The notes beneath the pieces are model-generated. The model had not been told where the DNA came from and searched no databases. It worked only from the letters and a program-made list of their open reading frames with translations. Shown piece by piece: positions 1 through 64,000 of a DNA stretch of 64,000 nucleotides. Every line of letters begins with the position of its first letter. Within the stretch, counting starts at the first letter, position 1. Made by a program: the position numbers and the translations under genes. The stretch is from Synechococcus sp. CC9605 (GTDB lineage Bacteria; Cyanobacteriota; Cyanobacteriia; PCC-6307; Cyanobiaceae): positions 2,046,001 to 2,110,000 of the forward strand of contig NC_007516.1 of assembly GCF_000012625.1 (NCBI RefSeq), given 5' to 3'.

Positions 1-346
1 CATTGCAGCCACGTTGAAAATTAATACCCAGACCGCACATCAAATCGAGCTGGCGGATGGCAGCCACCAGCGCTCCTGGGTTCCGCAGGGCCTTGGCCTG
101 GCCAGCCGTCTCGATCAAGGTCTGAACGCACCAAGCCAACATCTCTTGCCGGTCGAGATCGGGGCCTTCGATGTCGTCAAGGACCTGACGCCAAGCCCGC
201 TTGATGAGCCGATAGCCCTGTGACCTGGAGACCCCCCATGTTTGTCGCGCATATGCGACACAAGCGGTGTTCGTCTCACCCGCCAGGATCATTCCCTGGA
301 GGTGATCGACTCGCTCGGCAGTGGCTTCTGCGTTGGCTTTTGCCAT
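1..346 (-). CDS. Terminase small subunit-like protein, cut by the left window edge
   Basis: The minus-strand frame is open from ATG at 346 to the window edge, giving 115 residues with the C-terminus missing. It has a helix-turn-helix-like stretch (TWGVSRSQGYRLIKRAW) and a C-terminal motif NPGALVAAIRQLDLMCGL. Both match, position for position, the gene at 16753-17082 (GVSRRTAQRTVQQAY and NPGAVVGAVAQLDKLCGL). Phage TerS proteins bind viral packaging DNA, and satellites carry them to redirect packaging. A second, divergent copy here suggests another satellite element extending left of the window. The family call is by inspection only and the start is uncertain. Confidence 0.55.
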   Translation of the reverse strand, partial: MAKANAEATAERVDHLQGMILAGETNTACVAYARQTWGVSRSQGYRLIKRAWRQVLDDIEGPDLDRQEMLAWCVQTLIETAGQAKALRNPGALVAAIRQLDLMCGLGINFQRGCN

Positions 347-352
347 GGCCAG

Positions 353-517
353 TCAGGTTCCGTGTTCAGCAGGTGGGCGATTAGCTCGCGGTGGGTGATA
401 AGTACGATCCTGACGAACAACGGCAACACGTCGGGGTAGCGCCGGTGAGTGGACGCAAGAACACTTACGACGTTTCGCAGCTCGAGCGAGATCCTTGATA
501 GGGAGGTTATTAGCCAT
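353..517 (-). other. Possible small ORF upstream of the left-edge terS-like gene
   Basis: An ATG at 517 opens a 54-residue frame beginning MANNLPIKDLARAAKRRK that stops just before the terS-like start. An overlapping frame, ending at 289 and running into the terS-like gene, also looks protein-like in its second half (STHRRYPDVLPLFVRI). A frameshifted small gene is one explanation. The position mirrors the small coupled gene upstream of the other terS-like gene (17082-17258), but the sequences are not visibly alike. I do not recognise a family. Confidence 0.25.
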
Positions 518-587
518 CGGCACCGACAACAAATTAAGCACATATCTGTACTAAAATAGGAATGCGAGGGGTGCCCGAGCAATCAAT

Positions 588-623
588 AAAAAGGGGGGCT
601 GGTGAATAACCGTCCTCCTTTTT
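588..623. terminator. Hairpin flanked by A and T runs
   Basis: AAAAAGGGGG at the left pairs, with one mismatch, with CCTCCTTTTT at the right across a short loop, so it could terminate transcription in either direction. It lies between the left-edge terS-like region and the DUF3750 gene and may mark the edge of the left element. Confidence 0.5.
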
Positions 624-719
624 ATCGCCTCTTCTTCATTAAGAGCAACTGAAGGCGACTGACGACCACTCTTTAAGCAATTAGCCTTCGCAAAAGAACA
701 ATTGCATAAGGAGGCAAGC

Positions 720-1160
720 TTGGTCAGAGTCGAGCTTCGCGCCGCAAAAATCCCCAGCTTTCCAGGAATCTTTGCTGACCACTATTGGCTACTGGTATTT
801 CATGCCGGTGAGGACAACAAGCTTCAGAAATGTGATAGATGGGAGATATGGCAACATGCCCACTGCAACGATTCAAGCTGGGGCCACCTTCATAAGAATC
901 TTCTGGATCCCTACCAAGGCGTTGGCAACGGGCCATCACAATTAATTCAAAAATGGATAGATGAAGAGGCTGTCTCAATAATCAAGAAAATTGAATCCTC
1001 TCCAGAAACCTATCCATTCACCAATAAGTACAGATACTGGCCTGGCCCGAACAGCAATACATTCGCCCAATGGATCGTCCAAGGCAAGGCAATTCTCCGC
1101 TCAAGAGCAATAGGCAGAAACTTTCCAGTGCCAGAAAAATATCAAGCCAAGACGTACTGA
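720..1160 (+). CDS. DUF3750 family protein
   Basis: This is a 146-residue protein with the RYWPGPNSNTF motif seen in DUF3750 proteins and an upstream aromatic stretch (FADHYWLLVF). The function of the family is unknown. A strong ribosome site (AAGGAGG, 708-714) sits six bases before TTG at 720, so I prefer that start to the in-frame TTG at 702. It stands alone between a terminator-like hairpin and the decayed gdhA. It is less GC-rich than the backbone genes, in keeping with an accessory region. Confidence 0.6.
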   Translation: MVRVELRAAKIPSFPGIFADHYWLLVFHAGEDNKLQKCDRWEIWQHAHCNDSSWGHLHKNLLDPYQGVGNGPSQLIQKWIDEEAVSIIKKIESSPETYPFTNKYRYWPGPNSNTFAQWIVQGKAILRSRAIGRNFPVPEKYQAKTY

Positions 1161-1359
1161 AAGCAGCTTTTCTGAAGACAAATTTATCTTCGTCAGTCGC
1201 AATGGTAAATACTTGACTTCGGTGATATCTATTTGTGCAAGGTGCTGGATTGCACTGTACGTGAAGAGCATGAATATAGAAAGCTGACCGTCGATTGGAT
1301 TTTATTATGTGAATCCACCCCTCCTAGCACAACATGATCATATATCCACTGCTAAAAAC

Positions 1360-2715
1360 TCAAACAACTCCATATGCCAACATTGCATCAGCGACTTTTG
1401 TAAATCCTGCAATGTTGGCTCTTAAGATATAGTCTGTAAAGTCTTCAAATCTTTGACTATTCTGAACGCATTTAGAGTGGATTTCCATCATAATCGATAT
1501 TAAACGTTGATCGACCTCTTCGCGACTCCACGACAGGCGCAATGCATTCTGACTCTGCTCAAGGCCAGAAACAGCTACACCCCCAGCGTTGGCAGCTTTG
1601 GCAGGAGCAAGTAATACTTTTGCTTGGCGAAATTCATGAATACCGTCAAGATTGGTTGGCATATTTGCACCTTCGATAACAGCTTTGACGCCGTTTTTAA
1701 TGAGGACCTTTGAATCCTCACGGTTGATCTCATTTTGCGTGGCACAAGGGAGGGCAATATCGCAGGGGACATCCCATGGACGCTTTCCAGCGTAAAAATC
1801 AACACCTTCATAGTGGTCAGCAAACTCATGGATTCGCCCACGGCGAATCCCCTTCAACTCCTTTATAAAGGCCAACATTTCAATATTAGTGCCGTCTGGA
1901 ACGTGTACAAAACCATCTGAGTCAGAAAGAGTAACAACCTTTGCTCCTAACTCAATGGCCTTTTCAACTGCGTAGAGTGCTACATTCCCTGATCCGGAAA
2001 CGCAACATATTTTTCCAGCAAGAGAGTCCTCTATATAATTGAGCATATTTTCACAGAAATAAATACATCCATAACCCGTCGCCTCAGTACGAACAAGGCT
2101 TCCACCGAACGATATCCCCTTGCCAGTTAAGATTCCACTAAAACGGTTTTCAAGGCGCTTGTACTGTCCGAACATATAACTAATTTCACGAGAACCAACT
2201 CCGATATCACCAACAGGTACATCTGTATCTTCACCAATATGTCTATGGAGTTCAATCATAAGAGATTGACAGAATCGCATTACCTCCCGATCACTTTTAC
2301 CTTTAGGATTAAAATTAGATCCACCCTTGCCTCCACCCATTGGCAGACCAGTAAGGCTATTTTTGAAGGTCTGTTCAAAACCTAAGAATTTGAGGACACT
2401 TAAGGTGACGTTCGGATGAAAACGTATTCCACCTTTGTATGGGCCAATGGAGTTATTAAACTGTACACGCCACGCACGATTTGTGCGGATATTGCCTGCA
2501 TCATCTTCCCAACACACCCGGAAGATGACGACTCAGTCAGGTTCCGTCATCCGCTCCAGAATCTTTGCATCTCTATAAACTCGGTTGTCAAGGGCGAATG
2601 GAATGAGAGTTTCAACAACTTCATGGACAGCTTGATGAAACTCAGGCTCTCCTGGATTTCTCTTTATGAGGCCTTTCATAAAATTATCTAACTCATGGCT
2701 AGTAGAATCAGACAT
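1360..2715 (-). pseudogene. gdhA: NADP-type glutamate dehydrogenase interrupted by one in-frame TGA
   Basis: The reading frame from ATG at 2715 to 1360 would encode about 451 residues, close to the usual length for hexameric GdhA (reductive amination of 2-oxoglutarate with ammonium). It is broken only by TGA at 2533-2535. The residues on either side, EPD and VVIFRVCWEDD, fit the conserved block that reads EPERVIQFRVVW in E. coli, so the stop replaces an arginine, most simply CGA to TGA. All key motifs remain: NRAWRVQF, IGPYKGGIRFHP, PMGGGKGGSNFNPKGKS, GSGNVALYAVEKA and EGANMPTNLD. There is no frameshift. It is either a very young pseudogene, a sequencing error or a readthrough gene. Downstream translation could restart at ATG 2517. 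Confidence 0.85.
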
Positions 2716-3324
2716 AAATTGACCATTCTCTAGTTGTGTAAATTTATATTGGCACGGCAAGTGAATAAACTTAATTAAGTGCAGAATATTATCATGATTA
2801 GTCAATATGTATTACTTCTCACTATCCCAGTGCGAGTGATACGCATGACCCGCTATCAGTTCAATCGACGCGATGAGACCGACAACATCATCAGGTCGAT
2901 CATCTGCATCCACGGGCACCACACCAACAACATCCTTGTTCGACTGCGTTCACTTTATGGTCAGGATTACTTGGCTTATTCAGCCCCACCCTTATCCGGG
3001 CGCATGGCAGTGGTCAAATGATCACTTCACCAGGTACAAAAAAGCCGGGTCATCACATCCGGCCCATGCGCAGATGAAGCTGTCTATCGGCTGACATTTC
3101 CAGCGCAAGAGGGCAGCAATACCAATCCCTCAACTGATGGAGAGTCTTACCCGCAAAATATCCCTCGATCTAGTGATGCGGTGAGGGGGGCGCAGCAACG
3201 GTGAACGCAGAGAGAATAAGACCAATGCCTGACGTGGCCTTAGTTGTCGTCGTCTAGATTCCGGTCACCGTGGCAAGTGGAATTAAAAGAAGTGCTTTTT
3301 TCATCAGTCGTAAGCGTATTACTC
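2716..3324. other. Stretch without a supportable gene
   Basis: Two overlapping plus-strand frames (2779-3021 and 2873-3094) exist, but neither resembles a known family and they contradict each other. A tail such as PGAWQWSNDHFTRYKKAGSS looks protein-like, so this may be the frameshifted remnant of a lost gene. I see no RNA gene or clear repeat. Confidence 0.3.
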
Positions 3325-3819
3325 TTAAACCACAACTGTATTTGAAACAAAGGCCAGGATGAAACTTGGAATAAGAGCCGCCAAACACAAGGCGAGCCCA
3401 ATCAAGATGGAATAGGTTCTGGAGATCTCATCCACATCCCGATTAGCGGCCAAGTATCGTAGATAAGGAAACATGCACGCGTACCAATAACAGATTAGCA
3501 AACCCAGAAAACTTGTGATGCTGGTTGGTGTTTCGGAGAAGATGTCTAGAATTACATCGAAGATTGAAAAAATCGCAACAACATAAAAAAACGACCACTC
3601 TTTGATCTGCGTGCAGACAGCCCAGGGGAAGAAAAAAGCAATCCAGGAAAAACCAGCGGGGCCAGAAAGGCGGAATAGTGAGCCAAAAATGTTGACAGAT
3701 TTTCCTGATGATGTTTTCAGATCTGGGTAATAGCCCCATGTTTTATTCAGCGTGTACCCTTCGCTGATAAGTGCATCGATACGATCGAGCTTTATCTTCA
3801 TCTGAGGTGAGATGGTCAA
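3325..3819 (-). CDS. Small multi-pass membrane protein, possibly DUF2628-like
   Basis: This 164-residue protein has about 50 polar residues, then roughly four hydrophobic segments (starting near SWIAFFFPWAVC, FFYVVAIFSIFDVIL, FLGLLICYWYACMF and SILIGLALCLAALI). The N-terminal soluble part followed by a short membrane block recalls DUF2628-type proteins, but I cannot confirm this. The TTG at 3819 is preceded by AAGAG; ATG at 3801 is an alternative start. It stands alone between the gdhA remnant and a recombinase gene. No function is assigned. Confidence 0.5.
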   Translation of the reverse strand: MTISPQMKIKLDRIDALISEGYTLNKTWGYYPDLKTSSGKSVNIFGSLFRLSGPAGFSWIAFFFPWAVCTQIKEWSFFYVVAIFSIFDVILDIFSETPTSITSFLGLLICYWYACMFPYLRYLAANRDVDEISRTYSILIGLALCLAALIPSFILAFVSNTVVV

Positions 3820-4036
3820 GGCTCTTTTCGTAAACTTTGAATGATACTAGCCCTGTTGAGCTTCTTTTAGGATCACAAATCCCCGCTAAGGAAATCTGTG
3901 TCTTTAACTTATTTCAAGCATGCTTAAGCAGTATCTTCCGATTTACGCCGAATTGGTTGTCTCTTGCTTAAAGCGTGAGGCTGTCATTGAGCAGCAGCAA
4001 CAGCAGTCGCAACACGCATTACGTCAAAACGGGCCA

Positions 4037-4597
4037 TCAACCCAATTTGAGAGATGAACTCTCACCAGGCTCAGCAAGAACGTAGTGAGATGTGGTTCCC
4101 GTCGAGCTGTGGCCGAGCGTCGCTGAAAGGGTGAAAACGTCCACGCCCCTCCGAATTGCATGAGTCGCATGGGTGTGGCGGCAACGGTGCGGGTGGAGCC
4201 GGACGTTTGCCTCCCGTCCCCACATCGCCATGCGAGCGGCCACCGCCTGACGGGTCAATGGGCCATTCCTTTTATTACTTGAGAAAAGCCAGTCCCCAGG
4301 CTCGCCGCGGCCCAACGACTCGAACAGCTTCAGCGTGTCGGTGCTGACGCGTATGGTTCGGGGCTTGCTCCCCTTACCCAGGAGGCGAACGTTGCCACCC
4401 TCATCCAGCGGTTCGATGTCCTCCCACCGCAGGCGGCACAGCTCCGATACACGGCACCCGAGCAAATACGACCCGCGGACCATGACGTAGTCACGCGCTG
4501 CGATGGCTGACCCCTTTGCCTTCGCGGCACTGATGACACCCAGAACTGATGTCAGATCAGAGTCAGCCAGCGGTTTGGCCAGCTTTGGTGCCGACAT
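4037..4597 (-). CDS. Short tyrosine recombinase, catalytic domain only
   Basis: This site-specific recombinase of about 186 residues retains the whole catalytic set: arginine in GCRVSELCRLRW, lysine in GKGSKPRTIRV, HRCRH (box II), and the histidine and tyrosine in LGHSSTGTTSHYV. The SAM-like core-binding domain that normally precedes the catalytic domain is missing. ATG at 4597 has a nearby GAAGAA stretch; a longer frame reaches 4714 but its extra residues are low-complexity and overlap the divergent gene. It could be a degraded integrase or one of the compact XerC-like proteins found in mobile DNA. It is transcribed away from two small unknown genes. Confidence 0.75.
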   Translation of the reverse strand: MSAPKLAKPLADSDLTSVLGVISAAKAKGSAIAARDYVMVRGSYLLGCRVSELCRLRWEDIEPLDEGGNVRLLGKGSKPRTIRVSTDTLKLFESLGRGEPGDWLFSSNKRNGPLTRQAVAARMAMWGREANVRLHPHRCRHTHATHAIRRGVDVFTLSATLGHSSTGTTSHYVLAEPGESSSLKLG

Positions 4598-4706
4598 TCT
4601 TGTTCTTCGGGGGTTTGGGTGCTCAGCGGATTGATAAGGACAGGACAAGGCAGTTGCGCTCTGATGCCCAGAACGCTCAGGACAAGGCTTATGGGGGCCC
4701 GAGCTG

Positions 4707-4895
4707 ATGGCCACCGTCGAGGAGCTGAGGGGACAGTTGAAGGATGATAAAGCCAGGTTGCGGTCATTGACCTGGGTGAACTGGGGGGCCGGGGATGTAA
4801 ATCGTGGAATGATCGATTACTCCAACCAGCTGACGTTGGTGAGCAGGTTGCAGGACGAGTTGCACAGAGCTTTGAAAGAGGAGGAAATTAAATGA
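4707..4895 (+). CDS. Small unknown protein, first of a coupled pair
   Basis: This 62-residue, charged and probably helical protein (ELRGQLKDDKARLRSLTW) has no recognised family. Its stop overlaps the next start (ATGA at 4892-4895), which argues that both are real and translated together. It is divergent from the recombinase at 4037-4597. A coiled-coil-like composition and such tight packing are typical of phage or mobile-element accessory genes. Confidence 0.55.
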   Translation: MATVEELRGQLKDDKARLRSLTWVNWGAGDVNRGMIDYSNQLTLVSRLQDELHRALKEEEIK

Positions 4896-5170
4896 TCAAC
4901 TTCAACCTTCCAGGCGCTTCTAACCCTGCTGCAGCCAAGGCACGATCTATCGCCCGTGATTTTCACGCCAAGCAAGCATCACGGGAATATGACGCCTATT
5001 GCGCCAAAAAGGGCATTCCTGAAGCAGAAGCACAACTACTGGCGCCCGCCAATGTGAAACACGGAAAAAGCCTGCGGATGAAGGAAGCCAGAAAGGCTGA
5101 ACGCGAGGCATTCCTGAAACAAGAAGAGCAAATGGATAAGAAGTTTGGACGCCAGCGGAGCGCTCCTTAA
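4892..5170 (+). CDS. Small basic unknown protein, second of a coupled pair
   Basis: This 92-residue, lysine- and arginine-rich protein is predicted to be mostly helical, with a strongly charged C-terminus (MKEARKAEREAFLKQEEQ). Its start overlaps the previous stop by four bases, and GAGGAGG just upstream gives it a good ribosome site. No family is recognised. With its partner it probably belongs to a mobile-element module next to the short recombinase. Confidence 0.55.
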   Translation: MINFNLPGASNPAAAKARSIARDFHAKQASREYDAYCAKKGIPEAEAQLLAPANVKHGKSLRMKEARKAEREAFLKQEEQMDKKFGRQRSAP

Positions 5171-5588
5171 TAGGGATTCCCTGGAGTCAGTGATCCATCT
5201 TTTTCCGGGGGCCGTGGGGAGGTGGATTCTGCTGGCTAGATATAAATGACTGCAGTAAATTAGGCAAGTTGCCGTATAAGAAGATTTGGCCGATATCATC
5301 AACCATCTGCTTCAAAATGCAGCGCGTTCTCCACTCCTTAATGCCCAGCAAGGAAAAAGGAGCTGCTTACAAACGGGAGATGGCAATGCAGCAATTTAAA
5401 AGTGCTTTTGTTGAACATTAGCGAGCCTGCCATACCAGCGCGATTCTCCCTAATAATTATATTTACTGAGGGCAGTGTTATTAAGCCAAGTGTGGACACT
5501 CAGGACCAAGTTACAACAAAATGAATGGGAACTAGACAAGATCATCCAAATTTGGATAAATTATTATAATTTAAGCAGTGAGATTGAA
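5171..5588. other. Gene-free stretch, mostly AT-rich
   Basis: The second half is markedly AT-rich. Only a 26-codon frame at about 5341 (MPSKEKGAAYKREMAMQQF) is present, without further support. I see no RNA gene or repeat. Confidence 0.4.
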
Positions 5589-6242
5589 TTATTCTGAGGT
5601 ATTGACGATTATTTCTACACGACGATTGCGTTGTCTGCCTGCAGGATTATCTTCTCCTTTATCAGTTTCATTCGGTTCTATAGGCTTGGTTTCTCCAAAC
5701 CCTCTAACAACAAAGTTAATATCAGTCAATCCACCATTCTCAACGAGCCATTTACGAACAGATTCCGCTCTTGCTTCAGAAAGAGATTGATTGTACGCAT
5801 CAGCCCCCTTGGAATCTGTATGCCCTTCTATACGGACATCACCACGAGCCATTTCAGTAATTTGCTTTGAAGCAATTCGAAGCGATGGAAAAGCAGAAGG
5901 CTTAAGACTTGACTTATCGAAATCGAAAAGGATATCGGATGAGATATCAATTAGAAGCTCGTCTTGCGACTTAGTCGATGTATACAAATCAATGATCGGG
6001 TAATCAAGGTCCAGAACACGAAACTTAAGTTCTTTAATTGATTCACTCTTTTCCTTATTACTTGGAACATAATCAAGCCCTCCTTCAATTTTTATATCCT
6101 TAACAGGTTCCCGGCTTGTATTAGCTACAATATTGTCAGATCCAGCAAAAAGTTTATTAGCACTCAAGTATGAAATTAAAGCAATTGCTATAAGAGGTAG
6201 TGGCCTGATAATGCTTTGCCGAAGGGGAATATTTTTTTTCAA
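5589..6242 (-). CDS. OmpA-domain envelope protein
   Basis: This protein of about 217 residues has an N-terminal membrane or signal segment (PLPLIAIALISYLSANKLFA) and a C-terminal OmpA/MotB peptidoglycan-binding domain: ILFDFDKSSLKP, IEGHTDSKGADAYNQSLSEAR and NPAGRQRNRRVEI. It would sit in the periplasm and hold on to the cell wall. I prefer TTG at 6242 because GGAG lies eight bases upstream and because it leaves only four bases after the stop of the lipoprotein gene at 6247. The two form an operon. Codon usage is AT-rich, unlike the backbone, suggesting acquired cargo. Confidence 0.8.
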   Translation of the reverse strand: MKKNIPLRQSIIRPLPLIAIALISYLSANKLFAGSDNIVANTSREPVKDIKIEGGLDYVPSNKEKSESIKELKFRVLDLDYPIIDLYTSTKSQDELLIDISSDILFDFDKSSLKPSAFPSLRIASKQITEMARGDVRIEGHTDSKGADAYNQSLSEARAESVRKWLVENGGLTDINFVVRGFGETKPIEPNETDKGEDNPAGRQRNRRVEIIVNTSE

Positions 6243-6246
6243 GAAT

Positions 6247-6861
6247 CTACTCCGATATAGGGATATCTTCCATTGGAGCCACACCGGGTATATAAATGGA
6301 AACTTTTTTGACATCAAGTGGAGGGGCTGGGAATTTTGCCCAGAGATTTATACTAGATCCAGGTTCAATCGAAAGCGGTGTTTCTGATGTACTGACTACA
6401 GGCTTCTTGTCCGTTCTAACCACCAAGTGCTTTCTTTGATTTGCACTATCAATAATGTATATTCCATCGCCCCAGTTGCCTGCGGCCAATTGATACTTGC
6501 AATACCAACCAGTACTACACTTAACTAACTCCTGGGTGGCAGAAGATTGATTTGACACCCTCCAGTACACATTCAAAGTGTCTCCGCTTGCTCGCTTAAC
6601 ATCAAGGAGGGATACTTCAATCCCCTGAAGCCGATAGGGCTCTGTCGCTAGGACAGATTCTTCGTTACCTGGATTATTGCTTTCAACAAAATTACTCAGA
6701 TTAATTTTCTTTGTATTGGTAGATTTCGCCTCAACCTCTTCCTGACTACTCACTTGACTCTCTTGCTCGGCTGTAAAATTCTTTTCGTTACACCCCATCA
6801 ACAAAAAAGCTATCAAGAGGTTGGAAATAAATAGGCCTAGATAGCGATTGATAAGATTCAT
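6247..6861 (-). CDS. Unknown lipoprotein
   Basis: This 204-residue protein has a signal peptide and lipobox (LLIAFLLMGC, cysteine near residue 24), followed by an acidic linker and a beta-rich domain with two cysteines (CSTGWYC). It should be anchored to a membrane on the periplasmic side. No family is recognised. It lies directly upstream of the OmpA-domain gene, so both may form one envelope structure. Codon usage is AT-rich like its partner. Confidence 0.65.
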   Translation of the reverse strand: MNLINRYLGLFISNLLIAFLLMGCNEKNFTAEQESQVSSQEEVEAKSTNTKKINLSNFVESNNPGNEESVLATEPYRLQGIEVSLLDVKRASGDTLNVYWRVSNQSSATQELVKCSTGWYCKYQLAAGNWGDGIYIIDSANQRKHLVVRTDKKPVVSTSETPLSIEPGSSINLWAKFPAPPLDVKKVSIYIPGVAPMEDIPISE

Positions 6862-7109
6862 CTAATTCAAAAATAAATATTGACCATGCTGTAATTTTAC
6901 GAATCGACCGATTCATTGGCACGATTTATTACGTTATCTTAAGCAGCGGCCATCCCAAAAAAGCTTGGGGCGTTCTCTTCTTTTGGCTCACTTGGCTAGC
7001 TTAATTCACTAATTAGACAACCTCGCTGGCCTTCAAATAAATAAAATTACTGATATTTGCTTGTATGCATTAGACTCTGAACAAAGCTTCTTAAAATTAA
7101 GTGTTTCCA

Positions 7110-7718
7110 ATGAAGCCACTTACCAGATTCATTGTTATTGACGTATTTTTACTGGCAATGCCAGCCATGGCTCAAGACATTATCTGTGGCAACGACTTAA
7201 TAAACGTAAATGGCAATTGGATTGGAGCCAATCGAGATTCAAGGCAATGCCCTAAAGAAAAAATTGACAGTGATAAAAACCAAGCAGAAGAAAGTGACAC
7301 TGATGATATTGATAGCTCGCAATGCGAGGTATACAATACAGAATATATTTCAATAAATCTCAGATACGAGCGTTCAATTGTATGTGCAGCGGCGTACATG
7401 TTTGTGCGATCAAATACTGACGCTGATGAACGTGGATTATACTGGAAACCTGATCGTAATCGCTTCAGACAATGCTTAGGAGCCAATGGATTTGGCCCAG
7501 AGGAAAGGGAGAATATTATTAAGTGGCATCCTCCCGTATCAGGAAGTTCTCCGGCCATAGCGGCTGAATACATGATAAAAAGTGCGAATGAACGTATAAG
7601 GCTTATGGAGGACTGCCGAGCATATGGAGTGAAGTCTGGTTCGTACATTCCGCCATGGAAGACTCAAGAAGTTAAGCCTCAGAAACCCATGATTCGGGCT
7701 ATGCCTGCACAACATTGA
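7110..7718 (+). CDS. Secreted unknown protein
   Basis: This protein of about 202 residues has an N-terminal signal peptide (FIVIDVFLLAMPAMAQ) and several cysteines, suggesting an exported, disulfide-bonded protein. The middle is acidic (ESDTDDIDSSQCE). ATG at 7110 is chosen over the in-frame GTG at 7101. No family is recognised. It is AT-rich and stands alone at the edge of the accessory zone. Confidence 0.55.
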   Translation: MKPLTRFIVIDVFLLAMPAMAQDIICGNDLINVNGNWIGANRDSRQCPKEKIDSDKNQAEESDTDDIDSSQCEVYNTEYISINLRYERSIVCAAAYMFVRSNTDADERGLYWKPDRNRFRQCLGANGFGPEERENIIKWHPPVSGSSPAIAAEYMIKSANERIRLMEDCRAYGVKSGSYIPPWKTQEVKPQKPMIRAMPAQH

Positions 7719-7901
7719 TGCTGATGCGACAGCTAACAAAGCTTTGCCGGAAATTTGCATGATCCTTGTTGTGAGATGTGAATAAAAAGTCCCTGCGTTT
7801 GCAAGGACTTTGGGTGGGTTAGCTTCTTCCAAATTCGCACATACCTATTGATTGGATCGAGGTTTACGGGCAGAAGTAATCATCTGAACACTGCCATCGC
7901 G

Positions 7902-8280
7902 TCATCTGAACGGCACTGCACGACAGCTGGGGTGAGGGTGTCCTCGGAGTCCCCAAGACCTCCATCCCATGGTTTTTGTAGGAACCATTGGGCGCTGAGT
8001 GTCAGCGTTCTTTTCACGCCGACACAGCAAGCAACGGCCTGACTCCCTCTCTGGCGAGCGGGGAGTCAGATCAGCGTTTTCAGTTGCCACAACATTTCAG
8101 CGAGTCATTTGGTCGCCGCTGCCGCCTCATCTGAACGGCACTGCACCCATTACAGAGGCGATGGTGTCGCCGGAAGTTCAGTCGAGCTTCTTCCATCCAA
8201 TGGCCTATCCCTGTCATTGGGCGCTGATCAGAAGCTGGCTCCCTCTCTTTCCGGTCGGGGAGTCAGTTCAGCGTTATCAG
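7902..8280. repeat. Two diverged copies of a structured non-coding unit
   Basis: Copy 1 is about 7902-8083 and copy 2 about 8127-8280. Both start with TCATCTGAACGGCACTGCA, carry CATTGGGCGCTGA in the middle, and end with a hairpin (8041-8067 and 8237-8264, arms GACTCCC/GGGGAGTC) followed by CAGCGTT. The parts between are less similar. Conservation of the hairpin arms while the loop differs suggests RNA structure. No convincing protein spans either copy. They could be a tandem small RNA or a mobile repeat. Confidence 0.5.
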
Positions 8281-8385
8281 ACGGGTGGTGGACACCGCCG
8301 CAAGCTTTTTTTCTCTTGGCAACAAAAAGCTGAGGTTGGTATCGAATCGCTCTGAATCGACTCGCGTCACTGGCGTATTTAAGGT

Positions 8386-8449
8386 GCGTCCCGTTCTGGA
8401 TGGGCTCCGGGCGGGACGCGGACCCATGTCAGCGGCAACTGCTGGGTCC
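8386..8449 (+). other. Two adjacent perfect hairpins
   Basis: GCGTCCCG (8386-8393) pairs with CGGGACGC (8412-8419). Directly after it GGACCCA (8420-8426) pairs with TGGGTCC (8443-8449), followed by GTTTGTCTT. The second could act as a weak terminator. The surrounding 7719-8832 region holds no gene I can support and is rich in such structures. Confidence 0.4.
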
Positions 8450-8832
8450 GTTTGTCTTAGCGAAAAACGATTGTCTTCAGCGCACTGGCGGTGAGCACCG
8501 CCGCCAGCCTGTTCTGAGCATCTTGTCCCACGCGTCGATGGCGTTGTGCCGAAGCATCCTTCTGCGGGTTTGCGGGACTGGTGGGCGAGGTGGCACCCAG
8601 CTGTAGGTGCGCACCGCCACCCACTGGGCGTGAACCGTGGCTTAGTCAGGTTTGAACTGACAAAGCAGTTGCTGTTCAGGACTCACAAGCCAACCCTCAC
8701 CACCCTGTTTCTCAGGCGGGGGATTGGTGGCGCGGTCCTTGTTTGCCATGGGGTGGATTCTGGCCATCGCCGTCGCCAAACTGGCGTTGCCAACAAACGC
8801 CCAAGCCGGGAACCGCCACGACCAACGTTGAG

Positions 8833-9117
8833 ATGACGTGTCTTCAGGGTCTGGCGGATTTGGAAAGGCTGGAGGGGCCATGGCTTGATGGCCTGGCCAC
8901 CGGCGATCCCGAAGTGGCGGCCACCACGGTGCGCCTGCTGCTGGCCCACCTGACCTGGAACAGCAAGCGACTGCTGGGGGCGATGGTGCTGGACCGGCTG
9001 GACGCCGAATCGTTGTCAACGCGAGCCGAATTCCCGGATCGTTGTCAACGCCTTGTCAACGAACTGGATTCTGTCAACGGCCTGAATCTCTTAGATCCCC
9101 TGGCCTGGAATAGTTGA
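8833..9117 (+). CDS. Small unknown protein ending inside the left att repeat
   Basis: This 94-residue frame has strong GC third-position bias, like real local genes. Its helical part (GDPEVAATTVRLLLAHLTW) is loosely reminiscent of the C-terminal helix of TerS-like proteins, but this is weak. The last codons (TGG AAT AGT TGA) lie within the 52-bp repeat, so the repeat supplies the end of the gene. The DNA encoding residues about 60-82 contains four copies of a 9-bp iteron (TTGTCAACG). It may be a genuine end-gene of a second element or a truncated remnant. Confidence 0.4.
   Translation: MTCLQGLADLERLEGPWLDGLATGDPEVAATTVRLLLAHLTWNSKRLLGAMVLDRLDAESLSTRAEFPDRCQRLVNELDSVNGLNLLDPLAWNS
9013..9079 (+). 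repeat. Four TTGTCAACG iterons, possible integrase arm sites
   Basis: Copies are at 9013-9021, 9042-9050, 9053-9061 and, with one change, 9071-9079. They lie about 27 bp left of the left att repeat, as the TTTGTCCTGA pair lies left of the right att repeat. By position they may be arm-type binding sites of a different integrase. Confidence 0.45.
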
Positions 9118-9157
9118 GGGGGCCTTCCAGCCCCCGTGAGTCAATTGGGTGATACGG
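9106..9157 (+). repeat. Left attachment-site repeat of the island (attL candidate)
   Basis: It matches 17326-17377 at an exact offset of 8,220 bp, with three differences in 52 bp. The first 30 bp are identical and contain a GGGGGCC/GGCCCCC-type hairpin. The right copy directly abuts the 3' side of the tmRNA gene, a common integration target. The integrase gene begins 129 bp to the right of this copy. Confidence 0.85.
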
Positions 9158-9260
9158 ATTAATCAATTGACTGGAAGAACTCAGACATCAGCCAATAAGC
9201 GAGTCATAGACAGGAATTGTAAGGAACAGAGGATTACACAGGGGAAGCAAGAGGAGCTAA

Positions 9261-9295
9261 TTTGTCCTGAGATTTGTCCTGAACCTTGGTCCTAG
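9261..9295 (+). repeat. TTTGTCCTGA pair, probable integrase arm sites (left end)
   Basis: Exact copies are at 9261-9270 and 9273-9282, with a variant (TTGGTCCTAG) at 9286-9295 that overlaps the integrase start. The same pair with the same 12-bp period occurs at the right end (17262-17283), inside the att copy. Confidence 0.7.
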
Positions 9296-10500
9296 CTGCC
9301 AAATGGGAAGAAGGCTTCCGAGCAGCCGTCAAAACTGGACGCCAGGGGTGGACTGTCGGGAACAACAGCGGAAAGGTCAGGCTGAAAATCCGGGCGAAGG
9401 ATCTCCGCACTGACTCTGCAAACCTTCCATTCCCCTGGACTGCTGAAGCCGTCGGCGATGCACTGCTGTTGATCAACCGGGTCTATCCGCTGTGGATGCA
9501 AGGTGATGTCTCCCTGAAGCAGGCCATTGCTGAGGTGAGCGGCACGAGCGACAAGCTCAAGCCAACGACCAACAAAGGGTGGCCATCAATAGTTGAGAGC
9601 TTTCGCGAGACCCTCCAAGAAGGGCGGAACCAAATCCTCGACTCGACGTACCGAGACAACTACGAGCCCTACTTCAATGAAGCCCTGAAAGCGCTTCGCA
9701 GCCGGTCTTCACCCGCTGATGGCCATGAACTCCTCAAGCAAACCCTGAAGCGTTGGGCGGGGAAACCATCGAGCAGAGCCGCTTGCTGCCTTGCCTTGCG
9801 AAATCTCATGGACCATGCGGTAAGTCGCCACCAAATGCCCGCGTCATGGCGAATCAGTCAGACAAGCATCAAGGAACTACGTGGTCGGCCCGCTGAAAAG
9901 AAGACAAAAGCGACGCTGACAGATGCAGAGGTGTTGCATCTGATCGAAGCGATAGACGCTCGAAACAATGCTTGGGGCAACGTCTTCCGGCTGATGGTCT
10001 TATTTGGTCTGAGGCCAGTAGAGCTGCAATACCTCGCTCCAAGGAGAACAGAAGCAGGCGATCTCGGCCTATGGTGCAGCTACCGGAAGATCTCGGGTCC
10101 AAACCGTTGCGATCCCAGATGGCTGCTGCCCCTGCCATTAGAGAAACCATCAGGAGAGCAAGTCTCCTGGAATCTCTGCCAGGCCATGGATGCGGGTCTC
10201 TTGGAGCTACCGGTTGGCCGTGATGGCGACCTCAGGAAACTAAACGGGCGATACGTGCTGAACCACTTGAACCGCCAACCTGAATGGCTTGAGTTGAAGC
10301 AGCGATACGAAGTCAAAGGCATGTGGCTGAGACCTTATTCATTTCGCGATGGCTACAGCGTGCGAGCCCATCGATATGGCATCGAAACCGCCCAAATCTG
10401 CAGAGCAATGGGACACGGACTTGCCGCCCATAGCAGAGCCTATGAATCAGCGACGGACGCAACAACAAGAGCAGCTTTTGAAGCGGCTATTGGTAGCTAG
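9286..10500 (+). CDS. Tyrosine integrase of the tmRNA-site island
   Basis: This 404-residue integrase would excise and insert the element at the 52-bp repeats. Residues 1 to about 200 form the arm and core-binding part. The catalytic domain shows arginine near residue 243 (MVLFGLRPVELQYL), lysine in SYRKISG, box II YSFRDGYS near 353, histidine in MGHGLAAHS and the tyrosine nucleophile in RAYESA. The first box II histidine is replaced by tyrosine, a variation seen in some integrases. The start is TTG at 9286, since TGA precedes it in frame; this overlaps an arm-site repeat, so binding could repress its own expression. It is the first gene inside the left att, the standard position. Confidence 0.9.
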   Translation: MVLAAKWEEGFRAAVKTGRQGWTVGNNSGKVRLKIRAKDLRTDSANLPFPWTAEAVGDALLLINRVYPLWMQGDVSLKQAIAEVSGTSDKLKPTTNKGWPSIVESFRETLQEGRNQILDSTYRDNYEPYFNEALKALRSRSSPADGHELLKQTLKRWAGKPSSRAACCLALRNLMDHAVSRHQMPASWRISQTSIKELRGRPAEKKTKATLTDAEVLHLIEAIDARNNAWGNVFRLMVLFGLRPVELQYLAPRRTEAGDLGLWCSYRKISGPNRCDPRWLLPLPLEKPSGEQVSWNLCQAMDAGLLELPVGRDGDLRKLNGRYVLNHLNRQPEWLELKQRYEVKGMWLRPYSFRDGYSVRAHRYGIETAQICRAMGHGLAAHSRAYESATDATTRAAFEAAIGS

Positions 10501-10702
10501 GCACCGCAAGAACGCACGTTCGACAAGCAAATGGGAACAGAAGGAATTGAGCACCCTATAATTCACACAACCGTCACGATTCCTTCGGGCAGTCGTGCTC
10601 TGACTCTCCACAAGGAGTTATTCGGGCCTACTGGATTGCGAGCCTCCAGCAAGGAACCGAACCGGGGTCTGCCGCACCTGTCAACGATTTCACAGGACTG
10701 GT

Positions 10703-10975
10703 ATGCCCAAACCTCTTAGACGTCACAACAAATCTGGGGTCATTACTCCGAAAGGGACTAAAAAGCCCGCGACCCAGCAGTTGAACGAGCTGTACCAAGC
10801 TTTCCTAAGCGATGGAAGCCACTTTCACTTCCCGGGAGACGGGCGTGTCTTTGTGAACGGCACTCAGCTCCCAAACTGCCTCAAAGAGCGATTTAACGAC
10901 GCCCTGGAGCACCATCTGCGTGAATTCGCCGTATTTCACCACGGCAGTAAGAGAACAGGACAAGGCAACAAGTAA
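10703..10975 (+). CDS. Small basic unknown protein of the island
   Basis: This 90-residue, basic protein with an N-terminal lysine/arginine-rich part (KPLRRHNKSGVITPKGTKK) could bind nucleic acid. It is followed 11 bases later by the HTH gene, whose ribosome site (AGGAG) lies between them. It is probably an early or control gene of the element. No family is recognised. Confidence 0.55.
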   Translation: MPKPLRRHNKSGVITPKGTKKPATQQLNELYQAFLSDGSHFHFPGDGRVFVNGTQLPNCLKERFNDALEHHLREFAVFHHGSKRTGQGNK

Positions 10976-10986
10976 AGGAGAAAACA

Positions 10987-11226
10987 ATGCAATCTCAGTG
11001 GATTGATACGGCCGCCATGGCCGCGTATTTGGGCGTGCATCCAAAAACGCTCAAGCGATTGAAGAACACGACAGCGATGTTCGAAGAAGGCATCGACTAT
11101 CGCTTTGCTGGTGCCTCGACGCGTGCACCTCTGCAGTGGCATTTGGAGACAACGGAACAGTCCTTTACTCACTTCAAGCGCATCGACCCTGCAGAAGTGG
11201 AGACCTACGGAGGCAGGGATGTTTGA
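10987..11226 (+). CDS. Helix-turn-helix DNA-binding protein, excisionase- or AlpA-like
   Basis: This 79-residue protein has an N-terminal helix-turn-helix (DTAAMAAYLGVHPKTLKRLK) of the winged MerR/excisionase type, followed by a short beta part. It has a good ribosome site (AGGAG). Such proteins direct excision or control element genes. Its place between the integrase and the replication gene fits this. Homology is judged by pattern only. Confidence 0.6.
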   Translation: MQSQWIDTAAMAAYLGVHPKTLKRLKNTTAMFEEGIDYRFAGASTRAPLQWHLETTEQSFTHFKRIDPAEVETYGGRDV

Positions 11227-11273
11227 GAGATCAATCAGCGGTCAATCGATCACCAAACATGTAGGGGGACTCA

Positions 11274-13169
11274 ATGGGATTTGAGATTCGTGACCACTTA
11301 GCCAATCTGCAACCAGACGGAGGCACAAACACACCCAATGGAGATCACAGCTTTCTCTGCCCAGTACCGGGCTGTGGAGCCCCAAACTTCAAGGTGAACC
11401 TCAGTACTGGCAAATGGGCTGCTTATGGCTGCAACTGCAGCAGCACTGAAAAGGGCAAACGGTCAATCCGAAATGCCCTGTCCCCCGCGATAAATCCAAA
11501 TCAAGGTTCGAACAGAACCTTGAAATCGATCCGCCCCAAAGGTCGCCGCAGCTGGGTCTACTGCGATGAAAAGGGCCAACCGACGCTGGAAGTTCACCGG
11601 ACAGATGACGGAAAGGGCAAACGCAAGATCTGGCAGGAGAGCCTGATTGATGGCTATCGACCCAGAGAACTGGCAGATCGGGTTGTTCCCTACGGATTAA
11701 GTGAGGCAAAGCAAGCCCTCATAGATGGAGCGCCCTACGTGTTCATCCCTGAAGGAGAGCCATGCGCTGATGCTTTGAGGCGACTCGGATTGAACGCTGT
11801 GGCCACCCTTGGCGGTTGTGAGGGTTTCAATCCGGAACGGGATGGCGGCCACTTCGATCCAACAAGAGTGGTTGTGGTGGCTGACCAAGATCAGGCGGGG
11901 GTGAAGTACGCCCGCAAAGTGGCGAGCGCCTATCCCGGCTGTCGGTGGCTACTGGTTTACCCCGGCACACCTGAGTGGAATGGTGCGATGCCAAAGGATG
12001 GCGGGCTGGACGTAGCCGACTGGATTGCAGACGGTGCATCCATAGAGGACGTGCTCAATGGAGTCCAGGAGGACAACCCCTTCGTGAGCCAGGAGCCTGA
12101 ACCAGACCTAAGTCACTTGGCTGAACTCATCGCAAACTCTGCCCAGGGGGGTGTGCGGGACCTAGGAAAAATCTGGCGGGTTAACCAGTTCGCAGCCAGC
12201 GGCATCGTTTTACTGGCTGCCGATTCAGGCACGGGCAAGACCACCTTGATGAACCTCTGCATAGAGGCAATTCAAGAAGGAACTCCATTTCTGGGGGTGT
12301 TCAAGACAGAACAAGCGAATGCACTGCTGATCCAAGGAGATGAACCTGAGAAGTTCGCTGAACGGAAGTTCCGGCGACAGGAGCTGAAACGCAACTTCGA
12401 TGTCATCTACCCCGAAGGTCCGTTCCCTCTTGAAGAGCTTTTCGAAGCCATTGAGTCGCGTAAGTGGTACGTCATCGGGATTGACAGCTTGACCACCGTG
12501 CTGAGCAGCGAAGGGCAGCGGACAGTTGATTTTGAAATTGTCGACCTTCTGTACAAGCTCAACAAAGCAGCGGTTAACAACAACGTACTGCTTCTAACGA
12601 CTGCCCATCTCAACAAGACCCGCCAAGGCGGCAATGGCGTCAGACGAAAGCGTACGGAGATTCAGTGGGAAGACATCAGCGGTATCAACACGATCAGTGC
12701 GGCCGTTCAAGACTGCTGGGGACTGACAAGCCTTGAGGTCGAGCGGTTTTCACTCCATGCCCTCGGCAAGCGAAACATCGTGGAAGGCACCAAATGGCTT
12801 CTTCATCGGGACCGTGAGACATACAACTGGTGGCTTGCGGATGAACAAGACCAGCAACTACCCACCGACGCAGAAAGGCTGGGAGCGAGGGTCCTTACGC
12901 ATGTTCAACAGCACGGCTACATGTCCATCAACGAGATGGTGATAGCTCTCGGTGGAAACGCAGAACATGCCCGGTTGGTTTGCTTTGACCTGTTTGAACA
13001 GGGTCGGCTCCAGCGGCATCCGCGGAGAACTGGCAAGCGTGGGCGTCCCGAATACCTATATGGGGTTGGCGATTTTTCCCATGTCACGCACACCCCCACT
13101 TCAACAACAGTTCCGTACATAGGTGGTGAAGACGATCCGGCATGGGGCCCACGTCCGGAGGTCGTCTGA
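11274..13169 (+). CDS. Primase-helicase: zinc ribbon, Toprim and RepA-like AAA ATPase
   Basis: This 631-residue replication protein has an N-terminal zinc ribbon near residues 24-57 (cysteines in CPVPGCGAPNF and YGCNCS). A Toprim domain covers about 150-240, with IPEGEPCADAL and VVVADQDQAGVKYA. A RecA/RepA-type ATPase domain follows, with Walker A ADSGTGKTTLMN near 318 and Walker B WYVIGIDSLTTVL. The C-terminus carries a winged-helix stretch (YMSINEMVIALGGN). It would prime and unwind element DNA after excision. GGGGG precedes the ATG. Its TGA overlaps the next start (TGATG), so the downstream Toprim protein is coupled to it. Confidence 0.85.
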   Translation: MGFEIRDHLANLQPDGGTNTPNGDHSFLCPVPGCGAPNFKVNLSTGKWAAYGCNCSSTEKGKRSIRNALSPAINPNQGSNRTLKSIRPKGRRSWVYCDEKGQPTLEVHRTDDGKGKRKIWQESLIDGYRPRELADRVVPYGLSEAKQALIDGAPYVFIPEGEPCADALRRLGLNAVATLGGCEGFNPERDGGHFDPTRVVVVADQDQAGVKYARKVASAYPGCRWLLVYPGTPEWNGAMPKDGGLDVADWIADGASIEDVLNGVQEDNPFVSQEPEPDLSHLAELIANSAQGGVRDLGKIWRVNQFAASGIVLLAADSGTGKTTLMNLCIEAIQEGTPFLGVFKTEQANALLIQGDEPEKFAERKFRRQELKRNFDVIYPEGPFPLEELFEAIESRKWYVIGIDSLTTVLSSEGQRTVDFEIVDLLYKLNKAAVNNNVLLLTTAHLNKTRQGGNGVRRKRTEIQWEDISGINTISAAVQDCWGLTSLEVERFSLHALGKRNIVEGTKWLLHRDRETYNWWLADEQDQQLPTDAERLGARVLTHVQQHGYMSINEMVIALGGNAEHARLVCFDLFEQGRLQRHPRRTGKRGRPEYLYGVGDFSHVTHTPTSTTVPYIGGEDDPAWGPRPEVV

Positions 13170-14023
13170 TGGCAAGACGTACCAAAGCTGAAATCGATCA
13201 CATCAAGCTCCGCATCTACCAGTTGTGCAGAGAGATGCAGCCAATGACCGTCAGGCAGCTGTTCTATCAACTGACCACCCTTGGCGTCATCAACAAAACG
13301 GAGGCTGAGTACAAACAGACCGTATGTCGTCTCACCGCAAATATGCGCGTTGGTGGTGAGTTGCCTTGGCATTGGCTCGCTGACAACACCCGTTGGATCA
13401 GAAAGCCAATGACCTATGGCGGTCTTGATGACTGCTTAGAGCAGGCACAACGGGCCTACAGACGCTCTCTGTGGAATCCAAACACCAACGATCAATACGT
13501 TGAGGTCTGGCTTGAAAAGGACGCTCTTTCAGGCGTTCTGTACGAGGTCACCAGGGAATACGACGTGCCGTTGATGGTCACTCGTGGCTACCCGTCGTTG
13601 TCTTACCTACACAGCGCCGCAGCAACGATCCAGCAGGAACTTGAAGAAAGGTGGGGTGGTGAAGCCAGCATCTACTACTTCGGCGACTTTGACCCTTCTG
13701 GCGTCGACATCAGCCGGAACACTGAGCAACGCCTTCAGGAGTTTGTTGACTCCGACGCCTTGGCATTCAAGCGGGTTGCGGTCAACGAAGACCAAATTGC
13801 AGAGCTGCTGTTGCCGACACGGCCAACAAAGGCCACAGACAGCCGTTCCAAGAACTTTGGCTCTGACATCAGCTGTGAGGTTGATGCCATCAGGCCAGAT
13901 GTTCTGCGTTCAATGGTTCGCGCCTGCATCAGCAACCACATCGATGCTGAACAGATCAAAGCGGCTCAAGAAATTGAGCGGCATGAACGGGAGCTGCTGC
14001 AAGACATCAGAAGCCGTTTGTAG
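13169..14023 (+). CDS. Toprim-domain protein resembling TopVI-A/Spo11-type nucleases
   Basis: This 284-residue protein has an N-terminal winged-helix-like part (TVRQLFYQLTTLGVI) and then a Toprim fold: acidic residue in VEVWLEKDALSGVL and the DxD motif in YYFGDFDPSGVDISRN. This order is like the TopVI-A/Spo11 group, though the protein is shorter. A role in cleaving or resolving element DNA during replication is inferred. The ATG at 13169 overlaps the stop of the primase-helicase gene. The stop codon begins a perfect 14-bp palindrome. Confidence 0.7.
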   Translation: MARRTKAEIDHIKLRIYQLCREMQPMTVRQLFYQLTTLGVINKTEAEYKQTVCRLTANMRVGGELPWHWLADNTRWIRKPMTYGGLDDCLEQAQRAYRRSLWNPNTNDQYVEVWLEKDALSGVLYEVTREYDVPLMVTRGYPSLSYLHSAAATIQQELEERWGGEASIYYFGDFDPSGVDISRNTEQRLQEFVDSDALAFKRVAVNEDQIAELLLPTRPTKATDSRSKNFGSDISCEVDAIRPDVLRSMVRACISNHIDAEQIKAAQEIERHERELLQDIRSRL

Positions 14024-14034
14024 GACTAGTCCTA
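14021..14034. promoter_or_regulatory. Perfect 14-bp palindrome at the end of the replication operon
   Basis: TAGGACTAGTCCTA is its own reverse complement and starts at the stop codon of the Toprim gene. It could be a protein-binding site. No other copy was noticed in the window. Confidence 0.3.
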
Positions 14035-14037
14035 CTA

Positions 14038-14139
14038 GACGAAATCATCGAAGCCAGTATCCGCTGCAAGCAACACAGCAATGCAGTTGGTGCTCTGAAG
14101 CTGCAGGCACAGCTGACACGGCTGCTGGAAAGTAGTTAG
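14038..14139 (+). pseudogene. Fragment resembling the C-terminus of a TerS-like protein
   Basis: A short frame reads DEIIEASIRCKQHSNAVGAL followed by KLQAQLTRLL, and resembles the end of the two terS-like genes in this window (asparagine, then GA-x-x-x-x-x-QL-x-x-L). It has no ATG, GTG or TTG start upstream and lies directly after the Toprim gene. It may be a relic of a lost terS-like gene; chance similarity is possible because it is only 33 codons. Confidence 0.35.
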
Positions 14140-14301
14140 GCGGCAATGAAAACTCCGCCATTGCTGACGAGGCAAAAGAATTAACAATATGATTAAAGCG
14201 ACAAGCATCGCACCCTGATTTATTACGATTCAAGAAGTATTCGGAGCCACTGACCGGATTCATGCTTAGGGGGCTAAAATTGTTATTAGATCAAGAATTA
14301 A

Positions 14302-15621
14302 ATGAAAAAATACGCAATATTTCTCCCCGCAAAAGGCAATAGCGAAAGAGTTGCTTCCAAGAATACAAGGTTGCTAGATGGAAAACCCCTGTTTCTTCAT
14401 ACACTCGAAAAATTATTGCAGTTAGGAGATGATTATGAAGTATATTTAGACAGTGAATGTCCTGAGATATTTAAGATGGCAAGTCACTTAGAAGGATTCA
14501 AGCCTTTAATACGTGATCCAGCTTTAGCCACTAACGCAACCGATGGAAATAAGCTTTTCCTCAATGAAGTCTTTAGCTGCAATCACCAAGTCATTGCGCA
14601 ACATCTTTGCACATCTCCATTTATTGAAAATAATACAATAAAAAATTGTTTCTCGAAAGTCGGCCAAATGTCTCAAGATGGATCTTGCTGGGATTCCAGT
14701 TTTTTAGTCAGAAAAGAAAAGTTTTATATGTGGAAGAATGACCTTCCTTTGTATAGCATTGATTCCATCCCCAATAGTGCTGATATTGAAAGCACTACTG
14801 TTGAAACCATGGGGCTTTATGTATGTTCCAGGGAAGCTGCTTTAGACACTGAAAGAAGAATTGGAAGGAATCCTTGCTTGATAGAAGCGAAACCGCTTGA
14901 AGCAGTTGATGTTAATTATGAAGAGGACCTAGAGATGGCGCAATTATTAGCAGCCGGGAAAAGAGAGCAGGAAAGGAACTTGCTGAGAAATTTGTCCTCT
15001 TTGCTGTCTAGTCCAATAATTTCAGATATACTCGATAGCCTAGGTCTTGAATCACAAATCATAAGAGGATTAAATCAAAAATGCCGAAACAACGCAAAGA
15101 TTTTTGGCCCCGCAAAGACAATGCATCTTCGCAGAAAATCAAAAGAAGATAGATTCGACGAAGTTTATGATGCATTAAAGCATTATGAAACTCTCGTGCC
15201 AGGTGACGTTATTTGCGTACAAAATGATTGCCAAGAGTTTGCTTACTTTGGTGAATTAAACGCCAATTTAGCCATCAGATCTGGCGCCATCGGTGCAGTT
15301 ATAGGGGGAATGACGCGTGATCAAGAAGCAGTTTGTAGCCTAGGACTACCAGTTTTCGCCAAAGGGATCACATGCCAAGATGTAAAAAATAGGGCAGTAT
15401 ATTCATCTATGAACAATCGAATTTGTATTGACGGAGTTTTCATTAGTCCGGGAGACATGATGTTCGCCGACAACGAAGGAACTATTTGCATACCAAAAAA
15501 GCACTTTAAAACTGTCTTAGAGCTTGCAAAAGAAAGCATCAGGAAAGAAGGTGAAATAATATCGGATATTGCTACAGGAATAAATGTCAGCGCTTTGAGA
15601 GCGGAGAGAGGAGATTTTTAG
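14302..15621 (+). CDS. CMP-sugar synthetase fused to an RraA-like domain
   Basis: This is a 439-residue two-domain protein. Residues 1 to about 215 resemble acylneuraminate cytidylyltransferases (PAKGNSERVASKNTRLLDGK, then a nucleotide-binding domain), which activate sialic-acid-type sugars with CTP. Residues from about 230 to the end resemble the RraA/HMG-aldolase family: FGPAKTMHLRR, GDVICVQND and GAIGAVIGGMTRDQEAV. RraA-like proteins can be aldolases or decarboxylases of 2-oxo acids, so the fusion may both handle and activate a keto sugar acid for a surface glycan. The gene is AT-rich compared with the backbone, so it is probably recent cargo of the island. Confidence 0.75.
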   Translation: MKKYAIFLPAKGNSERVASKNTRLLDGKPLFLHTLEKLLQLGDDYEVYLDSECPEIFKMASHLEGFKPLIRDPALATNATDGNKLFLNEVFSCNHQVIAQHLCTSPFIENNTIKNCFSKVGQMSQDGSCWDSSFLVRKEKFYMWKNDLPLYSIDSIPNSADIESTTVETMGLYVCSREAALDTERRIGRNPCLIEAKPLEAVDVNYEEDLEMAQLLAAGKREQERNLLRNLSSLLSSPIISDILDSLGLESQIIRGLNQKCRNNAKIFGPAKTMHLRRKSKEDRFDEVYDALKHYETLVPGDVICVQNDCQEFAYFGELNANLAIRSGAIGAVIGGMTRDQEAVCSLGLPVFAKGITCQDVKNRAVYSSMNNRICIDGVFISPGDMMFADNEGTICIPKKHFKTVLELAKESIRKEGEIISDIATGINVSALRAERGDF

Positions 15622-15672
15622 ACGCAAAAAATATCGAATCTGTACCACAAAAACTACCCAGTGCTTCAAACC

Positions 15673-16569
15673 ATGCAAAAAGTTCTAGTCATTGTAACGG
15701 GACAACTTCGCAATTGTTCAGACAATATAAGTAACTGGGTCGACAATCTTCTCCATAATTGTGAATACGATTTTCTTTTCTGCATTTGGGATAACGTAGG
15801 AAACGTAGACAAATTTAAAATACATGAATGCTTGCGCAGAACAGGCAAGAACTATGAAGCATCAAGAGTTAATACATACCTCAAAAAGGATAGAGAGCTA
15901 AGAGATGAATTGAATATTATTTCGCAAAAAGTTCCTATAGCAGAGGAAATTATACATCCTTTTTGCGAGGACTACCATACACAAATCGGCACAATCGCTG
16001 TCCCCAAAAGTCTTATTGCAAATGAACGCTCATGGAGAAGCTCTCTTCCCCTATCATACATAAACCAACTAGCGTTTAACGCGGTAGTCGATAGATACAA
16101 TAAATATGATGCGTACTGTAGAGTGCAGTCCGAAATACTTTTTGAAGAAAGGCAGTACATCGATTGGGAGGCTCTCTCCAAGAAGGACAATGAAATACTA
16201 ACGTCTCCTTCGATCAAGAAAAACATTGATCTCAAATTAGACGTTTCGTTTTATGCAGGATCTTTGAATTCAATTTCAGGATTAATGAATACCTTTGAAT
16301 TTCTAGAGAGATGCTACGAGTCGTATGAAAATGGCGAGTTGCAAGTTGCACCTATAGGCGATAGATTTCTGAGGATTGCTGCAAATCATCGCAGTCTTAA
16401 TGTAAGGCATGATGTAAAAATGATTAGACCACGGGAAAGGCTAATTCCCCTATTTCCGGAAATAAAAAGCGATCTGATGAAAATAAATTCCGGAGAAATT
16501 AATTTTGTCCCTGTCAATAGGAGTCTATTTGACTTTCTCTTGACCAGTGAGCCGATCATTGATTGCTGA
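15673..16569 (+). CDS. Putative glycan-related enzyme of the island cargo
   Basis: This protein of about 298 residues begins MQKVLVIVTGQLRNCSDN, and the VTGQLR start with a later YDFLFCIWDN resembles proteins found in surface-polysaccharide clusters. There is no firm family. It is AT-rich, 51 bp downstream of the CMP-sugar synthetase fusion and on the same strand, so transfer or modification of the activated sugar is a reasonable guess. ATG at 15673 is preferred to GTG at 15661. Confidence 0.5.
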   Translation: MQKVLVIVTGQLRNCSDNISNWVDNLLHNCEYDFLFCIWDNVGNVDKFKIHECLRRTGKNYEASRVNTYLKKDRELRDELNIISQKVPIAEEIIHPFCEDYHTQIGTIAVPKSLIANERSWRSSLPLSYINQLAFNAVVDRYNKYDAYCRVQSEILFEERQYIDWEALSKKDNEILTSPSIKKNIDLKLDVSFYAGSLNSISGLMNTFEFLERCYESYENGELQVAPIGDRFLRIAANHRSLNVRHDVKMIRPRERLIPLFPEIKSDLMKINSGEINFVPVNRSLFDFLLTSEPIIDC

Positions 16570-16752
16570 ATAAATTTCATCAGGATTGCAGAGAATTTGA
16601 ATCTCGCTAGACATTGACTTTTTATGTTTCAACCCACAGAACATCCCCCTCGAAGGACTGCACAATAAATAAGACCTCGCCTAGTCCCTAATTTGTCTTT
16701 TAGCTCTACAACATAGGCTTTCAAGATATTCCAGATCAAGCATCAAAAGCTA

Positions 16753-17082
16753 TTACCGCCCGGGAAATTGAAGCCCACAGAGCTTGTCGAGTTGGGCCAC
16801 TGCACCGACAACCGCACCAGGGTTGTTCTGCGCCAAGCCCAGACGTGCACTCTCCATAAGCAAATGAATGGCCTGAGCCACAAGATCACTGCGCTGGACG
16901 TTCGCCTTGTCGATGTCCTCCCTGATCAAGGCGTAAGCCTGTTGAACAGTTCTTTGCGCTGTTCTACGGCTCACCCCCTTGGTCTCCGCCAGGTACGCCA
17001 CAACAGCAGTACAGCTAAAGCCCTCCAAGAGCTTGGAGTGAGCGACCTGAACTCGATCAACGACCTCGACCCTCTTCGGCAT
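16753..17082 (-). CDS. Terminase small subunit-like protein of the island
   Basis: This 109-residue protein has a central helix-turn-helix (GVSRRTAQRTVQQAYALI) and a C-terminal NPGAVVGAVAQLDKLCGL motif shared with the left-edge gene. Small terminase subunits recognise packaging sites; satellites encode their own to hijack helper-phage capsids. It stands at the end opposite the integrase and on the opposite strand, as expected for a late packaging module. ATG at 17082 overlaps the stop of the small upstream gene (TGATG), so translation is coupled. The assignment rests on motif similarity only. Confidence 0.6.
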   Translation of the reverse strand: MPKRVEVVDRVQVAHSKLLEGFSCTAVVAYLAETKGVSRRTAQRTVQQAYALIREDIDKANVQRSDLVAQAIHLLMESARLGLAQNNPGAVVGAVAQLDKLCGLQFPGR

Positions 17083-17258
17083 CAAAGGAGCCCCCGACGA
17101 CGAAGAACACGCTTGAGAGCTTTAGAGGTGTGTGAATCCAGGTCCACCTCATCAAGAGCTGACCTCAAGCGAACACGGAAATCCTTTTGATCCAGTCGCT
17201 GGATCGCGTAATCCAAAACACTGATCTCAGACCGTTCCGCCGCGGCCAAAGCACCCAT
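17082..17258 (-). CDS. Small protein coupled to the terS-like gene
   Basis: This 58-residue frame starts at ATG 17258 and ends TGA at 17082-17084, overlapping the terS-like start. It is charged and probably helical (AIQRLDQKDFRVRLRSAL) with a basic end (KALKRVLRRRGLL). The overlap and codon bias suggest a real gene. A role with TerS, such as a packaging partner or regulator, is inferred from position. Its start lies two bases from the TTTGTCCTGA pair, which could therefore control its promoter. Confidence 0.5.
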   Translation of the reverse strand: MGALAAAERSEISVLDYAIQRLDQKDFRVRLRSALDEVDLDSHTSKALKRVLRRRGLL

Positions 17259-17261
17259 GAA

Positions 17262-17301
17262 TTTGTCCTGAAATTTGTCCTGATTAGCAAGCAGGACAAT
17301 T
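17262..17301 (+). repeat. TTTGTCCTGA pair, probable integrase arm sites (right end)
   Basis: Copies are at 17262-17271 and 17274-17283, same orientation and spacing as at the left end. An inverted partial copy (AGGACAATT) lies at 17293-17301. All lie just inside the right att repeat. Confidence 0.7.
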
Positions 17302-17325
17302 CAAGGATAGCGAGAACCCATGCCT

Positions 17326-17377
17326 TGGAATAGTTGAGGGGGCCTTCCAGCCCCCATGAGTCATTTGGGTGATAAGG
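17326..17377 (+). repeat. Right attachment-site repeat, next to the tmRNA 3' end (attR candidate)
   Basis: It is the direct repeat of 9106-9157. On the minus strand it immediately follows the tmRNA gene and includes a strong hairpin (GGGGGCTGGAAGGCCCCC), probably the tmRNA terminator or 3' structure. Insertion here leaves the tmRNA gene intact. Confidence 0.85.
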
Positions 17378-17382
17378 CTGAC

Positions 17383-17643
17383 CTCACCCCATCTCCCTTA
17401 AAGGGTCAGGCAGCAACAGGGGCTGCTTGACGGGAGAAACGAACGATGTTGTTCGCAGTTACGGGTTTGCTCTCACCGAGCAGGCTTCAGTCACCCTCCT
17501 CATGCCCCGTCGAAACCATTGCAGCCCCGTGAGGGGGAATGGAGCTGAGCGGAATCGAACCGCTGTCCGAAACACTGGTGTGGATCACCTAGTCCGACGA
17601 AGCCGGACCCTGTCATTCTGACAGGAGTGGTGACCTGGAGCAC
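17383..17643 (-). ncRNA. ssrA: Circularly permuted two-piece tmRNA
   Basis: Reading the minus strand, the acceptor half comes first, with GGTTCGATTCCGCTCAGCTCC ending at 17541. A 12-nt spacer follows, then the coding half starts GGGGCTGCAATGG at 17528. GGGGCTG pairs with CAGCTCC to make the acceptor stem, which shows the permuted order. The tag frame at 17406-17456 encodes ANNIVRFSRQAAPVAA and a stop. The RNA rescues stalled ribosomes and tags incomplete proteins for degradation. CCA is not encoded. Outer ends are approximate. Confidence 0.92.
17406..17456 (-). other. tmRNA proteolysis-tag reading frame
   Basis: The resume codon GCG is followed by codons for NNIVRFSRQAAPVAA and TGA. This tag is the form known from marine Synechococcus and Prochlorococcus. 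The AA end is recognised by Clp-type proteases. Confidence 0.92.
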
Positions 17644-17649
17644 AAGGCC

Positions 17650-18792
17650 TTGGGTCGAACAAACCGGCTATCCGCTGTGGCAGTTGTGCCACAAGGCCTG
17701 GAAGCAGCCGCTGGCGAAGAACTCAGCGCCTTTGGCGCCCATACCGTGAAAGCTGGCAGACGTGCCGTCAGCTTCCAGGCAGACATGGCCTGTCTCTACC
17801 GGCTGCACCTCCAGGCTCGACTGCCCTTCCGGCTGTTGCGCCAGGTGGCACGCTTCCCCTGCCAGGGCCGGGATGACCTCTACGACGGAATCCGCCACGC
17901 CCTCAACTGGGAGCGCTGGCTGCATCCCTCGATGACCTTCCGCGTGGATGTAACCGGAACGGCACCAGGGCTGAACCACAGCCATTTCACGGCTTTACAG
18001 GTCAAAAACGCCCTTGTGGATGCACAACGGGATCTCTGGGGGGAACGTTCCTCGATCGATCTCGACAACCCCGACCTCTCCTTGCACCTCCACCTCGGCC
18101 GCGGAGAAGCACAGCTGAGCCTCGATGGCAGTGGCGGCAGCCTGCACCGCCGCGGCTACAGGGCCGCCATGGGTGCCGCACCCTTGAAGGAGAACTTGGC
18201 CGCTGGGCTGATTCGCTTAACGGGCTGGGATGGGAGCGAGCCCCTCGTGGACCCCTGCTGTGGGTCTGGTGTGCTGCTGATCGAAGCGGCTCTGGCAGCC
18301 TTACAACAAGCCCCGGGATTGGAGCGCCGCTTTGCCCTAGAGGGCTGGGCCGATTTCCAGCCCGACCTGTGGGACAAAGAAGTCGATCGCGCCCGGCAAC
18401 GCCGCAGGGGAGACCTCACACTTCCCCTGCTCTTGGGGATTGAGACAGATCCCACCATTGCCGATCAGGCCCGCGCCAACGTGGAGGCCGCCGGGCTGGG
18501 TGGAGTCATCCGCATCTACACCGGATCATTCCAAGCCGAAGCGCTACCTGACGGCCCGGGGGTGTTGGTGTGCAACCCGCCCTACGGCCAGCGCATCGGT
18601 GACGAACAGGAGCTTGATGCGCTGTATGGCGCCCTGGGTCAATTCGTTCGGCAGGAAGCTTCCGGCTGGCAACTGTGGCTGCTGAGTGGCAATCCAAAGC
18701 TCACCGGTGCGCTGCGGCTTAAAGCATCACGCCGAATTCCTGTAAGCAATGGCGGCATCGATTGCCGCTGGCTTCAATACGAGATTCGCTGA
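17650..18792 (+). CDS. THUMP-domain 23S rRNA guanine-N2 methyltransferase, RlmL/YcbY-like
   Basis: This RNA methyltransferase of about 380 residues has an N-terminal THUMP-type domain (ACLYRLHLQARLPFRLLRQV, then FRVDVTGT and HFTALQVKNALVD). The catalytic SAM domain carries the PLVDPCCGSGVLLIEAAL binding loop and the NPPYGQR motif typical of N2-guanine or N6-adenine methylation. It corresponds to the first half of E. coli RlmL. Possible starts are TTG at 17650 or GTG at 17677; related proteins begin near the AVVPQGLEA segment. It is divergent from the tmRNA gene with little space between. Confidence 0.85.
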   Translation: MGRTNRLSAVAVVPQGLEAAAGEELSAFGAHTVKAGRRAVSFQADMACLYRLHLQARLPFRLLRQVARFPCQGRDDLYDGIRHALNWERWLHPSMTFRVDVTGTAPGLNHSHFTALQVKNALVDAQRDLWGERSSIDLDNPDLSLHLHLGRGEAQLSLDGSGGSLHRRGYRAAMGAAPLKENLAAGLIRLTGWDGSEPLVDPCCGSGVLLIEAALAALQQAPGLERRFALEGWADFQPDLWDKEVDRARQRRRGDLTLPLLLGIETDPTIADQARANVEAAGLGGVIRIYTGSFQAEALPDGPGVLVCNPPYGQRIGDEQELDALYGALGQFVRQEASGWQLWLLSGNPKLTGALRLKASRRIPVSNGGIDCRWLQYEIR

Positions 18793-19541
18793 AAACGCTT
18801 GCTCCAATCCGCAACAATCAGCGAACCGTTAACCAAAAGATCCCCAGATGCAGAGACCTGCGTGGTGAAAACGGCAGCGGGGTCAAGCATCGAAAGATTC
18901 CTCTCCCAAGACGCATACAGCTCGCGATGAATGGATTGAGCGATGGCCTCTGGAGCCAAAAAGTATTTATTTCGACACTGCTCAAGCCTTCGCGAGTTCG
19001 AGCTCCTCTTTTGCTTACGAACAGCCAGCTGCCGAGCTGTATCGAAAAAATTGCAGTTCACTGTGTTAACAAGAATGCGCTTGAAACGCATGAAAAATCG
19101 GCGTTGAAGATAAAATCGCATCATCTGATCATTCTCCGAAGCAATCTGCAAACTGGCAAACGATCGCTTTCCCCGCTTTGAAGCCATGCGTTTTTTTTCA
19201 ATATTTTTTCCAAGCCGAATTGCCCTCAATGCTTCACGCATTCTCAAGGAGCGTGGATAGCAAGAAGGATCAATACCAAGCAACACCTGATATAGGTCCA
19301 CATGCAGCAACACATGGCGAGGCAACGAATCCTCAAGCATCAGCGACTTGACATGCCTGGCCTGAAAAAATGACTTCTTCCGAAGAGCTTTCTTGAAATC
19401 CGGATATTCAACGCAGGTCTTGTCTTTGCAAGATTTTCCAAAGCAAGACTGATACTCAGCACCAAACAAAGGCAAGTTTACTTTGTAAGCCGCTTGAAGG
19501 ATCGAAGATTTTCCCGATCCACAAGGACCGGCAACAATCAT
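18774..19541 (-). CDS. P-loop protein of unknown role
   Basis: This 255-residue protein has a Walker A motif at the very N-terminus (IVAGPCGSGKSSIL) and otherwise very basic sequence. A stretch LLHVDLYQVLLG may be the second acidic motif. The pattern is like small kinases or zeta-toxin-type P-loop enzymes, but no specific family is clear. A cysteine group (CFGKSCKDKTC) is notable. ATG at 19541 leaves only a few residues before the P-loop; an upstream extension without a usual start codon is possible. Its end overlaps the end of the convergent methyltransferase gene. It is AT-richer than its neighbours. Confidence 0.55.
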   Translation of the reverse strand: MIVAGPCGSGKSSILQAAYKVNLPLFGAEYQSCFGKSCKDKTCVEYPDFKKALRKKSFFQARHVKSLMLEDSLPRHVLLHVDLYQVLLGIDPSCYPRSLRMREALRAIRLGKNIEKKRMASKRGKRSFASLQIASENDQMMRFYLQRRFFMRFKRILVNTVNCNFFDTARQLAVRKQKRSSNSRRLEQCRNKYFLAPEAIAQSIHRELYASWERNLSMLDPAAVFTTQVSASGDLLVNGSLIVADWSKRFQRISY

Positions 19542-19696
19542 CAATGTGTCGGCATCAGGCTCGATGCGATGCTTCCTTTTGTTCGACCAAAAAAAGAGCC
19601 AGTTTCTGAGCCGTCAACAGTTTTAAACAGCCCCAAATATCCACGGCCCGAACGTTAAAGCGAGATTAACGCAGCCTTAAGCATTCGCAAAAACGT

Positions 19697-20083
19697 TCAA
19701 ACGCGTCCCATGACTGCCCGTACCGTTTTCATCAGTCCCTCCAGCGTCTGCGGCAGGAACGGCCCCTTCAGCACCTGGCCGCCAATGCGCAAACTGATGC
19801 CCGCCAGCACCAGATTGGCCACGGCAAGGCTCAACAGAGCACGCATCCACTCCAGATCCCACTGGGCCTGAATCCACAACAGCAACGATGCTTGGCCCGC
19901 CAGCAAGGCCAGGAACATGGCGGTGCCGCCAATGGCGAGGAACAAGCCACCGCTGATCAGTCGACGTTTCTCCCGATCCACTTCCTGCAAAGCAATCCGC
20001 ACATGCAGATCCATCACTGACGCCGCCAGTGCTGTCACCCGACCTGCCGCTCCAAATCCGCGGGGAGAGTCCTGATCAGCCAT
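19697..20083 (-). CDS. Phage holin superfamily-like membrane protein
   Basis: This 128-residue protein has an N-terminal amphipathic region, then two strongly hydrophobic segments (GGLFLAIGGTAMFLALLA and ALLSLAVANLVLAGISLRI). The layout matches the Phage_holin_3_6/DUF1469 family, common chromosomal proteins despite the name. It overlaps the upstream gene by one base (TGATG), so the pair is an operon. The partner is also a membrane-tethered protein of the type often found beside this family, with a probable envelope role. Confidence 0.65.
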   Translation of the reverse strand: MADQDSPRGFGAAGRVTALAASVMDLHVRIALQEVDREKRRLISGGLFLAIGGTAMFLALLAGQASLLLWIQAQWDLEWMRALLSLAVANLVLAGISLRIGGQVLKGPFLPQTLEGLMKTVRAVMGRV

Positions 20084-20505
20084 CAGGAACGCCTCCCCCC
20101 GCGAAGCATGCTGCCCAGCAGCAACCCAACACCTAGAGCAACACCCACAGCCAGCAGTGGTCGCTGGCGCACAGGCGCCTCGATCTTCGGCCGAAGGGTG
20201 CTGTTCAACTCATCCAGCAGCTGTTCCAGTTGCTCTTCGAGGGGATCCAGGCTGTCGGCCCAGTCGCGACTTCGATCAGTGGCGCTGTGGAGAAGTTCCT
20301 CCAGTTGCTCCCGAACCCCTTGGGGCGTCAGGCCTGTGTTCTGTTCGATCAACCGAACCAACTCATCCACACTCCCCCGGGTGGCTTCAAGGGTGTGCTC
20401 AGCAAGATCCGGCCAGCGCTCCTGAATCGTCGGCAGCAGGCTTTCAAACCGCTCACGGAAGTGGTGCTCGAATCTGCCGTTGGATTGCGGCGATGGCGAG
20501 GCCAT
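20083..20505 (-). CDS. DUF883/ElaB-like membrane-anchored helical protein
   Basis: This 140-residue protein is mostly long amphipathic helix (QLEELLHSATDRSRDWADSL and following) and ends in one glycine-rich membrane segment (LLAVGVALGVGLLLGSMLRG). This resembles YqjD/ElaB-type proteins. It is the first gene of a pair with the holin-like protein. Confidence 0.6.
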   Translation of the reverse strand: MASPSPQSNGRFEHHFRERFESLLPTIQERWPDLAEHTLEATRGSVDELVRLIEQNTGLTPQGVREQLEELLHSATDRSRDWADSLDPLEEQLEQLLDELNSTLRPKIEAPVRQRPLLAVGVALGVGLLLGSMLRGGRRS

Positions 20506-20564
20506 AAAGACCGTTGGCAGGACGCTTTAGAAGGGTAGGGAGACTGAAGGCTGAGGGAAAGTCT

Positions 20565-20921
20565 TTGCAGCGATACGCCCTCCTGCGTCACACCGGAGCA
20601 CCGGACGACCCCTCTGGTTGCCATTTCGATCTACTGCTGGAGGACGGGCCCAATTGTCGAACTTGGCGGCTGGCCACAGTGCCGCAGCTCAACGCAGAGG
20701 CCCAACCAGCGGTTCCGCTGCCGGCCCATCGAAAGGTCTGGCTGGAAATTCGCAGTGCTGCCGTTTCAGGCAATCGGGGCTGGGCTGAACGGATCTATAC
20801 CGGCAGCTACAGCGGCGTGCTCCCCAAGGCCACGGATGCAGACGTGACCCTGCAGCTCGAGGGCGATCTTCAGGGCTGCCTGCGCATCTCAGCTGGGCAC
20901 TGCTCATTATCGAACCCTTGA
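20565..20921 (+). CDS. LigD phosphoesterase-like domain protein
   Basis: This stand-alone domain of about 118 residues has the pattern of the 3'-phosphoesterase domain of LigD: RYALLRHT, then CHFDLLLEDG, then AHRKVWLEI. In LigD these histidine and acidic positions bind metal and trim 3' ends. The protein is shorter than usual and its activity is not certain. TTG at 20565 fits the domain edge; TTG at 20514 is a longer choice. It lies just upstream of smc on the same strand. Confidence 0.55.
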   Translation: MQRYALLRHTGAPDDPSGCHFDLLLEDGPNCRTWRLATVPQLNAEAQPAVPLPAHRKVWLEIRSAAVSGNRGWAERIYTGSYSGVLPKATDADVTLQLEGDLQGCLRISAGHCSLSNP

Positions 20922-20971
20922 GCTTTTCGTGGGTTCCGCTAGTTTCGGCCTGCTAACAGCCCCGGATCCTG

Positions 20972-23900
20972 TTGGTTCATATCAATCAGGTTGGGCTGAC
21001 GCACTTCAAATCGTTCGGCGGAGCGATGACGATCCCTCTCGAGGAGGGATTCACCGTCGTGACCGGACCCAATGGCTCCGGCAAGAGCAACATCCTCGAC
21101 GGTGTTCTGTTCTGCCTGGGCCTGGCCACCAGCCGTGGCATGCGGGCTGACCGCCTGCCGGACCTGGTCAACAGCGGCATGCTCAAGGCTGGCAAGGCCG
21201 CTGAAACAACCGTCAGCGTCCGCTTTGATCTAAGCGACTGGACACCTGATGCCGCCGAGGAAGGCCTGGAGGCACCGGCGGAGGGGCCCTGGATTCAACC
21301 GGGGCAAAAAGAATGGACGGTGACCCGCAAACTGCGGGTGATGCCAGGGGGCTCCTACAGCTCCAGCTACAGCGCCGACGGGGTGACCTGCAACCTGCAG
21401 CAGCTGCAGACCCAGCTGCGCCGACTCCGGATTGATCCCGAGGGCAGCAACGTGGTGATGCAGGGGGACGTCACCCGCATCGTGTCGATGAGCAACCGCG
21501 ACCGCCGCGGCCTGATCGATGAATTGGCCGGTGTTGCCTTGTTCGACACCCGGATCGAACAGACCCGCCGCAAACTTGATGACGTGCAGGAGCGCCAGGA
21601 GCGCTGCCGGATCATTGAGCAGGAACTGCTGGCCAGCCGCCAACGGCTGGAGAAGGACTGCGCCAAGGCCCGGCAGTACCAGGAGCTCAGGGAACGGCTG
21701 CAGCTGGGGCGACGCCAAGAAATGGTGCTGGCCTACGAAGCCGCCCAGCAGGCCCTCAAGGATCTGGCCACGCGCCAACAGGCGCTGGAAGCCCAGGAGC
21801 AGAAAGACGCCGCGGCCATCGCCAGCGGCCGGGAGCAGCTGAACAAAGCTGTGGCCGAACTGGAGCAGCTCCAGGAGCAAGTGAAGGCCCTGGGGGAAGA
21901 CCAGCTGCTGGCGGTTCAGGCGGAACTGGCTGGCCTCGACACCAGCAGCCGCGAACTGGAGCGCCAGGCCAGCCTCCACCAGGAGGAAGGCCAGAAACTG
22001 CAGGCGCAGCGCCATGACCTCGCCACCCGTCGCCAGCAGTGGCAGCTGCAATCACGGGAGCTGGAACGCGATCCCCATCAGGATGCCCTGAGCGCCGCAG
22101 ACGACAACTGCAAAGCCGCTGAAGCGGCGGTGGAGATGTCCCGTCGCCGGCTGGCGGATGTGGCAGGCCGCTCCGGCGCCTGGGTGGAGGAACAGAAGCG
22201 CCGCAGCCGTCGCCGGCAGGAGTTGCAAAGCAGCGTCGCTCCCTTATCGGAGGAACAGCAGCAGTTGCAGGAACGGCTGCGCCAGGAACGGGAACGACTG
22301 GAGGAGCTCACCCAGGAGCAGCAGCAGGACGGCGCCGATGGCGACGCCGTGCAGCAACAGCTCGCAACCCTGGAGGAGACCTGGCAAACCCTGCTGCAAG
22401 CCATTGCCGACGGCAAACAGGAGCTCCAGCAGACCGCCGAATCCCTGGCCATCCAACAGCGCACCCGCAGCCGACTGGAACAGGAGCAGACCCGTTTGGA
22501 ACGGGAGATCGCTCGCCTGGAGAGCCGGCGGGATGCCCTTCAGGAAAGCCGCGGCACCGGCGCCCTGCGCCTGCTGCTGGAGGCCGGCCTCGATGGCATC
22601 CACGGCCCTGTAGCCCAGCTGGGGGAGGTGGAGGATCGTCATCGCCTCGCCCTGGAAGTGGCCGCAGGGGCCCGTCTCGGACAGGTGGTGGTCGACGACG
22701 ACCGCATTGCCGCCCGCGCCATCGAACTGCTCAAGAGCCGCCGTGCCGGCCGGCTCACCTTCCTGCCCCTGAACAAGATCCGCGCTCCTGGTGGCGGGGG
22801 CTCATCGGCCGCCTTTGCCCGGGGAGCACGCCCAGGTGGGGACAGCGGCGCTGGACTGATCGGCCGGGCCGTGGAACTGGTGCGGTTCGAGCCCGTCTAC
22901 GACCAGGTGTTCGCCTACGTCTTCGGGGACACCTTGGTGTTCTCCGACCTGGCCAGCGCCCGCCAACAACTGGGCCGTTCCAGAGCTGTGACCCTGGACG
23001 GGGAGCTGCTGGAGAAGAGCGGCGCCATGACCGGCGGTAGCTTCTCCCAGCGCAGCAGCAGCCTGAGCTTCGGCCGCAGCAGCGATCAGGACGAAGCCGA
23101 ACCCCTGCGGCGGCGCCTGCTGGAACTAGGGGAATCCCTGGTGGCCTGCCGGCGGGAGGAGTCGAAGCTGGCGCAACTGATCGAGCAGCAGAAACCCCAG
23201 CTGCGCGAACTGGAAAAGCAACAGGCGACATTAATCGCCGAGCGCAATGCCGCGCGGCGCAACCACGGCCCCTTGCTCGAGCGCAGCCGCCAGCGGGCCG
23301 AACGGCTCAGCAGATTGCAGCAGGACCAGACCGAGCAACAGCAGCGGCTCGAAGCCATCAGCGCTGCACTCACCCCACTCACCGCTGAGCTCCAGGCCTT
23401 GGATGAGGCAGAGCGCAACAGCGGCAACAACGACGATGCCGCCGCCTGGGCCCAACTGCAAACGGAGCAGGAAGCCGCCGACCAACGGCTGGAGGCGGCC
23501 CGCAGCGAACGCGACCAGCGGCTGAATGCCCGCCGTGAACGGCAACTGGCGATTGAACGACTGGGGGACCAGGAGAAGGCCCTGGCCGCCGAAGAAGCCC
23601 GATTGCAGGAGGGTGTGAAGGCCCTGGCCAGCGCCCATGGAGCCTGGCGCCAGCAGCAGAGCGACCTCCAGGACAAGCGGAAACAGCTCGAGCAGCAGCA
23701 GAGCGACCTGCAGGAGCGCTTCGGAAGCCAGCGCCGGGCCAGAGATGCCGCAGAAGCCGAGGTAGGCCGCCAGCGTCAGGCCCTGCAGCAGGCTGAATGG
23801 AACCTGGAACGGCTCAAGGAAGACCGCGAGGGATTGATCGAGGAGCAGCGCAGCGGTGCGGTGCGCCTGCAGGAGATGGAGCAGGCCCTGCCGGACCCAA

Positions 23901-24580
23901 GGCCGGAGATCCCAGATTCCTTGCGCCTGGCAGGGCTCGAGGCCTTGCAGGCCGATCTGCAGGCCATCCAACAGCGCATGGAAGCGCTGGAGCCCGTGAA
24001 CATGCTGGCGCTGGAGGAACTGGAGGCCCTCGAAGAGCGGCTCAACGAACTGAACGAACGGCTCGAGGTACTCAACAGCGAGCGGGAGGAACTGCTGCTG
24101 CGGATCGAAACCGTGGCCACCCTGCGCCAGGACGCCTTCATGGAGGCCTTCACTGCCGTGGATGGCCATTTCCGCGAGATCTTCGCCTCACTTTCCGATG
24201 GTGATGGTCACCTGCAACTGGAGAACCCGGATGAGCCCCTGGAAGGGGGCCTCACCCTGGTGGCCCATCCCAAGGGCAAAACCGTGCGGCGCCTGGCCTC
24301 GATGTCGGGTGGGGAGAAATCACTCACCGCCCTGAGCTTCCTGTTTGCCCTGCAGCGCTTCCGGCCGTCGCCCTTCTATGCCCTCGACGAGGTGGACAGC
24401 TTCCTCGACGGCGTGAATGTGGAGCGTCTCGCAGCCCTGATCGCCCGTCAGGCCGAGGCAGCCCAGTTCATGGTGGTCAGCCACCGCCGGCCGATGATCG
24501 GCGCAGCCCAGCGCACCATCGGGGTGACCCAGGCCCGCGGCGCCCACACCCAGGTGGTGGGTTTACCGGACGCCGCCTGA
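20972..24580 (+). CDS. smc: Chromosome segregation protein SMC
   Basis: This 1,202-residue condensin ATPase compacts and organises DNA as a dimer. Walker A is GPNGSGKSNILDGVLFCLGL near residue 30. Two long glutamine-rich coiled coils flank a hinge at about 510-680 (glycine-rich loop GAMTGGSFSQRSS at its end). The C-terminal signature MSGGEKSLTALSFLFALQRF and Walker B FYALDEVDSFLD complete the head. It starts with TTG at 20972. The N-terminus MVHINQVGLTHFKSF is typical of cyanobacterial SMC. Confidence 0.95.
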   Translation: MVHINQVGLTHFKSFGGAMTIPLEEGFTVVTGPNGSGKSNILDGVLFCLGLATSRGMRADRLPDLVNSGMLKAGKAAETTVSVRFDLSDWTPDAAEEGLEAPAEGPWIQPGQKEWTVTRKLRVMPGGSYSSSYSADGVTCNLQQLQTQLRRLRIDPEGSNVVMQGDVTRIVSMSNRDRRGLIDELAGVALFDTRIEQTRRKLDDVQERQERCRIIEQELLASRQRLEKDCAKARQYQELRERLQLGRRQEMVLAYEAAQQALKDLATRQQALEAQEQKDAAAIASGREQLNKAVAELEQLQEQVKALGEDQLLAVQAELAGLDTSSRELERQASLHQEEGQKLQAQRHDLATRRQQWQLQSRELERDPHQDALSAADDNCKAAEAAVEMSRRRLADVAGRSGAWVEEQKRRSRRRQELQSSVAPLSEEQQQLQERLRQERERLEELTQEQQQDGADGDAVQQQLATLEETWQTLLQAIADGKQELQQTAESLAIQQRTRSRLEQEQTRLEREIARLESRRDALQESRGTGALRLLLEAGLDGIHGPVAQLGEVEDRHRLALEVAAGARLGQVVVDDDRIAARAIELLKSRRAGRLTFLPLNKIRAPGGGGSSAAFARGARPGGDSGAGLIGRAVELVRFEPVYDQVFAYVFGDTLVFSDLASARQQLGRSRAVTLDGELLEKSGAMTGGSFSQRSSSLSFGRSSDQDEAEPLRRRLLELGESLVACRREESKLAQLIEQQKPQLRELEKQQATLIAERNAARRNHGPLLERSRQRAERLSRLQQDQTEQQQRLEAISAALTPLTAELQALDEAERNSGNNDDAAAWAQLQTEQEAADQRLEAARSERDQRLNARRERQLAIERLGDQEKALAAEEARLQEGVKALASAHGAWRQQQSDLQDKRKQLEQQQSDLQERFGSQRRARDAAEAEVGRQRQALQQAEWNLERLKEDREGLIEEQRSGAVRLQEMEQALPDPRPEIPDSLRLAGLEALQADLQAIQQRMEALEPVNMLALEELEALEERLNELNERLEVLNSEREELLLRIETVATLRQDAFMEAFTAVDGHFREIFASLSDGDGHLQLENPDEPLEGGLTLVAHPKGKTVRRLASMSGGEKSLTALSFLFALQRFRPSPFYALDEVDSFLDGVNVERLAALIARQAEAAQFMVVSHRRPMIGAAQRTIGVTQARGAHTQVVGLPDAA

Positions 24581-24646
24581 ACGATCGGAGTTTTCGCTGT
24601 GCAATCTGAACGTGACAGGCGGAACCCCTGCGCCACAATGATCTGA

Positions 24647-25756
24647 ATGTCCATGGCCGAGGGCCCGCGCTTGACCCCGACCCCTACCCCAAACGACGCC
24701 ATCACCACCGGCGTGCCCAGCGATCGACTCTGGTTGCGCTCCGAACTGATGGGCACCCAGGTGATCACCCGTGACACCGGCCGCCGCCTGGGGGTGGTGG
24801 GTGAAGTGATCGTCGATATCGACCGCCGTGAAGTGGTGGCCGTGGGGCTGCGGGACAATCCCCTGACCCGGTTCCTGCCAGGCCTGCCGCGCTGGATGCC
24901 GCTGGACCGGATCCGTCAGGTGGGCGATGTGATCCTGGTGGATTCGGCCGATTCCCTCAGCGAGAACTTCAACCCCGAGCGCTACAGCCGGGTGATCAAC
25001 TGCCAGGTGATCACTGAGTCGGGCGAGCAGCTGGGGCGGGTGCTCGGCTTCGCCTTCGACATCGAAACCGGAGAGCTCGCCACCCTGGTGATGGGCGCCC
25101 TGGGCGTGCCCCTGTTGGGGGAAGGAGTGCTGAGCACCTGGGAAATGCCTGTGGAGGAGATCGTCAGCAGTGGCCCGGATCGGATCATTGTTTACGAAGG
25201 TGCCGAAGACAAGCTCAAACAGCTGAACAGCGGGGTGCTTGAGAAGCTGGGAGTCGGTGGTCCCAGCTGGGAAGAGCAGGAGCGGGAGCGGTACCGCGTC
25301 AATCTGGTGCCCGTGGAAAATCAGCTCACCTCCGGACAACCCCAGGAGCAAGAGCAACGGCGTCTTCAGGCTTCAGAAGCCGAACGGTTTGAGGCTGATG
25401 CGGAACTGGAATATGTGGAGCTGGAGGACCGGCGACAGGAGTCGATGCAGCAACGCCGCTACCTCGATGAGCCCCAGCGGTACGACGAGCAGCCTTACAC
25501 CGAGCCTCCTCGCTACGACGAGCGGCCGCCTGAGCGAGCACGGACCTACAACGAACCTGCACCCTTCGAGCAGCAGCCTGCCTACGAAGAACAGGCTGCT
25601 TATGAAGAACAGCCTGCTTACGAGGAACAGCCTCCGCGGCGTGCCATGCCAGCCTCCCGCCGCGCGGTTCAGCAGTCCGGCGAACCTCTCGATGTGGAAC
25701 CGATGGAGGATTCAGCGCCCCAGCGCCGGAGCCAGGATCTCGACGATCCCTGGTGA
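24647..25756 (+). CDS. PRC-barrel domain protein with repetitive acidic tail
   Basis: This 369-residue protein has two PRC-barrel domains in the N-terminal half (RLGVVGEVIVDIDRREVVAV and QLGRVLGFAFDIETGELATL). PRC barrels often mediate protein or RNA contacts. The second half is glutamine-, glutamate- and tyrosine-rich and probably disordered, with three PAYEEQ-type repeats near 305-325. It is a conserved neighbour of smc in cyanobacteria by my recollection. The function is not known. ATG at 24647 and a second ATG six bases later are both possible. Confidence 0.75.
   Translation: MSMAEGPRLTPTPTPNDAITTGVPSDRLWLRSELMGTQVITRDTGRRLGVVGEVIVDIDRREVVAVGLRDNPLTRFLPGLPRWMPLDRIRQVGDVILVDSADSLSENFNPERYSRVINCQVITESGEQLGRVLGFAFDIETGELATLVMGALGVPLLGEGVLSTWEMPVEEIVSSGPDRIIVYEGAEDKLKQLNSGVLEKLGVGGPSWEEQERERYRVNLVPVENQLTSGQPQEQEQRRLQASEAERFEADAELEYVELEDRRQESMQQRRYLDEPQRYDEQPYTEPPRYDERPPERARTYNEPAPFEQQPAYEEQAAYEEQPAYEEQPPRRAMPASRRAVQQSGEPLDVEPMEDSAPQRRSQDLDDPW
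25577..25630 (+). repeat. Three tandem 18-bp repeats encoding (P/A)AYEEQ
   Basis: Units 25577-25594, 25595-25612 and 25613-25630 each end with GA(A/G)GAACAG. They lie in the disordered tail of the PRC-barrel gene and are prone to slippage in multiples of six codons. Confidence 0.7.
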
Positions 25757-25781
25757 ACGGATCTAAGGCGCCGACAATTGT

Positions 25782-26183
25782 TCAGGACGCCTTGAAATCC
25801 AACGATGCGCTGTTGACGCAGTAGCGCTGGCCCGTTGGCGCGGGGCCATCGGGGAAGACATGCCCAAGGTGGGCATCACATTGAGCGCAATTGATTTCGG
25901 TGCGCACCATCCCGTGGGTCAGATCCGCTTTGGTGGTGATCGCCTCGGAGCTGACACCATCCCAAAAGCTGGGCCAGCCCGTGCCTGAATCGAACTTGGT
26001 CTTAGAGCTGAACAGCGGCGCACCACAGCAGACGCAGTGGTACATCCCAGTGGCCTTGTTGTTCCAGTAAGCCCCGGTGAAAGCCCGCTCCGTTCCACCG
26101 CAGCGGGCCACCTGGAACTGCTCCGGCGTCAGGGATTGCTTCCACTCCTCGGCGCTGCGTTCGACCGGATTGGACGAGGACAT
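25782..26183 (-). CDS. msrB: Peptide-methionine (R)-S-oxide reductase
   Basis: This 133-residue enzyme repairs methionine-R-sulfoxide in proteins. Two zinc CxxC pairs ([11 protein letters not shown] and [12 protein letters not shown]) and the catalytic cysteine in [11 protein letters not shown] are present, as is [11 protein letters not shown] at 26183 fits the family start ([18 protein letters not shown]). It follows the LpxB-like gene by 28 bases on the same strand. Confidence 0.93.
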
Positions 26184-26211
26184 GGTCGTCGGAACAAGAG
26201 TGGGGCGCAGC

Positions 26212-27495
26212 CTAGGAACCACTGAGCTCTCGGGGAAGCAACCCCCTCACCTCTGCAGCCAACGCGGCCACCGCCCCGGGTTCTCCCCGCAAGGCCTGGA
26301 GGTCCTGGCGCTGGCCCTCAAGCCGCTCGGGGGCGTCCAGCCAATCGCAGGCCTCCTTCGCTATGTCCGCCGGTGTGATCGCCCCCACCCGCTCCGGCAC
26401 CACGGCGCGGCCCGCACTGATGTTCGGCCAGGCCATCAACCCGTTGTTGCGCAGACGCCAGAGGCTCAACAGAACACCGATCAGACGCCGCAATCCCGGC
26501 AGACGCGCCAGCAGGCCCAGCCCGCCGTCCCAGGCCTGCATCACCTCCAGGTGCTGGGTGGGAACAATCACGATCATCGGCACGGCAAGGGCGCCGAGCT
26601 CGGCTGTGTTGGCACCGACCGTGGTCAGGGCCAGGGCGCACTGGCTCAGGGGGCCATGGGCCGGATGCTGCTCCAGCAGACGAATCCGCGTCCCCGCCCT
26701 CGTGACCAACTCCGTCACCGACTCGCCTTGCTCCACCGACGCCACAGAAGCGCTGTAGCGGGCAGCAATCGGGTTGGATGTGCCGGCGAAACGCAGCAAC
26801 TCATCAACGCTTGTGGTGGGTGCCAACGGCAGCAGGAAGCGACATCCGGGTTGCAACCGAGCCAGACGATCGGCGGTGTCGAGCAGAAACGGCATACCGA
26901 CGCTCAACTTGGCCGGCTTGGACCCAGGCAGCAGGCCCACCCACTGGCCCCCGGGAAGAGGATCCTCTCGGCGAGCGAAGGAGGACAAATCCGCCATCAG
27001 ATCGCCGACCACGCGGCATCGGGGCTGGTAACGCACCGGCAGCTGGCGGCGCACCGCGTCCGACATCGCCGCAATCCGATCGTTCCAGCCCGGCCAGCGC
27101 GCCACCCACTCGGCATATGTGATGTGGTGGTAGCCGAGACGGGCCGAAAGAAGAACAGTCCAGAACTGATCACCTCCCAGGAAGACCACAACACCCTTCT
27201 GCGGCCATGGGCCGTAGCGCCGGGGACGCAGCAGCAGCAACCAGAAGCGTCCAGCCGGCACGATGCGCTCGAACAAGCCCCAGGGCTCCGCTGCCGCGCG
27301 CTCCTGGCCGGTGGCATTGGGACAGGGCACCAACACCAGATGCAGGGAGGCTGGTGCCTCCGACGACCGAGGTCGCAAGCGAAGGCTGGAATGCAGTCGT
27401 TCCGCGAGGGGTCTGACCCAGGTTGTCAGCTCACCGGGACCGTTTGAAACGAGAACGACGGCCGGTCCTGGTTCTGCTGCGCGGGGACGAGCCAA
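26212..27495 (-). CDS. LpxB-like glycosyltransferase (lipid-A-disaccharide synthase-related)
   Basis: This protein of about 427 residues has a GT-B-type layout: an N-terminal [20 protein letters not shown] and, after the middle, [11 protein letters not shown] and [20 protein letters not shown]. This is the LpxB-related family of cyanobacteria, separate from true LpxB. The substrate is unknown, probably an envelope glycolipid. The start is uncertain: the frame continues into the tRNA-Leu gene, so TTG at 27495, just after the tRNA, is the longest sensible choice. Confidence 0.75.
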
Positions 27496-27505
27496 AGAAA
27501 AAAAT

Positions 27506-27586
27506 GCGGATGGCGAGACTTGAACTCGCAAGGCCGAAGCCACACGCCCCTCAAACGTGCGTGTCTACCAATTCCACCACATCCGC
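27506..27586 (-). tRNA. tRNA-Leu (GAG)
   Basis: The minus strand reads GCGGATGTGGTGGAATTGGT at the 5' end and ends with ATCCGC, giving the acceptor stem. The anticodon loop TTGAGGG gives GAG. The long variable arm (GTGGCTTCGGCCTTGC) and T-arm GAGTTCAAGTCTC are class II features of leucine tRNA. CCA is not encoded. Confidence 0.93.
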
Positions 27587-27705
27587 GTGGTCGACTTCAC
27601 CGCTCGGGTGTTGTCGAGGACAGATCATACCGGGCAGGGTCTTCCCTCTCTGGATCTTCAGTCGGCGCTGATACGATCCGGCGTCAGGCCTGAACATGCT
27701 GCGGG

Positions 27706-29052
27706 ATGCCCATCGGCAAAGTGCTGATCGCCAACCGCGGCGAGATTGCCCTAAGGATCATTCGAAGCTGCCGCGAGCTCGGGATCGCCACCGTGGCGGT
27801 GTACAGCTCCGTCGATAAGGACGCTCTTCACGTTCAGCTCGCTGATGAAGCGGTTTGCGTGGGCGAAGCCCTCAGCAGCAAGAGCTACCTCAACATTCCC
27901 AACATCCTGGCGGCCGCCACCTCCCGCGGTGCTGACGCCATCCACCCCGGTTACGGCTTCCTGGCGGAGAACGACAAGTTCGCCGAGATGTGCCGTGATC
28001 ACGGCCTCACCTTCGTCGGGCCGTCACCCCACGCGATTCGCTCGATGGGGGACAAGTCGACCGCCAAATCGACCATGCAGTCGGTGGGCGTTCCTACGGT
28101 GCCCGGCAGCGAAGGCCTGCTCAGCAGCACCAGCCAGGCGGCCGCCCTGGCCGAGGAAATGGGCTATCCCGTGATGATCAAGGCCACCGCCGGCGGCGGT
28201 GGACGCGGCATGCGCCTGGTGCCGGACGCCAGTCAGCTGGAGAGCCTGTACAAAGCAGCCCAGGGGGAGGCGGAAGCAGCTTTTGGCAATCCAGGCCTGT
28301 ACTTGGAGAAATTCATCGATCGGCCCCGCCACGTGGAAGTGCAGGTGCTGGCCGACCGCCACGGCAATGTGGTGCACCTTGGTGAACGGGACTGCTCGAT
28401 TCAGCGCCGTCACCAGAAACTGCTGGAGGAAGCCCCCAGCCCGGCCCTGGATCCAGACCTGCGCCGCCGCATGGGCGAAGCCGCCGTTGCTGCCGCCCGA
28501 AGCATCAATTACGAGGGCGCCGGAACGGTGGAATTTCTGCTGGATCGCAGCGGTGGCTTCTATTTCATGGAAATGAACACCCGGATCCAGGTGGAGCATC
28601 CGGTCACTGAGATGGTGACGGGTGTGGATCTGATCGCCGAGCAGTTGCGCATTGCCGGCGGCGAACCCATCAGCGTGCGCCAGGACAACATCCAGCTTAC
28701 TGGCCATGCGATCGAATGCCGGATCAATGCCGAGGATGCCCGGCACAACTTCCGTCCCGCACCCGGACGCATCACCGGATGGCTTCCCCCCGGCGGGCCG
28801 GGTGTGCGCGTCGACAGCCACGTTTACACGGGTTATGACATCCCTCCCTTTTACGACTCGCTGATCGGCAAGCTGATCGTCTGGGGCAAAGACCGCGACC
28901 ACGCCATGACCCGGATGAAACGTGCCCTGAATGAATGTGCCGTCACCGGGATTCCAACCACGGTGGAATTCCATCTGGAGATGCTGGATCGGCCGGAGTT
29001 CGTCAACGGCGATGTGCACACCAAGTTCGTGGAGCAGGAGATGCTCCCCTGA
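27706..29052 (+). CDS. accC: Acetyl-CoA carboxylase biotin carboxylase subunit
   Basis: This 448-residue enzyme carboxylates biotin on AccB with bicarbonate and ATP, the first step of fatty acid synthesis. Present are [20 protein letters not shown] at the start, the glycine-rich ATP loop ([14 protein letters not shown]), [20 protein letters not shown] and the catalytic [13 protein letters not shown] block. Length and ends are normal. It is convergent with ycf19. Confidence 0.96.
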
Positions 29053-29054
29053 GC

Positions 29055-29402
29055 TCAGGCAACCGCCTGGGCGTTCATCAGGATCTGGGAGAACAGCCCC
29101 TGCTGGCCGACCAGCAACTCGCGCACGAGGCTGATCAAGCCCACCCAGATCACTGGAGTGACGTCGACTCCACCAATCGGGGCGATCACGCGACGGCTCA
29201 CCGAGAGCACAGGTTCCGTTGGCCATGCCACCAGGGGCCAGGCGCCCTTGTTCAGATCGACCTGGGGGTACCAGGTGAGCACGATGCGCAGCAGAAATGC
29301 CAGGGTCCAGGCCGCCAGCAGCAAGCCCAGAAGCAAATGAAGGACTGGCAGGGCCTGCAGCAGCAGCGGCGTCACAAAGCTCAAAGCAAATCGTCCCCTC
29401 AT
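29055..29402 (-). CDS. YggT family membrane protein (Ycf19)
   Basis: This 115-residue protein has two YggT-type hydrophobic segments (LLLGLLLAAWTLAFLLRIVL and VTPVIWVGLISLVRELLVG) and the WYPQVDLN and PTEPVLSVSRRVIAP motifs of Ycf19. The family is linked to thylakoid or envelope organisation. It ends three bases after the accC stop, on the opposite strand, and is divergent from psbX. Confidence 0.88.
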   Translation of the reverse strand: MRGRFALSFVTPLLLQALPVLHLLLGLLLAAWTLAFLLRIVLTWYPQVDLNKGAWPLVAWPTEPVLSVSRRVIAPIGGVDVTPVIWVGLISLVRELLVGQQGLFSQILMNAQAVA

Positions 29403-29464
29403 CGTAGAAAGACGGCATCGCTTCTTAAGATCGGCGCGGCTTTGAAGCAGACGGCAGCAACCCC

Positions 29465-29587
29465 ATGACCCCCTCCCTCTCCAACTTCCTGAGCAGCCTC
29501 CTTTGGGGAGGTGTGATCGTCGTGATTCCTGCCTCCATCGCCCTGTTCCTGCTGAGCCAAACCGACCAGGTCGACCGCAAGCTCTGA
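29465..29587 (+). CDS. psbX: Photosystem II protein PsbX
   Basis: This 40-residue protein, MTPSLSNFLSSLLWGGVIVV and onward, has a single membrane helix and ends DQVDRKL. Length, helix and the SQTDQVDR end match PsbX, a small subunit near the quinone site of photosystem II. It lies between ycf19 and ycf66. Confidence 0.88.
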   Translation: MTPSLSNFLSSLLWGGVIVVIPASIALFLLSQTDQVDRKL

Positions 29588-29636
29588 TCCGCCCCTGGCG
29601 CCCCTCGTAGACTGACTCCTAAGCGGGAGCAGAGCT

Positions 29637-30569
29637 TTGGTTAACGCCAGTCTCAATTGGGCCAGCATCGTCGGCATCGTTTTGGCCGTCGGCGGCGCTC
29701 TGCTCTATTTCATGCGATCGTTCAAGCCCGCCTTGGCGCGGGACTACGACGTGTTCTTTGCAGCCATCGGGCTGCTATGCGGCGGCATCCTGTTTTTCCA
29801 GGGGTGGCGCCTCGACCCGATTCTTCAGTTCGGCCAATTCCTGTTGGCTGGAACCACCGTGTTCTTCGCCTACGAAAGCGTGCGACTGCGCGGCGTGGCC
29901 ACCGAACAAGCACGGCGTTCCGCCTACTTCGATGACGAACCGGCACCGGCCCGAGACGGAGGCACAGGGGGCCTGCGGGGCAGCTGGGATGACGGCGGTT
30001 TCGACCGTTTTGATGAGCCCCAGCCGTTGAGACGGCGCTTCTCAGGCCGTGACGATGACGCCGAAGAACGGCCTGAGGAGGAGTTCTACAGGCCGCGCCG
30101 CGCCAGCCGCGCCGCCATTCCTGAGGAAGCCGCCAGCCGTCGATCGGCAGACCGTGATCAGGGCGATTCCGGCTGGGACCAAAACGACGAGCGCTCCCGC
30201 CGCATGGCTCGCTTCCGCGCCGGCGAAGCCCGGGATGAACGACGCCCCGACTTTGGTTCCAGACGGACGGATCGAGAGGAACAACGCCGTGGCAGCAGGC
30301 CCATTGGGCGCCCTGAGCGTCCTGCCGGCGAACGCGCTCCTTCAGGAGCCGAGGATGCCGCCTTCGCCCCAAGCCGCAGTTCAGCGCCGAGTGGTTCCGC
30401 ACCGAATCGGGGACGCCCCAGCGGTAACCCGAACACCGCGAGCGACTCCAGACGATCTGGTGAACCGCCCGTCGCCTCGAACCGGCCCAGCAGCAACCGC
30501 CAACCCCCCCGGAGCTCACGGCCCTCGTCCGGCAGACCGCGGGACAACAGCTCCCGCTTCGACGACTGA
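29637..30569 (+). CDS. Ycf66 family protein
   Basis: This 310-residue protein has a membrane-associated N-terminal part of about 100 residues (SIVGIVLAVGGALLYFMRSF and FGQFLLAGTTVFFAYESVRL) typical of Ycf66. It is followed by about 200 residues of arginine-, serine- and proline-rich, probably disordered sequence. The role is unknown. The start is TTG at 29637, preceded by GAGCAGAG. It precedes the first lipoprotein gene by five bases, so they probably share a transcript. Confidence 0.85.
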   Translation: MVNASLNWASIVGIVLAVGGALLYFMRSFKPALARDYDVFFAAIGLLCGGILFFQGWRLDPILQFGQFLLAGTTVFFAYESVRLRGVATEQARRSAYFDDEPAPARDGGTGGLRGSWDDGGFDRFDEPQPLRRRFSGRDDDAEERPEEEFYRPRRASRAAIPEEAASRRSADRDQGDSGWDQNDERSRRMARFRAGEARDERRPDFGSRRTDREEQRRGSRPIGRPERPAGERAPSGAEDAAFAPSRSSAPSGSAPNRGRPSGNPNTASDSRRSGEPPVASNRPSSNRQPPRSSRPSSGRPRDNSSRFDD

Positions 30570-30574
30570 GCCAG

Positions 30575-31105
30575 TTGCCTCGTCCGCTGCTGATCCTGCT
30601 CGCCAGCCTGGCGCTGGCGGGCTGCAACGGTCGCAGTGAACGGGCCAGTGGTGGCGTGCTCTCCACCAGCCAGCAGGCCCCAGCTCTGAGTGGCAGTGGT
30701 GAGTGGCTGGCGGTCGTCAGCGATCACGGCGGCCGACCCACAGTGCAGCTGCGCCGCCTCAGCGATGGATCCGTTGTCTCTGTTCCCCAGCTGAGCCGAC
30801 ATCAGCCCCACAGCTCCCCCTCCCTGAGCTGGAACGGCCGATACCTGGCAGCGATCACCCAGCGGGGGCGCCGCCGACTTGCGGTGGTGACCGACCGTCT
30901 GAACGGACGCATGCACCCCCTGCCGCTGCCCGGGGGCCGAGACCCAGTGCTGCTCAGCCTTGCGCCGGATGCACAGCAGATCGCCCTGCAGGTGACGGAT
31001 CAAGGCCGGTGGCGCGTGGAACTGCTGGATCTGAGTGATCTGCTCGAGCCGGATCGTCCTCCGGGGCAGAGCCTCTCCACACCGGCGCTGTCGTCAGAGC
31101 CATGA
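30575..31105 (+). CDS. TolB-like lipoprotein, first of a tandem pair
   Basis: This 176-residue protein has a lipobox (LLASLALAGCNG). The rest has TolB/beta-propeller-type repeats (GEWLAVVSDHGGRPTVQLRR, GRYLAAITQRGRRRLAVV). It overlaps the next gene by four bases (ATGA). It is probably periplasmic and membrane-anchored; function unknown. The start is TTG at 30575. Confidence 0.7.
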   Translation: MPRPLLILLASLALAGCNGRSERASGGVLSTSQQAPALSGSGEWLAVVSDHGGRPTVQLRRLSDGSVVSVPQLSRHQPHSSPSLSWNGRYLAAITQRGRRRLAVVTDRLNGRMHPLPLPGGRDPVLLSLAPDAQQIALQVTDQGRWRVELLDLSDLLEPDRPPGQSLSTPALSSEP

Positions 31106-31578
31106 TCCGCGTCGCTCTGATTTTCAGCCTGGCGTTTGTGACCGGCTGCAGCAGTCCCAGGCCCACGCCCCGGCCCGACCTCAACGGCCTGCTGCGTCAA
31201 TCCGTGAACAGCCGGCGGGATCCATCCCTGGGGGGACGCTGGCTGGCAAGCCTGGGCCAACGCAATGGACGGGAGCGGGTCGAACTAATCGACCTGCGCA
31301 GCCGCAGCCCCGTCCCATTGCCGGGCCTCAACCGTGCTGATGCCCAACCGATCAGCGTCAGCGTCAGTGCCGATGGGCAACGCCTGGCCGTGGTCCAGCA
31401 ACGGGAGGACCGCACCGAACTGGTGCTCTATAGGCGCAACGTCGGGGCGACACAACGGCTGCCCCTGGATCCACCGGGTGTGCCCCGCAGCGTCAGCCTG
31501 GACGGTTTAGGCCGGCGACTGGCGGTGCAGGTGAGCCGGAACGGACGCTGGGATGTGGATCTGATCCGCCTGCCCTGA
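31102..31578 (+). CDS. TolB-like lipoprotein, second of a tandem pair
   Basis: This 158-residue paralogue of the preceding gene has a lipobox (LAFVTGCSS) and the same repeat pattern (GRWLASLGQRNGRERVELID, GQRLAVVQQREDRTELVLY). The ATGA overlap indicates an operon from tandem duplication. Function unknown. Confidence 0.7.
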   Translation: MIRVALIFSLAFVTGCSSPRPTPRPDLNGLLRQSVNSRRDPSLGGRWLASLGQRNGRERVELIDLRSRSPVPLPGLNRADAQPISVSVSADGQRLAVVQQREDRTELVLYRRNVGATQRLPLDPPGVPRSVSLDGLGRRLAVQVSRNGRWDVDLIRLP

Positions 31579-31779
31579 TCAGGGCAGCAGCCCCGCCCAG
31601 TGCAGGAAGGTGTCGCGGCTGAGCACCTCGATCAACAGCACCGCCACAAAACCCACCATGGCGAAACGGCCATTCACCCGCTCGGCATAACCACTCCAGC
31701 CGAAGGCGGGCACATCGTTGGTGGTGGCGGACGTCTCCGGAACGGACGTGGTGTCAGGGGTCTCGCTGGTGGAGGTCAT
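31579..31779 (-). CDS. hli: High-light-inducible protein
   Basis: This 66-residue protein has a single chlorophyll-binding helix of the Hli type (ERVNGRFAMVGFVAVLLIEV) after a threonine- and serine-rich N-terminus. Hli proteins protect photosystems and carry pigments under stress. It abuts the end of the lipoprotein gene and lies nine bases after the end of the ABC transporter gene, on the same strand as it. Confidence 0.92.
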   Translation of the reverse strand: MTSTSETPDTTSVPETSATTNDVPAFGWSGYAERVNGRFAMVGFVAVLLIEVLSRDTFLHWAGLLP

Positions 31780-31788
31780 CCGGCCGGT

Positions 31789-33765
31789 TCAGGAACGCCC
31801 GAAGTCATAGCTGGTCGCCGGGATCAGCCGCCAGTCGTGATCGCCGCTGAGCTCCAGAACGGTGTCATGGAAATCCCTCAGGGTTGGACGGTGGCCCACG
31901 CTGATGAACGCCACCTCACGATCCCGCAACAGGGAATAAAGGCGCGATTCAGTCTCGACATCCAGGGCACTGGTGGCTTCATCCAGCACCACGACCTTGG
32001 GCGAGTTAAGCAGCAGCCGCGCAAAGGCCAGTCGCTGCTGTTCACCCAGAGAGAGCAGCCGCGGCCAGTCCTGCTTGATATCGAGGTCGGGATAGCGCTG
32101 CAGAAGTTTGCCCAACATCACCTGATCCAAAACAGCCCGCAGATGTTCATCACTGAAACGGGCCTGATCGAGGGGATAACAGAGCTGTTCGCGCAAAGAT
32201 CCCAGGGCCATGTAGGGCTTCTGGGGGATGAAAAGGAGATCACCCTGCCCCGGGGAATAGACAGTGCCTGTCGGCGAGCCCCACAGGCCACTCACCACCC
32301 GAAGCAGTGAGGTCTTACCGCAGCCGGAGGGTCCAACCACCAGCAGGCCCTCGGCGTTGTCCAGGGAGAAACTGAGGTCTCGCACCAGCACGTTGTCGGT
32401 GCGGGGTGTTTTGACCGTCACCCCCTGCAGCGCCAGGCGCTCAGAGGGCACAATCCGCGGCATGTAATCACTCCACTCCTCCGGATCGAGGTTGGAGATG
32501 TTGGATTGAAAGCCTTCAAGCCGGTTGATCGATGCCGAGAACCGAGCCAAGGCTTCGATGTTGTAGATGATGAAAAACAACGATCCTTCAACCAGGTTGT
32601 AGGCGACGTTCGCCTGGGCAAAGCCGCCGTAATCCATCTCCCCGGCAAGAATCGGAGCCGCAAGGATCAGATAGGGGATGAAATTGCTGGCGTAGATGCT
32701 TGAACGCTGCAGCACCCGCAGCAGCACCTCCCAGACAATCAGCAGATTGAAGTTTTCAACAACGGTGGCCAGGCGACGCGTCACCTCCTTGGCTTCCTGC
32801 TGCTCTCCGGCATAGAAAGCGATTGATTCAGCGTTGTCCCGCACCCGGACGAGGCCATAGCGGTAATCCGCTTCAAAGCGCAGTTGGAAGTTGTTCAACC
32901 GAACCAACTTTCGACCGGCCACGATCATCAGGGCAGAGACTCCGGATGCGTAGGCCAATAGGGCGAAGGTGAGCCCCTCACTCACCGAATAAAGGATGAG
33001 GATGTTGAGGGAAAAAGTGAGAATCGAATCAAAGATATTCAGCGCAAAACCAAGGGCCTGCGCTGTGAAATCACGCACGTCCTCGGAAATGCGTTGATCG
33101 GGGTTATCAACATTGGTGGCCGCTTCATCGTTGGGATTGAGCACGTAATAGGCCCGATCCCGGAGGTAATCGTCCACCAGGCTCAGCGACAACCATTCCC
33201 GCCAGAACAGCCCCAGTTTCTGGGTGAAATAAAACTGCAGGCTGCGAATCGGCAGCGCGACCGCAAAACAGGCGCCGTAGATCCAGAGGTTGCGATACGA
33301 CGCATCACCGTCTTTGGAGATCAACGCATTGGTCAGATCCCTGGCGATGAATGTGATGCCGGCATTGATGCCGTTCACGCTCAACAGCATCAGGATGATC
33401 AGGCCGAGAAACAGCCAGGGCAGCCAGCGGCGGTGCCTCAGCTGGCCCCGCACGGAGGCGAACACCACGGCCCCCAGCACGAACAGGGCACTAATTCCCG
33501 CCCCCCAGCCACGGGACCAGAGCATGGCCAGGGAGGACTGGACGCCCCCGAGGTACTGGCCGGTCAGCTCCGGCAACAGCCACGACAGGCCGTTCATCAA
33601 CCCGGTGACCAGGAACAGCACGATCCCGGCCACACAGAAGAGCAGGCTCACCAGCAGTCCAAGGAACTGCCAGCCGTTGTCTTCGGTGTAGGGGAAGAAG
33701 TAGGGCTGCGAAAGCCGACGCAGCTTGGCGGCCTGATTGCGCAGGTTCTGAAGCTGGTGGGTCAT
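31789..33765 (-). CDS. SbmA/BacA-like ABC transporter (membrane plus ATPase)
   Basis: This 658-residue half-transporter carries an ABC_membrane_2 domain with about six helices, then an ATPase domain: Walker A VGPSGCGKTSLLR, signature LSLGEQQRLAFARLLL and Walker B KVVVLDEATSAL. Similar proteins import or export peptides, vitamins or long-chain compounds, so the substrate is uncertain. The loop QFYFTQKLGLFWREWLSLSL with NPDQRISEDV is typical of this family. The hli gene follows. Confidence 0.85.
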   Translation of the reverse strand: MTHQLQNLRNQAAKLRRLSQPYFFPYTEDNGWQFLGLLVSLLFCVAGIVLFLVTGLMNGLSWLLPELTGQYLGGVQSSLAMLWSRGWGAGISALFVLGAVVFASVRGQLRHRRWLPWLFLGLIILMLLSVNGINAGITFIARDLTNALISKDGDASYRNLWIYGACFAVALPIRSLQFYFTQKLGLFWREWLSLSLVDDYLRDRAYYVLNPNDEAATNVDNPDQRISEDVRDFTAQALGFALNIFDSILTFSLNILILYSVSEGLTFALLAYASGVSALMIVAGRKLVRLNNFQLRFEADYRYGLVRVRDNAESIAFYAGEQQEAKEVTRRLATVVENFNLLIVWEVLLRVLQRSSIYASNFIPYLILAAPILAGEMDYGGFAQANVAYNLVEGSLFFIIYNIEALARFSASINRLEGFQSNISNLDPEEWSDYMPRIVPSERLALQGVTVKTPRTDNVLVRDLSFSLDNAEGLLVVGPSGCGKTSLLRVVSGLWGSPTGTVYSPGQGDLLFIPQKPYMALGSLREQLCYPLDQARFSDEHLRAVLDQVMLGKLLQRYPDLDIKQDWPRLLSLGEQQRLAFARLLLNSPKVVVLDEATSALDVETESRLYSLLRDREVAFISVGHRPTLRDFHDTVLELSGDHDWRLIPATSYDFGRS

Positions 33766-33820
33766 GCCACTGCTGAACTGTGCTCAGTCTGGCTGCCGAC
33801 GCGCCGCTTCGCCGCTGACA

Positions 33821-34162
33821 TCAACCGGGAGGCCACGCCAGAGGACGCCCACCGATCACGTGCACATGAAGGTGAAACACCGTCTGCCCCGCACCGGCGC
33901 CGCTGTTGATCACCGTGCGGAAGTCATCCAGACCCTCCTGTTTGGCCACGCGGGCAGCCACCAGCAACAGATGGCCCAGCGAGGCCGCATCCTCAGCAGC
34001 ACCAGACCGCAGACTCTCGATCGGCTTGCGGGGAATTACCAGCACGTGAACGGGCGCCTGGGGGGCGACGTCGCGAAAGGCCAGGCACTGCTCATCGCTG
34101 TAGACCTCATCGCACGGGATCTCGCCACGAAGAATCTTCCCGAAGATCGTGTCGTCTGCCAT
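33821..34162 (-). CDS. HIT family nucleotide hydrolase
   Basis: This 113-residue protein is of the histidine-triad family (Hint-type, hydrolysing AMP-linked compounds). It has the HLHVHVIGG triad near the C-terminus and the DDTIFGKILRGEIPCDEVY start. ATG at 34162 matches the family start. Confidence 0.92.
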   Translation of the reverse strand: MADDTIFGKILRGEIPCDEVYSDEQCLAFRDVAPQAPVHVLVIPRKPIESLRSGAAEDAASLGHLLLVAARVAKQEGLDDFRTVINSGAGAGQTVFHLHVHVIGGRPLAWPPG

Positions 34163-34237
34163 GGGCCTTGAAAACAAAGGAACAGCCGGACCGGTGTGAC
34201 AGCAGGGGCATGAATCTCCTGCGTCACCCTCCACAGA

Positions 34238-35498
34238 ATGCTGGCACGTTGTCTCAGTGCATCCCTGCAAGGCCTGGAGGCCCGACCAGTGGTGGTGGAG
34301 GTGGATATCGCCCCGGGCCTGCCGGGCGTCCAGCTGGTGGGTCTGCCGGACAAGGCCATTCAGAAATCCCGGAAGCGGGTCCGATCCGCCCTGCGCAACA
34401 GCGGCTTCCGCGGCCCCCTGGTGCGCGTGGTGATCAACCTGGCTCCAGCCGATCTGCGCAAGGAAGGTCCCTCCTTTGATCTCCCCATCGCCCTAGCCAT
34501 TTTGGTGGCCAGCGGGCAGCTCGCCCGCCCTCAACTGGAGGGTCTCTGGTGCGCAGGTGAACTGGGCCTCGACGGCAGCCGGCGGCCATCACCTGCTGCT
34601 CGTGGGTCCCCCCGGCTGCGGCAAGACCCGCCTGGCCCATCAACTGCCAGGGCTACTGCCAAGCCTGAACCAAAAGGAAGCGCTCACCATCACGCGCATC
34701 CATTCCATCGCCGGGCATCTGAATGGCATTGATCAACTGCAGCAGCAACGCCCCTTTCGATCGCCACACCACAGTTGCTCCGCAGCCGCCTTGCTCGGCG
34801 GCGGACGCTCACCCCGCCCTGGTGAAGTGAGCCTGGCCCACGGTGGCGTGCTCTTCCTCGATGAGTTGGCGGAATTTCCGCGAACGGTGCTGGATCAATT
34901 GCGGCAGCCCCTGGAGGACGGCGCCGTGCAGATCAGCCGTGCCCAGCAGAGCACGGTGTTCCCGGCCCTGATCACGCTGGTGGCCGCCACCAATCCCTGA
35001 CCCTGCGGCTGGCATGGCGACCGCGACCATGGCTGTCGCTGCAGCATCAGCCAACGCCTGCGCTACTGGCAGCGGCTCTCCGGCCCGCTGCTGGATCGGC
35101 TCGATCTGCAACTGCGGCTGGAACGGCGCTCCGCCAGGGAGATGGCAGCAGTACTGAAACAACCCAGACAAACGCAAGCCTCAGCGTCCTGGTGCAAGCC
35201 CGCATTGATTGAACGAGCCCGGCAGCGGATGCAAAGGCGCAATCCCGATGGAGCCAGCAATGGGCGGCTATCGGCGGCAGCGCTGCAGCAGAGCGGAGCC
35301 ATCGAGGCGACGGCGCTTGAACTCTGGGAACAGCTGATCAACCAGCGCGGCCTGAGCACGCGCAGCAGCCTTCAGCTGTTGCGCGTGGCGCGCACCATTG
35401 CTGATCTCAACGACCGGACCAGCGTCGATCGAAACGCAACAGCGGAAGCGAGTTGCTTCCGCTGCACCGATCTGCTCAAGCAGCCTGGCGCTCAGTAG
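34238..35498 (+). pseudogene. comM: Decayed YifB/ComM Mg-chelatase-like helicase
   Basis: ComM acts in integrating DNA during natural transformation. The N-terminal part (LPGVQLVGLPDKAIQKSRKR, VINLAPADLRKEGPSFDLP) runs to GELGLDG. There, near 34575, about 85-90 residues are missing and the frame shifts. The next part keeps Walker A ([20 protein letters not shown]) and [12 protein letters not shown], then stops at TGA 34998-35000 where NPCPCG is expected (TGC to TGA). The C-terminal part continues in frame to TAG at 35498. At least two lesions make it a pseudogene. Confidence 0.88.
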
Positions 35499-35641
35499 TC
35501 GCGGGCACGCTTGTCTGGTGTGTCCCGGTAGGGCTGGGTGCCGATCGGCGGGGGCTGGAGATGACGGTCGTCGAACGAACCCAGCGCATGGGTCATCGCT
35601 TCACCGAACCACTGGAACCACTGCACAACCGTTGTTTTCAT
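35492..35641 (-). CDS. Small conserved-looking unknown protein
   Basis: This 49-residue frame starts at ATG 35641 (MKTTVVQWFQWFGEAMTHAL) and ends with TQPYRDTPDKRARDY. It has good codon bias. It overlaps the end of the comM remnant. No function is known. Confidence 0.5.
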   Translation of the reverse strand: MKTTVVQWFQWFGEAMTHALGSFDDRHLQPPPIGTQPYRDTPDKRARDY

Positions 35642-35721
35642 GACGTCCTCCGGGGTCTGTCTTCAGTGTGAAATCACTGACAGAGGACTACAACAGGTGT
35701 TTTGACCGGTTCTGCGCTAGC

Positions 35722-36342
35722 TCAGTAGGACGGAGCCGTGGAACTCTCGATCTGTTCAGCCGCCACCGGTGCAGGGCTCGCACTGGAACCGGTCACAGGC
35801 GCACTGTCCCGGTAGACATAGAGATGACCGAGGCTCTTCTTGCCGTAGGCGCGCCGCTTCAGGGTCCAGCCAGGCTCAAGCTTTAGTTGAACAAAACCGC
35901 TGGCGGCACCACCGGCCCGGGCCACGAGCATGGTGGGCTGCGAGGGATTCTTGGTAGGTGTGGCCAGCAGCTCGATGTCGCTGCCGGTGTTCACCACACT
36001 GAGCCTGTAACGGGTGCCAAGGTCATCACCACCAATGCGCAGGGAATAGCCGTTCCCATCGATGTAGCGGTTGCAGACCCCGGTGAAATCGAAGGTGGAC
36101 AACAGCGGATCCACCATGGCCGGAGATCCTGCGGCCACAGCAAAACAGGGGCGTTTCGTGGTGCGCTGCTCGTAGATGTTCAGTTGTGAACGCTCGCCCT
36201 GACCGATCGGGGCCGACACCAAGACGAAGTTGCTCAACTCCACAGGCACTGCCGTGAACAACGAACCCTGGGCCAGGGCCACCGGTACCGAGGTCGCTGC
36301 GAGAGCGAGGCCGGCAGCGGCCACGGTTCGAAAGCGTGCCAT
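35722..36342 (-). CDS. DUF3747 domain secreted protein
   Basis: This protein of about 206 residues has a signal peptide (VAAAGLALAATSVPVALAQ) and then the DUF3747 pattern (NIYEQRTTKRPCFAV, FTGVCNRYIDGNGYSLRIGG, DLGTRYRLSV). The DUF is known as a cyanobacterial exported domain of unknown function. ATG at 36342 or 36351 is possible. Confidence 0.78.
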   Translation of the reverse strand: MARFRTVAAAGLALAATSVPVALAQGSLFTAVPVELSNFVLVSAPIGQGERSQLNIYEQRTTKRPCFAVAAGSPAMVDPLLSTFDFTGVCNRYIDGNGYSLRIGGDDLGTRYRLSVVNTGSDIELLATPTKNPSQPTMLVARAGGAASGFVQLKLEPGWTLKRRAYGKKSLGHLYVYRDSAPVTGSSASPAPVAAEQIESSTAPSY

Positions 36343-36401
36343 CACGTCCATGGAGGAACTGAGCGGATCGTAAAAGTGATGCCTGAATCGGTCGCCCCCG
36401 A

Positions 36402-36599
36402 TCAGGCCGGTTTGTTCAGGCGAATGGCGAACAAAAGGGTTCCCACCGTTCCCGGGGCCGCCAGCGCCAGGATCCAACTGGTGGTTTTGACCCCGAGATC
36501 AGGATCGCCGTAGGCGAGTTCAAACACACAACCAGTGCTAGCGATACCCAGAACACAGGCGAGGGCCAGAAAGACGCCGGCCAGGGGTTTCATCGGCAT
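36402..36599 (-). CDS. Small two-helix membrane protein
   Basis: This 65-residue protein has two hydrophobic segments (AGVFLALACVLGIASTGCVF and WILALAAPGTVGTLLFAI) with a short loop. It lies three bases after the def stop on the same strand. It looks like a conserved cyanobacterial small protein, function unknown. Confidence 0.6.
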   Translation of the reverse strand: MPMKPLAGVFLALACVLGIASTGCVFELAYGDPDLGVKTTSWILALAAPGTVGTLLFAIRLNKPA

Positions 36600-36602
36600 A
36601 AA

Positions 36603-37208
36603 TCAGGCGACGCTCCGCACATCTTGGCGCTCGAAGCCCTTCTCCTTGAGCTCCTTCTGCAGACCGTCTTGATCAGTGACGCGATCGACAAACAACACGC
36701 CATTGAGATGGTCCATCTCGTGCTGAATGCAACGGGCCATCAAGCCATCGGCCTTCATCTTTCGGGGCCGACCCATCTCATCGCGGAAGCTCAGTTCAAT
36801 CGCAGTGGGGCGCACCACATCGAGATACACCCCGGGGATGCTGAGACAGCCCTCTTCATAGGTATCGAGCCCGGCGCTGGCCGCCGTGATTTCCGGATTG
36901 ATCAGCACCAGGGGCGGCGTGGCTGCATTTTCAAGGTCGAGATCAATCACCAGGAGCTGCTGGTGAATACCCACCTGAGGCGCCGCCAGGCCAATGCCCT
37001 TGGCGGTGTACATGCTGCGCAGCATGTCGCGGGCTAGCTCACGCACCTGCTCATTCACCTTGCCGATGCGTCGCGCGGGCTGCCGCAGCACCTCATCGCC
37101 CAGGGTGTGAATCTCCAACGGCGGAGTTTCAAGGGCCGTCTTGGGCACCAGCATCGTGTCGCGCGACTTATCGGCCTGACGGGCCAACTCTGCAAAGCTT
37201 CCTGCCAA
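36603..37208 (-). CDS. def: Peptide deformylase
   Basis: This 201-residue enzyme removes the formyl group from nascent proteins. Motif 1 GIGLAAPQVG, motif 2 EEGCLSIP and motif 3 QHEMDHLNGVLFVDR (metal-binding histidines) are intact. TTG at 37208 gives MAGSFAELARQADKSRDT, like related proteins. A later ATG at 37154 would cut the N-terminus. It is divergent from the peptidase gene at 37258. Confidence 0.93.
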   Translation of the reverse strand: MAGSFAELARQADKSRDTMLVPKTALETPPLEIHTLGDEVLRQPARRIGKVNEQVRELARDMLRSMYTAKGIGLAAPQVGIHQQLLVIDLDLENAATPPLVLINPEITAASAGLDTYEEGCLSIPGVYLDVVRPTAIELSFRDEMGRPRKMKADGLMARCIQHEMDHLNGVLFVDRVTDQDGLQKELKEKGFERQDVRSVA

Positions 37209-37257
37209 GACCAACGCCGCGTTGATCCAGCATGGTAAGCGGCCTGAATCAGACGAC

Positions 37258-39165
37258 ATGGGAGCCGCCCGCTTATCCGCGCAACATGCCGTCGGCCGTT
37301 TGCCGGGACTGAAGGAACCGGCGCTGGTGTGCGGTCCCGATTCAACGGTATGGATGATCTGGCTGGAACAGCGCCCCCAGGAGCGCGGCCGCACCACAGC
37401 CTTGATCCGGCGCTTCGGCGATTCCGAAGCAGAACCACAGGAGCTGACGCCGGCCTCCAGCAACCTGCGCAGTCGGGTGCATGACTACGGCGGCGGGGTG
37501 CTCGCCACCGCGGTAGAGCAGGACAGGCTGATCCTGGCCTGGATCGAGGGCGGCTGCCTCTGGCGTCAGGACTGGCGCTTGCCCCAGACCAGCACCCATC
37601 AACCCACCCCACTGGCAGCAGCCCAACGGCTCAGCCGGGAGGGCGACTGGGAGCTGGCGGATGGCGTGCTCGATCTGCCCAGGCAGCGCTGGATCGGCAT
37701 CCGTGAAATCGAGGGCCGTGACGAGCTGGTGAGCTTGGCGCTAAGCGGAACCGATCAAACCCCGCGGCGGCTGCATCAACCGACGGACTTTGCGGGCTAC
37801 GGCTGCTTGAGCCCCGATGGTCACCGTTTCGCCTGGGTGGAATGGCAGCAACCCGCCATGCCCTGGGACAGCAGCAGTCTCTGGTGCGCAGAGTTCAGCG
37901 ACACAGGCGAGCTGCTCCAAGCGGGCCAGCTGGCCGGAGGCGACGGCGTCTCGGTGTTTCAACCCCAGTGGCTGCCAGACGGGCAGTTGCTTGTGGCGGA
38001 AGACAGCACAGGATGGTGGAACCTGATGCTTCAGCCCAGCGCCGGCGCCGCCTGGAAGAAGCCCTGGCCGATGGCTGCTGAAACGGCCATGCCCCAGTGG
38101 ATCTATGGGATGAGCACCACGGCCTGGGATGGCGAGCAGCTGATCGCAGCCGTCTGCAGCCGCGGGGCCTGGGCTTTGCAACGGCTCAGCCTGGATGGAA
38201 CGGTGCTGCCGTTGCCGCAACCGTTTGATGACCTGGCGGGATTGAGCGCATGCAATGGCCGCGCCGTGGCCGTGGCCAGCAACAGCACCAGCGTGACCGG
38301 TCTGCTGGAAATCGATTTGCGACCGGCCACGCCGCTCTGGAGCCACAGCCCCGCCATCGCGGCACCCTTGCCGGTTGAGGCGATCAGCGTGGCCGAACCG
38401 CTGTGGTTCAACGGCCACCAGGGCGAACGCACCCATGCCTGGTACTACCCCCCCAGCGGCAACCCATCAGGGCCTGCACCTCTGCTGGTGAAAAGCCACA
38501 GCGGACCAACGGCCATGGCTCGCCGCGGCCTCAGCCTGGCGATTCAGTACTGGACCTCCCGGGGCTGGGGCGTGGTGGACGTGAATTACGGCGGCTCAAC
38601 GGGATTCGGCCTGGACTACCGGGAGCGCCTCAACGGGGGCTGGGGCGTGGTGGATGTGGCCGACTGCGCCGCAGCAGCCCAGGCTCTGATCGAGACCGGC
38701 CGGGCTGATCCCGGCAAGATCGCCATCGAAGGCGGCAGCGCCGGCGGCTTCACCACCCTGGCGGCGCTGTGCTTCACCGACGTGTTCCGGGCCGGTGCCT
38801 GCCGCTATGCGGTGTGTGATCTCACAGCCATGGCCGAAGACACCCACAGATTTGAAGCGCGCTACGTCGATGGCCTGGTGGGGGCTTGGCCCGCGGCGCG
38901 GGCTTTGTATGAGCAGCGGTCGCCGCTGCTGCATGCCGATCGAATCCGCTGCCCGGTGCTGTTCTTCCAGGGGTTGCAAGACAAGGTGGTGCCTCCAGAG
39001 CAAACCGAATGCATGGCCGAGGCCCTGCGCAGCAATGGCATCCCGGTGGAGGTGCGGCTTTTCGAGGAGGAAGGCCACGGCTTCCGCAACCAAGCCACCC
39101 AGATCGAGGTGCTGGAAGCGACCGAAGCGTTCTTCCGCCGCCAGCTCAACCTGCCCGACGCTTAA
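37258..39165 (+). CDS. Prolyl oligopeptidase family (S9) peptidase
   Basis: This protein of about 635 residues has an N-terminal beta-propeller (repeats such as GHRFAWVEWQQPAMPWDSSS and SLWCAEFSD) and a C-terminal alpha/beta-hydrolase domain. Catalytic serine is in EGGSAGGFTTLAAL, aspartate in GLQDKVVPPEQ and histidine in EEGHGFRNQ. It resembles dipeptidyl or acylaminoacyl peptidases. ATG at 37258 is preferred to an earlier start at 37222. The stop overlaps that of the next gene on the opposite strand. Confidence 0.88.
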   Translation: MGAARLSAQHAVGRLPGLKEPALVCGPDSTVWMIWLEQRPQERGRTTALIRRFGDSEAEPQELTPASSNLRSRVHDYGGGVLATAVEQDRLILAWIEGGCLWRQDWRLPQTSTHQPTPLAAAQRLSREGDWELADGVLDLPRQRWIGIREIEGRDELVSLALSGTDQTPRRLHQPTDFAGYGCLSPDGHRFAWVEWQQPAMPWDSSSLWCAEFSDTGELLQAGQLAGGDGVSVFQPQWLPDGQLLVAEDSTGWWNLMLQPSAGAAWKKPWPMAAETAMPQWIYGMSTTAWDGEQLIAAVCSRGAWALQRLSLDGTVLPLPQPFDDLAGLSACNGRAVAVASNSTSVTGLLEIDLRPATPLWSHSPAIAAPLPVEAISVAEPLWFNGHQGERTHAWYYPPSGNPSGPAPLLVKSHSGPTAMARRGLSLAIQYWTSRGWGVVDVNYGGSTGFGLDYRERLNGGWGVVDVADCAAAAQALIETGRADPGKIAIEGGSAGGFTTLAALCFTDVFRAGACRYAVCDLTAMAEDTHRFEARYVDGLVGAWPAARALYEQRSPLLHADRIRCPVLFFQGLQDKVVPPEQTECMAEALRSNGIPVEVRLFEEEGHGFRNQATQIEVLEATEAFFRRQLNLPDA

Positions 39166-40685
39166 GGGAAGGACTGCTGCTTGGCCGGTTTCACGTAGGG
39201 GCAACTCAGATCCGTGGGCGGCACGGTGCCCTTGAGCAGGTAGTCGCTCACGGCCTCCTCCATGCAGGAGGACTGGGCATTGGTGTAGATGCCGTGCTCG
39301 TTGCCGACCACCTGGAGAGTGCGCATCGACGGGAAGGCCCGGGCCATCGCAGCAGACCAAACCCAGGGGGTGGCGGCATCCCAACTGGAGCCGATGATCA
39401 AGCCGGAGACGCGACGCTCGGGGAAGGGAGCGCGAGGCACAGGTGTGCTGGCATGCAGATCCTCATAGCCGCTGCAGAGGGCAAGAAAGTTCACTCCAAG
39501 GCTGCCGCCATAAAGCGGGGCCTGACGGGTGAGATCGCCGAGCCAGGCCGCCTGCTGCTGCGGGGACGGCCGCTGGGGAAAGTCCTGACAAGCGACGGCG
39601 GCAAAACCAGCGCCAGCGTTGGTATCCCGGCTTGGACTGCGCAACAGGGGGTGCTCCAACGTCGTCAGCGCCGCGGTTTGCTCCGCCGGAGCTCCAAACA
39701 AGGCCTGGTGCACCGTTTCGATCATGGTGCGTCCATAGGTCCCGGACACTCTGGAAATGAAGATGTAGTTGACCAAGGGATCCAACAGATCCCAGCGGGT
39801 GTATGAGCTGCCGTCGGGCAGGGTGAGGGGTTCTCGGGCCAGCCGGGCTAGCGAACGCTGCAGTGGACGTTTCAGGTCGGGATGCAGCTGCAGGAAGAAG
39901 CGAATCGCGTCATCGGGTGCAGTAGCGGAGTGACGCAAACCACCGAGATCAATCCAGGGATCGACATTTCCATCGAGAACCAGAGCGCGAACCTGCCCGG
40001 GGAACAGCGCTGCATAGGTGGAGCCGATCACAGTTCCATAAGAGACCCCCCAGAAATTGAGGCGGTCATCGCCCACGGCTTGGCGGAGGGCGTCCAAGTC
40101 GTGGACCGCCTCAACCGTGCCCATCTGCGGGATCAATTTGCGGTGTCGGGCAATGCAGTAGCGGTTGCTCTCGGCCAGCTCCCGCTGACGCTGCATCAAC
40201 ACCCACTGCCAATCGACGGGTCCTGTGGCCGGCCGGTGGGGCATAGCCACCGCGCAATCAGCCAACGCAGGTCTGGACTGGCGAAGCCCCCGGGGATCCC
40301 AGGTGAAGAAGTCAAAGGAGCGCCGCACCTCCTCAGGCAAGAGCAGTCCCTTGACAGCACTGCCATGTCCGGGGGCTCCTGGACCGCCGGGATTGAAAAA
40401 GAGCGTGCCGATCCGCTCCTGGGCCGACCCCGTGGCCGGAAGCCGGAAGACCGCCAGCTCAACCTGTGGGCCATCGGGCTTAGATCGGCGGAGCGGACGG
40501 GTGAAGCTGGCGCACTCGTAGCCTTGGGAGGCCAAGGTGTCGTTATTACAGACCTGCCAACGGAGTGGCGGGGACGATTGACCCGCCAGGGCCCGCGCGC
40601 CGAAGGGACTGACCAGGGCCAGAACCGGCAACGCCGCCAATGCCCTGCTGAGCCAGTGGGCACTCACCCGTGCGCGAGACGTCAT
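39162..40685 (-). CDS. Secreted alpha/beta-hydrolase of the tripeptidyl aminopeptidase type (S33)
   Basis: This protein of about 507 residues has a signal peptide (ALAALPVLALVSPFGARALA). The oxyanion region (FFNPGGPGAPG) and nucleophile elbow (GVSYGTVIG) are clear. The C-terminal cap region (GSSWDAATPWVWSAAMARAF, then GNEHGIY histidine) matches S33 TAP-like peptidases. It would act outside the cytoplasm on peptides. ATG at 40685. Confidence 0.8.
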   Translation of the reverse strand: MTSRARVSAHWLSRALAALPVLALVSPFGARALAGQSSPPLRWQVCNNDTLASQGYECASFTRPLRRSKPDGPQVELAVFRLPATGSAQERIGTLFFNPGGPGAPGHGSAVKGLLLPEEVRRSFDFFTWDPRGLRQSRPALADCAVAMPHRPATGPVDWQWVLMQRQRELAESNRYCIARHRKLIPQMGTVEAVHDLDALRQAVGDDRLNFWGVSYGTVIGSTYAALFPGQVRALVLDGNVDPWIDLGGLRHSATAPDDAIRFFLQLHPDLKRPLQRSLARLAREPLTLPDGSSYTRWDLLDPLVNYIFISRVSGTYGRTMIETVHQALFGAPAEQTAALTTLEHPLLRSPSRDTNAGAGFAAVACQDFPQRPSPQQQAAWLGDLTRQAPLYGGSLGVNFLALCSGYEDLHASTPVPRAPFPERRVSGLIIGSSWDAATPWVWSAAMARAFPSMRTLQVVGNEHGIYTNAQSSCMEEAVSDYLLKGTVPPTDLSCPYVKPAKQQSFP

Positions 40686-40901
40686 CGCAGGCCATCGACA
40701 ACAACCCCGTCTTCCAATCCTTGGTGCACCTGACAATGCAAGCCCTCCCACAGAACCCAAGGGGTTCTGGCCCCCGCTGTTAGCACCAGCTTTGCCTCAA
40801 CACTGGCTCCGCTTCTGAATGGGGGGTTGGTGAGCCTGGACTTGCCGGGGAAAGGGTTGATTGTGAACGTAGGGCCGAAAACGGCATCGAGGGAAAACGC
40901 C

Positions 40902-41231
40902 ATGAAACGGCTGCTCAAGGAATTCACAGATTTTTTCTTCACCAAGGGCAATGTCTTGGCCCTGGCCATCGCCGTGGTCGTGGGTGATCAGGTTTCAGCG
41001 ATCACCAAAAGCCTGTCCACCGACCTTTTGATGCCGCTGATCAATCCATTCATCCCCCATGGCAGCTACAAGGACCTCGCCATCCCCTACTTCGGCGGGC
41101 CCATCGCTATTGGCAAAGTGCTCGACACCTTCGTTTCGGCCATGCTTGTGGCCTGGGCCCTGTTCATCATCATTCAGGCCACGAAGCGATTCGAGCGCAT
41201 CTCTCAGCGGGACAACATTCCGGCCGACTGA
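40902..41231 (+). CDS. mscL: Large-conductance mechanosensitive channel
   Basis: This 109-residue protein has MscL-type helices (GNVLALAIAVVVGDQVSAIT and VSAMLVAWALFIIIQATKRF) and the MPLINPF loop. It opens under membrane tension during osmotic down-shock. GAGGGA lies nine bases before ATG at 40902. Confidence 0.85.
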   Translation: MKRLLKEFTDFFFTKGNVLALAIAVVVGDQVSAITKSLSTDLLMPLINPFIPHGSYKDLAIPYFGGPIAIGKVLDTFVSAMLVAWALFIIIQATKRFERISQRDNIPAD

Positions 41232-41431
41232 AGACGTGAATCCGTTCGATCAACCGTGTTCGGCCTGAAACGAAAGAGTGCTTCCCTACCGGAATGTTAC
41301 AACCCACACAACCCCGTTCAGCAGTTGTGATGGCTTGAGCCAGCAACCAGCAGGAACGTTCAACCTGTGCCCCACGGAACCCATGCAACAGCGGTAGGCC
41401 TGAAAAGCTGCCGCAAGTTTCGACAGAACTG

Positions 41432-41605
41432 ATGCGGATCCTGCGTTATCGCGGCAACAGCTACGCCAGCCCTGAACCGATCAACGCAGCGCCCCGTCCC
41501 TGTGCACGCTCTTACCGCTGGGTGAAGTACTCCATCGAAACCAACAAGGTTGTTCCCCTGCGGCAACGCGAAGCCGCGGCTCACAACGATCAGCTGGCGG
41601 CCTGA
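41432..41605 (+). CDS. Small DUF4278-like protein
   Basis: This 57-residue frame starts MRILRYRGNSYASPEPINAA and continues RSYRWVKYSIETNKVVP. The YRG-x-x-Y motif suggests DUF4278. It ends six bases before the convergent sufS stop. Function unknown. Confidence 0.6.
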   Translation: MRILRYRGNSYASPEPINAAPRPCARSYRWVKYSIETNKVVPLRQREAAAHNDQLAA

Positions 41606-41611
41606 GCCGGC

Positions 41612-42892
41612 TCAGCTGTGCTCGCGCAAGAAAGCGACCGTGGAAGCGAGCTCTTCGCTGAAGCGGTCGATCTCTTCAAAGGTGCTGGTGAAACTCAGGC
41701 TGGCCCGCGCTGAAGCTGTCACGTCATAGATGCGGTGCAAGGGCTGACAGCAGTGGTGACCACTGCGAATGCAGATCCCGGAGGCATCAATCAGAGCGGC
41801 GATGTCGTTGGCATGCACGCCATCCACCAGGAATGTGGCGAGGGCACCACGCTCGGGCTGTTGATCCGGCGTAGGGCCCAAGACCCGCACACCATCAATG
41901 GCCTGCAGCCGAGCGAACAGATGCCTGGTGAGCTGCGCCTCCCAGGCCTGAATCGCCTCCAGACCCACCATCTGCAGATAGCGAATCGCTGCCCCCATGC
42001 CCACCGCCTCACCAATGGCAGGGGTGCCCGCTTCGAACTTATGGGGCAACACCGCCCAAGTGCTGTGGTCCAGGAAAACGTCCTGAATCATCTCGCCGCC
42101 GCCCAGGAAGGGAGGCATCGCCTCCAGCAGCGACTCCCGCGCCCAGAGGAATCCCATGCCGGTGGGACCACAGAGCTTGTGGGACGAGCCGACCAGGAAG
42201 TCGGCATCAAGGGCCACCACATCAATGGGCTTGTGAGCCAGGCTCTGGCAGGCATCCACGAGGACGCAGGCGCCAACGGCATGGGCCGCGGGGATGACCT
42301 GATCGAGGGGATTGCAGCAACCCAGGGAATTGCTGATGTGCACCAGGCTCACGAGCCGAGTGCGCTCATTGAGCTGGGCCCGAAAATCCTCGAGATCCAG
42401 CTCGCCGGAATCGGTGATGCCCACATGGCGCAGCACGCAGCCGGTGCGCTGGGCCAACAGCTGCCAGGGCACCAGGTTGCTGTGGTGCTCCATCACCGTG
42501 AGCAGAATTTCATCCCCTTGCTTGAGGTTCGCGTCACCCCAGGTGCGCGCCACCAGATTGATGGCTTCGCTTGCATTGCGGGTGAAGACAATCTCCCGGG
42601 GACTGGCGGCATCAATGAAGGCCGCCGTCGTGCTGCGGGCCGCTTCGAAGGCATCGGTGGCACGGGCACTGAGCTGGTGAGCGCCGCGGTGCACGTTGGC
42701 GTTGTCGCAGCTGTAGTAGTGCTGCAGCGCCTCGAGCACCTGACGGGGCTTCTGGCTGGTGGCAGCGTGATCGAGATAAATCAGCGGCCTTCCGTCGGGG
42801 GCACGCTGCTTAAGAATCGGAAAATCGGCACGATATCGAGACGATAAATCCACAAAATCAGCACTGGATCGTGCTTCAGCAGCGATCGTCAT
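41612..42892 (-). CDS. sufS: Cysteine desulfurase SufS
   Basis: This 426-residue PLP enzyme takes sulfur from cysteine for iron-sulfur clusters. The PLP lysine lies in GSSHKLCGPTG, and the active cysteine in IRSGHHCCQP. The start overlaps the sufD stop by four bases, the last step of the ftr-sufBCDS operon. Confidence 0.95.
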   Translation of the reverse strand: MTIAAEARSSADFVDLSSRYRADFPILKQRAPDGRPLIYLDHAATSQKPRQVLEALQHYYSCDNANVHRGAHQLSARATDAFEAARSTTAAFIDAASPREIVFTRNASEAINLVARTWGDANLKQGDEILLTVMEHHSNLVPWQLLAQRTGCVLRHVGITDSGELDLEDFRAQLNERTRLVSLVHISNSLGCCNPLDQVIPAAHAVGACVLVDACQSLAHKPIDVVALDADFLVGSSHKLCGPTGMGFLWARESLLEAMPPFLGGGEMIQDVFLDHSTWAVLPHKFEAGTPAIGEAVGMGAAIRYLQMVGLEAIQAWEAQLTRHLFARLQAIDGVRVLGPTPDQQPERGALATFLVDGVHANDIAALIDASGICIRSGHHCCQPLHRIYDVTASARASLSFTSTFEEIDRFSEELASTVAFLREHS

Positions 42893-44067
42893 GGGGCGAG
42901 ACTCTCCATCACGCGCTCCAGGGGGCGCCAGGCCTGCGCAGCAGCAGGAAGCTGGGCAATCACCTCCTGACAGGCACCGCGCAGCAGCAGCGCCGTTGCA
43001 TCCGCCGCAGCGATGCCCCGACTCTGGAGATAGAACAACTCATCGTCCTGAAGCTGCGACACGGTGGCGCCATGGGCGCAGCGCACATCGTCTGCCACGA
43101 TCTCCAGCTCAGGTTTGGTGTCCACCCGGGCCCGGCCGGACAGCAGCAGGTTACGGCTCAACTGCGCGGCATTGGTGCGCTGCGCATCGCGGGGAACACT
43201 GATGGCGCCGTTAAAAATCGCGTGGGACTGCCCACCGGCCAGGCATTTCTGCAATTGATCCAGCTCCCCCTCCGGCCCGTCGAAGCGCACGGCGGTGTGG
43301 GTGGCCAGCTGCTGCTTGGCGCCAGTGACAGCCAGACCTTTAAGCACGGTCTCTGCCTGGCCATCCACCTGCACCACCCGGGGCTCCACCCGTCCCAGGT
43401 TCCAGCCCTGAACCACCGAAGTGAGGGCATAGGAGCTGCGGGGCTCCTGCTCAACGGCCAAATGGGCCATCAGCGATGACACCCCATCTGCAGTGGCCAG
43501 AACGCCATGGCGGAGTTGGGCCTCCTGCCCCAAATGAACTTCCAGCACATGACTGTGGGCCGACGCCCCCTCTGCCAGCAGCACCTGCATCAGCTCAAGC
43601 TCTGCCTTTTCCTCCAACAGCAGCAGCACCCGCGTGGCGTTCAACCCGGCACCCGCCGCCAGGACCAGCTCCAACGGGCCAACCCGTCCCCGCACCCTTA
43701 GGGCCAGGATCTGCTGGGCTTTGGCATGGTTTAACTCCACGGGCCAGACCTGGGCACAACCGCAGCGATCCAGGGTGTGGCCGAGGGCCTGCTCGAGTTC
43801 TTCGGCGTTCAGCGCCGTGATTCCCTCAGGAAGCACCTGGCCGGCCAGGGGATCATCAAAACCATTGAGCATCAGACGGGTCACACCGTCCAGGCTGGCC
43901 GGCAGGGACGTGGACGGTGGCGAGGCACTGACCGGCAATTCCGAAACGGCCGCAAGCCGCTTGAGGTCGGTGAGGCGCCAGGGCTCCTGGCGGCGGTTGG
44001 GCAGACCAAGCTGTTCAAGCGCGGCTCGACCGCGCTCTTGCACCGGTGCCAGCACACTGCTCGCCAT
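42889..44067 (-). CDS. sufD: Fe-S assembly protein SufD
   Basis: This 392-residue scaffold partner of SufB and SufC has an N-terminal NRRQEPWRLTDLKRLAAV typical of cyanobacterial SufD and a C-terminal block AHGATVSQLQDDELFYLQSR. ATG at 44067 starts two bases after the sufC stop. It ends overlapping sufS. Confidence 0.93.
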   Translation of the reverse strand: MASSVLAPVQERGRAALEQLGLPNRRQEPWRLTDLKRLAAVSELPVSASPPSTSLPASLDGVTRLMLNGFDDPLAGQVLPEGITALNAEELEQALGHTLDRCGCAQVWPVELNHAKAQQILALRVRGRVGPLELVLAAGAGLNATRVLLLLEEKAELELMQVLLAEGASAHSHVLEVHLGQEAQLRHGVLATADGVSSLMAHLAVEQEPRSSYALTSVVQGWNLGRVEPRVVQVDGQAETVLKGLAVTGAKQQLATHTAVRFDGPEGELDQLQKCLAGGQSHAIFNGAISVPRDAQRTNAAQLSRNLLLSGRARVDTKPELEIVADDVRCAHGATVSQLQDDELFYLQSRGIAAADATALLLRGACQEVIAQLPAAAQAWRPLERVMESLAP

Positions 44068-44069
44068 GG

Positions 44070-44858
44070 TCAAGCTGCTCCTTGAGCGGCCAGCTCCTGA
44101 TCGACCCAGTCATATCCAGTCTGCTCCAGCTCAAGGGCCAGCTCCCGTCCGCCAGTGCGCAGGATCCGGCCTGCCGCCATCACATGCACATAGTCCGGGG
44201 TGATCTCATCGAGAAGACGCTGGTAGTGGGTGATCAGCAGCGTGGCGTTGTCTTTCGTCGCCAGCTGGTTCACACCACCGGCCACGATGCGCAGGGCATC
44301 GATATCCAGGCCGGAGTCGGTTTCATCCAGGATCGCCACCACGGGCTCCAGCAGCGCCATCTGGAGAATCTCGTTGCGCTTTTTCTCGCCCCCGGAGAAG
44401 CCTTCATTGACGCTGCGCTCAAGGAAGGCAGGATCCATCTGCACCACCTTGAGCTTGTCGTTCACGTGATCCTCGAAGGCAAAGGTGTCGAGCTCCTCTT
44501 CCCCCTGTTTTTCCCGCCGGGCATTAGTAGACACCCGCAGGAATTCCAGGTTGCTGACGCCAGGGATTTCAACGGGGTACTGAAATCCGAGGAACACCCC
44601 CAGACGGGCCCGCTCTTCAGGTTCCAGCTCAAACAGACCCTGGCCGCGATAACGAACTGTGCCGCCCGTGACCCGGTAGGCCGGATGCCCGGCCAAAACC
44701 TTGGAAAGCGTGCTCTTGCCACTGCCGTTGCGACCCATCACGGCATGGACCTCACCAGCCCTCACCTGTAGATTCACCCCCTTGAGGATGGGCTTGTCCT
44801 CAACGGAGGCATGCAGGTCTTGGATATCGAGCAGCAGCTCAGCGTCAGGGCGAATCAC
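44070..44858 (-). CDS. sufC: Fe-S assembly ATPase SufC
   Basis: This 262-residue ABC ATPase has Walker [19 protein letters not shown], signature [20 protein letters not shown] and Walker [16 protein letters not shown]. It drives cluster assembly on SufBD. It lies 42 bases downstream of sufB. Confidence 0.96.
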
Positions 44859-44900
44859 GGAAGGCGTCGTTAAAAAACAGAGACAAGGTGGGGGAGGGGA

Positions 44901-46340
44901 TCAGCCCACGGACCCCTCAAGTTTGAGGGCCAGCAATTTGTCGGCCTCAGCGGCGAACTCCATCGGCAGCTGATTGAAGACGTCGCGGCAGAAGCCGCTG
45001 ACCATCATCGAAACGGCCTCTTCAAACCCGATGCCACGGCTCTGCAGGTAGAAAAGCTGGTCTTCGGAGATGCGACAGGTGCTGGCCTCGTGCTCAATGG
45101 CCGCCTGCGGCTGCTGCGAACGGATGTAGGGATAGGTGTTCGCAGCAGCTTGATCGCCGATCAGCATCGAATCGCACTGGCTGTAGTTGCGGGCACCCTT
45201 GGCATTAGGCCCCATCTGCACAAGACCGCGGTAGCTATTGCTGGAGCGGCCTGCACTGATGCCCTTGCTCACAATCGTGGAGCGGGTGCGCGGTCCGACA
45301 TGAACCATCTTGGTGCCGGTGTCGGCCTGCTGGCAGTTGTTGGTGAGGGCCACGGAATAGAACTCACCCACCGAATCAGCACCCTGGAGCACGCAACTGG
45401 GGTACTTCCAGGTGATGGCAGAACCGGTCTCCACCTGGGTCCAGCTGATGCGGCTGCGATCACCGCGGCACTGGCCTCGTTTGGTCACGAAGTTGTAGAT
45501 CCCGCCGACGCCGTTTTCATCACCGGCGTACCAGTTCTGAACCGTGGAATACTTGATTGAGGCATCGTCGAGAGCCACAAGTTCCACCACCGCCGCATGC
45601 AGCTGGTTGGTGTCGAACATCGGAGCCGTGCAGCCCTCGAGGTAACTCACGGACGCACCTTCTTCGGCCACGATCAAGGTGCGCTCGAACTGTCCGGTGT
45701 CGCCGGAATTGATCCGGAAGTAGGTGGAGAGCTCCATCGGGCACTCGACGCTCTTCGGAATGAAGACGAAGGATCCGTCACTGAACACCGCTGAGTTCAG
45801 GGCGGCGAAATAGTTGTCGTTGCTGGAAACAACAGTGCCGAGGTAGCGCTCAATCAGCTCGGGATGCTCTTTGACCGCTTCGCTGAAGGAGCAGAACACC
45901 ACCCCGTGTTCCGCCAACTTCTCCTTGTAGGTGGTGGCAATCGAAACGCTGTCGAATACAGCATCCACGGCCACGTTGCTGAGGCGCTTCTGCTCACTCA
46001 GCGGGATGCCGAGCTTGTCGAAGGTTTCCAACAGCTTCGGATCCACTTCATCGAGGCTGGCCTTCTTCTCCTGCTGCTTGGGAGCCGCGTAATAAATGAT
46101 GTCTTGGTAATCGATCTTGGGATAACCCAGAGCAGCCCAGTCGGGTTCTTCGAGGGTGAGCCAGTGGCGAAACGCCTTGAGCCGGAACTGCAGCAGGAAA
46201 TCTGGCTCCTCTTTCTTGGCCGAGATCAGGCGAACGACCTCTTCACTGAGACCCTTGGCGATTTTGTCGGTCTCAATCTCGGTGACGAAGCCGTACTTGT
46301 ACGGCTGGCTGACGAGATCCCGTGTGGAGGTACTGGTCAT
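44901..46340 (-). CDS. sufB: Fe-S assembly protein SufB
   Basis: This 479-residue scaffold has [20 protein letters not shown] at the N-terminus and [20 protein letters not shown] and [20 protein letters not shown] near the C-terminus. It holds the new cluster with SufC and SufD. It starts five bases after the stop of the thioredoxin reductase gene, so they share an operon. Confidence 0.95.
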
Positions 46341-46345
46341 TCAGC

Positions 46346-46702
46346 TCAGCCGGCGGTGGCGTTGATCGTTTCGGTGGTGATGGTCTGCGTCTTCTCAGGG
46401 CAAGCGAAGGGGTTGTCCTCGGTGAGGAAGAGCATGCAGTGGCATTCCTTTCGCTCGCGCATCGGAACGCAGGGGCAGTTCCAGAAGGCCTGCGAGACCT
46501 CGGCCTCCTTGTCTTCGTAATGGCGACAAGGGCACAGCGCACCGCCCAGATCGTCTTTGTGACGCGCCAGACCCTTCAGAACAACAGCCGTGACGCTGGA
46601 GTCTGCACAGAAATAAGTGCCGGTGCGCTGCGCGTAAGTTTCAGCGAACTTGCGGATGACCTCCAGGCTTTCTGCTGTCGGCTCTTGAGGGGCGTCGGAC
46701 AT
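46346..46702 (-). CDS. ftrC: Ferredoxin-thioredoxin reductase catalytic chain
   Basis: This 118-residue 4Fe-4S enzyme passes electrons from ferredoxin to thioredoxin disulfides. The pattern CPCRHYED, FWNCPCVPMRERKECHCMLF and FCADSSV gives all cluster and active-site cysteines. It is the first gene of the suf operon, linking the Fe-S enzyme to its assembly genes. It is divergent from sufR. Confidence 0.94.
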   Translation of the reverse strand: MSDAPQEPTAESLEVIRKFAETYAQRTGTYFCADSSVTAVVLKGLARHKDDLGGALCPCRHYEDKEAEVSQAFWNCPCVPMRERKECHCMLFLTEDNPFACPEKTQTITTETINATAG

Positions 46703-46727
46703 TTAGGTGGAGGGAGCGGCGAATTAC

Positions 46728-46743
46728 GAAACCCCGCGGTTTC
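46728..46743. promoter_or_regulatory. Inverted repeat in the ftrC-sufR gap, possible operator
   Basis: GAAACC at 46728-46733 and GGTTTC at 46738-46743 are separated by CCGC. It lies 26 bases upstream of the ftrC start, in the shared control region opposite sufR, so SufR binding is plausible but unproved. Confidence 0.4.
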
Positions 46744-46840
46744 CTTACTGAAAGCCTAGGCCAACAGGCCTCCGGTCAGCGGGCTCCCCATTGTGACCCT
46801 CAACACGGCCGACACGCCGAGGCAATTCGGTGGCATCGTG

Positions 46841-46861
46841 TGGGGAGGTTTCGCCTCCCCA
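46841..46861 (+). promoter_or_regulatory. Hairpin covering the sufR ribosome site and start
   Basis: TGGGGAGG (46841-46848) and CCTCCCCA (46854-46861) pair perfectly around TTTCG. The GGAGG inside the 5' arm is the likely ribosome site, and the last A is the first base of the sufR start codon. Folding would hide the site. Confidence 0.55.
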
Positions 46862-47505
46862 TGAGCGCCTCGGCCCCCGCCAACACCCGCGACGCCGTGC
46901 TCTCCCTGCTGCTGGAGCGCGGGGAGGAGGACGCTGGCACCCTCGCCGGGGCCGTAGGCATTTCCGTGCAGGCCATGCGGCGGCACCTGCGCTCCCTTGC
47001 CGACAGCGGCCTGGTCCGCGCCAGCAGCAATGCCAGCGGTCCGGGTCGTCCCAGCAACCGCTGGTGCCTCACCGACGAAGGACGGGCCCAGTTCCCCGAT
47101 GGCAGCGGCCGCTTCGCCCTCGGCCTGCTGAATTCGATGCGCAGCCATCTCCCCGAAGCAACCGTGCGCCAGCTGCTGAATCAGCAGGCGGAGTCAAAGG
47201 CCAGCCAGTACCGGCAAAGCCTCGGCGAAGCCTCCCTGGAAGCTCGACTCGAACACCTGGCACGGCTGCGCCGCGACGAGGGCTACGTGACGGTCTGCAA
47301 CCGGGACGACGACGGCATCAGCTGGCGGCTCGAGGAAGCCCACTGCTCCGTGCAGCGCATTGCCGAAGAATTTCCTGCGGTCTGCGACCAGGAATTGCTG
47401 CTGATTCGCCGCACCGTGCCGGACTGCCGGGTGGAACGGGTGCATTGGCGGCTCGAGGGGGGGCACGCCTGCGGGTTCCGCATCACCCCGTTGGCGCAGG
47501 GCTGA
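46861..47505 (+). CDS. sufR: SufR transcriptional repressor of the suf operon
   Basis: This 214-residue regulator has a winged-helix domain at the N-terminus (AGAVGISVQAMRRHLRSLAD) and an Fe-S-binding C-terminal part with cysteines in HCSVQRIAEEFPAVCDQEL and PDCRVERVHWRLEGGHACGF. In cyanobacteria SufR with a cluster represses sufBCDS. ATG at 46861. The downstream small gene overlaps by one base (TGATG). Confidence 0.92.
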   Translation: MSASAPANTRDAVLSLLLERGEEDAGTLAGAVGISVQAMRRHLRSLADSGLVRASSNASGPGRPSNRWCLTDEGRAQFPDGSGRFALGLLNSMRSHLPEATVRQLLNQQAESKASQYRQSLGEASLEARLEHLARLRRDEGYVTVCNRDDDGISWRLEEAHCSVQRIAEEFPAVCDQELLLIRRTVPDCRVERVHWRLEGGHACGFRITPLAQG

Positions 47506-47843
47506 TGGCCATCGACAGAGCCGCGATTGAACGCATCGACTCAACCCTGCTGCCCCAGCTGGATCGCCATCACCTGCGAGTGCTGAGCCATTGCCTTGAC
47601 AGCTTTCAAGCCATGGCTGCTCCCGGGAGCACTAAAGCGATCCCCGACGAAAACCAACGGCGGCGCTGGTGCCAGCAACAACCCGTGGTCGCTGACGATC
47701 CGGCATTCCTCCACACCTTGCTGCTGCAACTCAACGCTGCCGCCGACCAGCTGGATCAACTGGCGCTTGAACTGGGCAAGCCTCCATTGGCGCTGACCCT
47801 CGACGATCTGATCAGCGCCGCCGAAGCCCGCTGCCGTGGCTGA
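47505..47843 (+). CDS. Conserved-looking unknown protein coupled to sufR
   Basis: This 112-residue, mostly helical protein (HHLRVLSHCLDSFQAMAA, FLHTLLLQLNAAADQLDQLA) starts with ATG overlapping the sufR stop. No family is recognised. It may act with SufR or simply share its transcript. Confidence 0.6.
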   Translation: MAIDRAAIERIDSTLLPQLDRHHLRVLSHCLDSFQAMAAPGSTKAIPDENQRRRWCQQQPVVADDPAFLHTLLLQLNAAADQLDQLALELGKPPLALTLDDLISAAEARCRG

Positions 47844-47880
47844 CACGGCTGTCGTGGGTGACACGGCTGTCGTGGGTGAC
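47841..47880 (+). repeat. Two tandem 18-bp repeats after the small gene
   Basis: TGACACGGCTGTCGTGGG is present twice (47841-47858, 47859-47876), followed by TGAC. It begins at the stop codon of the preceding gene and adds further in-frame stops. Confidence 0.75.
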
Positions 47881-47923
47881 TAGGTCGGGCTGCCATCATC
47901 AACTCACTTCCTCAACGCCGGTG

Positions 47924-48517
47924 ATGCTTGAGATCTCGGACGCCCTCAGCTTCTTTCGTCTGAGCTGTGGCCGCTGGACCTCACAACGCAGTCAGCACCA
48001 CCTGCTGCATCGCCGCGCCGAAGCCGGCGCCTCCTTCATCGTTGTGGAGGAACTGCTCAAGGGCGACGAACGCCTTGCGGAGATCGCCGAACGCAACAAC
48101 GCCAGCGTTGAGCAGATCGTGGGGGGGTGCTGGGTGCGCTGGAGCGGATCGATGGCCTGGGATCGGGCCGGTGAATCTCATGAAGACCAGACCATGTTCG
48201 GACTGATCCCCAAAGACGAAACGGGTCGACGGGGACTGCTGCTGCGGGATCGCGGTTATGCCGAAAAAGCACCGGTGGCGGGCCAGTTCCGCATGGACGA
48301 CGAAAACGGCCTGATCCTCACGACCGACTACGAAATGATGAGCTCCCTGGAGCGCTTCTGGTTCGCCAGCGAGAACGTGCGGCTGCGCACCAGCACGGTG
48401 CAGGGGCTCTCCAACAACGCCTCCTTCTGCATCGAAACCCGGCAGCTGGACGATATTGATCAGCCCAGCCCGGCGAGGGCTTCAAGCGGAGCCGCCCTTG
48501 CCCCCTTCGGCTGGTAA
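47924..48517 (+). CDS. cpcS: CpcS/CpeS-type phycobilin lyase
   Basis: This 197-residue enzyme attaches bilins to cysteine of phycobiliproteins. It starts MLEISDALSFFRLSCGRWTS, followed by QRSQHHLLHRR, as in CpcS/CpeS, with FWFASENVRLRTSTVQG in the C-terminal half. It is next to the rod-core linker on the same strand. Whether it serves phycocyanin/allophycocyanin (CpcS) or phycoerythrin (CpeS) is inferred from context only. Confidence 0.82.
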   Translation: MLEISDALSFFRLSCGRWTSQRSQHHLLHRRAEAGASFIVVEELLKGDERLAEIAERNNASVEQIVGGCWVRWSGSMAWDRAGESHEDQTMFGLIPKDETGRRGLLLRDRGYAEKAPVAGQFRMDDENGLILTTDYEMMSSLERFWFASENVRLRTSTVQGLSNNASFCIETRQLDDIDQPSPARASSGAALAPFGW

Positions 48518-48625
48518 GCAGAAGTACCTAGAGAAAGTATTACGGCATGTAATCGCTGCAACAGCAGCTGAAGGGGGCAAGACCGAGCACTTCTACGATC
48601 GCTCCCAGTGGATGCTGTAGCTCGC

Positions 48626-49396
48626 GTGGCCATTCCTCTTCTGGAGTACGCACCGATTACTCAGAACTCTCTGAGGTCAGGTGTTCCGAACCTTCGTGTC
48701 GGCTCCGACGAGGGATCCCGGGCTTACTCCCTGGAAATCGCAGACGATCGCGACAATTTCGACACCGTCGTCGAAGCCGGCTATCGGCAGATCTTCTTCC
48801 ACGCCTTCAAAACTGATCGGGACGTCAACCTTGAGTCCCAGCTGAAGGATGGCCAGATCACCGTTCGCGATTTCATTCGCGGTCTGCTGCTCTCCGACAC
48901 CTTCAAGCGCACCTTCTACGGATTCAACAGCAATTACAAAGTTGTCCGTCACCTGTGCGAGAGGATCCTTGGCCGCAAAGTGAACGGCAAGGGTGAAGAG
49001 CTCTCCTGGTCGATCGTGATTGCGACCAAAGGCTTGGAAGGCCTCGTCGATGTGTTGCTCGACAGCACCGAGTACCTCGACGCCTTCGGTTACGACACGG
49101 TTCCCTACCAGCGGAACCGCGTTCTACCCGGCCGAGAGCTCGGTGACACTCCCTTCAACATCACCACCCCCCGCTACGACGAGTACTACCGGAACATTCT
49201 TGGCTTCCCCCAACTCGTTTTTACAGGCGGGCCTGCCAAGAGGCTTCCGGAGCGCGCGAAGATCAAAAAGGGTGGGTCTCCGCAGGACTACATGGCCTGG
49301 GTGAGCGAAATCGGCAATCCCCGCCGAGTCGGCCCAAGCACCAGCGCCGATATGGACTACCTAACCAAGGTGCCTTATCGCACCATCGGCCGCTGA
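48626..49396 (+). CDS. cpcG: Phycobilisome rod-core linker, CpcG type
   Basis: This protein of about 256 residues carries the PBS linker domain (FDTVVEAGYRQIFFHAFKTD, FIRGLLLSDTFKR, LCERILGRKVNGK, YLDAFGYDTVPYQRNR). It begins VAIPLLEYAPITQNS, the CpcG start, so GTG at 48626 is preferred to GTG at 48608. It links rods to the allophycocyanin core. A terminator follows. Confidence 0.9.
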   Translation: MAIPLLEYAPITQNSLRSGVPNLRVGSDEGSRAYSLEIADDRDNFDTVVEAGYRQIFFHAFKTDRDVNLESQLKDGQITVRDFIRGLLLSDTFKRTFYGFNSNYKVVRHLCERILGRKVNGKGEELSWSIVIATKGLEGLVDVLLDSTEYLDAFGYDTVPYQRNRVLPGRELGDTPFNITTPRYDEYYRNILGFPQLVFTGGPAKRLPERAKIKKGGSPQDYMAWVSEIGNPRRVGPSTSADMDYLTKVPYRTIGR

Positions 49397-49420
49397 TCCC
49401 AGCACCAAACTTGTTGAGAA

Positions 49421-49448
49421 AAGCGGGGCTTCGGCTCCGCTTTTTTTG
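49421..49448 (+). terminator. Intrinsic terminator after cpcG
   Basis: AGCGGGGC and GCTCCGCT pair around TTCG and are followed by seven T. It is 25 bases after the cpcG stop. Confidence 0.9.
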
Positions 49449-49580
49449 TGTGTCTGACTGTGATCCCCGGGATCGAAGTTGATCCAGTGGTCAGCATCCA
49501 CTGACCCTTGGTCCCCTAACGCATCGAAAAGGAATTTTTCGGATCACAATGATCCCAAACGAAACCTGGAGTTTTTAGAC

Positions 49581-50654
49581 GTGTCCCAAACCCTGTCATC
49601 ACTGGCACGTCTCACCCTTCGTCAACTGCGTCAGATCGCCAGCGACTTAGGGGTGCCGCTCTACAGCCGCAAAAGCAAGGAGACCTTGGTCGACGAGGTT
49701 GCAAAGCGTCAGCAGAAGCGCGGTGGAGACCTGAAGGCCATCGAGGCTGAGCTCAACGCACCACCTATCGGCAGCAGCGAGACCCGCGTGGTGTTCCTGC
49801 CGCGTGATCCCCAGTGGGCCTATGTGTTCTGGGAGATTTCGGACACCGACCGGAAGGTGGCCCAGAAAGATGGCGCCAGCCGGCTCTGCCTACGCCTGGC
49901 AGACGTGACCGGGATGCAGGACGGCAACGCCCATCCCCATACGCTGCAGGAAGTGCCCGTCGACAGCCACAGCACCGAGTGGTACTTGCCAGTGCCTCTC
50001 TGCGACCGGGATTATCGGGTGGAACTGGGCTACCGCATCGGCTCCAACTGGATGTCGTTGGCCTTCTCTTCAGTGGCCCGCGTTCCCGCTCTCCACCCAA
50101 GCGAGCAGATCCTTGATCAGTTCGTGCCCTTCAGCCTCGATGCAGCCCCGGCCGAACCGGTTGCAACTCCCGTCGCACCGATTGAATCCAGCAACAGTGG
50201 TCTGCATGAGCGGCTCTACCAAAGCGCCACGGTTCACTACCGGAGACGTCGGGTTGGCTCTGAAGAATTCCAAGAAGGCTTCGACACTTCGGCTGACACG
50301 TCCGGCTTGAACGACTCAGGTGCTGGACTCTGGGCCAGCGGCCGCAACGAGTCGGGCATTGGTGGCGTAGCTCCTCGCCAACGATCCTTCTGGCTGGTGG
50401 CTGACGCAGAACTGATCGTCTACGGCGCCACCGACCCTTCGGCCCGTCTCACCATCGGTGGAGAAGAAGTGCCTCTTTCCACCGATGGCACCTTCCGGAT
50501 TCAAGTGCCCTTCCGCGATGGCCAGCAGATGTACGGCATCGAAGCCACCGCTTCCGATGGAGAGCAAAAGCGCAACATCACGCTCAACTTTGAGCGCCAG
50601 ACGCCCGAAGACAACAGCAACCCTGCAAGCGAAGCCCGCGCCGAGTGGTTCTGA
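49581..50654 (+). CDS. DUF4912 protein with Rho-N-like domain
   Basis: This protein of about 357 residues starts VSQTLSSLARLTLRQLRQIA, followed by DLGVPLYSRKSKETLVDEV, a Rho N-terminal/SAP-like helical domain. DUF4912 follows (VFLPRDPQWAYVFWEISD). A later beta part includes AELIVYGATDPSARLTIGG. The role is unknown. GTG at 49581 has GGAG 12 bases upstream. It overlaps the next gene by ten bases. Confidence 0.78.
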   Translation: MSQTLSSLARLTLRQLRQIASDLGVPLYSRKSKETLVDEVAKRQQKRGGDLKAIEAELNAPPIGSSETRVVFLPRDPQWAYVFWEISDTDRKVAQKDGASRLCLRLADVTGMQDGNAHPHTLQEVPVDSHSTEWYLPVPLCDRDYRVELGYRIGSNWMSLAFSSVARVPALHPSEQILDQFVPFSLDAAPAEPVATPVAPIESSNSGLHERLYQSATVHYRRRRVGSEEFQEGFDTSADTSGLNDSGAGLWASGRNESGIGGVAPRQRSFWLVADAELIVYGATDPSARLTIGGEEVPLSTDGTFRIQVPFRDGQQMYGIEATASDGEQKRNITLNFERQTPEDNSNPASEARAEWF

Positions 50655-50851
50655 ACCCTTCTGATCCGAAAGCACCAGCGTCTCTGCGCTGGTTCGTGGC
50701 CATCACTCCTCTTGCGGGGGCGATGGTTTTTCCATTGGTCGTGCCCTTGGTGATGGCACGGGTGGGCATTGGAGCCGGAGTGGGCGTCGCCCTCGTGCTG
50801 AGTGGACTCTGGTTTGTGGCGATGCTGAAGACCGCGGAGATGCCCCACTGA
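50645..50851 (+). CDS. Small membrane protein
   Basis: This 68-residue protein has two hydrophobic segments (PLAGAMVFPLVVPLVMARVG and GAGVGVALVLSGLWFVAML). GTG at 50645 overlaps the DUF4912 stop, so they are coupled. Function unknown. Confidence 0.6.
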   Translation: MVLNPSDPKAPASLRWFVAITPLAGAMVFPLVVPLVMARVGIGAGVGVALVLSGLWFVAMLKTAEMPH

Positions 50852-50890
50852 AGATCGGGGAACTCTGATCAAGGCAAGGTCTTGGTCTCG

Positions 50891-52288
50891 ATGCTGAAGA
50901 ACACACTGGGATGGGCGGCAGCGGCTCTTGTGTGTGGTGGCTGCAGCCAGGCTGGTTCGGTCGTGGGAATGGCTCCGGCAGAACCGGCGATGCCCGAACA
51001 GATCGATGTGGTCTTCAACCACAACGCCAGATCGCACTACCGATCACCCCTCACAGGGGACTGGCGCAATGGTGACGACATGGAGGCATGGCTGATTGAC
51101 GCCATTGATGGCGCCAACGAGGAGGTGCTGGTGGCGGTTCAAGAACTCAATCTTCCGAAGGTTGCCTAAGCGCTGATCGCTGCACAACAGCGAGGCGTTG
51201 ACGTTGCCGTGGTGCTGGAGAACAACTACAGCCAGGCCTGGAGCCAACTCCGGCCCAGCCGATTGAACCAGCGAGGCAGGCAACGCTGGCATCAGTTGAA
51301 CAAACTGGCCGACAGCAATGGAGATGGCAGAACAAGTTCAGAGGAAGCCTTCCTCGGGGATGCCATTGCGCTACTCCAAGCGGCAAACATTCCACTGATT
51401 GACGACACCGAAGACGGGAGCAGCGGCAGCGGCTTGATGCACCACAAGTTTCTGGTAATCGACCAAACAACAGTGATTACAGGCAGCGCCAATCTCACCA
51501 GTTCCGGCCTCCACGGTGATGCGGACCGGCCCTCCAGCCGCGGCAATGTGAATCACCTGCTGCAGATCAACAGCCCTGAGCTGGCCTTGGTATTCCGCCA
51601 GGAATTCGCCCAGATGTGAGGGGATGGCCCAGGTGGCGCGCAGGACAGTCGTTTTGGTCTGCAGAAAGCAAAGGGAAGCGTGCAAACCGTGCAGATGGGG
51701 GACATCCGCGTGGATGTGCTTTTTTCACCCCATCCCAAGAAAGATCGGAATCACGGGCTAAACCTATTGGCAGAGCAATTGAAAGCCGCAAAAAAGAGCA
51801 TTGATATGGCACTATTTGTGTTCTCAGCACAGCAACTCACCAACGCGCTGCGGGAGCAAATGAAGCAAGGCGTTGAGATCAGACTGGTTGCGGATCCGGG
51901 GTTTGCAAGCCGCCCGTTCTCAGAAGTGCTCGATCTACTGGGGGTCACCCTTCCAGATCACACCTGCAAGGTGGAAGCTGGCAATCGCCCGCTGGAGCAG
52001 GGCCTGAAAGGGATCGGCACCCCTCGCCTCGCCCGCGGCGACAAGCTCCACCACAAGTTCGCCGTGATCGACAACAAAACCGTGATCACAGGATCCTTCA
52101 ACTGGTCGCCCTCTGCTGCACACACCAACGACGAAACCCTGCTAGCGATCCACTCACCCCAACTCGCCAAACACTTCAACCGTGAGATGGATCGCCTTTG
52201 GGACACGGCTGAAATGGGCATCACACCGCACATCCAACGAAAACTCGATCGTCAAAAGATTCGATGCGGGGACGGGGTACTGAGATGA
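50891..52288 (+). pseudogene. Phospholipase D-like lipoprotein broken by two in-frame stops
   Basis: A single frame from ATG 50891 to 52288 would encode a lipoprotein of about 465 residues (lipobox LVCGGC) with two HKD motifs: MHHKFLVIDQTTVITGSANL and LHHKFAVIDNKTVITGSFNW. It is interrupted by TAA at 51167-51169 (probably CAA) and TGA at 51617-51619 (probably TGG). No frameshift is seen. Related PLD proteins act as nucleases or lipases in the envelope. Confidence 0.82.
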
Positions 52289-52337
52289 TGAAGAGCACTG
52301 GCTTCGCTCTAAACTCAAACAAGCGAAGAGAAATGAA

Positions 52338-54377
52338 GTGGCTGGATTTGGAGGGGAAGCGCATGGAAAAACGAGCAAATCGGCGAAAAAGCCGCAACTG
52401 AACTTCCAGAAATGGTTCAACCAAGCCATTTATTCTCACAAGACAGGTCGACTACGAGAAGCCGAGTCGATTTATAAAAAAATGATCGCTGCGGGAACAT
52501 CCGATCCTGCAGTATTTTGCAATCTTGCAATCCTATGCAAGAACAGCGGCAGAATCAAAGAATCCCTTCAACACTACGAACAAGCCTTAGCTTTCCAGCC
52601 GGACGACCCCCAGATCTACAGCAACATCGGCAATTTATACCGAGACATCGGCAAGCTTGATCAAGCACTTCAATTCACATTGAAATCGCTCGATCTTGAC
52701 CACGAATCATCAACTTTCCAGATGAATCTGGGCAGTATTTACCGAGACCTTGGAGAAACAGATGAAGCCCTAACAGCCACCGTCAAAGCGATCGAGTTGG
52801 ACGAAGGGAACATCAAAGCGCTGCAAAATTTAAAAAGCCTGGCCAGCGACATCAACATCAATGCATTCAACGGGGACTGCGCCAGAAAAGCCTATGAATT
52901 ACTGCTTAATTGCAATGACCTTTCTCACCGGAAAATATGTCAATTGTTCATACAAGATTACTTGAACGACATCGAAACAGCCACCAAAGCAGACAACATC
53001 ATCTCAGACAACAACCAGACTTTTTATCGCCTGGCATCAGACTTGAGATTCAGAAAGTCACTGACATTACTAATCCCACCCCACCAAAAAATCGAGGAGT
53101 TCCTCACTCGGCTAAGAAAAGATTTCCTGGTTCAAGCCAAGAGCGACGTCACAATACCTCCCAAGCTGAAACCACTCCTGGAGGCACTGGCAACACAATG
53201 CTTTCTGAATGAATACGTTTATTGGCAATCAAACGAAGAACAACAATGGGTCAAAAATCTGATCAAAAAAATCAAGGAAAGCAGATCAGCTTTCAGGAAA
53301 TATTTGCCCATTATAGGCTGCTACACACCCATCTATGACATCGCCAGTCGAGAAGACATCAACAAGTACCCCATCAATAGCGACGAGAGCAAGGCCTTCA
53401 TCGACACCCAATACAACGACGTCGAAACAGAGAAGAGCATCAAAGCCCGACTCAATAGCAGTAACGAAATAACGGACAAAATCTCACTTGCAGTCCAGAA
53501 GATGTACGAGGAAAATCCATACCCTCAATACAAACATGCAGACCACACCCATCCCCATTTCGCAAAACCAACAGCTGAATTCATCTCCTTAGAAACAACC
53601 ATTGCCAATCCCTCGTTCAACCATGAACTCCTGGCACCCAACTCCAGGCCGAAGATCCTGATTGCCGGATGCGGAACTGGAAACCAAGTGATCAACGCCA
53701 GCCGCTACAAAAATGCGCAAATCACTGCCATAGACATCAGCAAGAACAGCCTGTCGTATGCAGCCAGAAAAACGCAAGGCTACAAGATGCAGAACGTTCA
53801 GCTCCAGCAACTTGACATTCTTGATGCAAAATCGCTTCCAAATAGCTACGACGTTATTGAGTGCAGCGGCGTTCTGCATCACATGCAAGATCCTGCCAGA
53901 GGGCTGGCAGCGCTCAACAGCAAACTGAAGCCAGGTGGCTACATAAAGATTGGCTTATACAGTAAACTTGCCAGACAGAACGTGACAGCAGCACGAGAGC
54001 TGATCAAGAGCCTGGGCATTAAAAGCACGCCAGAGGAAATCAGAGATTTTCGCAGACGAATATTCAACGATGATCAGCACGAACTGAAAAACTTATCGAT
54101 CCTTGTGAATGACTTCTATTCGCTCTCCGAATGCCGCGATCTTTGCTTTCATGTTCAAGAGCATCAATTCACCACAGAGAGCCTGCAAAAACTTTTAGAG
54201 GCTGAAAATCTGGAATTTTGCGGCTTCATGGTGCCAGCAGCAATCAAGATGGCATACCACCGTTCTTTTCCAGAGGACACCAATGGAACATCACTGAGCA
54301 ATTGGGGAGAATTCGAAAACAACAATCCCACAACTTTTCAAAGCATGTATCAATTCTGGGCTTACAAACCATTTTAG
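52338..54377 (+). CDS. TPR-repeat protein with a class I methyltransferase domain
   Basis: This 679-residue protein has about four TPR repeats in the first 170 residues (AESIYKKMIAAGTSDPAVFC, SLQHYEQALAFQPDDPQIYS, ALQFTLKSLDLDHESS). A SAM methyltransferase domain starts near residue 430 (ILIAGCGTGNQVINASRY, YDVIECSGVLHHMQDPARGL). The substrate is unknown, possibly a protein bound by the TPR part. GTG at 52338. Confidence 0.8.
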   Translation: MAGFGGEAHGKTSKSAKKPQLNFQKWFNQAIYSHKTGRLREAESIYKKMIAAGTSDPAVFCNLAILCKNSGRIKESLQHYEQALAFQPDDPQIYSNIGNLYRDIGKLDQALQFTLKSLDLDHESSTFQMNLGSIYRDLGETDEALTATVKAIELDEGNIKALQNLKSLASDININAFNGDCARKAYELLLNCNDLSHRKICQLFIQDYLNDIETATKADNIISDNNQTFYRLASDLRFRKSLTLLIPPHQKIEEFLTRLRKDFLVQAKSDVTIPPKLKPLLEALATQCFLNEYVYWQSNEEQQWVKNLIKKIKESRSAFRKYLPIIGCYTPIYDIASREDINKYPINSDESKAFIDTQYNDVETEKSIKARLNSSNEITDKISLAVQKMYEENPYPQYKHADHTHPHFAKPTAEFISLETTIANPSFNHELLAPNSRPKILIAGCGTGNQVINASRYKNAQITAIDISKNSLSYAARKTQGYKMQNVQLQQLDILDAKSLPNSYDVIECSGVLHHMQDPARGLAALNSKLKPGGYIKIGLYSKLARQNVTAARELIKSLGIKSTPEEIRDFRRRIFNDDQHELKNLSILVNDFYSLSECRDLCFHVQEHQFTTESLQKLLEAENLEFCGFMVPAAIKMAYHRSFPEDTNGTSLSNWGEFENNNPTTFQSMYQFWAYKPF

Positions 54378-54602
54378 CCGTTTACGGCGGATCCAATCAC
54401 ATCAAGACATCCCAGGGCAATCAAACCACGCAATCATCCAACAAACAGCGATCAACCGTTATCAACAGGCACAATGAAAATTTCGCGCAAAGAAAGAAAA
54501 TGCAGAAAAGACTTGAACATTCAATCCATGATCAAATACTTTCTTGACCTACCGTCAGTAAATATTGGCTTCAGTTGCTCAGAAGCACGCCAGAATGCTC
54601 CC

Positions 54603-54974
54603 ATGACATCCAAGTTCACACGCGTCCTGCTGCTGCTCGCCATTGCTAGTCCGGCAATGGCAGCTGAGCCCTACGAGCCCTGGCCCAGCAAAGATCAATT
54701 GCGCAGCATTGAACATGCTGCCTATGCATGTTCTCGCGACAACGCAACGGAAGTGTGCGCGAGGGTTCGTCAGCTCGCAGATCCTTTGATGGATCACTCC
54801 AGGTTGCCGGGGCTCTGCAAAGACGTGCTGTGGACGTTGATGGATCAAGCCAAGGTTGCCAACACCAACGACTTCCGGCGAAAAGACAGCATCACCACGA
54901 CAGCCCGGCGCATCCCCAAGGTGTGCGCCGAACCAGTGATCAAGAAAGAGAAACCCCAGTCGCGTCAGGCATGA
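54603..54974 (+). CDS. Small secreted unknown protein
   Basis: This 123-residue protein has a signal peptide (FTRVLLLLAIASPAMAAEPY), four cysteines and a helical body (QLRSIEHAAYACSRDNATEV). ATG at 54603. The end is convergent with the next small gene. Function unknown. Confidence 0.65.
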   Translation: MTSKFTRVLLLLAIASPAMAAEPYEPWPSKDQLRSIEHAAYACSRDNATEVCARVRQLADPLMDHSRLPGLCKDVLWTLMDQAKVANTNDFRRKDSITTTARRIPKVCAEPVIKKEKPQSRQA

Positions 54975-54988
54975 GCCTTGGCTGAGCC

Positions 54989-55249
54989 TCAATCAAAGTC
55001 GAAGCTGAACCGTTGGCCCTGCATCAGGGTGGCAACCTCGCCGCGAACGGCATCCATGAACGCCACGCTCACGTCGGGGTGTTTCTTGATCTCGTCCACG
55101 AACATCTGCGCATCGGCAGCAGTCAGTCCGTGGCTGCTGATTCTGAAATCAACCTTTCCGCGGAACGTTTCCAGAAGACAGAGTTGATCCGCGTCGAGGG
55201 GCTTTGAACCGGGATGGGTGACCTCGATCGAAGATACAGAGGCAATCAG
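54989..55249 (-). CDS. Small unknown protein with no usual start codon
   Basis: The frame encodes SIEVTHPGSKPLDADQLCLL, then LTAADAQMFVDEIKKHPDVS and ends FSFDFD; its codon bias is that of a real gene. The region starts at the upstream stop (TGA at 55246-55248). Only CTG at 55249 or ATT at 55246 could start it, while TGATG would be the usual overlap. ATG to ATT mutation is likely. Function unknown. Confidence 0.55.
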   Translation of the reverse strand: MIASVSSIEVTHPGSKPLDADQLCLLETFRGKVDFRISSHGLTAADAQMFVDEIKKHPDVSVAFMDAVRGEVATLMQGQRFSFDFD

Positions 55250-55596
55250 TTGGATGTTGCTGAATCACCAAGTAAATCAAGCAAGGTCTCGGATGTAGCG
55301 ATCATGTCGCTCATGCTGAGTTTGCTTTCCTGACCAGCAATTTTTGAGGCCAACTCACACTCCGTTGAGGAATAGCCGGAAACATCACAACTGTTGGACA
55401 ACCTCAAAATGGCATTGGAAAACTTGCCGCGCAGGCATTCTTCCGAACCTGACTGATTGATTACAGCATTGGCCGCAGTCACGGCTTGCTGAGAGGCTTC
55501 TTGCAAAGGGAGGGACCGTTTCCAGCTCTGCGATGCGCCAACGGACGACGTCGTGCAAGCCATTGCGACGATCCAGAGCAGCAAAGAGCGATGCAT
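55246..55596 (-). CDS. Small secreted unknown protein
   Basis: This 116-residue protein has a signal peptide (MHRSLLLWIVAMACTTSSVG), then a helical body with cysteines (ECLRGKFSNAILRLSNSCDV). It is followed, overlapping by a few bases, by the gene lacking a usual start codon. Function unknown. Confidence 0.6.
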   Translation of the reverse strand: MHRSLLLWIVAMACTTSSVGASQSWKRSLPLQEASQQAVTAANAVINQSGSEECLRGKFSNAILRLSNSCDVSGYSSTECELASKIAGQESKLSMSDMIATSETLLDLLGDSATSN

Positions 55597-55611
55597 GGTC
55601 GACGGACCTGA

Positions 55612-57366
<1,755 letters not shown>

Positions 57367-57394
57367 GCCCATCAGGCTGTGACGATGCAAGAAG

Positions 57395-57423
57395 GACGCC
57401 TTCCCTGGCCAGAGGGAGGCGTC
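57395..57423 (+). terminator. Hairpin after pgm, weak terminator
   Basis: GACGCCTTCCCT pairs with AGGGAGGCGTC with a one-base bulge around GGCCAG. There is no T run, so it may only be an RNA end structure. Confidence 0.45.
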
Positions 57424-57539
57424 GATCTGAAAAGAAAAACGAAATTCAGCGCCAACCAACCCAAAGACATCATAGGAAGGATCGATACAACGATAGAAAA
57501 GACCGCATCGATATACAATCCACAAATAACTATCGTCAA

Positions 57540-57983
57540 ATGAAATCTTTACTCAAAAAATCACCAGCAATCGCTCTAGCATTTTCTATAAATGCGAATG
57601 TTGCACAATCGCAGCAGTTTTATTTCAACGCCAACTGCGTTTCGCAAATTGAACTCGAAGAGCAATGCAACGTGAGTTTCTTGCGCAGATCCATGTCAGC
57701 CAGATTTGACACGGGCAGAGCAACCAAAATCAAATACAGCAATATCCAAGCCTGGAATTACACCGACTCAACCAAGCTCAAGATGGATACAGAGCTGGCG
57801 GCTCGGATCGATATCATAGGGCTTCTGTTCAAGAAAGCTGTTCATCGCCACGTCTTCAGCATCAACTACAGAGACGACTTTGGAGACAAGCAGAACATGA
57901 TTGTGAACTTCAGCGATTCGCAATACGTCAACCCGATGCTCGCCGCCCTAAGACGCAAGGCCTCATCAGCGGAAATCAATTAA
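57540..57983 (+). CDS. Secreted unknown protein, related in layout to the one at 58941
   Basis: This 147-residue protein has a signal peptide (SPAIALAFSINANVAQSQ), two cysteines (NCVSQIELEEQCNVSF) and a beta-rich domain (ATKIKYSNIQAWNYTDSTKL). The layout of cysteines and the later hydrophobic strand pattern resemble the protein at 58941-59375. Function unknown. Confidence 0.6.
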   Translation: MKSLLKKSPAIALAFSINANVAQSQQFYFNANCVSQIELEEQCNVSFLRRSMSARFDTGRATKIKYSNIQAWNYTDSTKLKMDTELAARIDIIGLLFKKAVHRHVFSINYRDDFGDKQNMIVNFSDSQYVNPMLAALRRKASSAEIN

Positions 57984-58005
57984 AAAAAGGGGCCCATCCG
58001 GCCCC
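57982..58005 (-). terminator. Intrinsic terminator of the CsgG-like gene
   Basis: On the minus strand GGGGCC and GGCCCC pair around GGATG and are followed by seven T. It lies 28 bases after the CsgG-like stop and starts at the stop of the convergent gene. Confidence 0.85.
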
Positions 58006-58032
58006 ATTGATGAAACCATTACTCTACGAAAA

Positions 58033-58887
58033 TCAGTCAACTTTATCCGAAATAAAGTCTACAGCCTGGAAGATCGCGTCATATAACGCACCCTTCGCCA
58101 TGGCAGACATACCGCCGGTCGAAGAAGTTGCTCCATAAGAGTAGGAGTAACCAGAAGAGGTCTTCTCGTCTCTAACCGCGCCTTCAAAGCGCTTGGCACC
58201 AATAATATCTTCTTCCTTGATGCTGATGATGTCGATCTTCAACGTCACTGTTGCACTTGACTTTGTCTTCGTCTTCGTAGAACGCGCAAACATTCCCACC
58301 ACCGGAACAAACGCAGCAGGATTTGCTCTCGTCTCAGTACTAGAGCTATCCGTCTGGTTCAAAATGACAGGACGAATGATATATCGAGCCCCAAGAGTTT
58401 TACCAACTTCCATCAACTCGGGAATGAAAGAGTCATTGGTAAGGTCTGCCCGATTAAGACCTGTCTGACCAAATTTCTTGTTCATGGCGGCATTCACCTT
58501 GAACCAGGAAATCGTAGTCGCGCCAGCTTCACGAATCGAATCATTCAAAACTTCGGTTGCAAATTCGTTGGTGGTGCTCATTGAGCCACCTGCAGATCCG
58601 TACTGCATCGAAGAACCTGACTTATCAAAAACAGGCATCACAACGAATTTTGCCCTCGTGATGAAGCGAATGCTGCGGAGTGCATCCTCTGCACTTGCGG
58701 AAGGCTGAACAGGGGCGGCTGTGTCATTGGAGCGTGTGTTTCTCTCCGATCCAGGCACCTGAGCTAGCTGCTGAGGCGCCACGAAAGAACTCGAGAAACT
58801 TGCAGAATTTGCATAAACCGCCCCAGCGGGAGCAGCTGCCGCTGAAGACATAGCAAGTAAAGAGAGAGTCGCGGCGAAGCCCTTCAA
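58033..58887 (-). CDS. CsgG-like secreted protein
   Basis: This protein of about 284 residues has a signal peptide (LSLLAMSSAAAAPAGAVYA) and a middle region resembling CsgG-type proteins (NEFATEVLNDSIREAGATTI, LGARYIIRPVILNQTD). It ends with an amphipathic helix (ALYDAIFQAVDFISDKVD). CsgG proteins form outer-membrane pores. TTG at 58887 leaves room for promoters; TTG at 58923 is an alternative. Confidence 0.6.
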   Translation of the reverse strand: MKGFAATLSLLAMSSAAAAPAGAVYANSASFSSSFVAPQQLAQVPGSERNTRSNDTAAPVQPSASAEDALRSIRFITRAKFVVMPVFDKSGSSMQYGSAGGSMSTTNEFATEVLNDSIREAGATTISWFKVNAAMNKKFGQTGLNRADLTNDSFIPELMEVGKTLGARYIIRPVILNQTDSSSTETRANPAAFVPVVGMFARSTKTKTKSSATVTLKIDIISIKEEDIIGAKRFEGAVRDEKTSSGYSYSYGATSSTGGMSAMAKGALYDAIFQAVDFISDKVD

Positions 58888-58940
58888 AACACTGATATAA
58901 GCTCGCGATAAAATATCACACAATTGTAGTAAGGATTGTC

Positions 58941-59375
58941 ATGCGCCTTTCAAGCATCGCTTTAGCTCTCACAACCATCGGTGCAACTCTCGTACCGGTC
59001 ATGGCAAACATGCCGGATTCAGCCGCAGGCAGCTTCAAAGTGGAAGCACTTTGCACAATCTCCAATGCCTATGCGACATGTCATCCGCAAATCAACGGCA
59101 ACCGACTGATCATCAACTTTCCATCAGAACTCGTGGTTCTTGACAGAGACGAAGTCAAAAGTATTGACCTCTATGACAGCCGGCGCCGTGAATTCATCCG
59201 CTTCTTCAAAAAAACAGGTGATATTGATTTCGCCATCTCATTCCTGGAAGGGAATGAAACCAGAACCGGTTTCATCAGATTCAAGAACAACAGATCAGCC
59301 CGCAAATTTTACAAACAGCTTGTCGAATACAACCCGGCATTATTCAAATCACTAGTGAACATCGAGGTTTATTAG
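58941..59375 (+). CDS. Secreted unknown protein, related in layout to the one at 57540
   Basis: This 144-residue protein has a signal peptide (SIALALTTIGATLVPVMAN), two cysteines (ALCTISNAYATCHPQINGNR) and a beta-rich domain (DEVKSIDLYDSRRREFIRFF). AAGGA lies five bases upstream of ATG. It is divergent from the CsgG-like gene with a short gap, suggesting shared control. Confidence 0.6.
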   Translation: MRLSSIALALTTIGATLVPVMANMPDSAAGSFKVEALCTISNAYATCHPQINGNRLIINFPSELVVLDRDEVKSIDLYDSRRREFIRFFKKTGDIDFAISFLEGNETRTGFIRFKNNRSARKFYKQLVEYNPALFKSLVNIEVY

Positions 59376-59381
59376 TCGTAC

Positions 59382-59675
59382 TCAGCGACGCTTGCCTCGG
59401 TTGGAATTGTTATGTCGATAGGCAGGATCGGTTGCTTCCTCCTGCAACTGACGCATCGTCTCGATGGCGAAGCCGCCGAGGCCTCCCGATGTGAACACCA
59501 TTAGATAGAAGAGGCGCAGTCGACCGACTGCGATCTCGGCAGGACTGTTGTCGATCAGCACCTTGAGGAAATAGGCCACCCCCAAACCAAGACCGGCACC
59601 GATGGCCACTGCAATCAACACACGCGTGCCACTGAAGGATTGGTGCTTATTCACCTCGGTTTTCGACTCAGCCAT
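59382..59675 (-). CDS. Small membrane protein downstream of the RND pump
   Basis: This 97-residue protein has two hydrophobic segments (VLIAVAIGAGLGLGVAYFLK and FYLMVFTSGGLGGFAIETM) and basic ends. It starts eight bases after the RND gene stop, on the same strand, so it is in that operon. Function unknown. Confidence 0.65.
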   Translation of the reverse strand: MAESKTEVNKHQSFSGTRVLIAVAIGAGLGLGVAYFLKVLIDNSPAEIAVGRLRLFYLMVFTSGGLGGFAIETMRQLQEEATDPAYRHNNSNRGKRR

Positions 59676-59683
59676 CAGCTCGG

Positions 59684-62600
59684 TTACGGGGTGGGGGTAG
59701 GACCGTCCTCGGGAGGCTTTGCATCGGCCTCTCCCAGCAACGTCTTCATCACGACGTAGAAGACAGGAACCACAAGGGTGGAGAGGAAGGTGGCCACCAA
59801 AAGACCACCGAACACCACCAGACCCAGGGACGACTGACTCTGAGCTCCAGCACCACTGGCCAGCATCAGGGGCAGGAAGCCGGTGAGGGAAGAGATCGCC
59901 GTCATCAGAATCGGCCGCAAACGCGACTTGGCGGAGAACTTGGCAGCCTCCAGCGCCGACTCGCCCTCACCCATCTTCTGATTGGCCAGGTCGACGATCA
60001 GAATCGCGTTACCTCCTGCCAGACCGATCAGCATCACAAGGCCCACCTGGGCGTAGATGTTGAGCACCTGGCCGGCACCGCCGAGGAACACCAGGGCCCC
60101 CAGCAACGCCGTCGGCACCGTCAGCAGGATGATGATCGGGTCCGTGTAACTCTCGTACTGAGCCGACAGCACCAGGAACACCGCCAGGATGCCGAGCGCG
60201 AAGATCACCACCGCCAGGGATCCGGCTTTCACCTCTTCGCGGGAGATACCGGTCCAGTCGAACCCAAGACCCTGGTAACTGCCCGCATTGAAAATCTGCT
60301 TCATCGCCCCGATCGCCTGACCGGAGCTGTTGCCTTCTTTGGGGGTGCCGTCGATCTTGATCGAGCGGTAAAGGTTGAAGTGGGGAATGACGCTGGGCCC
60401 CACCGTCTGCTTCACGGTGAAGAACTCGGAGAGGGGAATCTGCTCCCCCTTGGCATTGGCGACGTAGATGGCCGACAGCCGCTGGGGAGTGGCCCGGCTG
60501 ACCTCATCGGCCTGCACATACACCCTGCGCACCTTGCCCTCCTGGAAGGTGTCATTCACGTATTGCCCACCGAAGTTGACGCTGAAAACAGACATCGCGG
60601 AGGCGAAATCGACACCGAGCGAAGCCATCTGCTCCCGGTCCACATCAATCTTGTATTGCGGAGCCTGGGGGGAGAACAGCGTGTAAACCTGATTGAGAAC
60701 GGAATCGCTGTTCGCCGTCTGAATGATCTGCTGAGCAGATCCGAAAAACTCATTCAACGAATAGACGCCGCTGCTCTGGTCGAGCAGCTGGAACTCGAAG
60801 CCACCACCGGTGCCATAACCGGGAATCGACGGGGGCTCAACAACAAACACCCGACCCCCATCAATCGCGCTGTACAACTTGGCGTTGAGACGCTTCACCA
60901 CCGCTCCCACGGTGTGGTCCTTGCCGGGCCGATCATCCCAGTGGTTCATCCCGATGAAGAACAGACCCTTGTTGGGCGCGTTGCCATCGAGGCTGGCGCC
61001 GCTGAACAGGGCGGCTGAGGCGATGTCCTCCTCGGAGCGCAACACCTCCGCCACCTGACGGTTGATCGCCAGTGTTTTCTCGTTGGAGACACCCTCAGGA
61101 GCCTGCACGAAACCAATGGCATAGCCCTGGTCTTCGATCGGCACGAATCCACCTGGAATGCGGGTGAAGGCGAATCCCGTCAGCAGAATGCCGGCCGCCA
61201 GGGCCGCCATCACAATCGGACGGGCTTTGAGCACGGCGTTGAGGATCGAGGCATAGCGCTTCTCAAAGCCGCCATACAAACGATTGAAGTTGGTGAAGAT
61301 CACCGGGATGAAGTAGCCAACGACTCCTCCAATGGCGGTGAACAACACCACCGGAATCGGATTGGAGATGATCACCCCTGTGGTGATCACACCCACCGCA
61401 GCACCACCAGCGGTGAAGGGAAGACGCAGGGGCAGACCGCTGATCTTGCCCGCGAAGAAGCCGACCAACGCACCGATCACCGTTGGGATCAACGCTGCTG
61501 CCGCTCCGTTGCCAGCACTGAGCAAGCCGTAAATGAAACCAAGCACCACGCCGGCCGTGGCGTACTGATTGCGGCTGAGCTCCTTGGTCTCGCGAGACAA
61601 CAGCAGGGCCGACAGCATCGGCGAGAAGGTAAGGGCGTTGAACGTGGAGATGCCGATCGAGAAAAGGATCGTGGCGGCGAACTGCTTGTAGATCGTTCCG
61701 GTGGCACCCGGGAAAAACAGCACCGGCAGGAACACCGCCATCTTCACCAGGGAGGTGGCGATCACAGCCCCGAACAGCTCATCCATGGTTTCCATGGCGG
61801 CCTGCACCGAGGTCATCCCTTCCGCCTTCTTGGCGGAGGTGTCTTCCACCACGGTGATGGCGTCATCCACCACAAGGCCAGTGGCCAGCACAAGACCAAA
61901 CAGCGTGAGCTGGTTGAGGGAGAAACCGAAGGCCAGCACGAGGGCAAAAGTGCCGATCAAGGCCACCGGAATCGCAATGGCCGGAACCAACGTGGCTTTC
62001 CAGTTCTGCAAGAACAGGAACAGGATCAGCACCACCAGGATCACTGCGTCCCGAAGGGAGTTGGTCACACCTTTGATCGACTGATTGATGAAGTCGGTGG
62101 TGTCGTAAATCTTCTGGACCCCGAGGCCAACCGGCAGGGTTTGCTCGAACTCATTGAGCACTTCCTTGACGCCATTGGAGACCTCGATGGCATTGCTTCC
62201 GGAGAGCTGGTAAATCGCGATGCCAACGGAAGGTGTGCCTTTGAGATCCATGGCATCAATGCCGTAGGTCTCACCGCCGAGCTCAACGCGGCCCACATCC
62301 TTGAGCCGCACCAAGCCACCGGCATCAGTGGTTCTGAGAATGATGTTTTCGAACTCCTGGATGCTGGTAAGACGTCCCTGCAGCTGCACCGTGAAGGTGT
62401 ATTCCTGACCTTCAGGGGCAGGGGCGCCGCCGATTTTGCCGGCAGGCACCAGACGGTTCTGACTTCGCAGCTGGTTGACCACATCGGTGGCCGTGAGGTT
62501 GTTGGCGGTCAGCTTCTCGGGGTCCAGCCAAAGGCGGAAGGCGATCTTGCGGTTGCCGAAGTAGGTGACATCGCCGACGCCCTTCACCCGCTTGACGTTG

Positions 62601-63106
62601 TCGGTGAGGTTTTTATCGAGGTAACCACTGATCGTCTCCACCGAGTATTCGGTCTTGGAGGGGTCTTCGTTGACGAAGTTGTAGACGAGCAGGATCGAGT
62701 TGGAGGCCTTGTTCACCGTCACACCCGACTTGCGCACCTCCTCCGGAAGCTGAGGTTCTGCCAGGGAGACGCGGTTCTGCACATTCACCTGGTTGATGTT
62801 GCCGTCGGTGCCACTGTCGAACGACACGGAGATCGAACTCACACCGTCCGACGAGCTGTTGGAGGTGATGAAGTCCATGTTCTCCACCCCGTTGATCTGC
62901 TGCTCGAGCACGGAGGTCACCCCCTGCTCAACAGCAACCGCATCGGCACCCACATAGGTGGCCTGCACCTTCACCGTGGGAGGAGCAATATCAGGAAGGT
63001 TTTCGATCGGCAGGATCGGAATCGCGATCAAGCCGACGATCACGATCAGCAGACTGCAGACCGTGCTGAGAACAGGCCGGGTGATGAAATTGTTGGAAGC
63101 AGACAT
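59684..63106 (-). CDS. RND efflux transporter of the AcrB/HAE1 type, with extra membrane region
   Basis: This 1,140-residue proton-driven exporter has GLVVDDAITVVED and GLAGGNAILIVDLANQ, the usual helix motifs, and periplasmic porter domains. It is about 100 residues longer than common AcrB proteins. The excess lies in the middle (near residues 505-620), where extra hydrophobic glycine-rich segments (LIPTVIGALVGFFAGKISGL, VVLFTAIGGVVGYFIPVIF) are inserted. The fusion protein gene precedes it. Confidence 0.92.
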   Translation of the reverse strand: MSASNNFITRPVLSTVCSLLIVIVGLIAIPILPIENLPDIAPPTVKVQATYVGADAVAVEQGVTSVLEQQINGVENMDFITSNSSSDGVSSISVSFDSGTDGNINQVNVQNRVSLAEPQLPEEVRKSGVTVNKASNSILLVYNFVNEDPSKTEYSVETISGYLDKNLTDNVKRVKGVGDVTYFGNRKIAFRLWLDPEKLTANNLTATDVVNQLRSQNRLVPAGKIGGAPAPEGQEYTFTVQLQGRLTSIQEFENIILRTTDAGGLVRLKDVGRVELGGETYGIDAMDLKGTPSVGIAIYQLSGSNAIEVSNGVKEVLNEFEQTLPVGLGVQKIYDTTDFINQSIKGVTNSLRDAVILVVLILFLFLQNWKATLVPAIAIPVALIGTFALVLAFGFSLNQLTLFGLVLATGLVVDDAITVVEDTSAKKAEGMTSVQAAMETMDELFGAVIATSLVKMAVFLPVLFFPGATGTIYKQFAATILFSIGISTFNALTFSPMLSALLLSRETKELSRNQYATAGVVLGFIYGLLSAGNGAAAALIPTVIGALVGFFAGKISGLPLRLPFTAGGAAVGVITTGVIISNPIPVVLFTAIGGVVGYFIPVIFTNFNRLYGGFEKRYASILNAVLKARPIVMAALAAGILLTGFAFTRIPGGFVPIEDQGYAIGFVQAPEGVSNEKTLAINRQVAEVLRSEEDIASAALFSGASLDGNAPNKGLFFIGMNHWDDRPGKDHTVGAVVKRLNAKLYSAIDGGRVFVVEPPSIPGYGTGGGFEFQLLDQSSGVYSLNEFFGSAQQIIQTANSDSVLNQVYTLFSPQAPQYKIDVDREQMASLGVDFASAMSVFSVNFGGQYVNDTFQEGKVRRVYVQADEVSRATPQRLSAIYVANAKGEQIPLSEFFTVKQTVGPSVIPHFNLYRSIKIDGTPKEGNSSGQAIGAMKQIFNAGSYQGLGFDWTGISREEVKAGSLAVVIFALGILAVFLVLSAQYESYTDPIIILLTVPTALLGALVFLGGAGQVLNIYAQVGLVMLIGLAGGNAILIVDLANQKMGEGESALEAAKFSAKSRLRPILMTAISSLTGFLPLMLASGAGAQSQSSLGLVVFGGLLVATFLSTLVVPVFYVVMKTLLGEADAKPPEDGPTPTP

Positions 63107-63115
63107 CGATCAAAC

Positions 63116-64000
63116 TCAGTTCGCCTTGGCGGGTTGCACCAGCACGGGCATGCCGTGTTTCAGGTTGAGCAGATTGGTTGTGGCAACCATCTGATTGGCA
63201 TCAAGGCCTTTGGTGATCGGATACAGCTGGTTCTCCAATTCGCCCACCGTGACCGGCGTCTGCAGGGCGAACTTGGCATCAGCAGGGAGTTTGCCGGCCT
63301 TGATTCCCTTCTCCAGCTTCTCGAGATCAGCCTTGCCAGGATTCTCTTTGAGTTCCGCAAAGCTGCCGACACGGAAGACGAAGCTCTGACCGGAGGTCTG
63401 GGTGACAGCGGCGAAAGGAACGGCCAATTGTTTCTCAGCCTTGATCTGCACCCGGGTGCGCAGACGCTGGCCATCCTTCAGTAGCCCATCAGTATTCGCG
63501 AAGACCGCCTTCACCAACAATCCCTGAGTCTGCTTGTTAACCCTTGGGTCAATCGAGCCGACTTCCCCGGTCGCCATCAACTCATCACTGCCCGGAGCGC
63601 TAAGCAACACTGGCTGCCCCAGAGCTAGACGCGTCGAGAACACCGCCGGCACCTCCACACGTGCTTCCAGTTCGTTGTTCTGCACGAGGCTGGTGAACAC
63701 CTGGCCTTGCTGAATCACGTCGCCCACCTTCACATTCACGTCAGCAACCGTGCCGGCGGATGGTGAAGTGAGATTGCTGTAGTCGAGCTCCGCCTGGGCT
63801 GAGATGTATTGGGTGCGATAGCGATCCAAGTCCTTCTGCGACGCAGCGCCCGTCTCAGCCAAGTAGGCGAAACGCTCATAGTTGGCCTTGGCGTTGTCGG
63901 CTTTGGCTTTCTTCTCGACTTGATCGAGCACCACCAACAGCTGACCTGGCGCAACTTCATCACCCTGGCGAATCTTCAGCTCCAGAATCCGTCCTCCCGA
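63116..64000 (-). CDS. RND membrane fusion protein, cut by the right edge
   Basis: This partial 294-residue C-terminal part of an AcrA/HlyD-type adaptor includes the lipoyl half (RQGDEVAPGQLLVVLDQV and GTVADVNVKVGDVIQQGQVF), a hairpin (AKANYERFAYLAETGAASQK) and the beta-barrel region (GEVGSIDPRVNKQTQGLLVK). It joins the RND pump to an outer-membrane channel. It ends nine bases before the RND start. The start lies beyond the window. Confidence 0.9.
   Translation of the reverse strand, partial: SGGRILELKIRQGDEVAPGQLLVVLDQVEKKAKADNAKANYERFAYLAETGAASQKDLDRYRTQYISAQAELDYSNLTSPSAGTVADVNVKVGDVIQQGQVFTSLVQNNELEARVEVPAVFSTRLALGQPVLLSAPGSDELMATGEVGSIDPRVNKQTQGLLVKAVFANTDGLLKDGQRLRTRVQIKAEKQLAVPFAAVTQTSGQSFVFRVGSFAELKENPGKADLEKLEKGIKAGKLPADAKFALQTPVTVGELENQLYPITKGLDANQMVATTNLLNLKHGMPVLVQPAKAN

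Follow-up and report, generated by a model that had tools for sequence, protein, structure and literature searches.

The 64,000-nt window analysed here, a stretch of the Synechococcus sp. CC9605 genome, contains an integrated element whose ends are defined by a 65-nt direct repeat. One att copy (17313-17377) overlaps the 3' end of the tmRNA gene that serves as the integration site (17315-17629, minus strand; ARAGORN), and the distal copy (9093-9157) is 89% identical to it at a spacing of 8220 nt, thus marking an 8.2-kb insertion. Just inside the two ends lies a second pair of repeats, a 24-nt double TTTGTCCTGA-type repeat at 9259-9282 (plus strand) and its 96% identical partner at 17260-17283 (plus strand), which is a possible integrase arm site. 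The genes between the repeats are arranged in the order integrase, small HTH protein, primase/helicase, topoisomerase-like protein, a two-domain fusion protein, an orphan of 302 amino acids and a small minus-strand protein. The integrase (9286-10500, plus strand) is of the tyrosine-recombinase type and matches the integrase family phrog_1 (E 3.3e-6), while the adjacent core protein (10987-11226, plus strand) has a weak HTH_17 match below the cut-off. The primase/helicase (11274-13169, plus strand) is recognised by the DNA primase/helicase family phrog_239 (E 1.4e-18) and by AAA_25 (E 6e-11), and the topoisomerase-like protein (13142-14023, plus strand) by the DNA topoisomerase family phrog_6247 (E 8.7e-62).

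The core genes of this element recur in other genomes. Homologues of the integrase are found in the loci L078, L079 (82% identity), L080, L082 and L084, those of the HTH protein in L078, L079, L082 and L084, and those of the conserved small protein that lies last in the element (16753-17085, minus strand) in L080, L081 (78% identity) and L084; the latter protein resembles a terminase small subunit by eye, with no convincing match in PHROGs or among phages. The primase/helicase has matches in 51 of 400 genomes of the family, the window's own genome included. Of eight related stretches compared, six carry a tRNA gene. The fusion is present in none of these eight stretches, with a weak match in L085 (24% identity to its first 94 amino acids). 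The region at 14001-16500 has a GC content of 0.37-0.42 versus 0.52-0.57 in the element core, so the fusion gene and the orphan look like separately acquired cargo. The orphan (15661-16569, plus strand, with an ATG at 15673) lies directly downstream of the fusion and has a GC content of 0.37-0.39. It has no match in Pfam, NCBIfam, PHROGs or PDB, and no relatives in the 399 other family genomes, in phages, on plasmids or by viral patterns; its single-sequence model was discarded (pLDDT 33). A promoter and terminator scan was uninformative (7 and 5 sites versus 6.3 and 3.6 in shuffled sequences).

With an integrase, attachment repeats and replication genes of its own, the element has some of the attributes by which phage satellites are recognised, and its carriage as a phage satellite is plausible from its gene content; neither a terminase match nor a link to a helper was found in PHROGs and phage searches. 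It is also similar to the tycheposons and marine phage satellites, which are likewise small integrated elements with a recombinase, a primase, att repeats at an RNA gene and variable cargo. According to the definition quoted in an excerpt of PMC10872708, tycheposons have a tyrosine recombinase, a tRNA at the border and a size of 4-200 kb. The 8.2-kb length and the integrase fit this definition, whereas the RNA gene at the border is a tmRNA. Of the satellite carriage that the first-pass annotation had assumed for the fusion gene, the mobile part is supported by the gene's location inside an integrated element with att repeats at the tmRNA gene, an integrase and a primase.

The fusion gene itself is an uninterrupted open reading frame of 439 amino acids (14302-15621, plus strand, ATG start, stop codon included). 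It is present in a single copy in its own genome, which consists of one contig of 2,510,659 bases and encodes psbA over the cut-off, and therefore belongs to a photosynthetic cyanobacterium. The N-terminal half (aa 1-220; 14302-14961, plus strand) contains a CTP_transf_3 domain at aa 6-124 (Pfam, E 1.1e-9, 38.9 bits versus a cut-off of 22.6), and the C-terminal half (aa 235-439; 15004-15618, plus strand) an RraA-like domain at aa 240-395 (E 3.1e-23, 83.1 bits versus 24.5). The two halves are similar in GC and GC3 (0.384 and 0.333 in the first, 0.399 and 0.341 in the second). An AlphaFold model built from 21 fusions (pLDDT 86, pTM 0.77, poor at residues 15-17, 141-144 and 161-166) predicts two domains joined through a single helix at aa 207-234 (14920-15003, plus strand; model m810044f7c875, block pLDDT 83-92). 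In this predicted fold the N-terminal half is closest to the CMP-Kdn synthetase PpNeuA (9t4z; Z 22.1, 190 residues, 2.5 A), followed by KdsB (2y6p; Z 18.7, 191 residues, 2.9 A), whereas the C-terminal half aligns with the RraA-fold structures 5x15 (Z 24.7, 196 residues, 2.2 A) and 3k4i (Z 24.5) and with the HMG/CHA aldolase 3noj (Z 22.4, 196 residues, 2.4 A). Pfam gathering scores and fold comparison thus agree in placing the first half in the NeuA/KdsB superfamily and the second in the RraA-like superfamily (Z 22-25), as the first-pass annotation had proposed for a single protein.

Homology searches identified full-length fusions with the same domain order at 25 further places beyond the window (38-55% identity), giving 26 in total. 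These comprise the closest relative, a 438-aa fusion with 55% identity in G206, which represents a different genus within the family, 19 loci on genome contigs, two viral contigs, and three genomes without psbA (G531, G593 and G609) recovered by a search across phyla. The 19 loci are the intact full-length fusions among 23 obtained in a genome-contig scan with a two-row alignment (A1), and belong to Pseudomonadota, Bacteroidota, Bacillota and Thermodesulfobacteriota; of the remaining four, L042 is frameshifted, L044 and L045 are cut at contig ends, and L047 is unfused and distant (23% identical). The fusion therefore ranges over five phyla, the cyanobacteria and four others, plus a large phage contig. 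The two viral contigs, L048 and L049, were recovered with the same two-row alignment and are identical over the 21,287 bases compared; viral pattern scans that started from one protein, either the fusion of the window or its RraA half, gave no match, nor did a tblastn search against phages, and among 347 plasmid records matching by tblastn none covers 80% of the query.

Such a distribution, with the domains in the same order at 25 other places, rules out that two separate genes were joined by an assembly error. The first-pass view of the domain pairing as unusual holds within the family, where the RraA half occurs in only 2 of 400 genomes, the window's own included, so that the fusion is rare there and was probably acquired; it does not hold beyond the family, given the spread over five phyla. 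In the tree of fusions the phyla are partly intermixed, with the window protein and that of G206 as sisters (support 100/100). The pairing is thus widespread, and no description of it was found in the open-licence papers searched: among PMC papers under open licence we found none on an RraA-cytidylyltransferase fusion, none on such a protein in connection with CMP-Kdo or capsular polysaccharide, and nothing relevant on a 3-deoxy-D-manno-octulosonate aldolase, 4-epi-Kdo or an octulosonic-acid aldolase. RraA is also known as the C-terminal partner of other enzymes, as in the hexulose-6-phosphate synthase/RraA (NF005442) and FAH/RraA (NF009399) fusions, which differ in their N-terminal enzymes and pathways.

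Conservation of individual residues was analysed in an alignment (A2) of 21 fusions, from which L042, L044, L045, L047, L022 and L049 (identical to L048) were left out; the fusions of G206, G531, G593 and G609 were checked separately. Ten residues of the cytidylyltransferase half (K11, G12, S14, R16, K20, N21, D81, Q100, D203 and N205) are invariant in all 21 aligned proteins. In combination with the Pfam match and the predicted fold, this supports the assignment of the N-terminal half as a cytidylyltransferase of the ulosonic-acid (NeuA/KdsB) type. It shares with the NeuA/KdsB synthetases (PpNeuA 9t4z, KdsB 2y6p and the KpsU-type 1h7e) both the fold and the setting in sugar-acid gene clusters, and differs from them in the added RraA domain and in scoring far below the family cut-offs for KdsB (NF003952, 19.4 bits versus 193) and PseF (TIGR03584, 47.5 bits versus 205.7); the TIGR00466 (KdsB) matches over the cut-off in the host genome map away from the fusion. 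In sequence this half is closer to NeuA and PseF than to KdsB, and its predicted fold is likewise closer to NeuA than to KdsB.

In the RraA half, Arg339-Asp340 (15316-15321, plus strand) are equivalent to Arg123 and Asp124 of the HMG/CHA aldolase in the alignment to 3noj, and Glu416 (15547-15549, plus strand) is aligned with its Glu199. An excerpt of PMC5065237 describes how in that enzyme Arg123 stabilises the pyruvate enolate while Asp124 and Glu199 bind the metal. All three residues are unchanged in the 25 fusions checked (21 of 21 aligned and 4 of 4 further), so that by alignment every one of them has the catalytic Arg and the metal-binding Asp and Glu of a class II pyruvate aldolase. Residue 318, which corresponds to Asp102 of 3noj, is less strictly kept in these alignments, with Glu in 19 of the 21 aligned proteins and Asp in the other 2; among the further four, one has Glu, two have Asp and one, G531, has Asn. 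The fusion differs from the HMG/CHA aldolases, with which it shares the C-terminal fold (3noj and the RraA-fold structures 5x15 and 3k4i) and the Arg-Asp and Glu catalytic and metal residues, by having a cytidylyltransferase and by its location in or near polysaccharide-type loci rather than in those of aromatic catabolism; it also falls far below the cut-off of the LigK HMG/CHA aldolase equivalog (TIGR02798, 58.2 bits versus 304.5).

This conservation bears on the possibility that the RraA half is non-catalytic and acts as an oligomer scaffold or a regulator. Such a role would be in line with the predicted single helix joining the domains and with the E. coli RraA, which binds and modulates the RNA degradosome according to the portion of PMC5065237 at hand. 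A scaffold would not need Arg339, Asp340 and Glu416, which are retained in 25 of 25 proteins from five phyla and a phage, and we consider this explanation very improbable. RraA domains of this kind call for caution against being read as RNase regulators.

Analysis of the genomic context of the fusion points to the metabolism of 3-deoxy-D-manno-octulosonate (Kdo). Clustering of the neighbouring genes in L023-L049 revealed two recurrent partners, present in 13 (c1) and 11 (c2) of the 27 loci, namely a KdsD/KpsF-type arabinose-5-phosphate isomerase and the Kdo-8-phosphate synthase KdsA; some loci also contain a KdsC-type phosphatase. The member of cluster c1 in L039 is weakly KdsD-like. By tblastn, KdsA is encoded near the fusion in 12 of the 22 genome-contig loci L025-L046, and KdsA and/or KdsD in 14 of the 22, as well as in G206. 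The gene order fusion-kdsA-kdsD-kdsC is observed in L036, where all three partners are over their cut-offs (TIGR01362, 415 versus 314; TIGR00393, 276 versus 204; TIGR01670, 136 versus 107), and in L038, with a KdsC-type protein at 192 versus 107. Two KpsC/KpsS-type genes adjoin the fusion in L025 (Capsule_synth, E 9e-80 and 3.8e-72) and their clusters are also represented in L032, so both look like ABC-type capsule loci. In the remaining 8 of the 22 loci neither KdsA nor KdsD is found nearby, three of these (L042, L044 and L045) being short or cut. No kds gene lies in the stretches examined around the fusions of the phage contig, G531, G593 and G609, and the latter three genomes encode KdsA and KdsB over the cut-off elsewhere (3 of 3 for both). 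The kds genes do not adjoin the window copy either; homologues of KdsA, KdsB, KdsD and KdsC are encoded elsewhere on the host chromosome (C1:180-191 kb), and the substrate should therefore be present.

At the level of whole genomes, searched in 23 fusion genomes including the host and G206 (the genome of L025 was left out), KdsA is over the cut-off in 20, and in 23 of 26 when the three later genomes are added. The exceptions are partial matches at contig ends (G449 and G456) and a weak match (G454); the matches beside the fusions in G453 and G458 have an in-frame stop within the matched stretch. KdsB is over the cut-off in 18 of the 23, the exceptions being G447, where a 440-aa frame scores 132 bits, and the Bacillota G448, G450, G451 and G458 (23-36 bits versus a cut-off of 155). 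The same four Bacillota, which are metagenome bins of unstated completeness, have KdsA over the cut-off (415, 413, 399 and 386 bits), so that KdsA without KdsB over the cut-off occurs in four of the six Bacillota fusion genomes; two Selenomonadaceae of this phylum, G449 and G454, have KdsB over the cut-off. In these four genomes the fusion is therefore the obvious candidate CMP-synthetase for activating what KdsA makes. In one of them, G451, the fusion locus (L039) also contains a second, unfused synthetase (L039:5540-6199), together with a KdsA-like and a KdsC-type gene. The genome of Mucilaginibacter oryzae (G441) has a single KdsA over the cut-off, encoded next to the fusion, as well as a separate KdsB. 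With one KdsA and two synthetases, both enzymes seem to draw on one Kdo supply, which argues for a product or role of the fusion other than that of plain KdsB. Duplicate CMP-Kdo synthetases, such as KpsU and KdsB, are known.

The resemblance of the synthetase half to the NeuA and PseF models and to PpNeuA, a CMP-Kdn synthetase, raises the possibility that the activated acid is a nine-carbon one of the sialic, Kdn or pseudaminic type, with the kds neighbours serving another sugar of the same polysaccharide. Two unfused synthetase relatives, in G577 and G636, adjoin NeuB, and the host chromosome encodes a NeuB (C1:2034733-2035440) at a distance of about 25 kb from the fusion, outside the element and just beyond the window. 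NeuB is found at over 100 bits in 16 of the 26 fusion genomes; in four more the match is weak (32-49 bits) and in six there is none, which leaves 10 of 26 without a strong NeuB. Two of these ten, G448 and G458, possess KdsA and neither KdsB nor a strong NeuB, so that their KdsA product needs an activator. No NeuB was found in the stretches examined around the fusions with two NeuB queries, and for these stretches a plain NeuB-linked locus of the sialic type was accordingly rejected. The broader nine-carbon explanation appears improbable, even if the NeuA-like synthetase half, the NeuB genes beside solo relatives and the host NeuB keep such an acid within consideration. NeuB tracks the fusion less well than KdsA, and overall the genome counts favour a Kdo-type substrate, with the host NeuB pointing the other way. 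From the sialic, legionaminic and KDO-type acids that had been suggested as substrates at first, the KDO type is thus favoured by context, although the synthetase half is nearer to NeuA.

The locus of G636 is also informative for the RraA half. Here RraA is encoded by a gene of its own (Pfam, 74.9 bits), which apparently forms an operon with the genes for NeuB and for a synthetase from the fusion's subfamily; that synthetase is joined to a second cytidylyltransferase of the KdsB type. The unfused RraA protein has the same Arg-Asp-Glu set as the fusions. The RraA partner therefore accompanies ulosonic-acid activation even when unfused. The RraA family includes FlDet, a dehydratase/decarboxylase acting on a 2-keto-3-deoxy sugar acid, as described in an excerpt of PMC8563752; FlDet is a single-domain catabolic enzyme of alginate breakdown, and is likened to the fusion by this description. 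Taken together, the kept catalytic residues, the known RraA enzymes and the G636 operon lead us to prefer an active RraA half working on the free acid. Kdo is a 4-hydroxy-2-keto acid, and thus belongs to the substrate class of the RraA/HMG-type aldolases.

The direction of this putative activity can be considered in several ways. It was initially suggested that the protein both forms and activates a keto acid. In its full form, this would mean that the RraA half makes the acid from pyruvate and a sugar aldehyde, one protein replacing synthase, phosphatase and CMP-synthetase. The class II pyruvate-aldolase residues and the copies without a kds gene in the stretch examined, in the window and on the phage contigs L048 and L049, are compatible with this scheme. 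The KdsA genes near the fusion in 12 of 22 loci, the KdsC genes in several and the host's own KdsA would then be needless, and inside cells such pyruvate aldolases usually catalyse cleavage, so we regard the scheme as quite improbable. Of the initial suggestion, the ulosonic-type synthetase and the aldolase residues stand, while the acid is probably formed mainly by KdsD, KdsA and KdsC. For the RraA half, editing, alteration or cleavage of the acid is more likely than its formation.

CMP-Kdo-type sugars are unstable and hydrolyse to the free acid. The RraA half could accordingly be limited to editing and recycling, by splitting leftover free Kdo-type acid, or epimers of the wrong kind, into pyruvate and arabinose, with plain CMP-Kdo for the capsule as the product. 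This would account for the kept catalytic residues, for the KpsC/KpsS-type genes beside the fusion in L025, and for the frequent presence of a separate KdsB (18 of 23 fusion genomes), in analogy to E. coli, which has KpsU alongside KdsB. The NeuA-like rather than KdsB-like synthetase half suggests another acid, and we know of no precedent for editing by an aldolase in CMP-Kdo synthesis; a purely editing role is thus credible but on the whole unlikely.

The explanation that fits best, at about even chances by our assessment of the sequence data, is that the fusion is a CMP-ulosonate synthetase for a Kdo-type acid, with the RraA half altering or editing that acid. The substrate would be a 2-keto-3-deoxy acid with eight carbons, of the Kdo type, made by the neighbouring KdsD, KdsA and KdsC in many relatives and through the host's own kds genes in Synechococcus. 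The C-terminal half, as a metal-dependent enzyme of the RraA/HMG-aldolase type, would act on the open-chain acid via a pyruvate-enolate step, most likely altering or editing it around C3-C4, either through retro-aldol and aldol reactions at C4 or by cleavage of a wrong or unused form. The N-terminal half would join CMP from CTP to the acid, and the CMP-sugar would then be used by a transferase that builds capsule or another surface glycan; we infer this order of steps, together with the substrate, the RraA reaction and the effect on the surface, from the features described above. As a result, the activated sugar would differ from ordinary CMP-Kdo, or its activation would be controlled. Both the KpsC/KpsS-type genes beside the fusion in L025 and a GT29 gene in L048 fit a CMP-sugar as the product.

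The domain pairing thus points to an extra step in the activation of Kdo-type sugars, and, should the sugar be changed by the RraA half, the product of these loci would be a so far unrecognised surface monosaccharide. In a more specific version, which we put forward as clearly unlikely, the RraA half epimerises Kdo at C4 by retro-aldol cleavage and re-addition, and the fusion makes an undescribed CMP-activated Kdo isomer. Were this true, a hidden ulosonic acid would be common to this cyanobacterial element, a large phage and capsule-type loci from several phyla, and mobile elements would use it to remodel host surfaces.

A parallel to the window copy is provided by the phage contig L048, where the fusion directly follows a gene for a 199-aa protein of the GT29 (sialyltransferase) family (PF00777, E 4.1e-12, over the cut-off). 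The surrounding genes are small and of phage type, and a stretch that matches tRNA-Arg genes of phages lies close by. The 302-aa orphan next to the fusion in the window has no similarity to this GT29 protein. The location of a synthetase beside a gene of a transferase family that uses CMP-sugars supports its role in activation, and suggests that mobile elements use the fusion to alter host glycans. With the fusion found both in a phage contig and in an element at a tmRNA site, a link between mobile elements, surface sugars and phage sensitivity becomes testable.

As a separate observation on the unfused relatives, the solo plasmid relative H1 adjoins a gene annotated as belonging to the N-acetylneuraminate synthase family, and the solo relative H4 adjoins galE and MptE-like genes.

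Upstream of the pair formed by the cytidylyltransferase-RraA fusion and kdsA in a Bacillota genome (locus L039, 5540-8535), an unfused second synthetase is found with KdsA-like and KdsC-type genes; two ulosonate cassettes adjoin each other here. The Solidesulfovibrio fusion locus (L035) encodes, 3' of kdsA and the RraA fusion, a 436-aa KdsB-KdsC-like protein that combines cytidylyltransferase and HAD-phosphatase parts (12711-14021). A split variant of the fusion occurs in genome G636 (L101, G636:C5:43000-60000, at 5611-9174), where a stand-alone RraA gene is followed by a NeuB gene, a phosphoglycerate-mutase-type gene (assigned by eye) and a gene for a 464-aa protein, in which a synthetase of the fusion's subfamily is joined to a KdsB-type cytidylyltransferase.

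On a phage contig (L048, IMGVR_UViG_3300042448_001702, 9397-11713), the fusion directly follows a GT29 sialyltransferase-family gene and directly precedes a SET-domain gene; a second record (L049) shares 21,287 identical bases with this contig. In the window, the fusion adjoins a 302-aa orphan gene (15661-16569), for which no relatives were found in any collection searched, and which, judged by its context, may be a partner transferase.

The host chromosome carries a NeuB-family gene (C1:2034733-2035440; 269 bits, within a 771-aa frame) that lies shortly to the left of the window, ~25 kb from the fusion; a nine-carbon ulosonic acid is probably also within the host's capacity. Directly upstream of the window, remnants of a second element similar to the window element were observed (L086, C1:2036000-2046000, at 7419-7523 and 8791-8946), comprising the primase C-terminus at 74% and the element's small minus-strand protein at 94% over 52 aa.

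The window element has its attachment site at the tmRNA 3' end (window 9093-9157 / 17313-17377), whereas related elements in other genomes are located in the neighbourhood of genes for tRNA-Val, -Ala, -Thr or -Pro. Two near-identical copies of a double TTTGTCCTGA-type repeat (window 9259-9282 and 17260-17283) are candidate integrase arm sites; the copies sit ~100 bases or less inward of the element's two ends.
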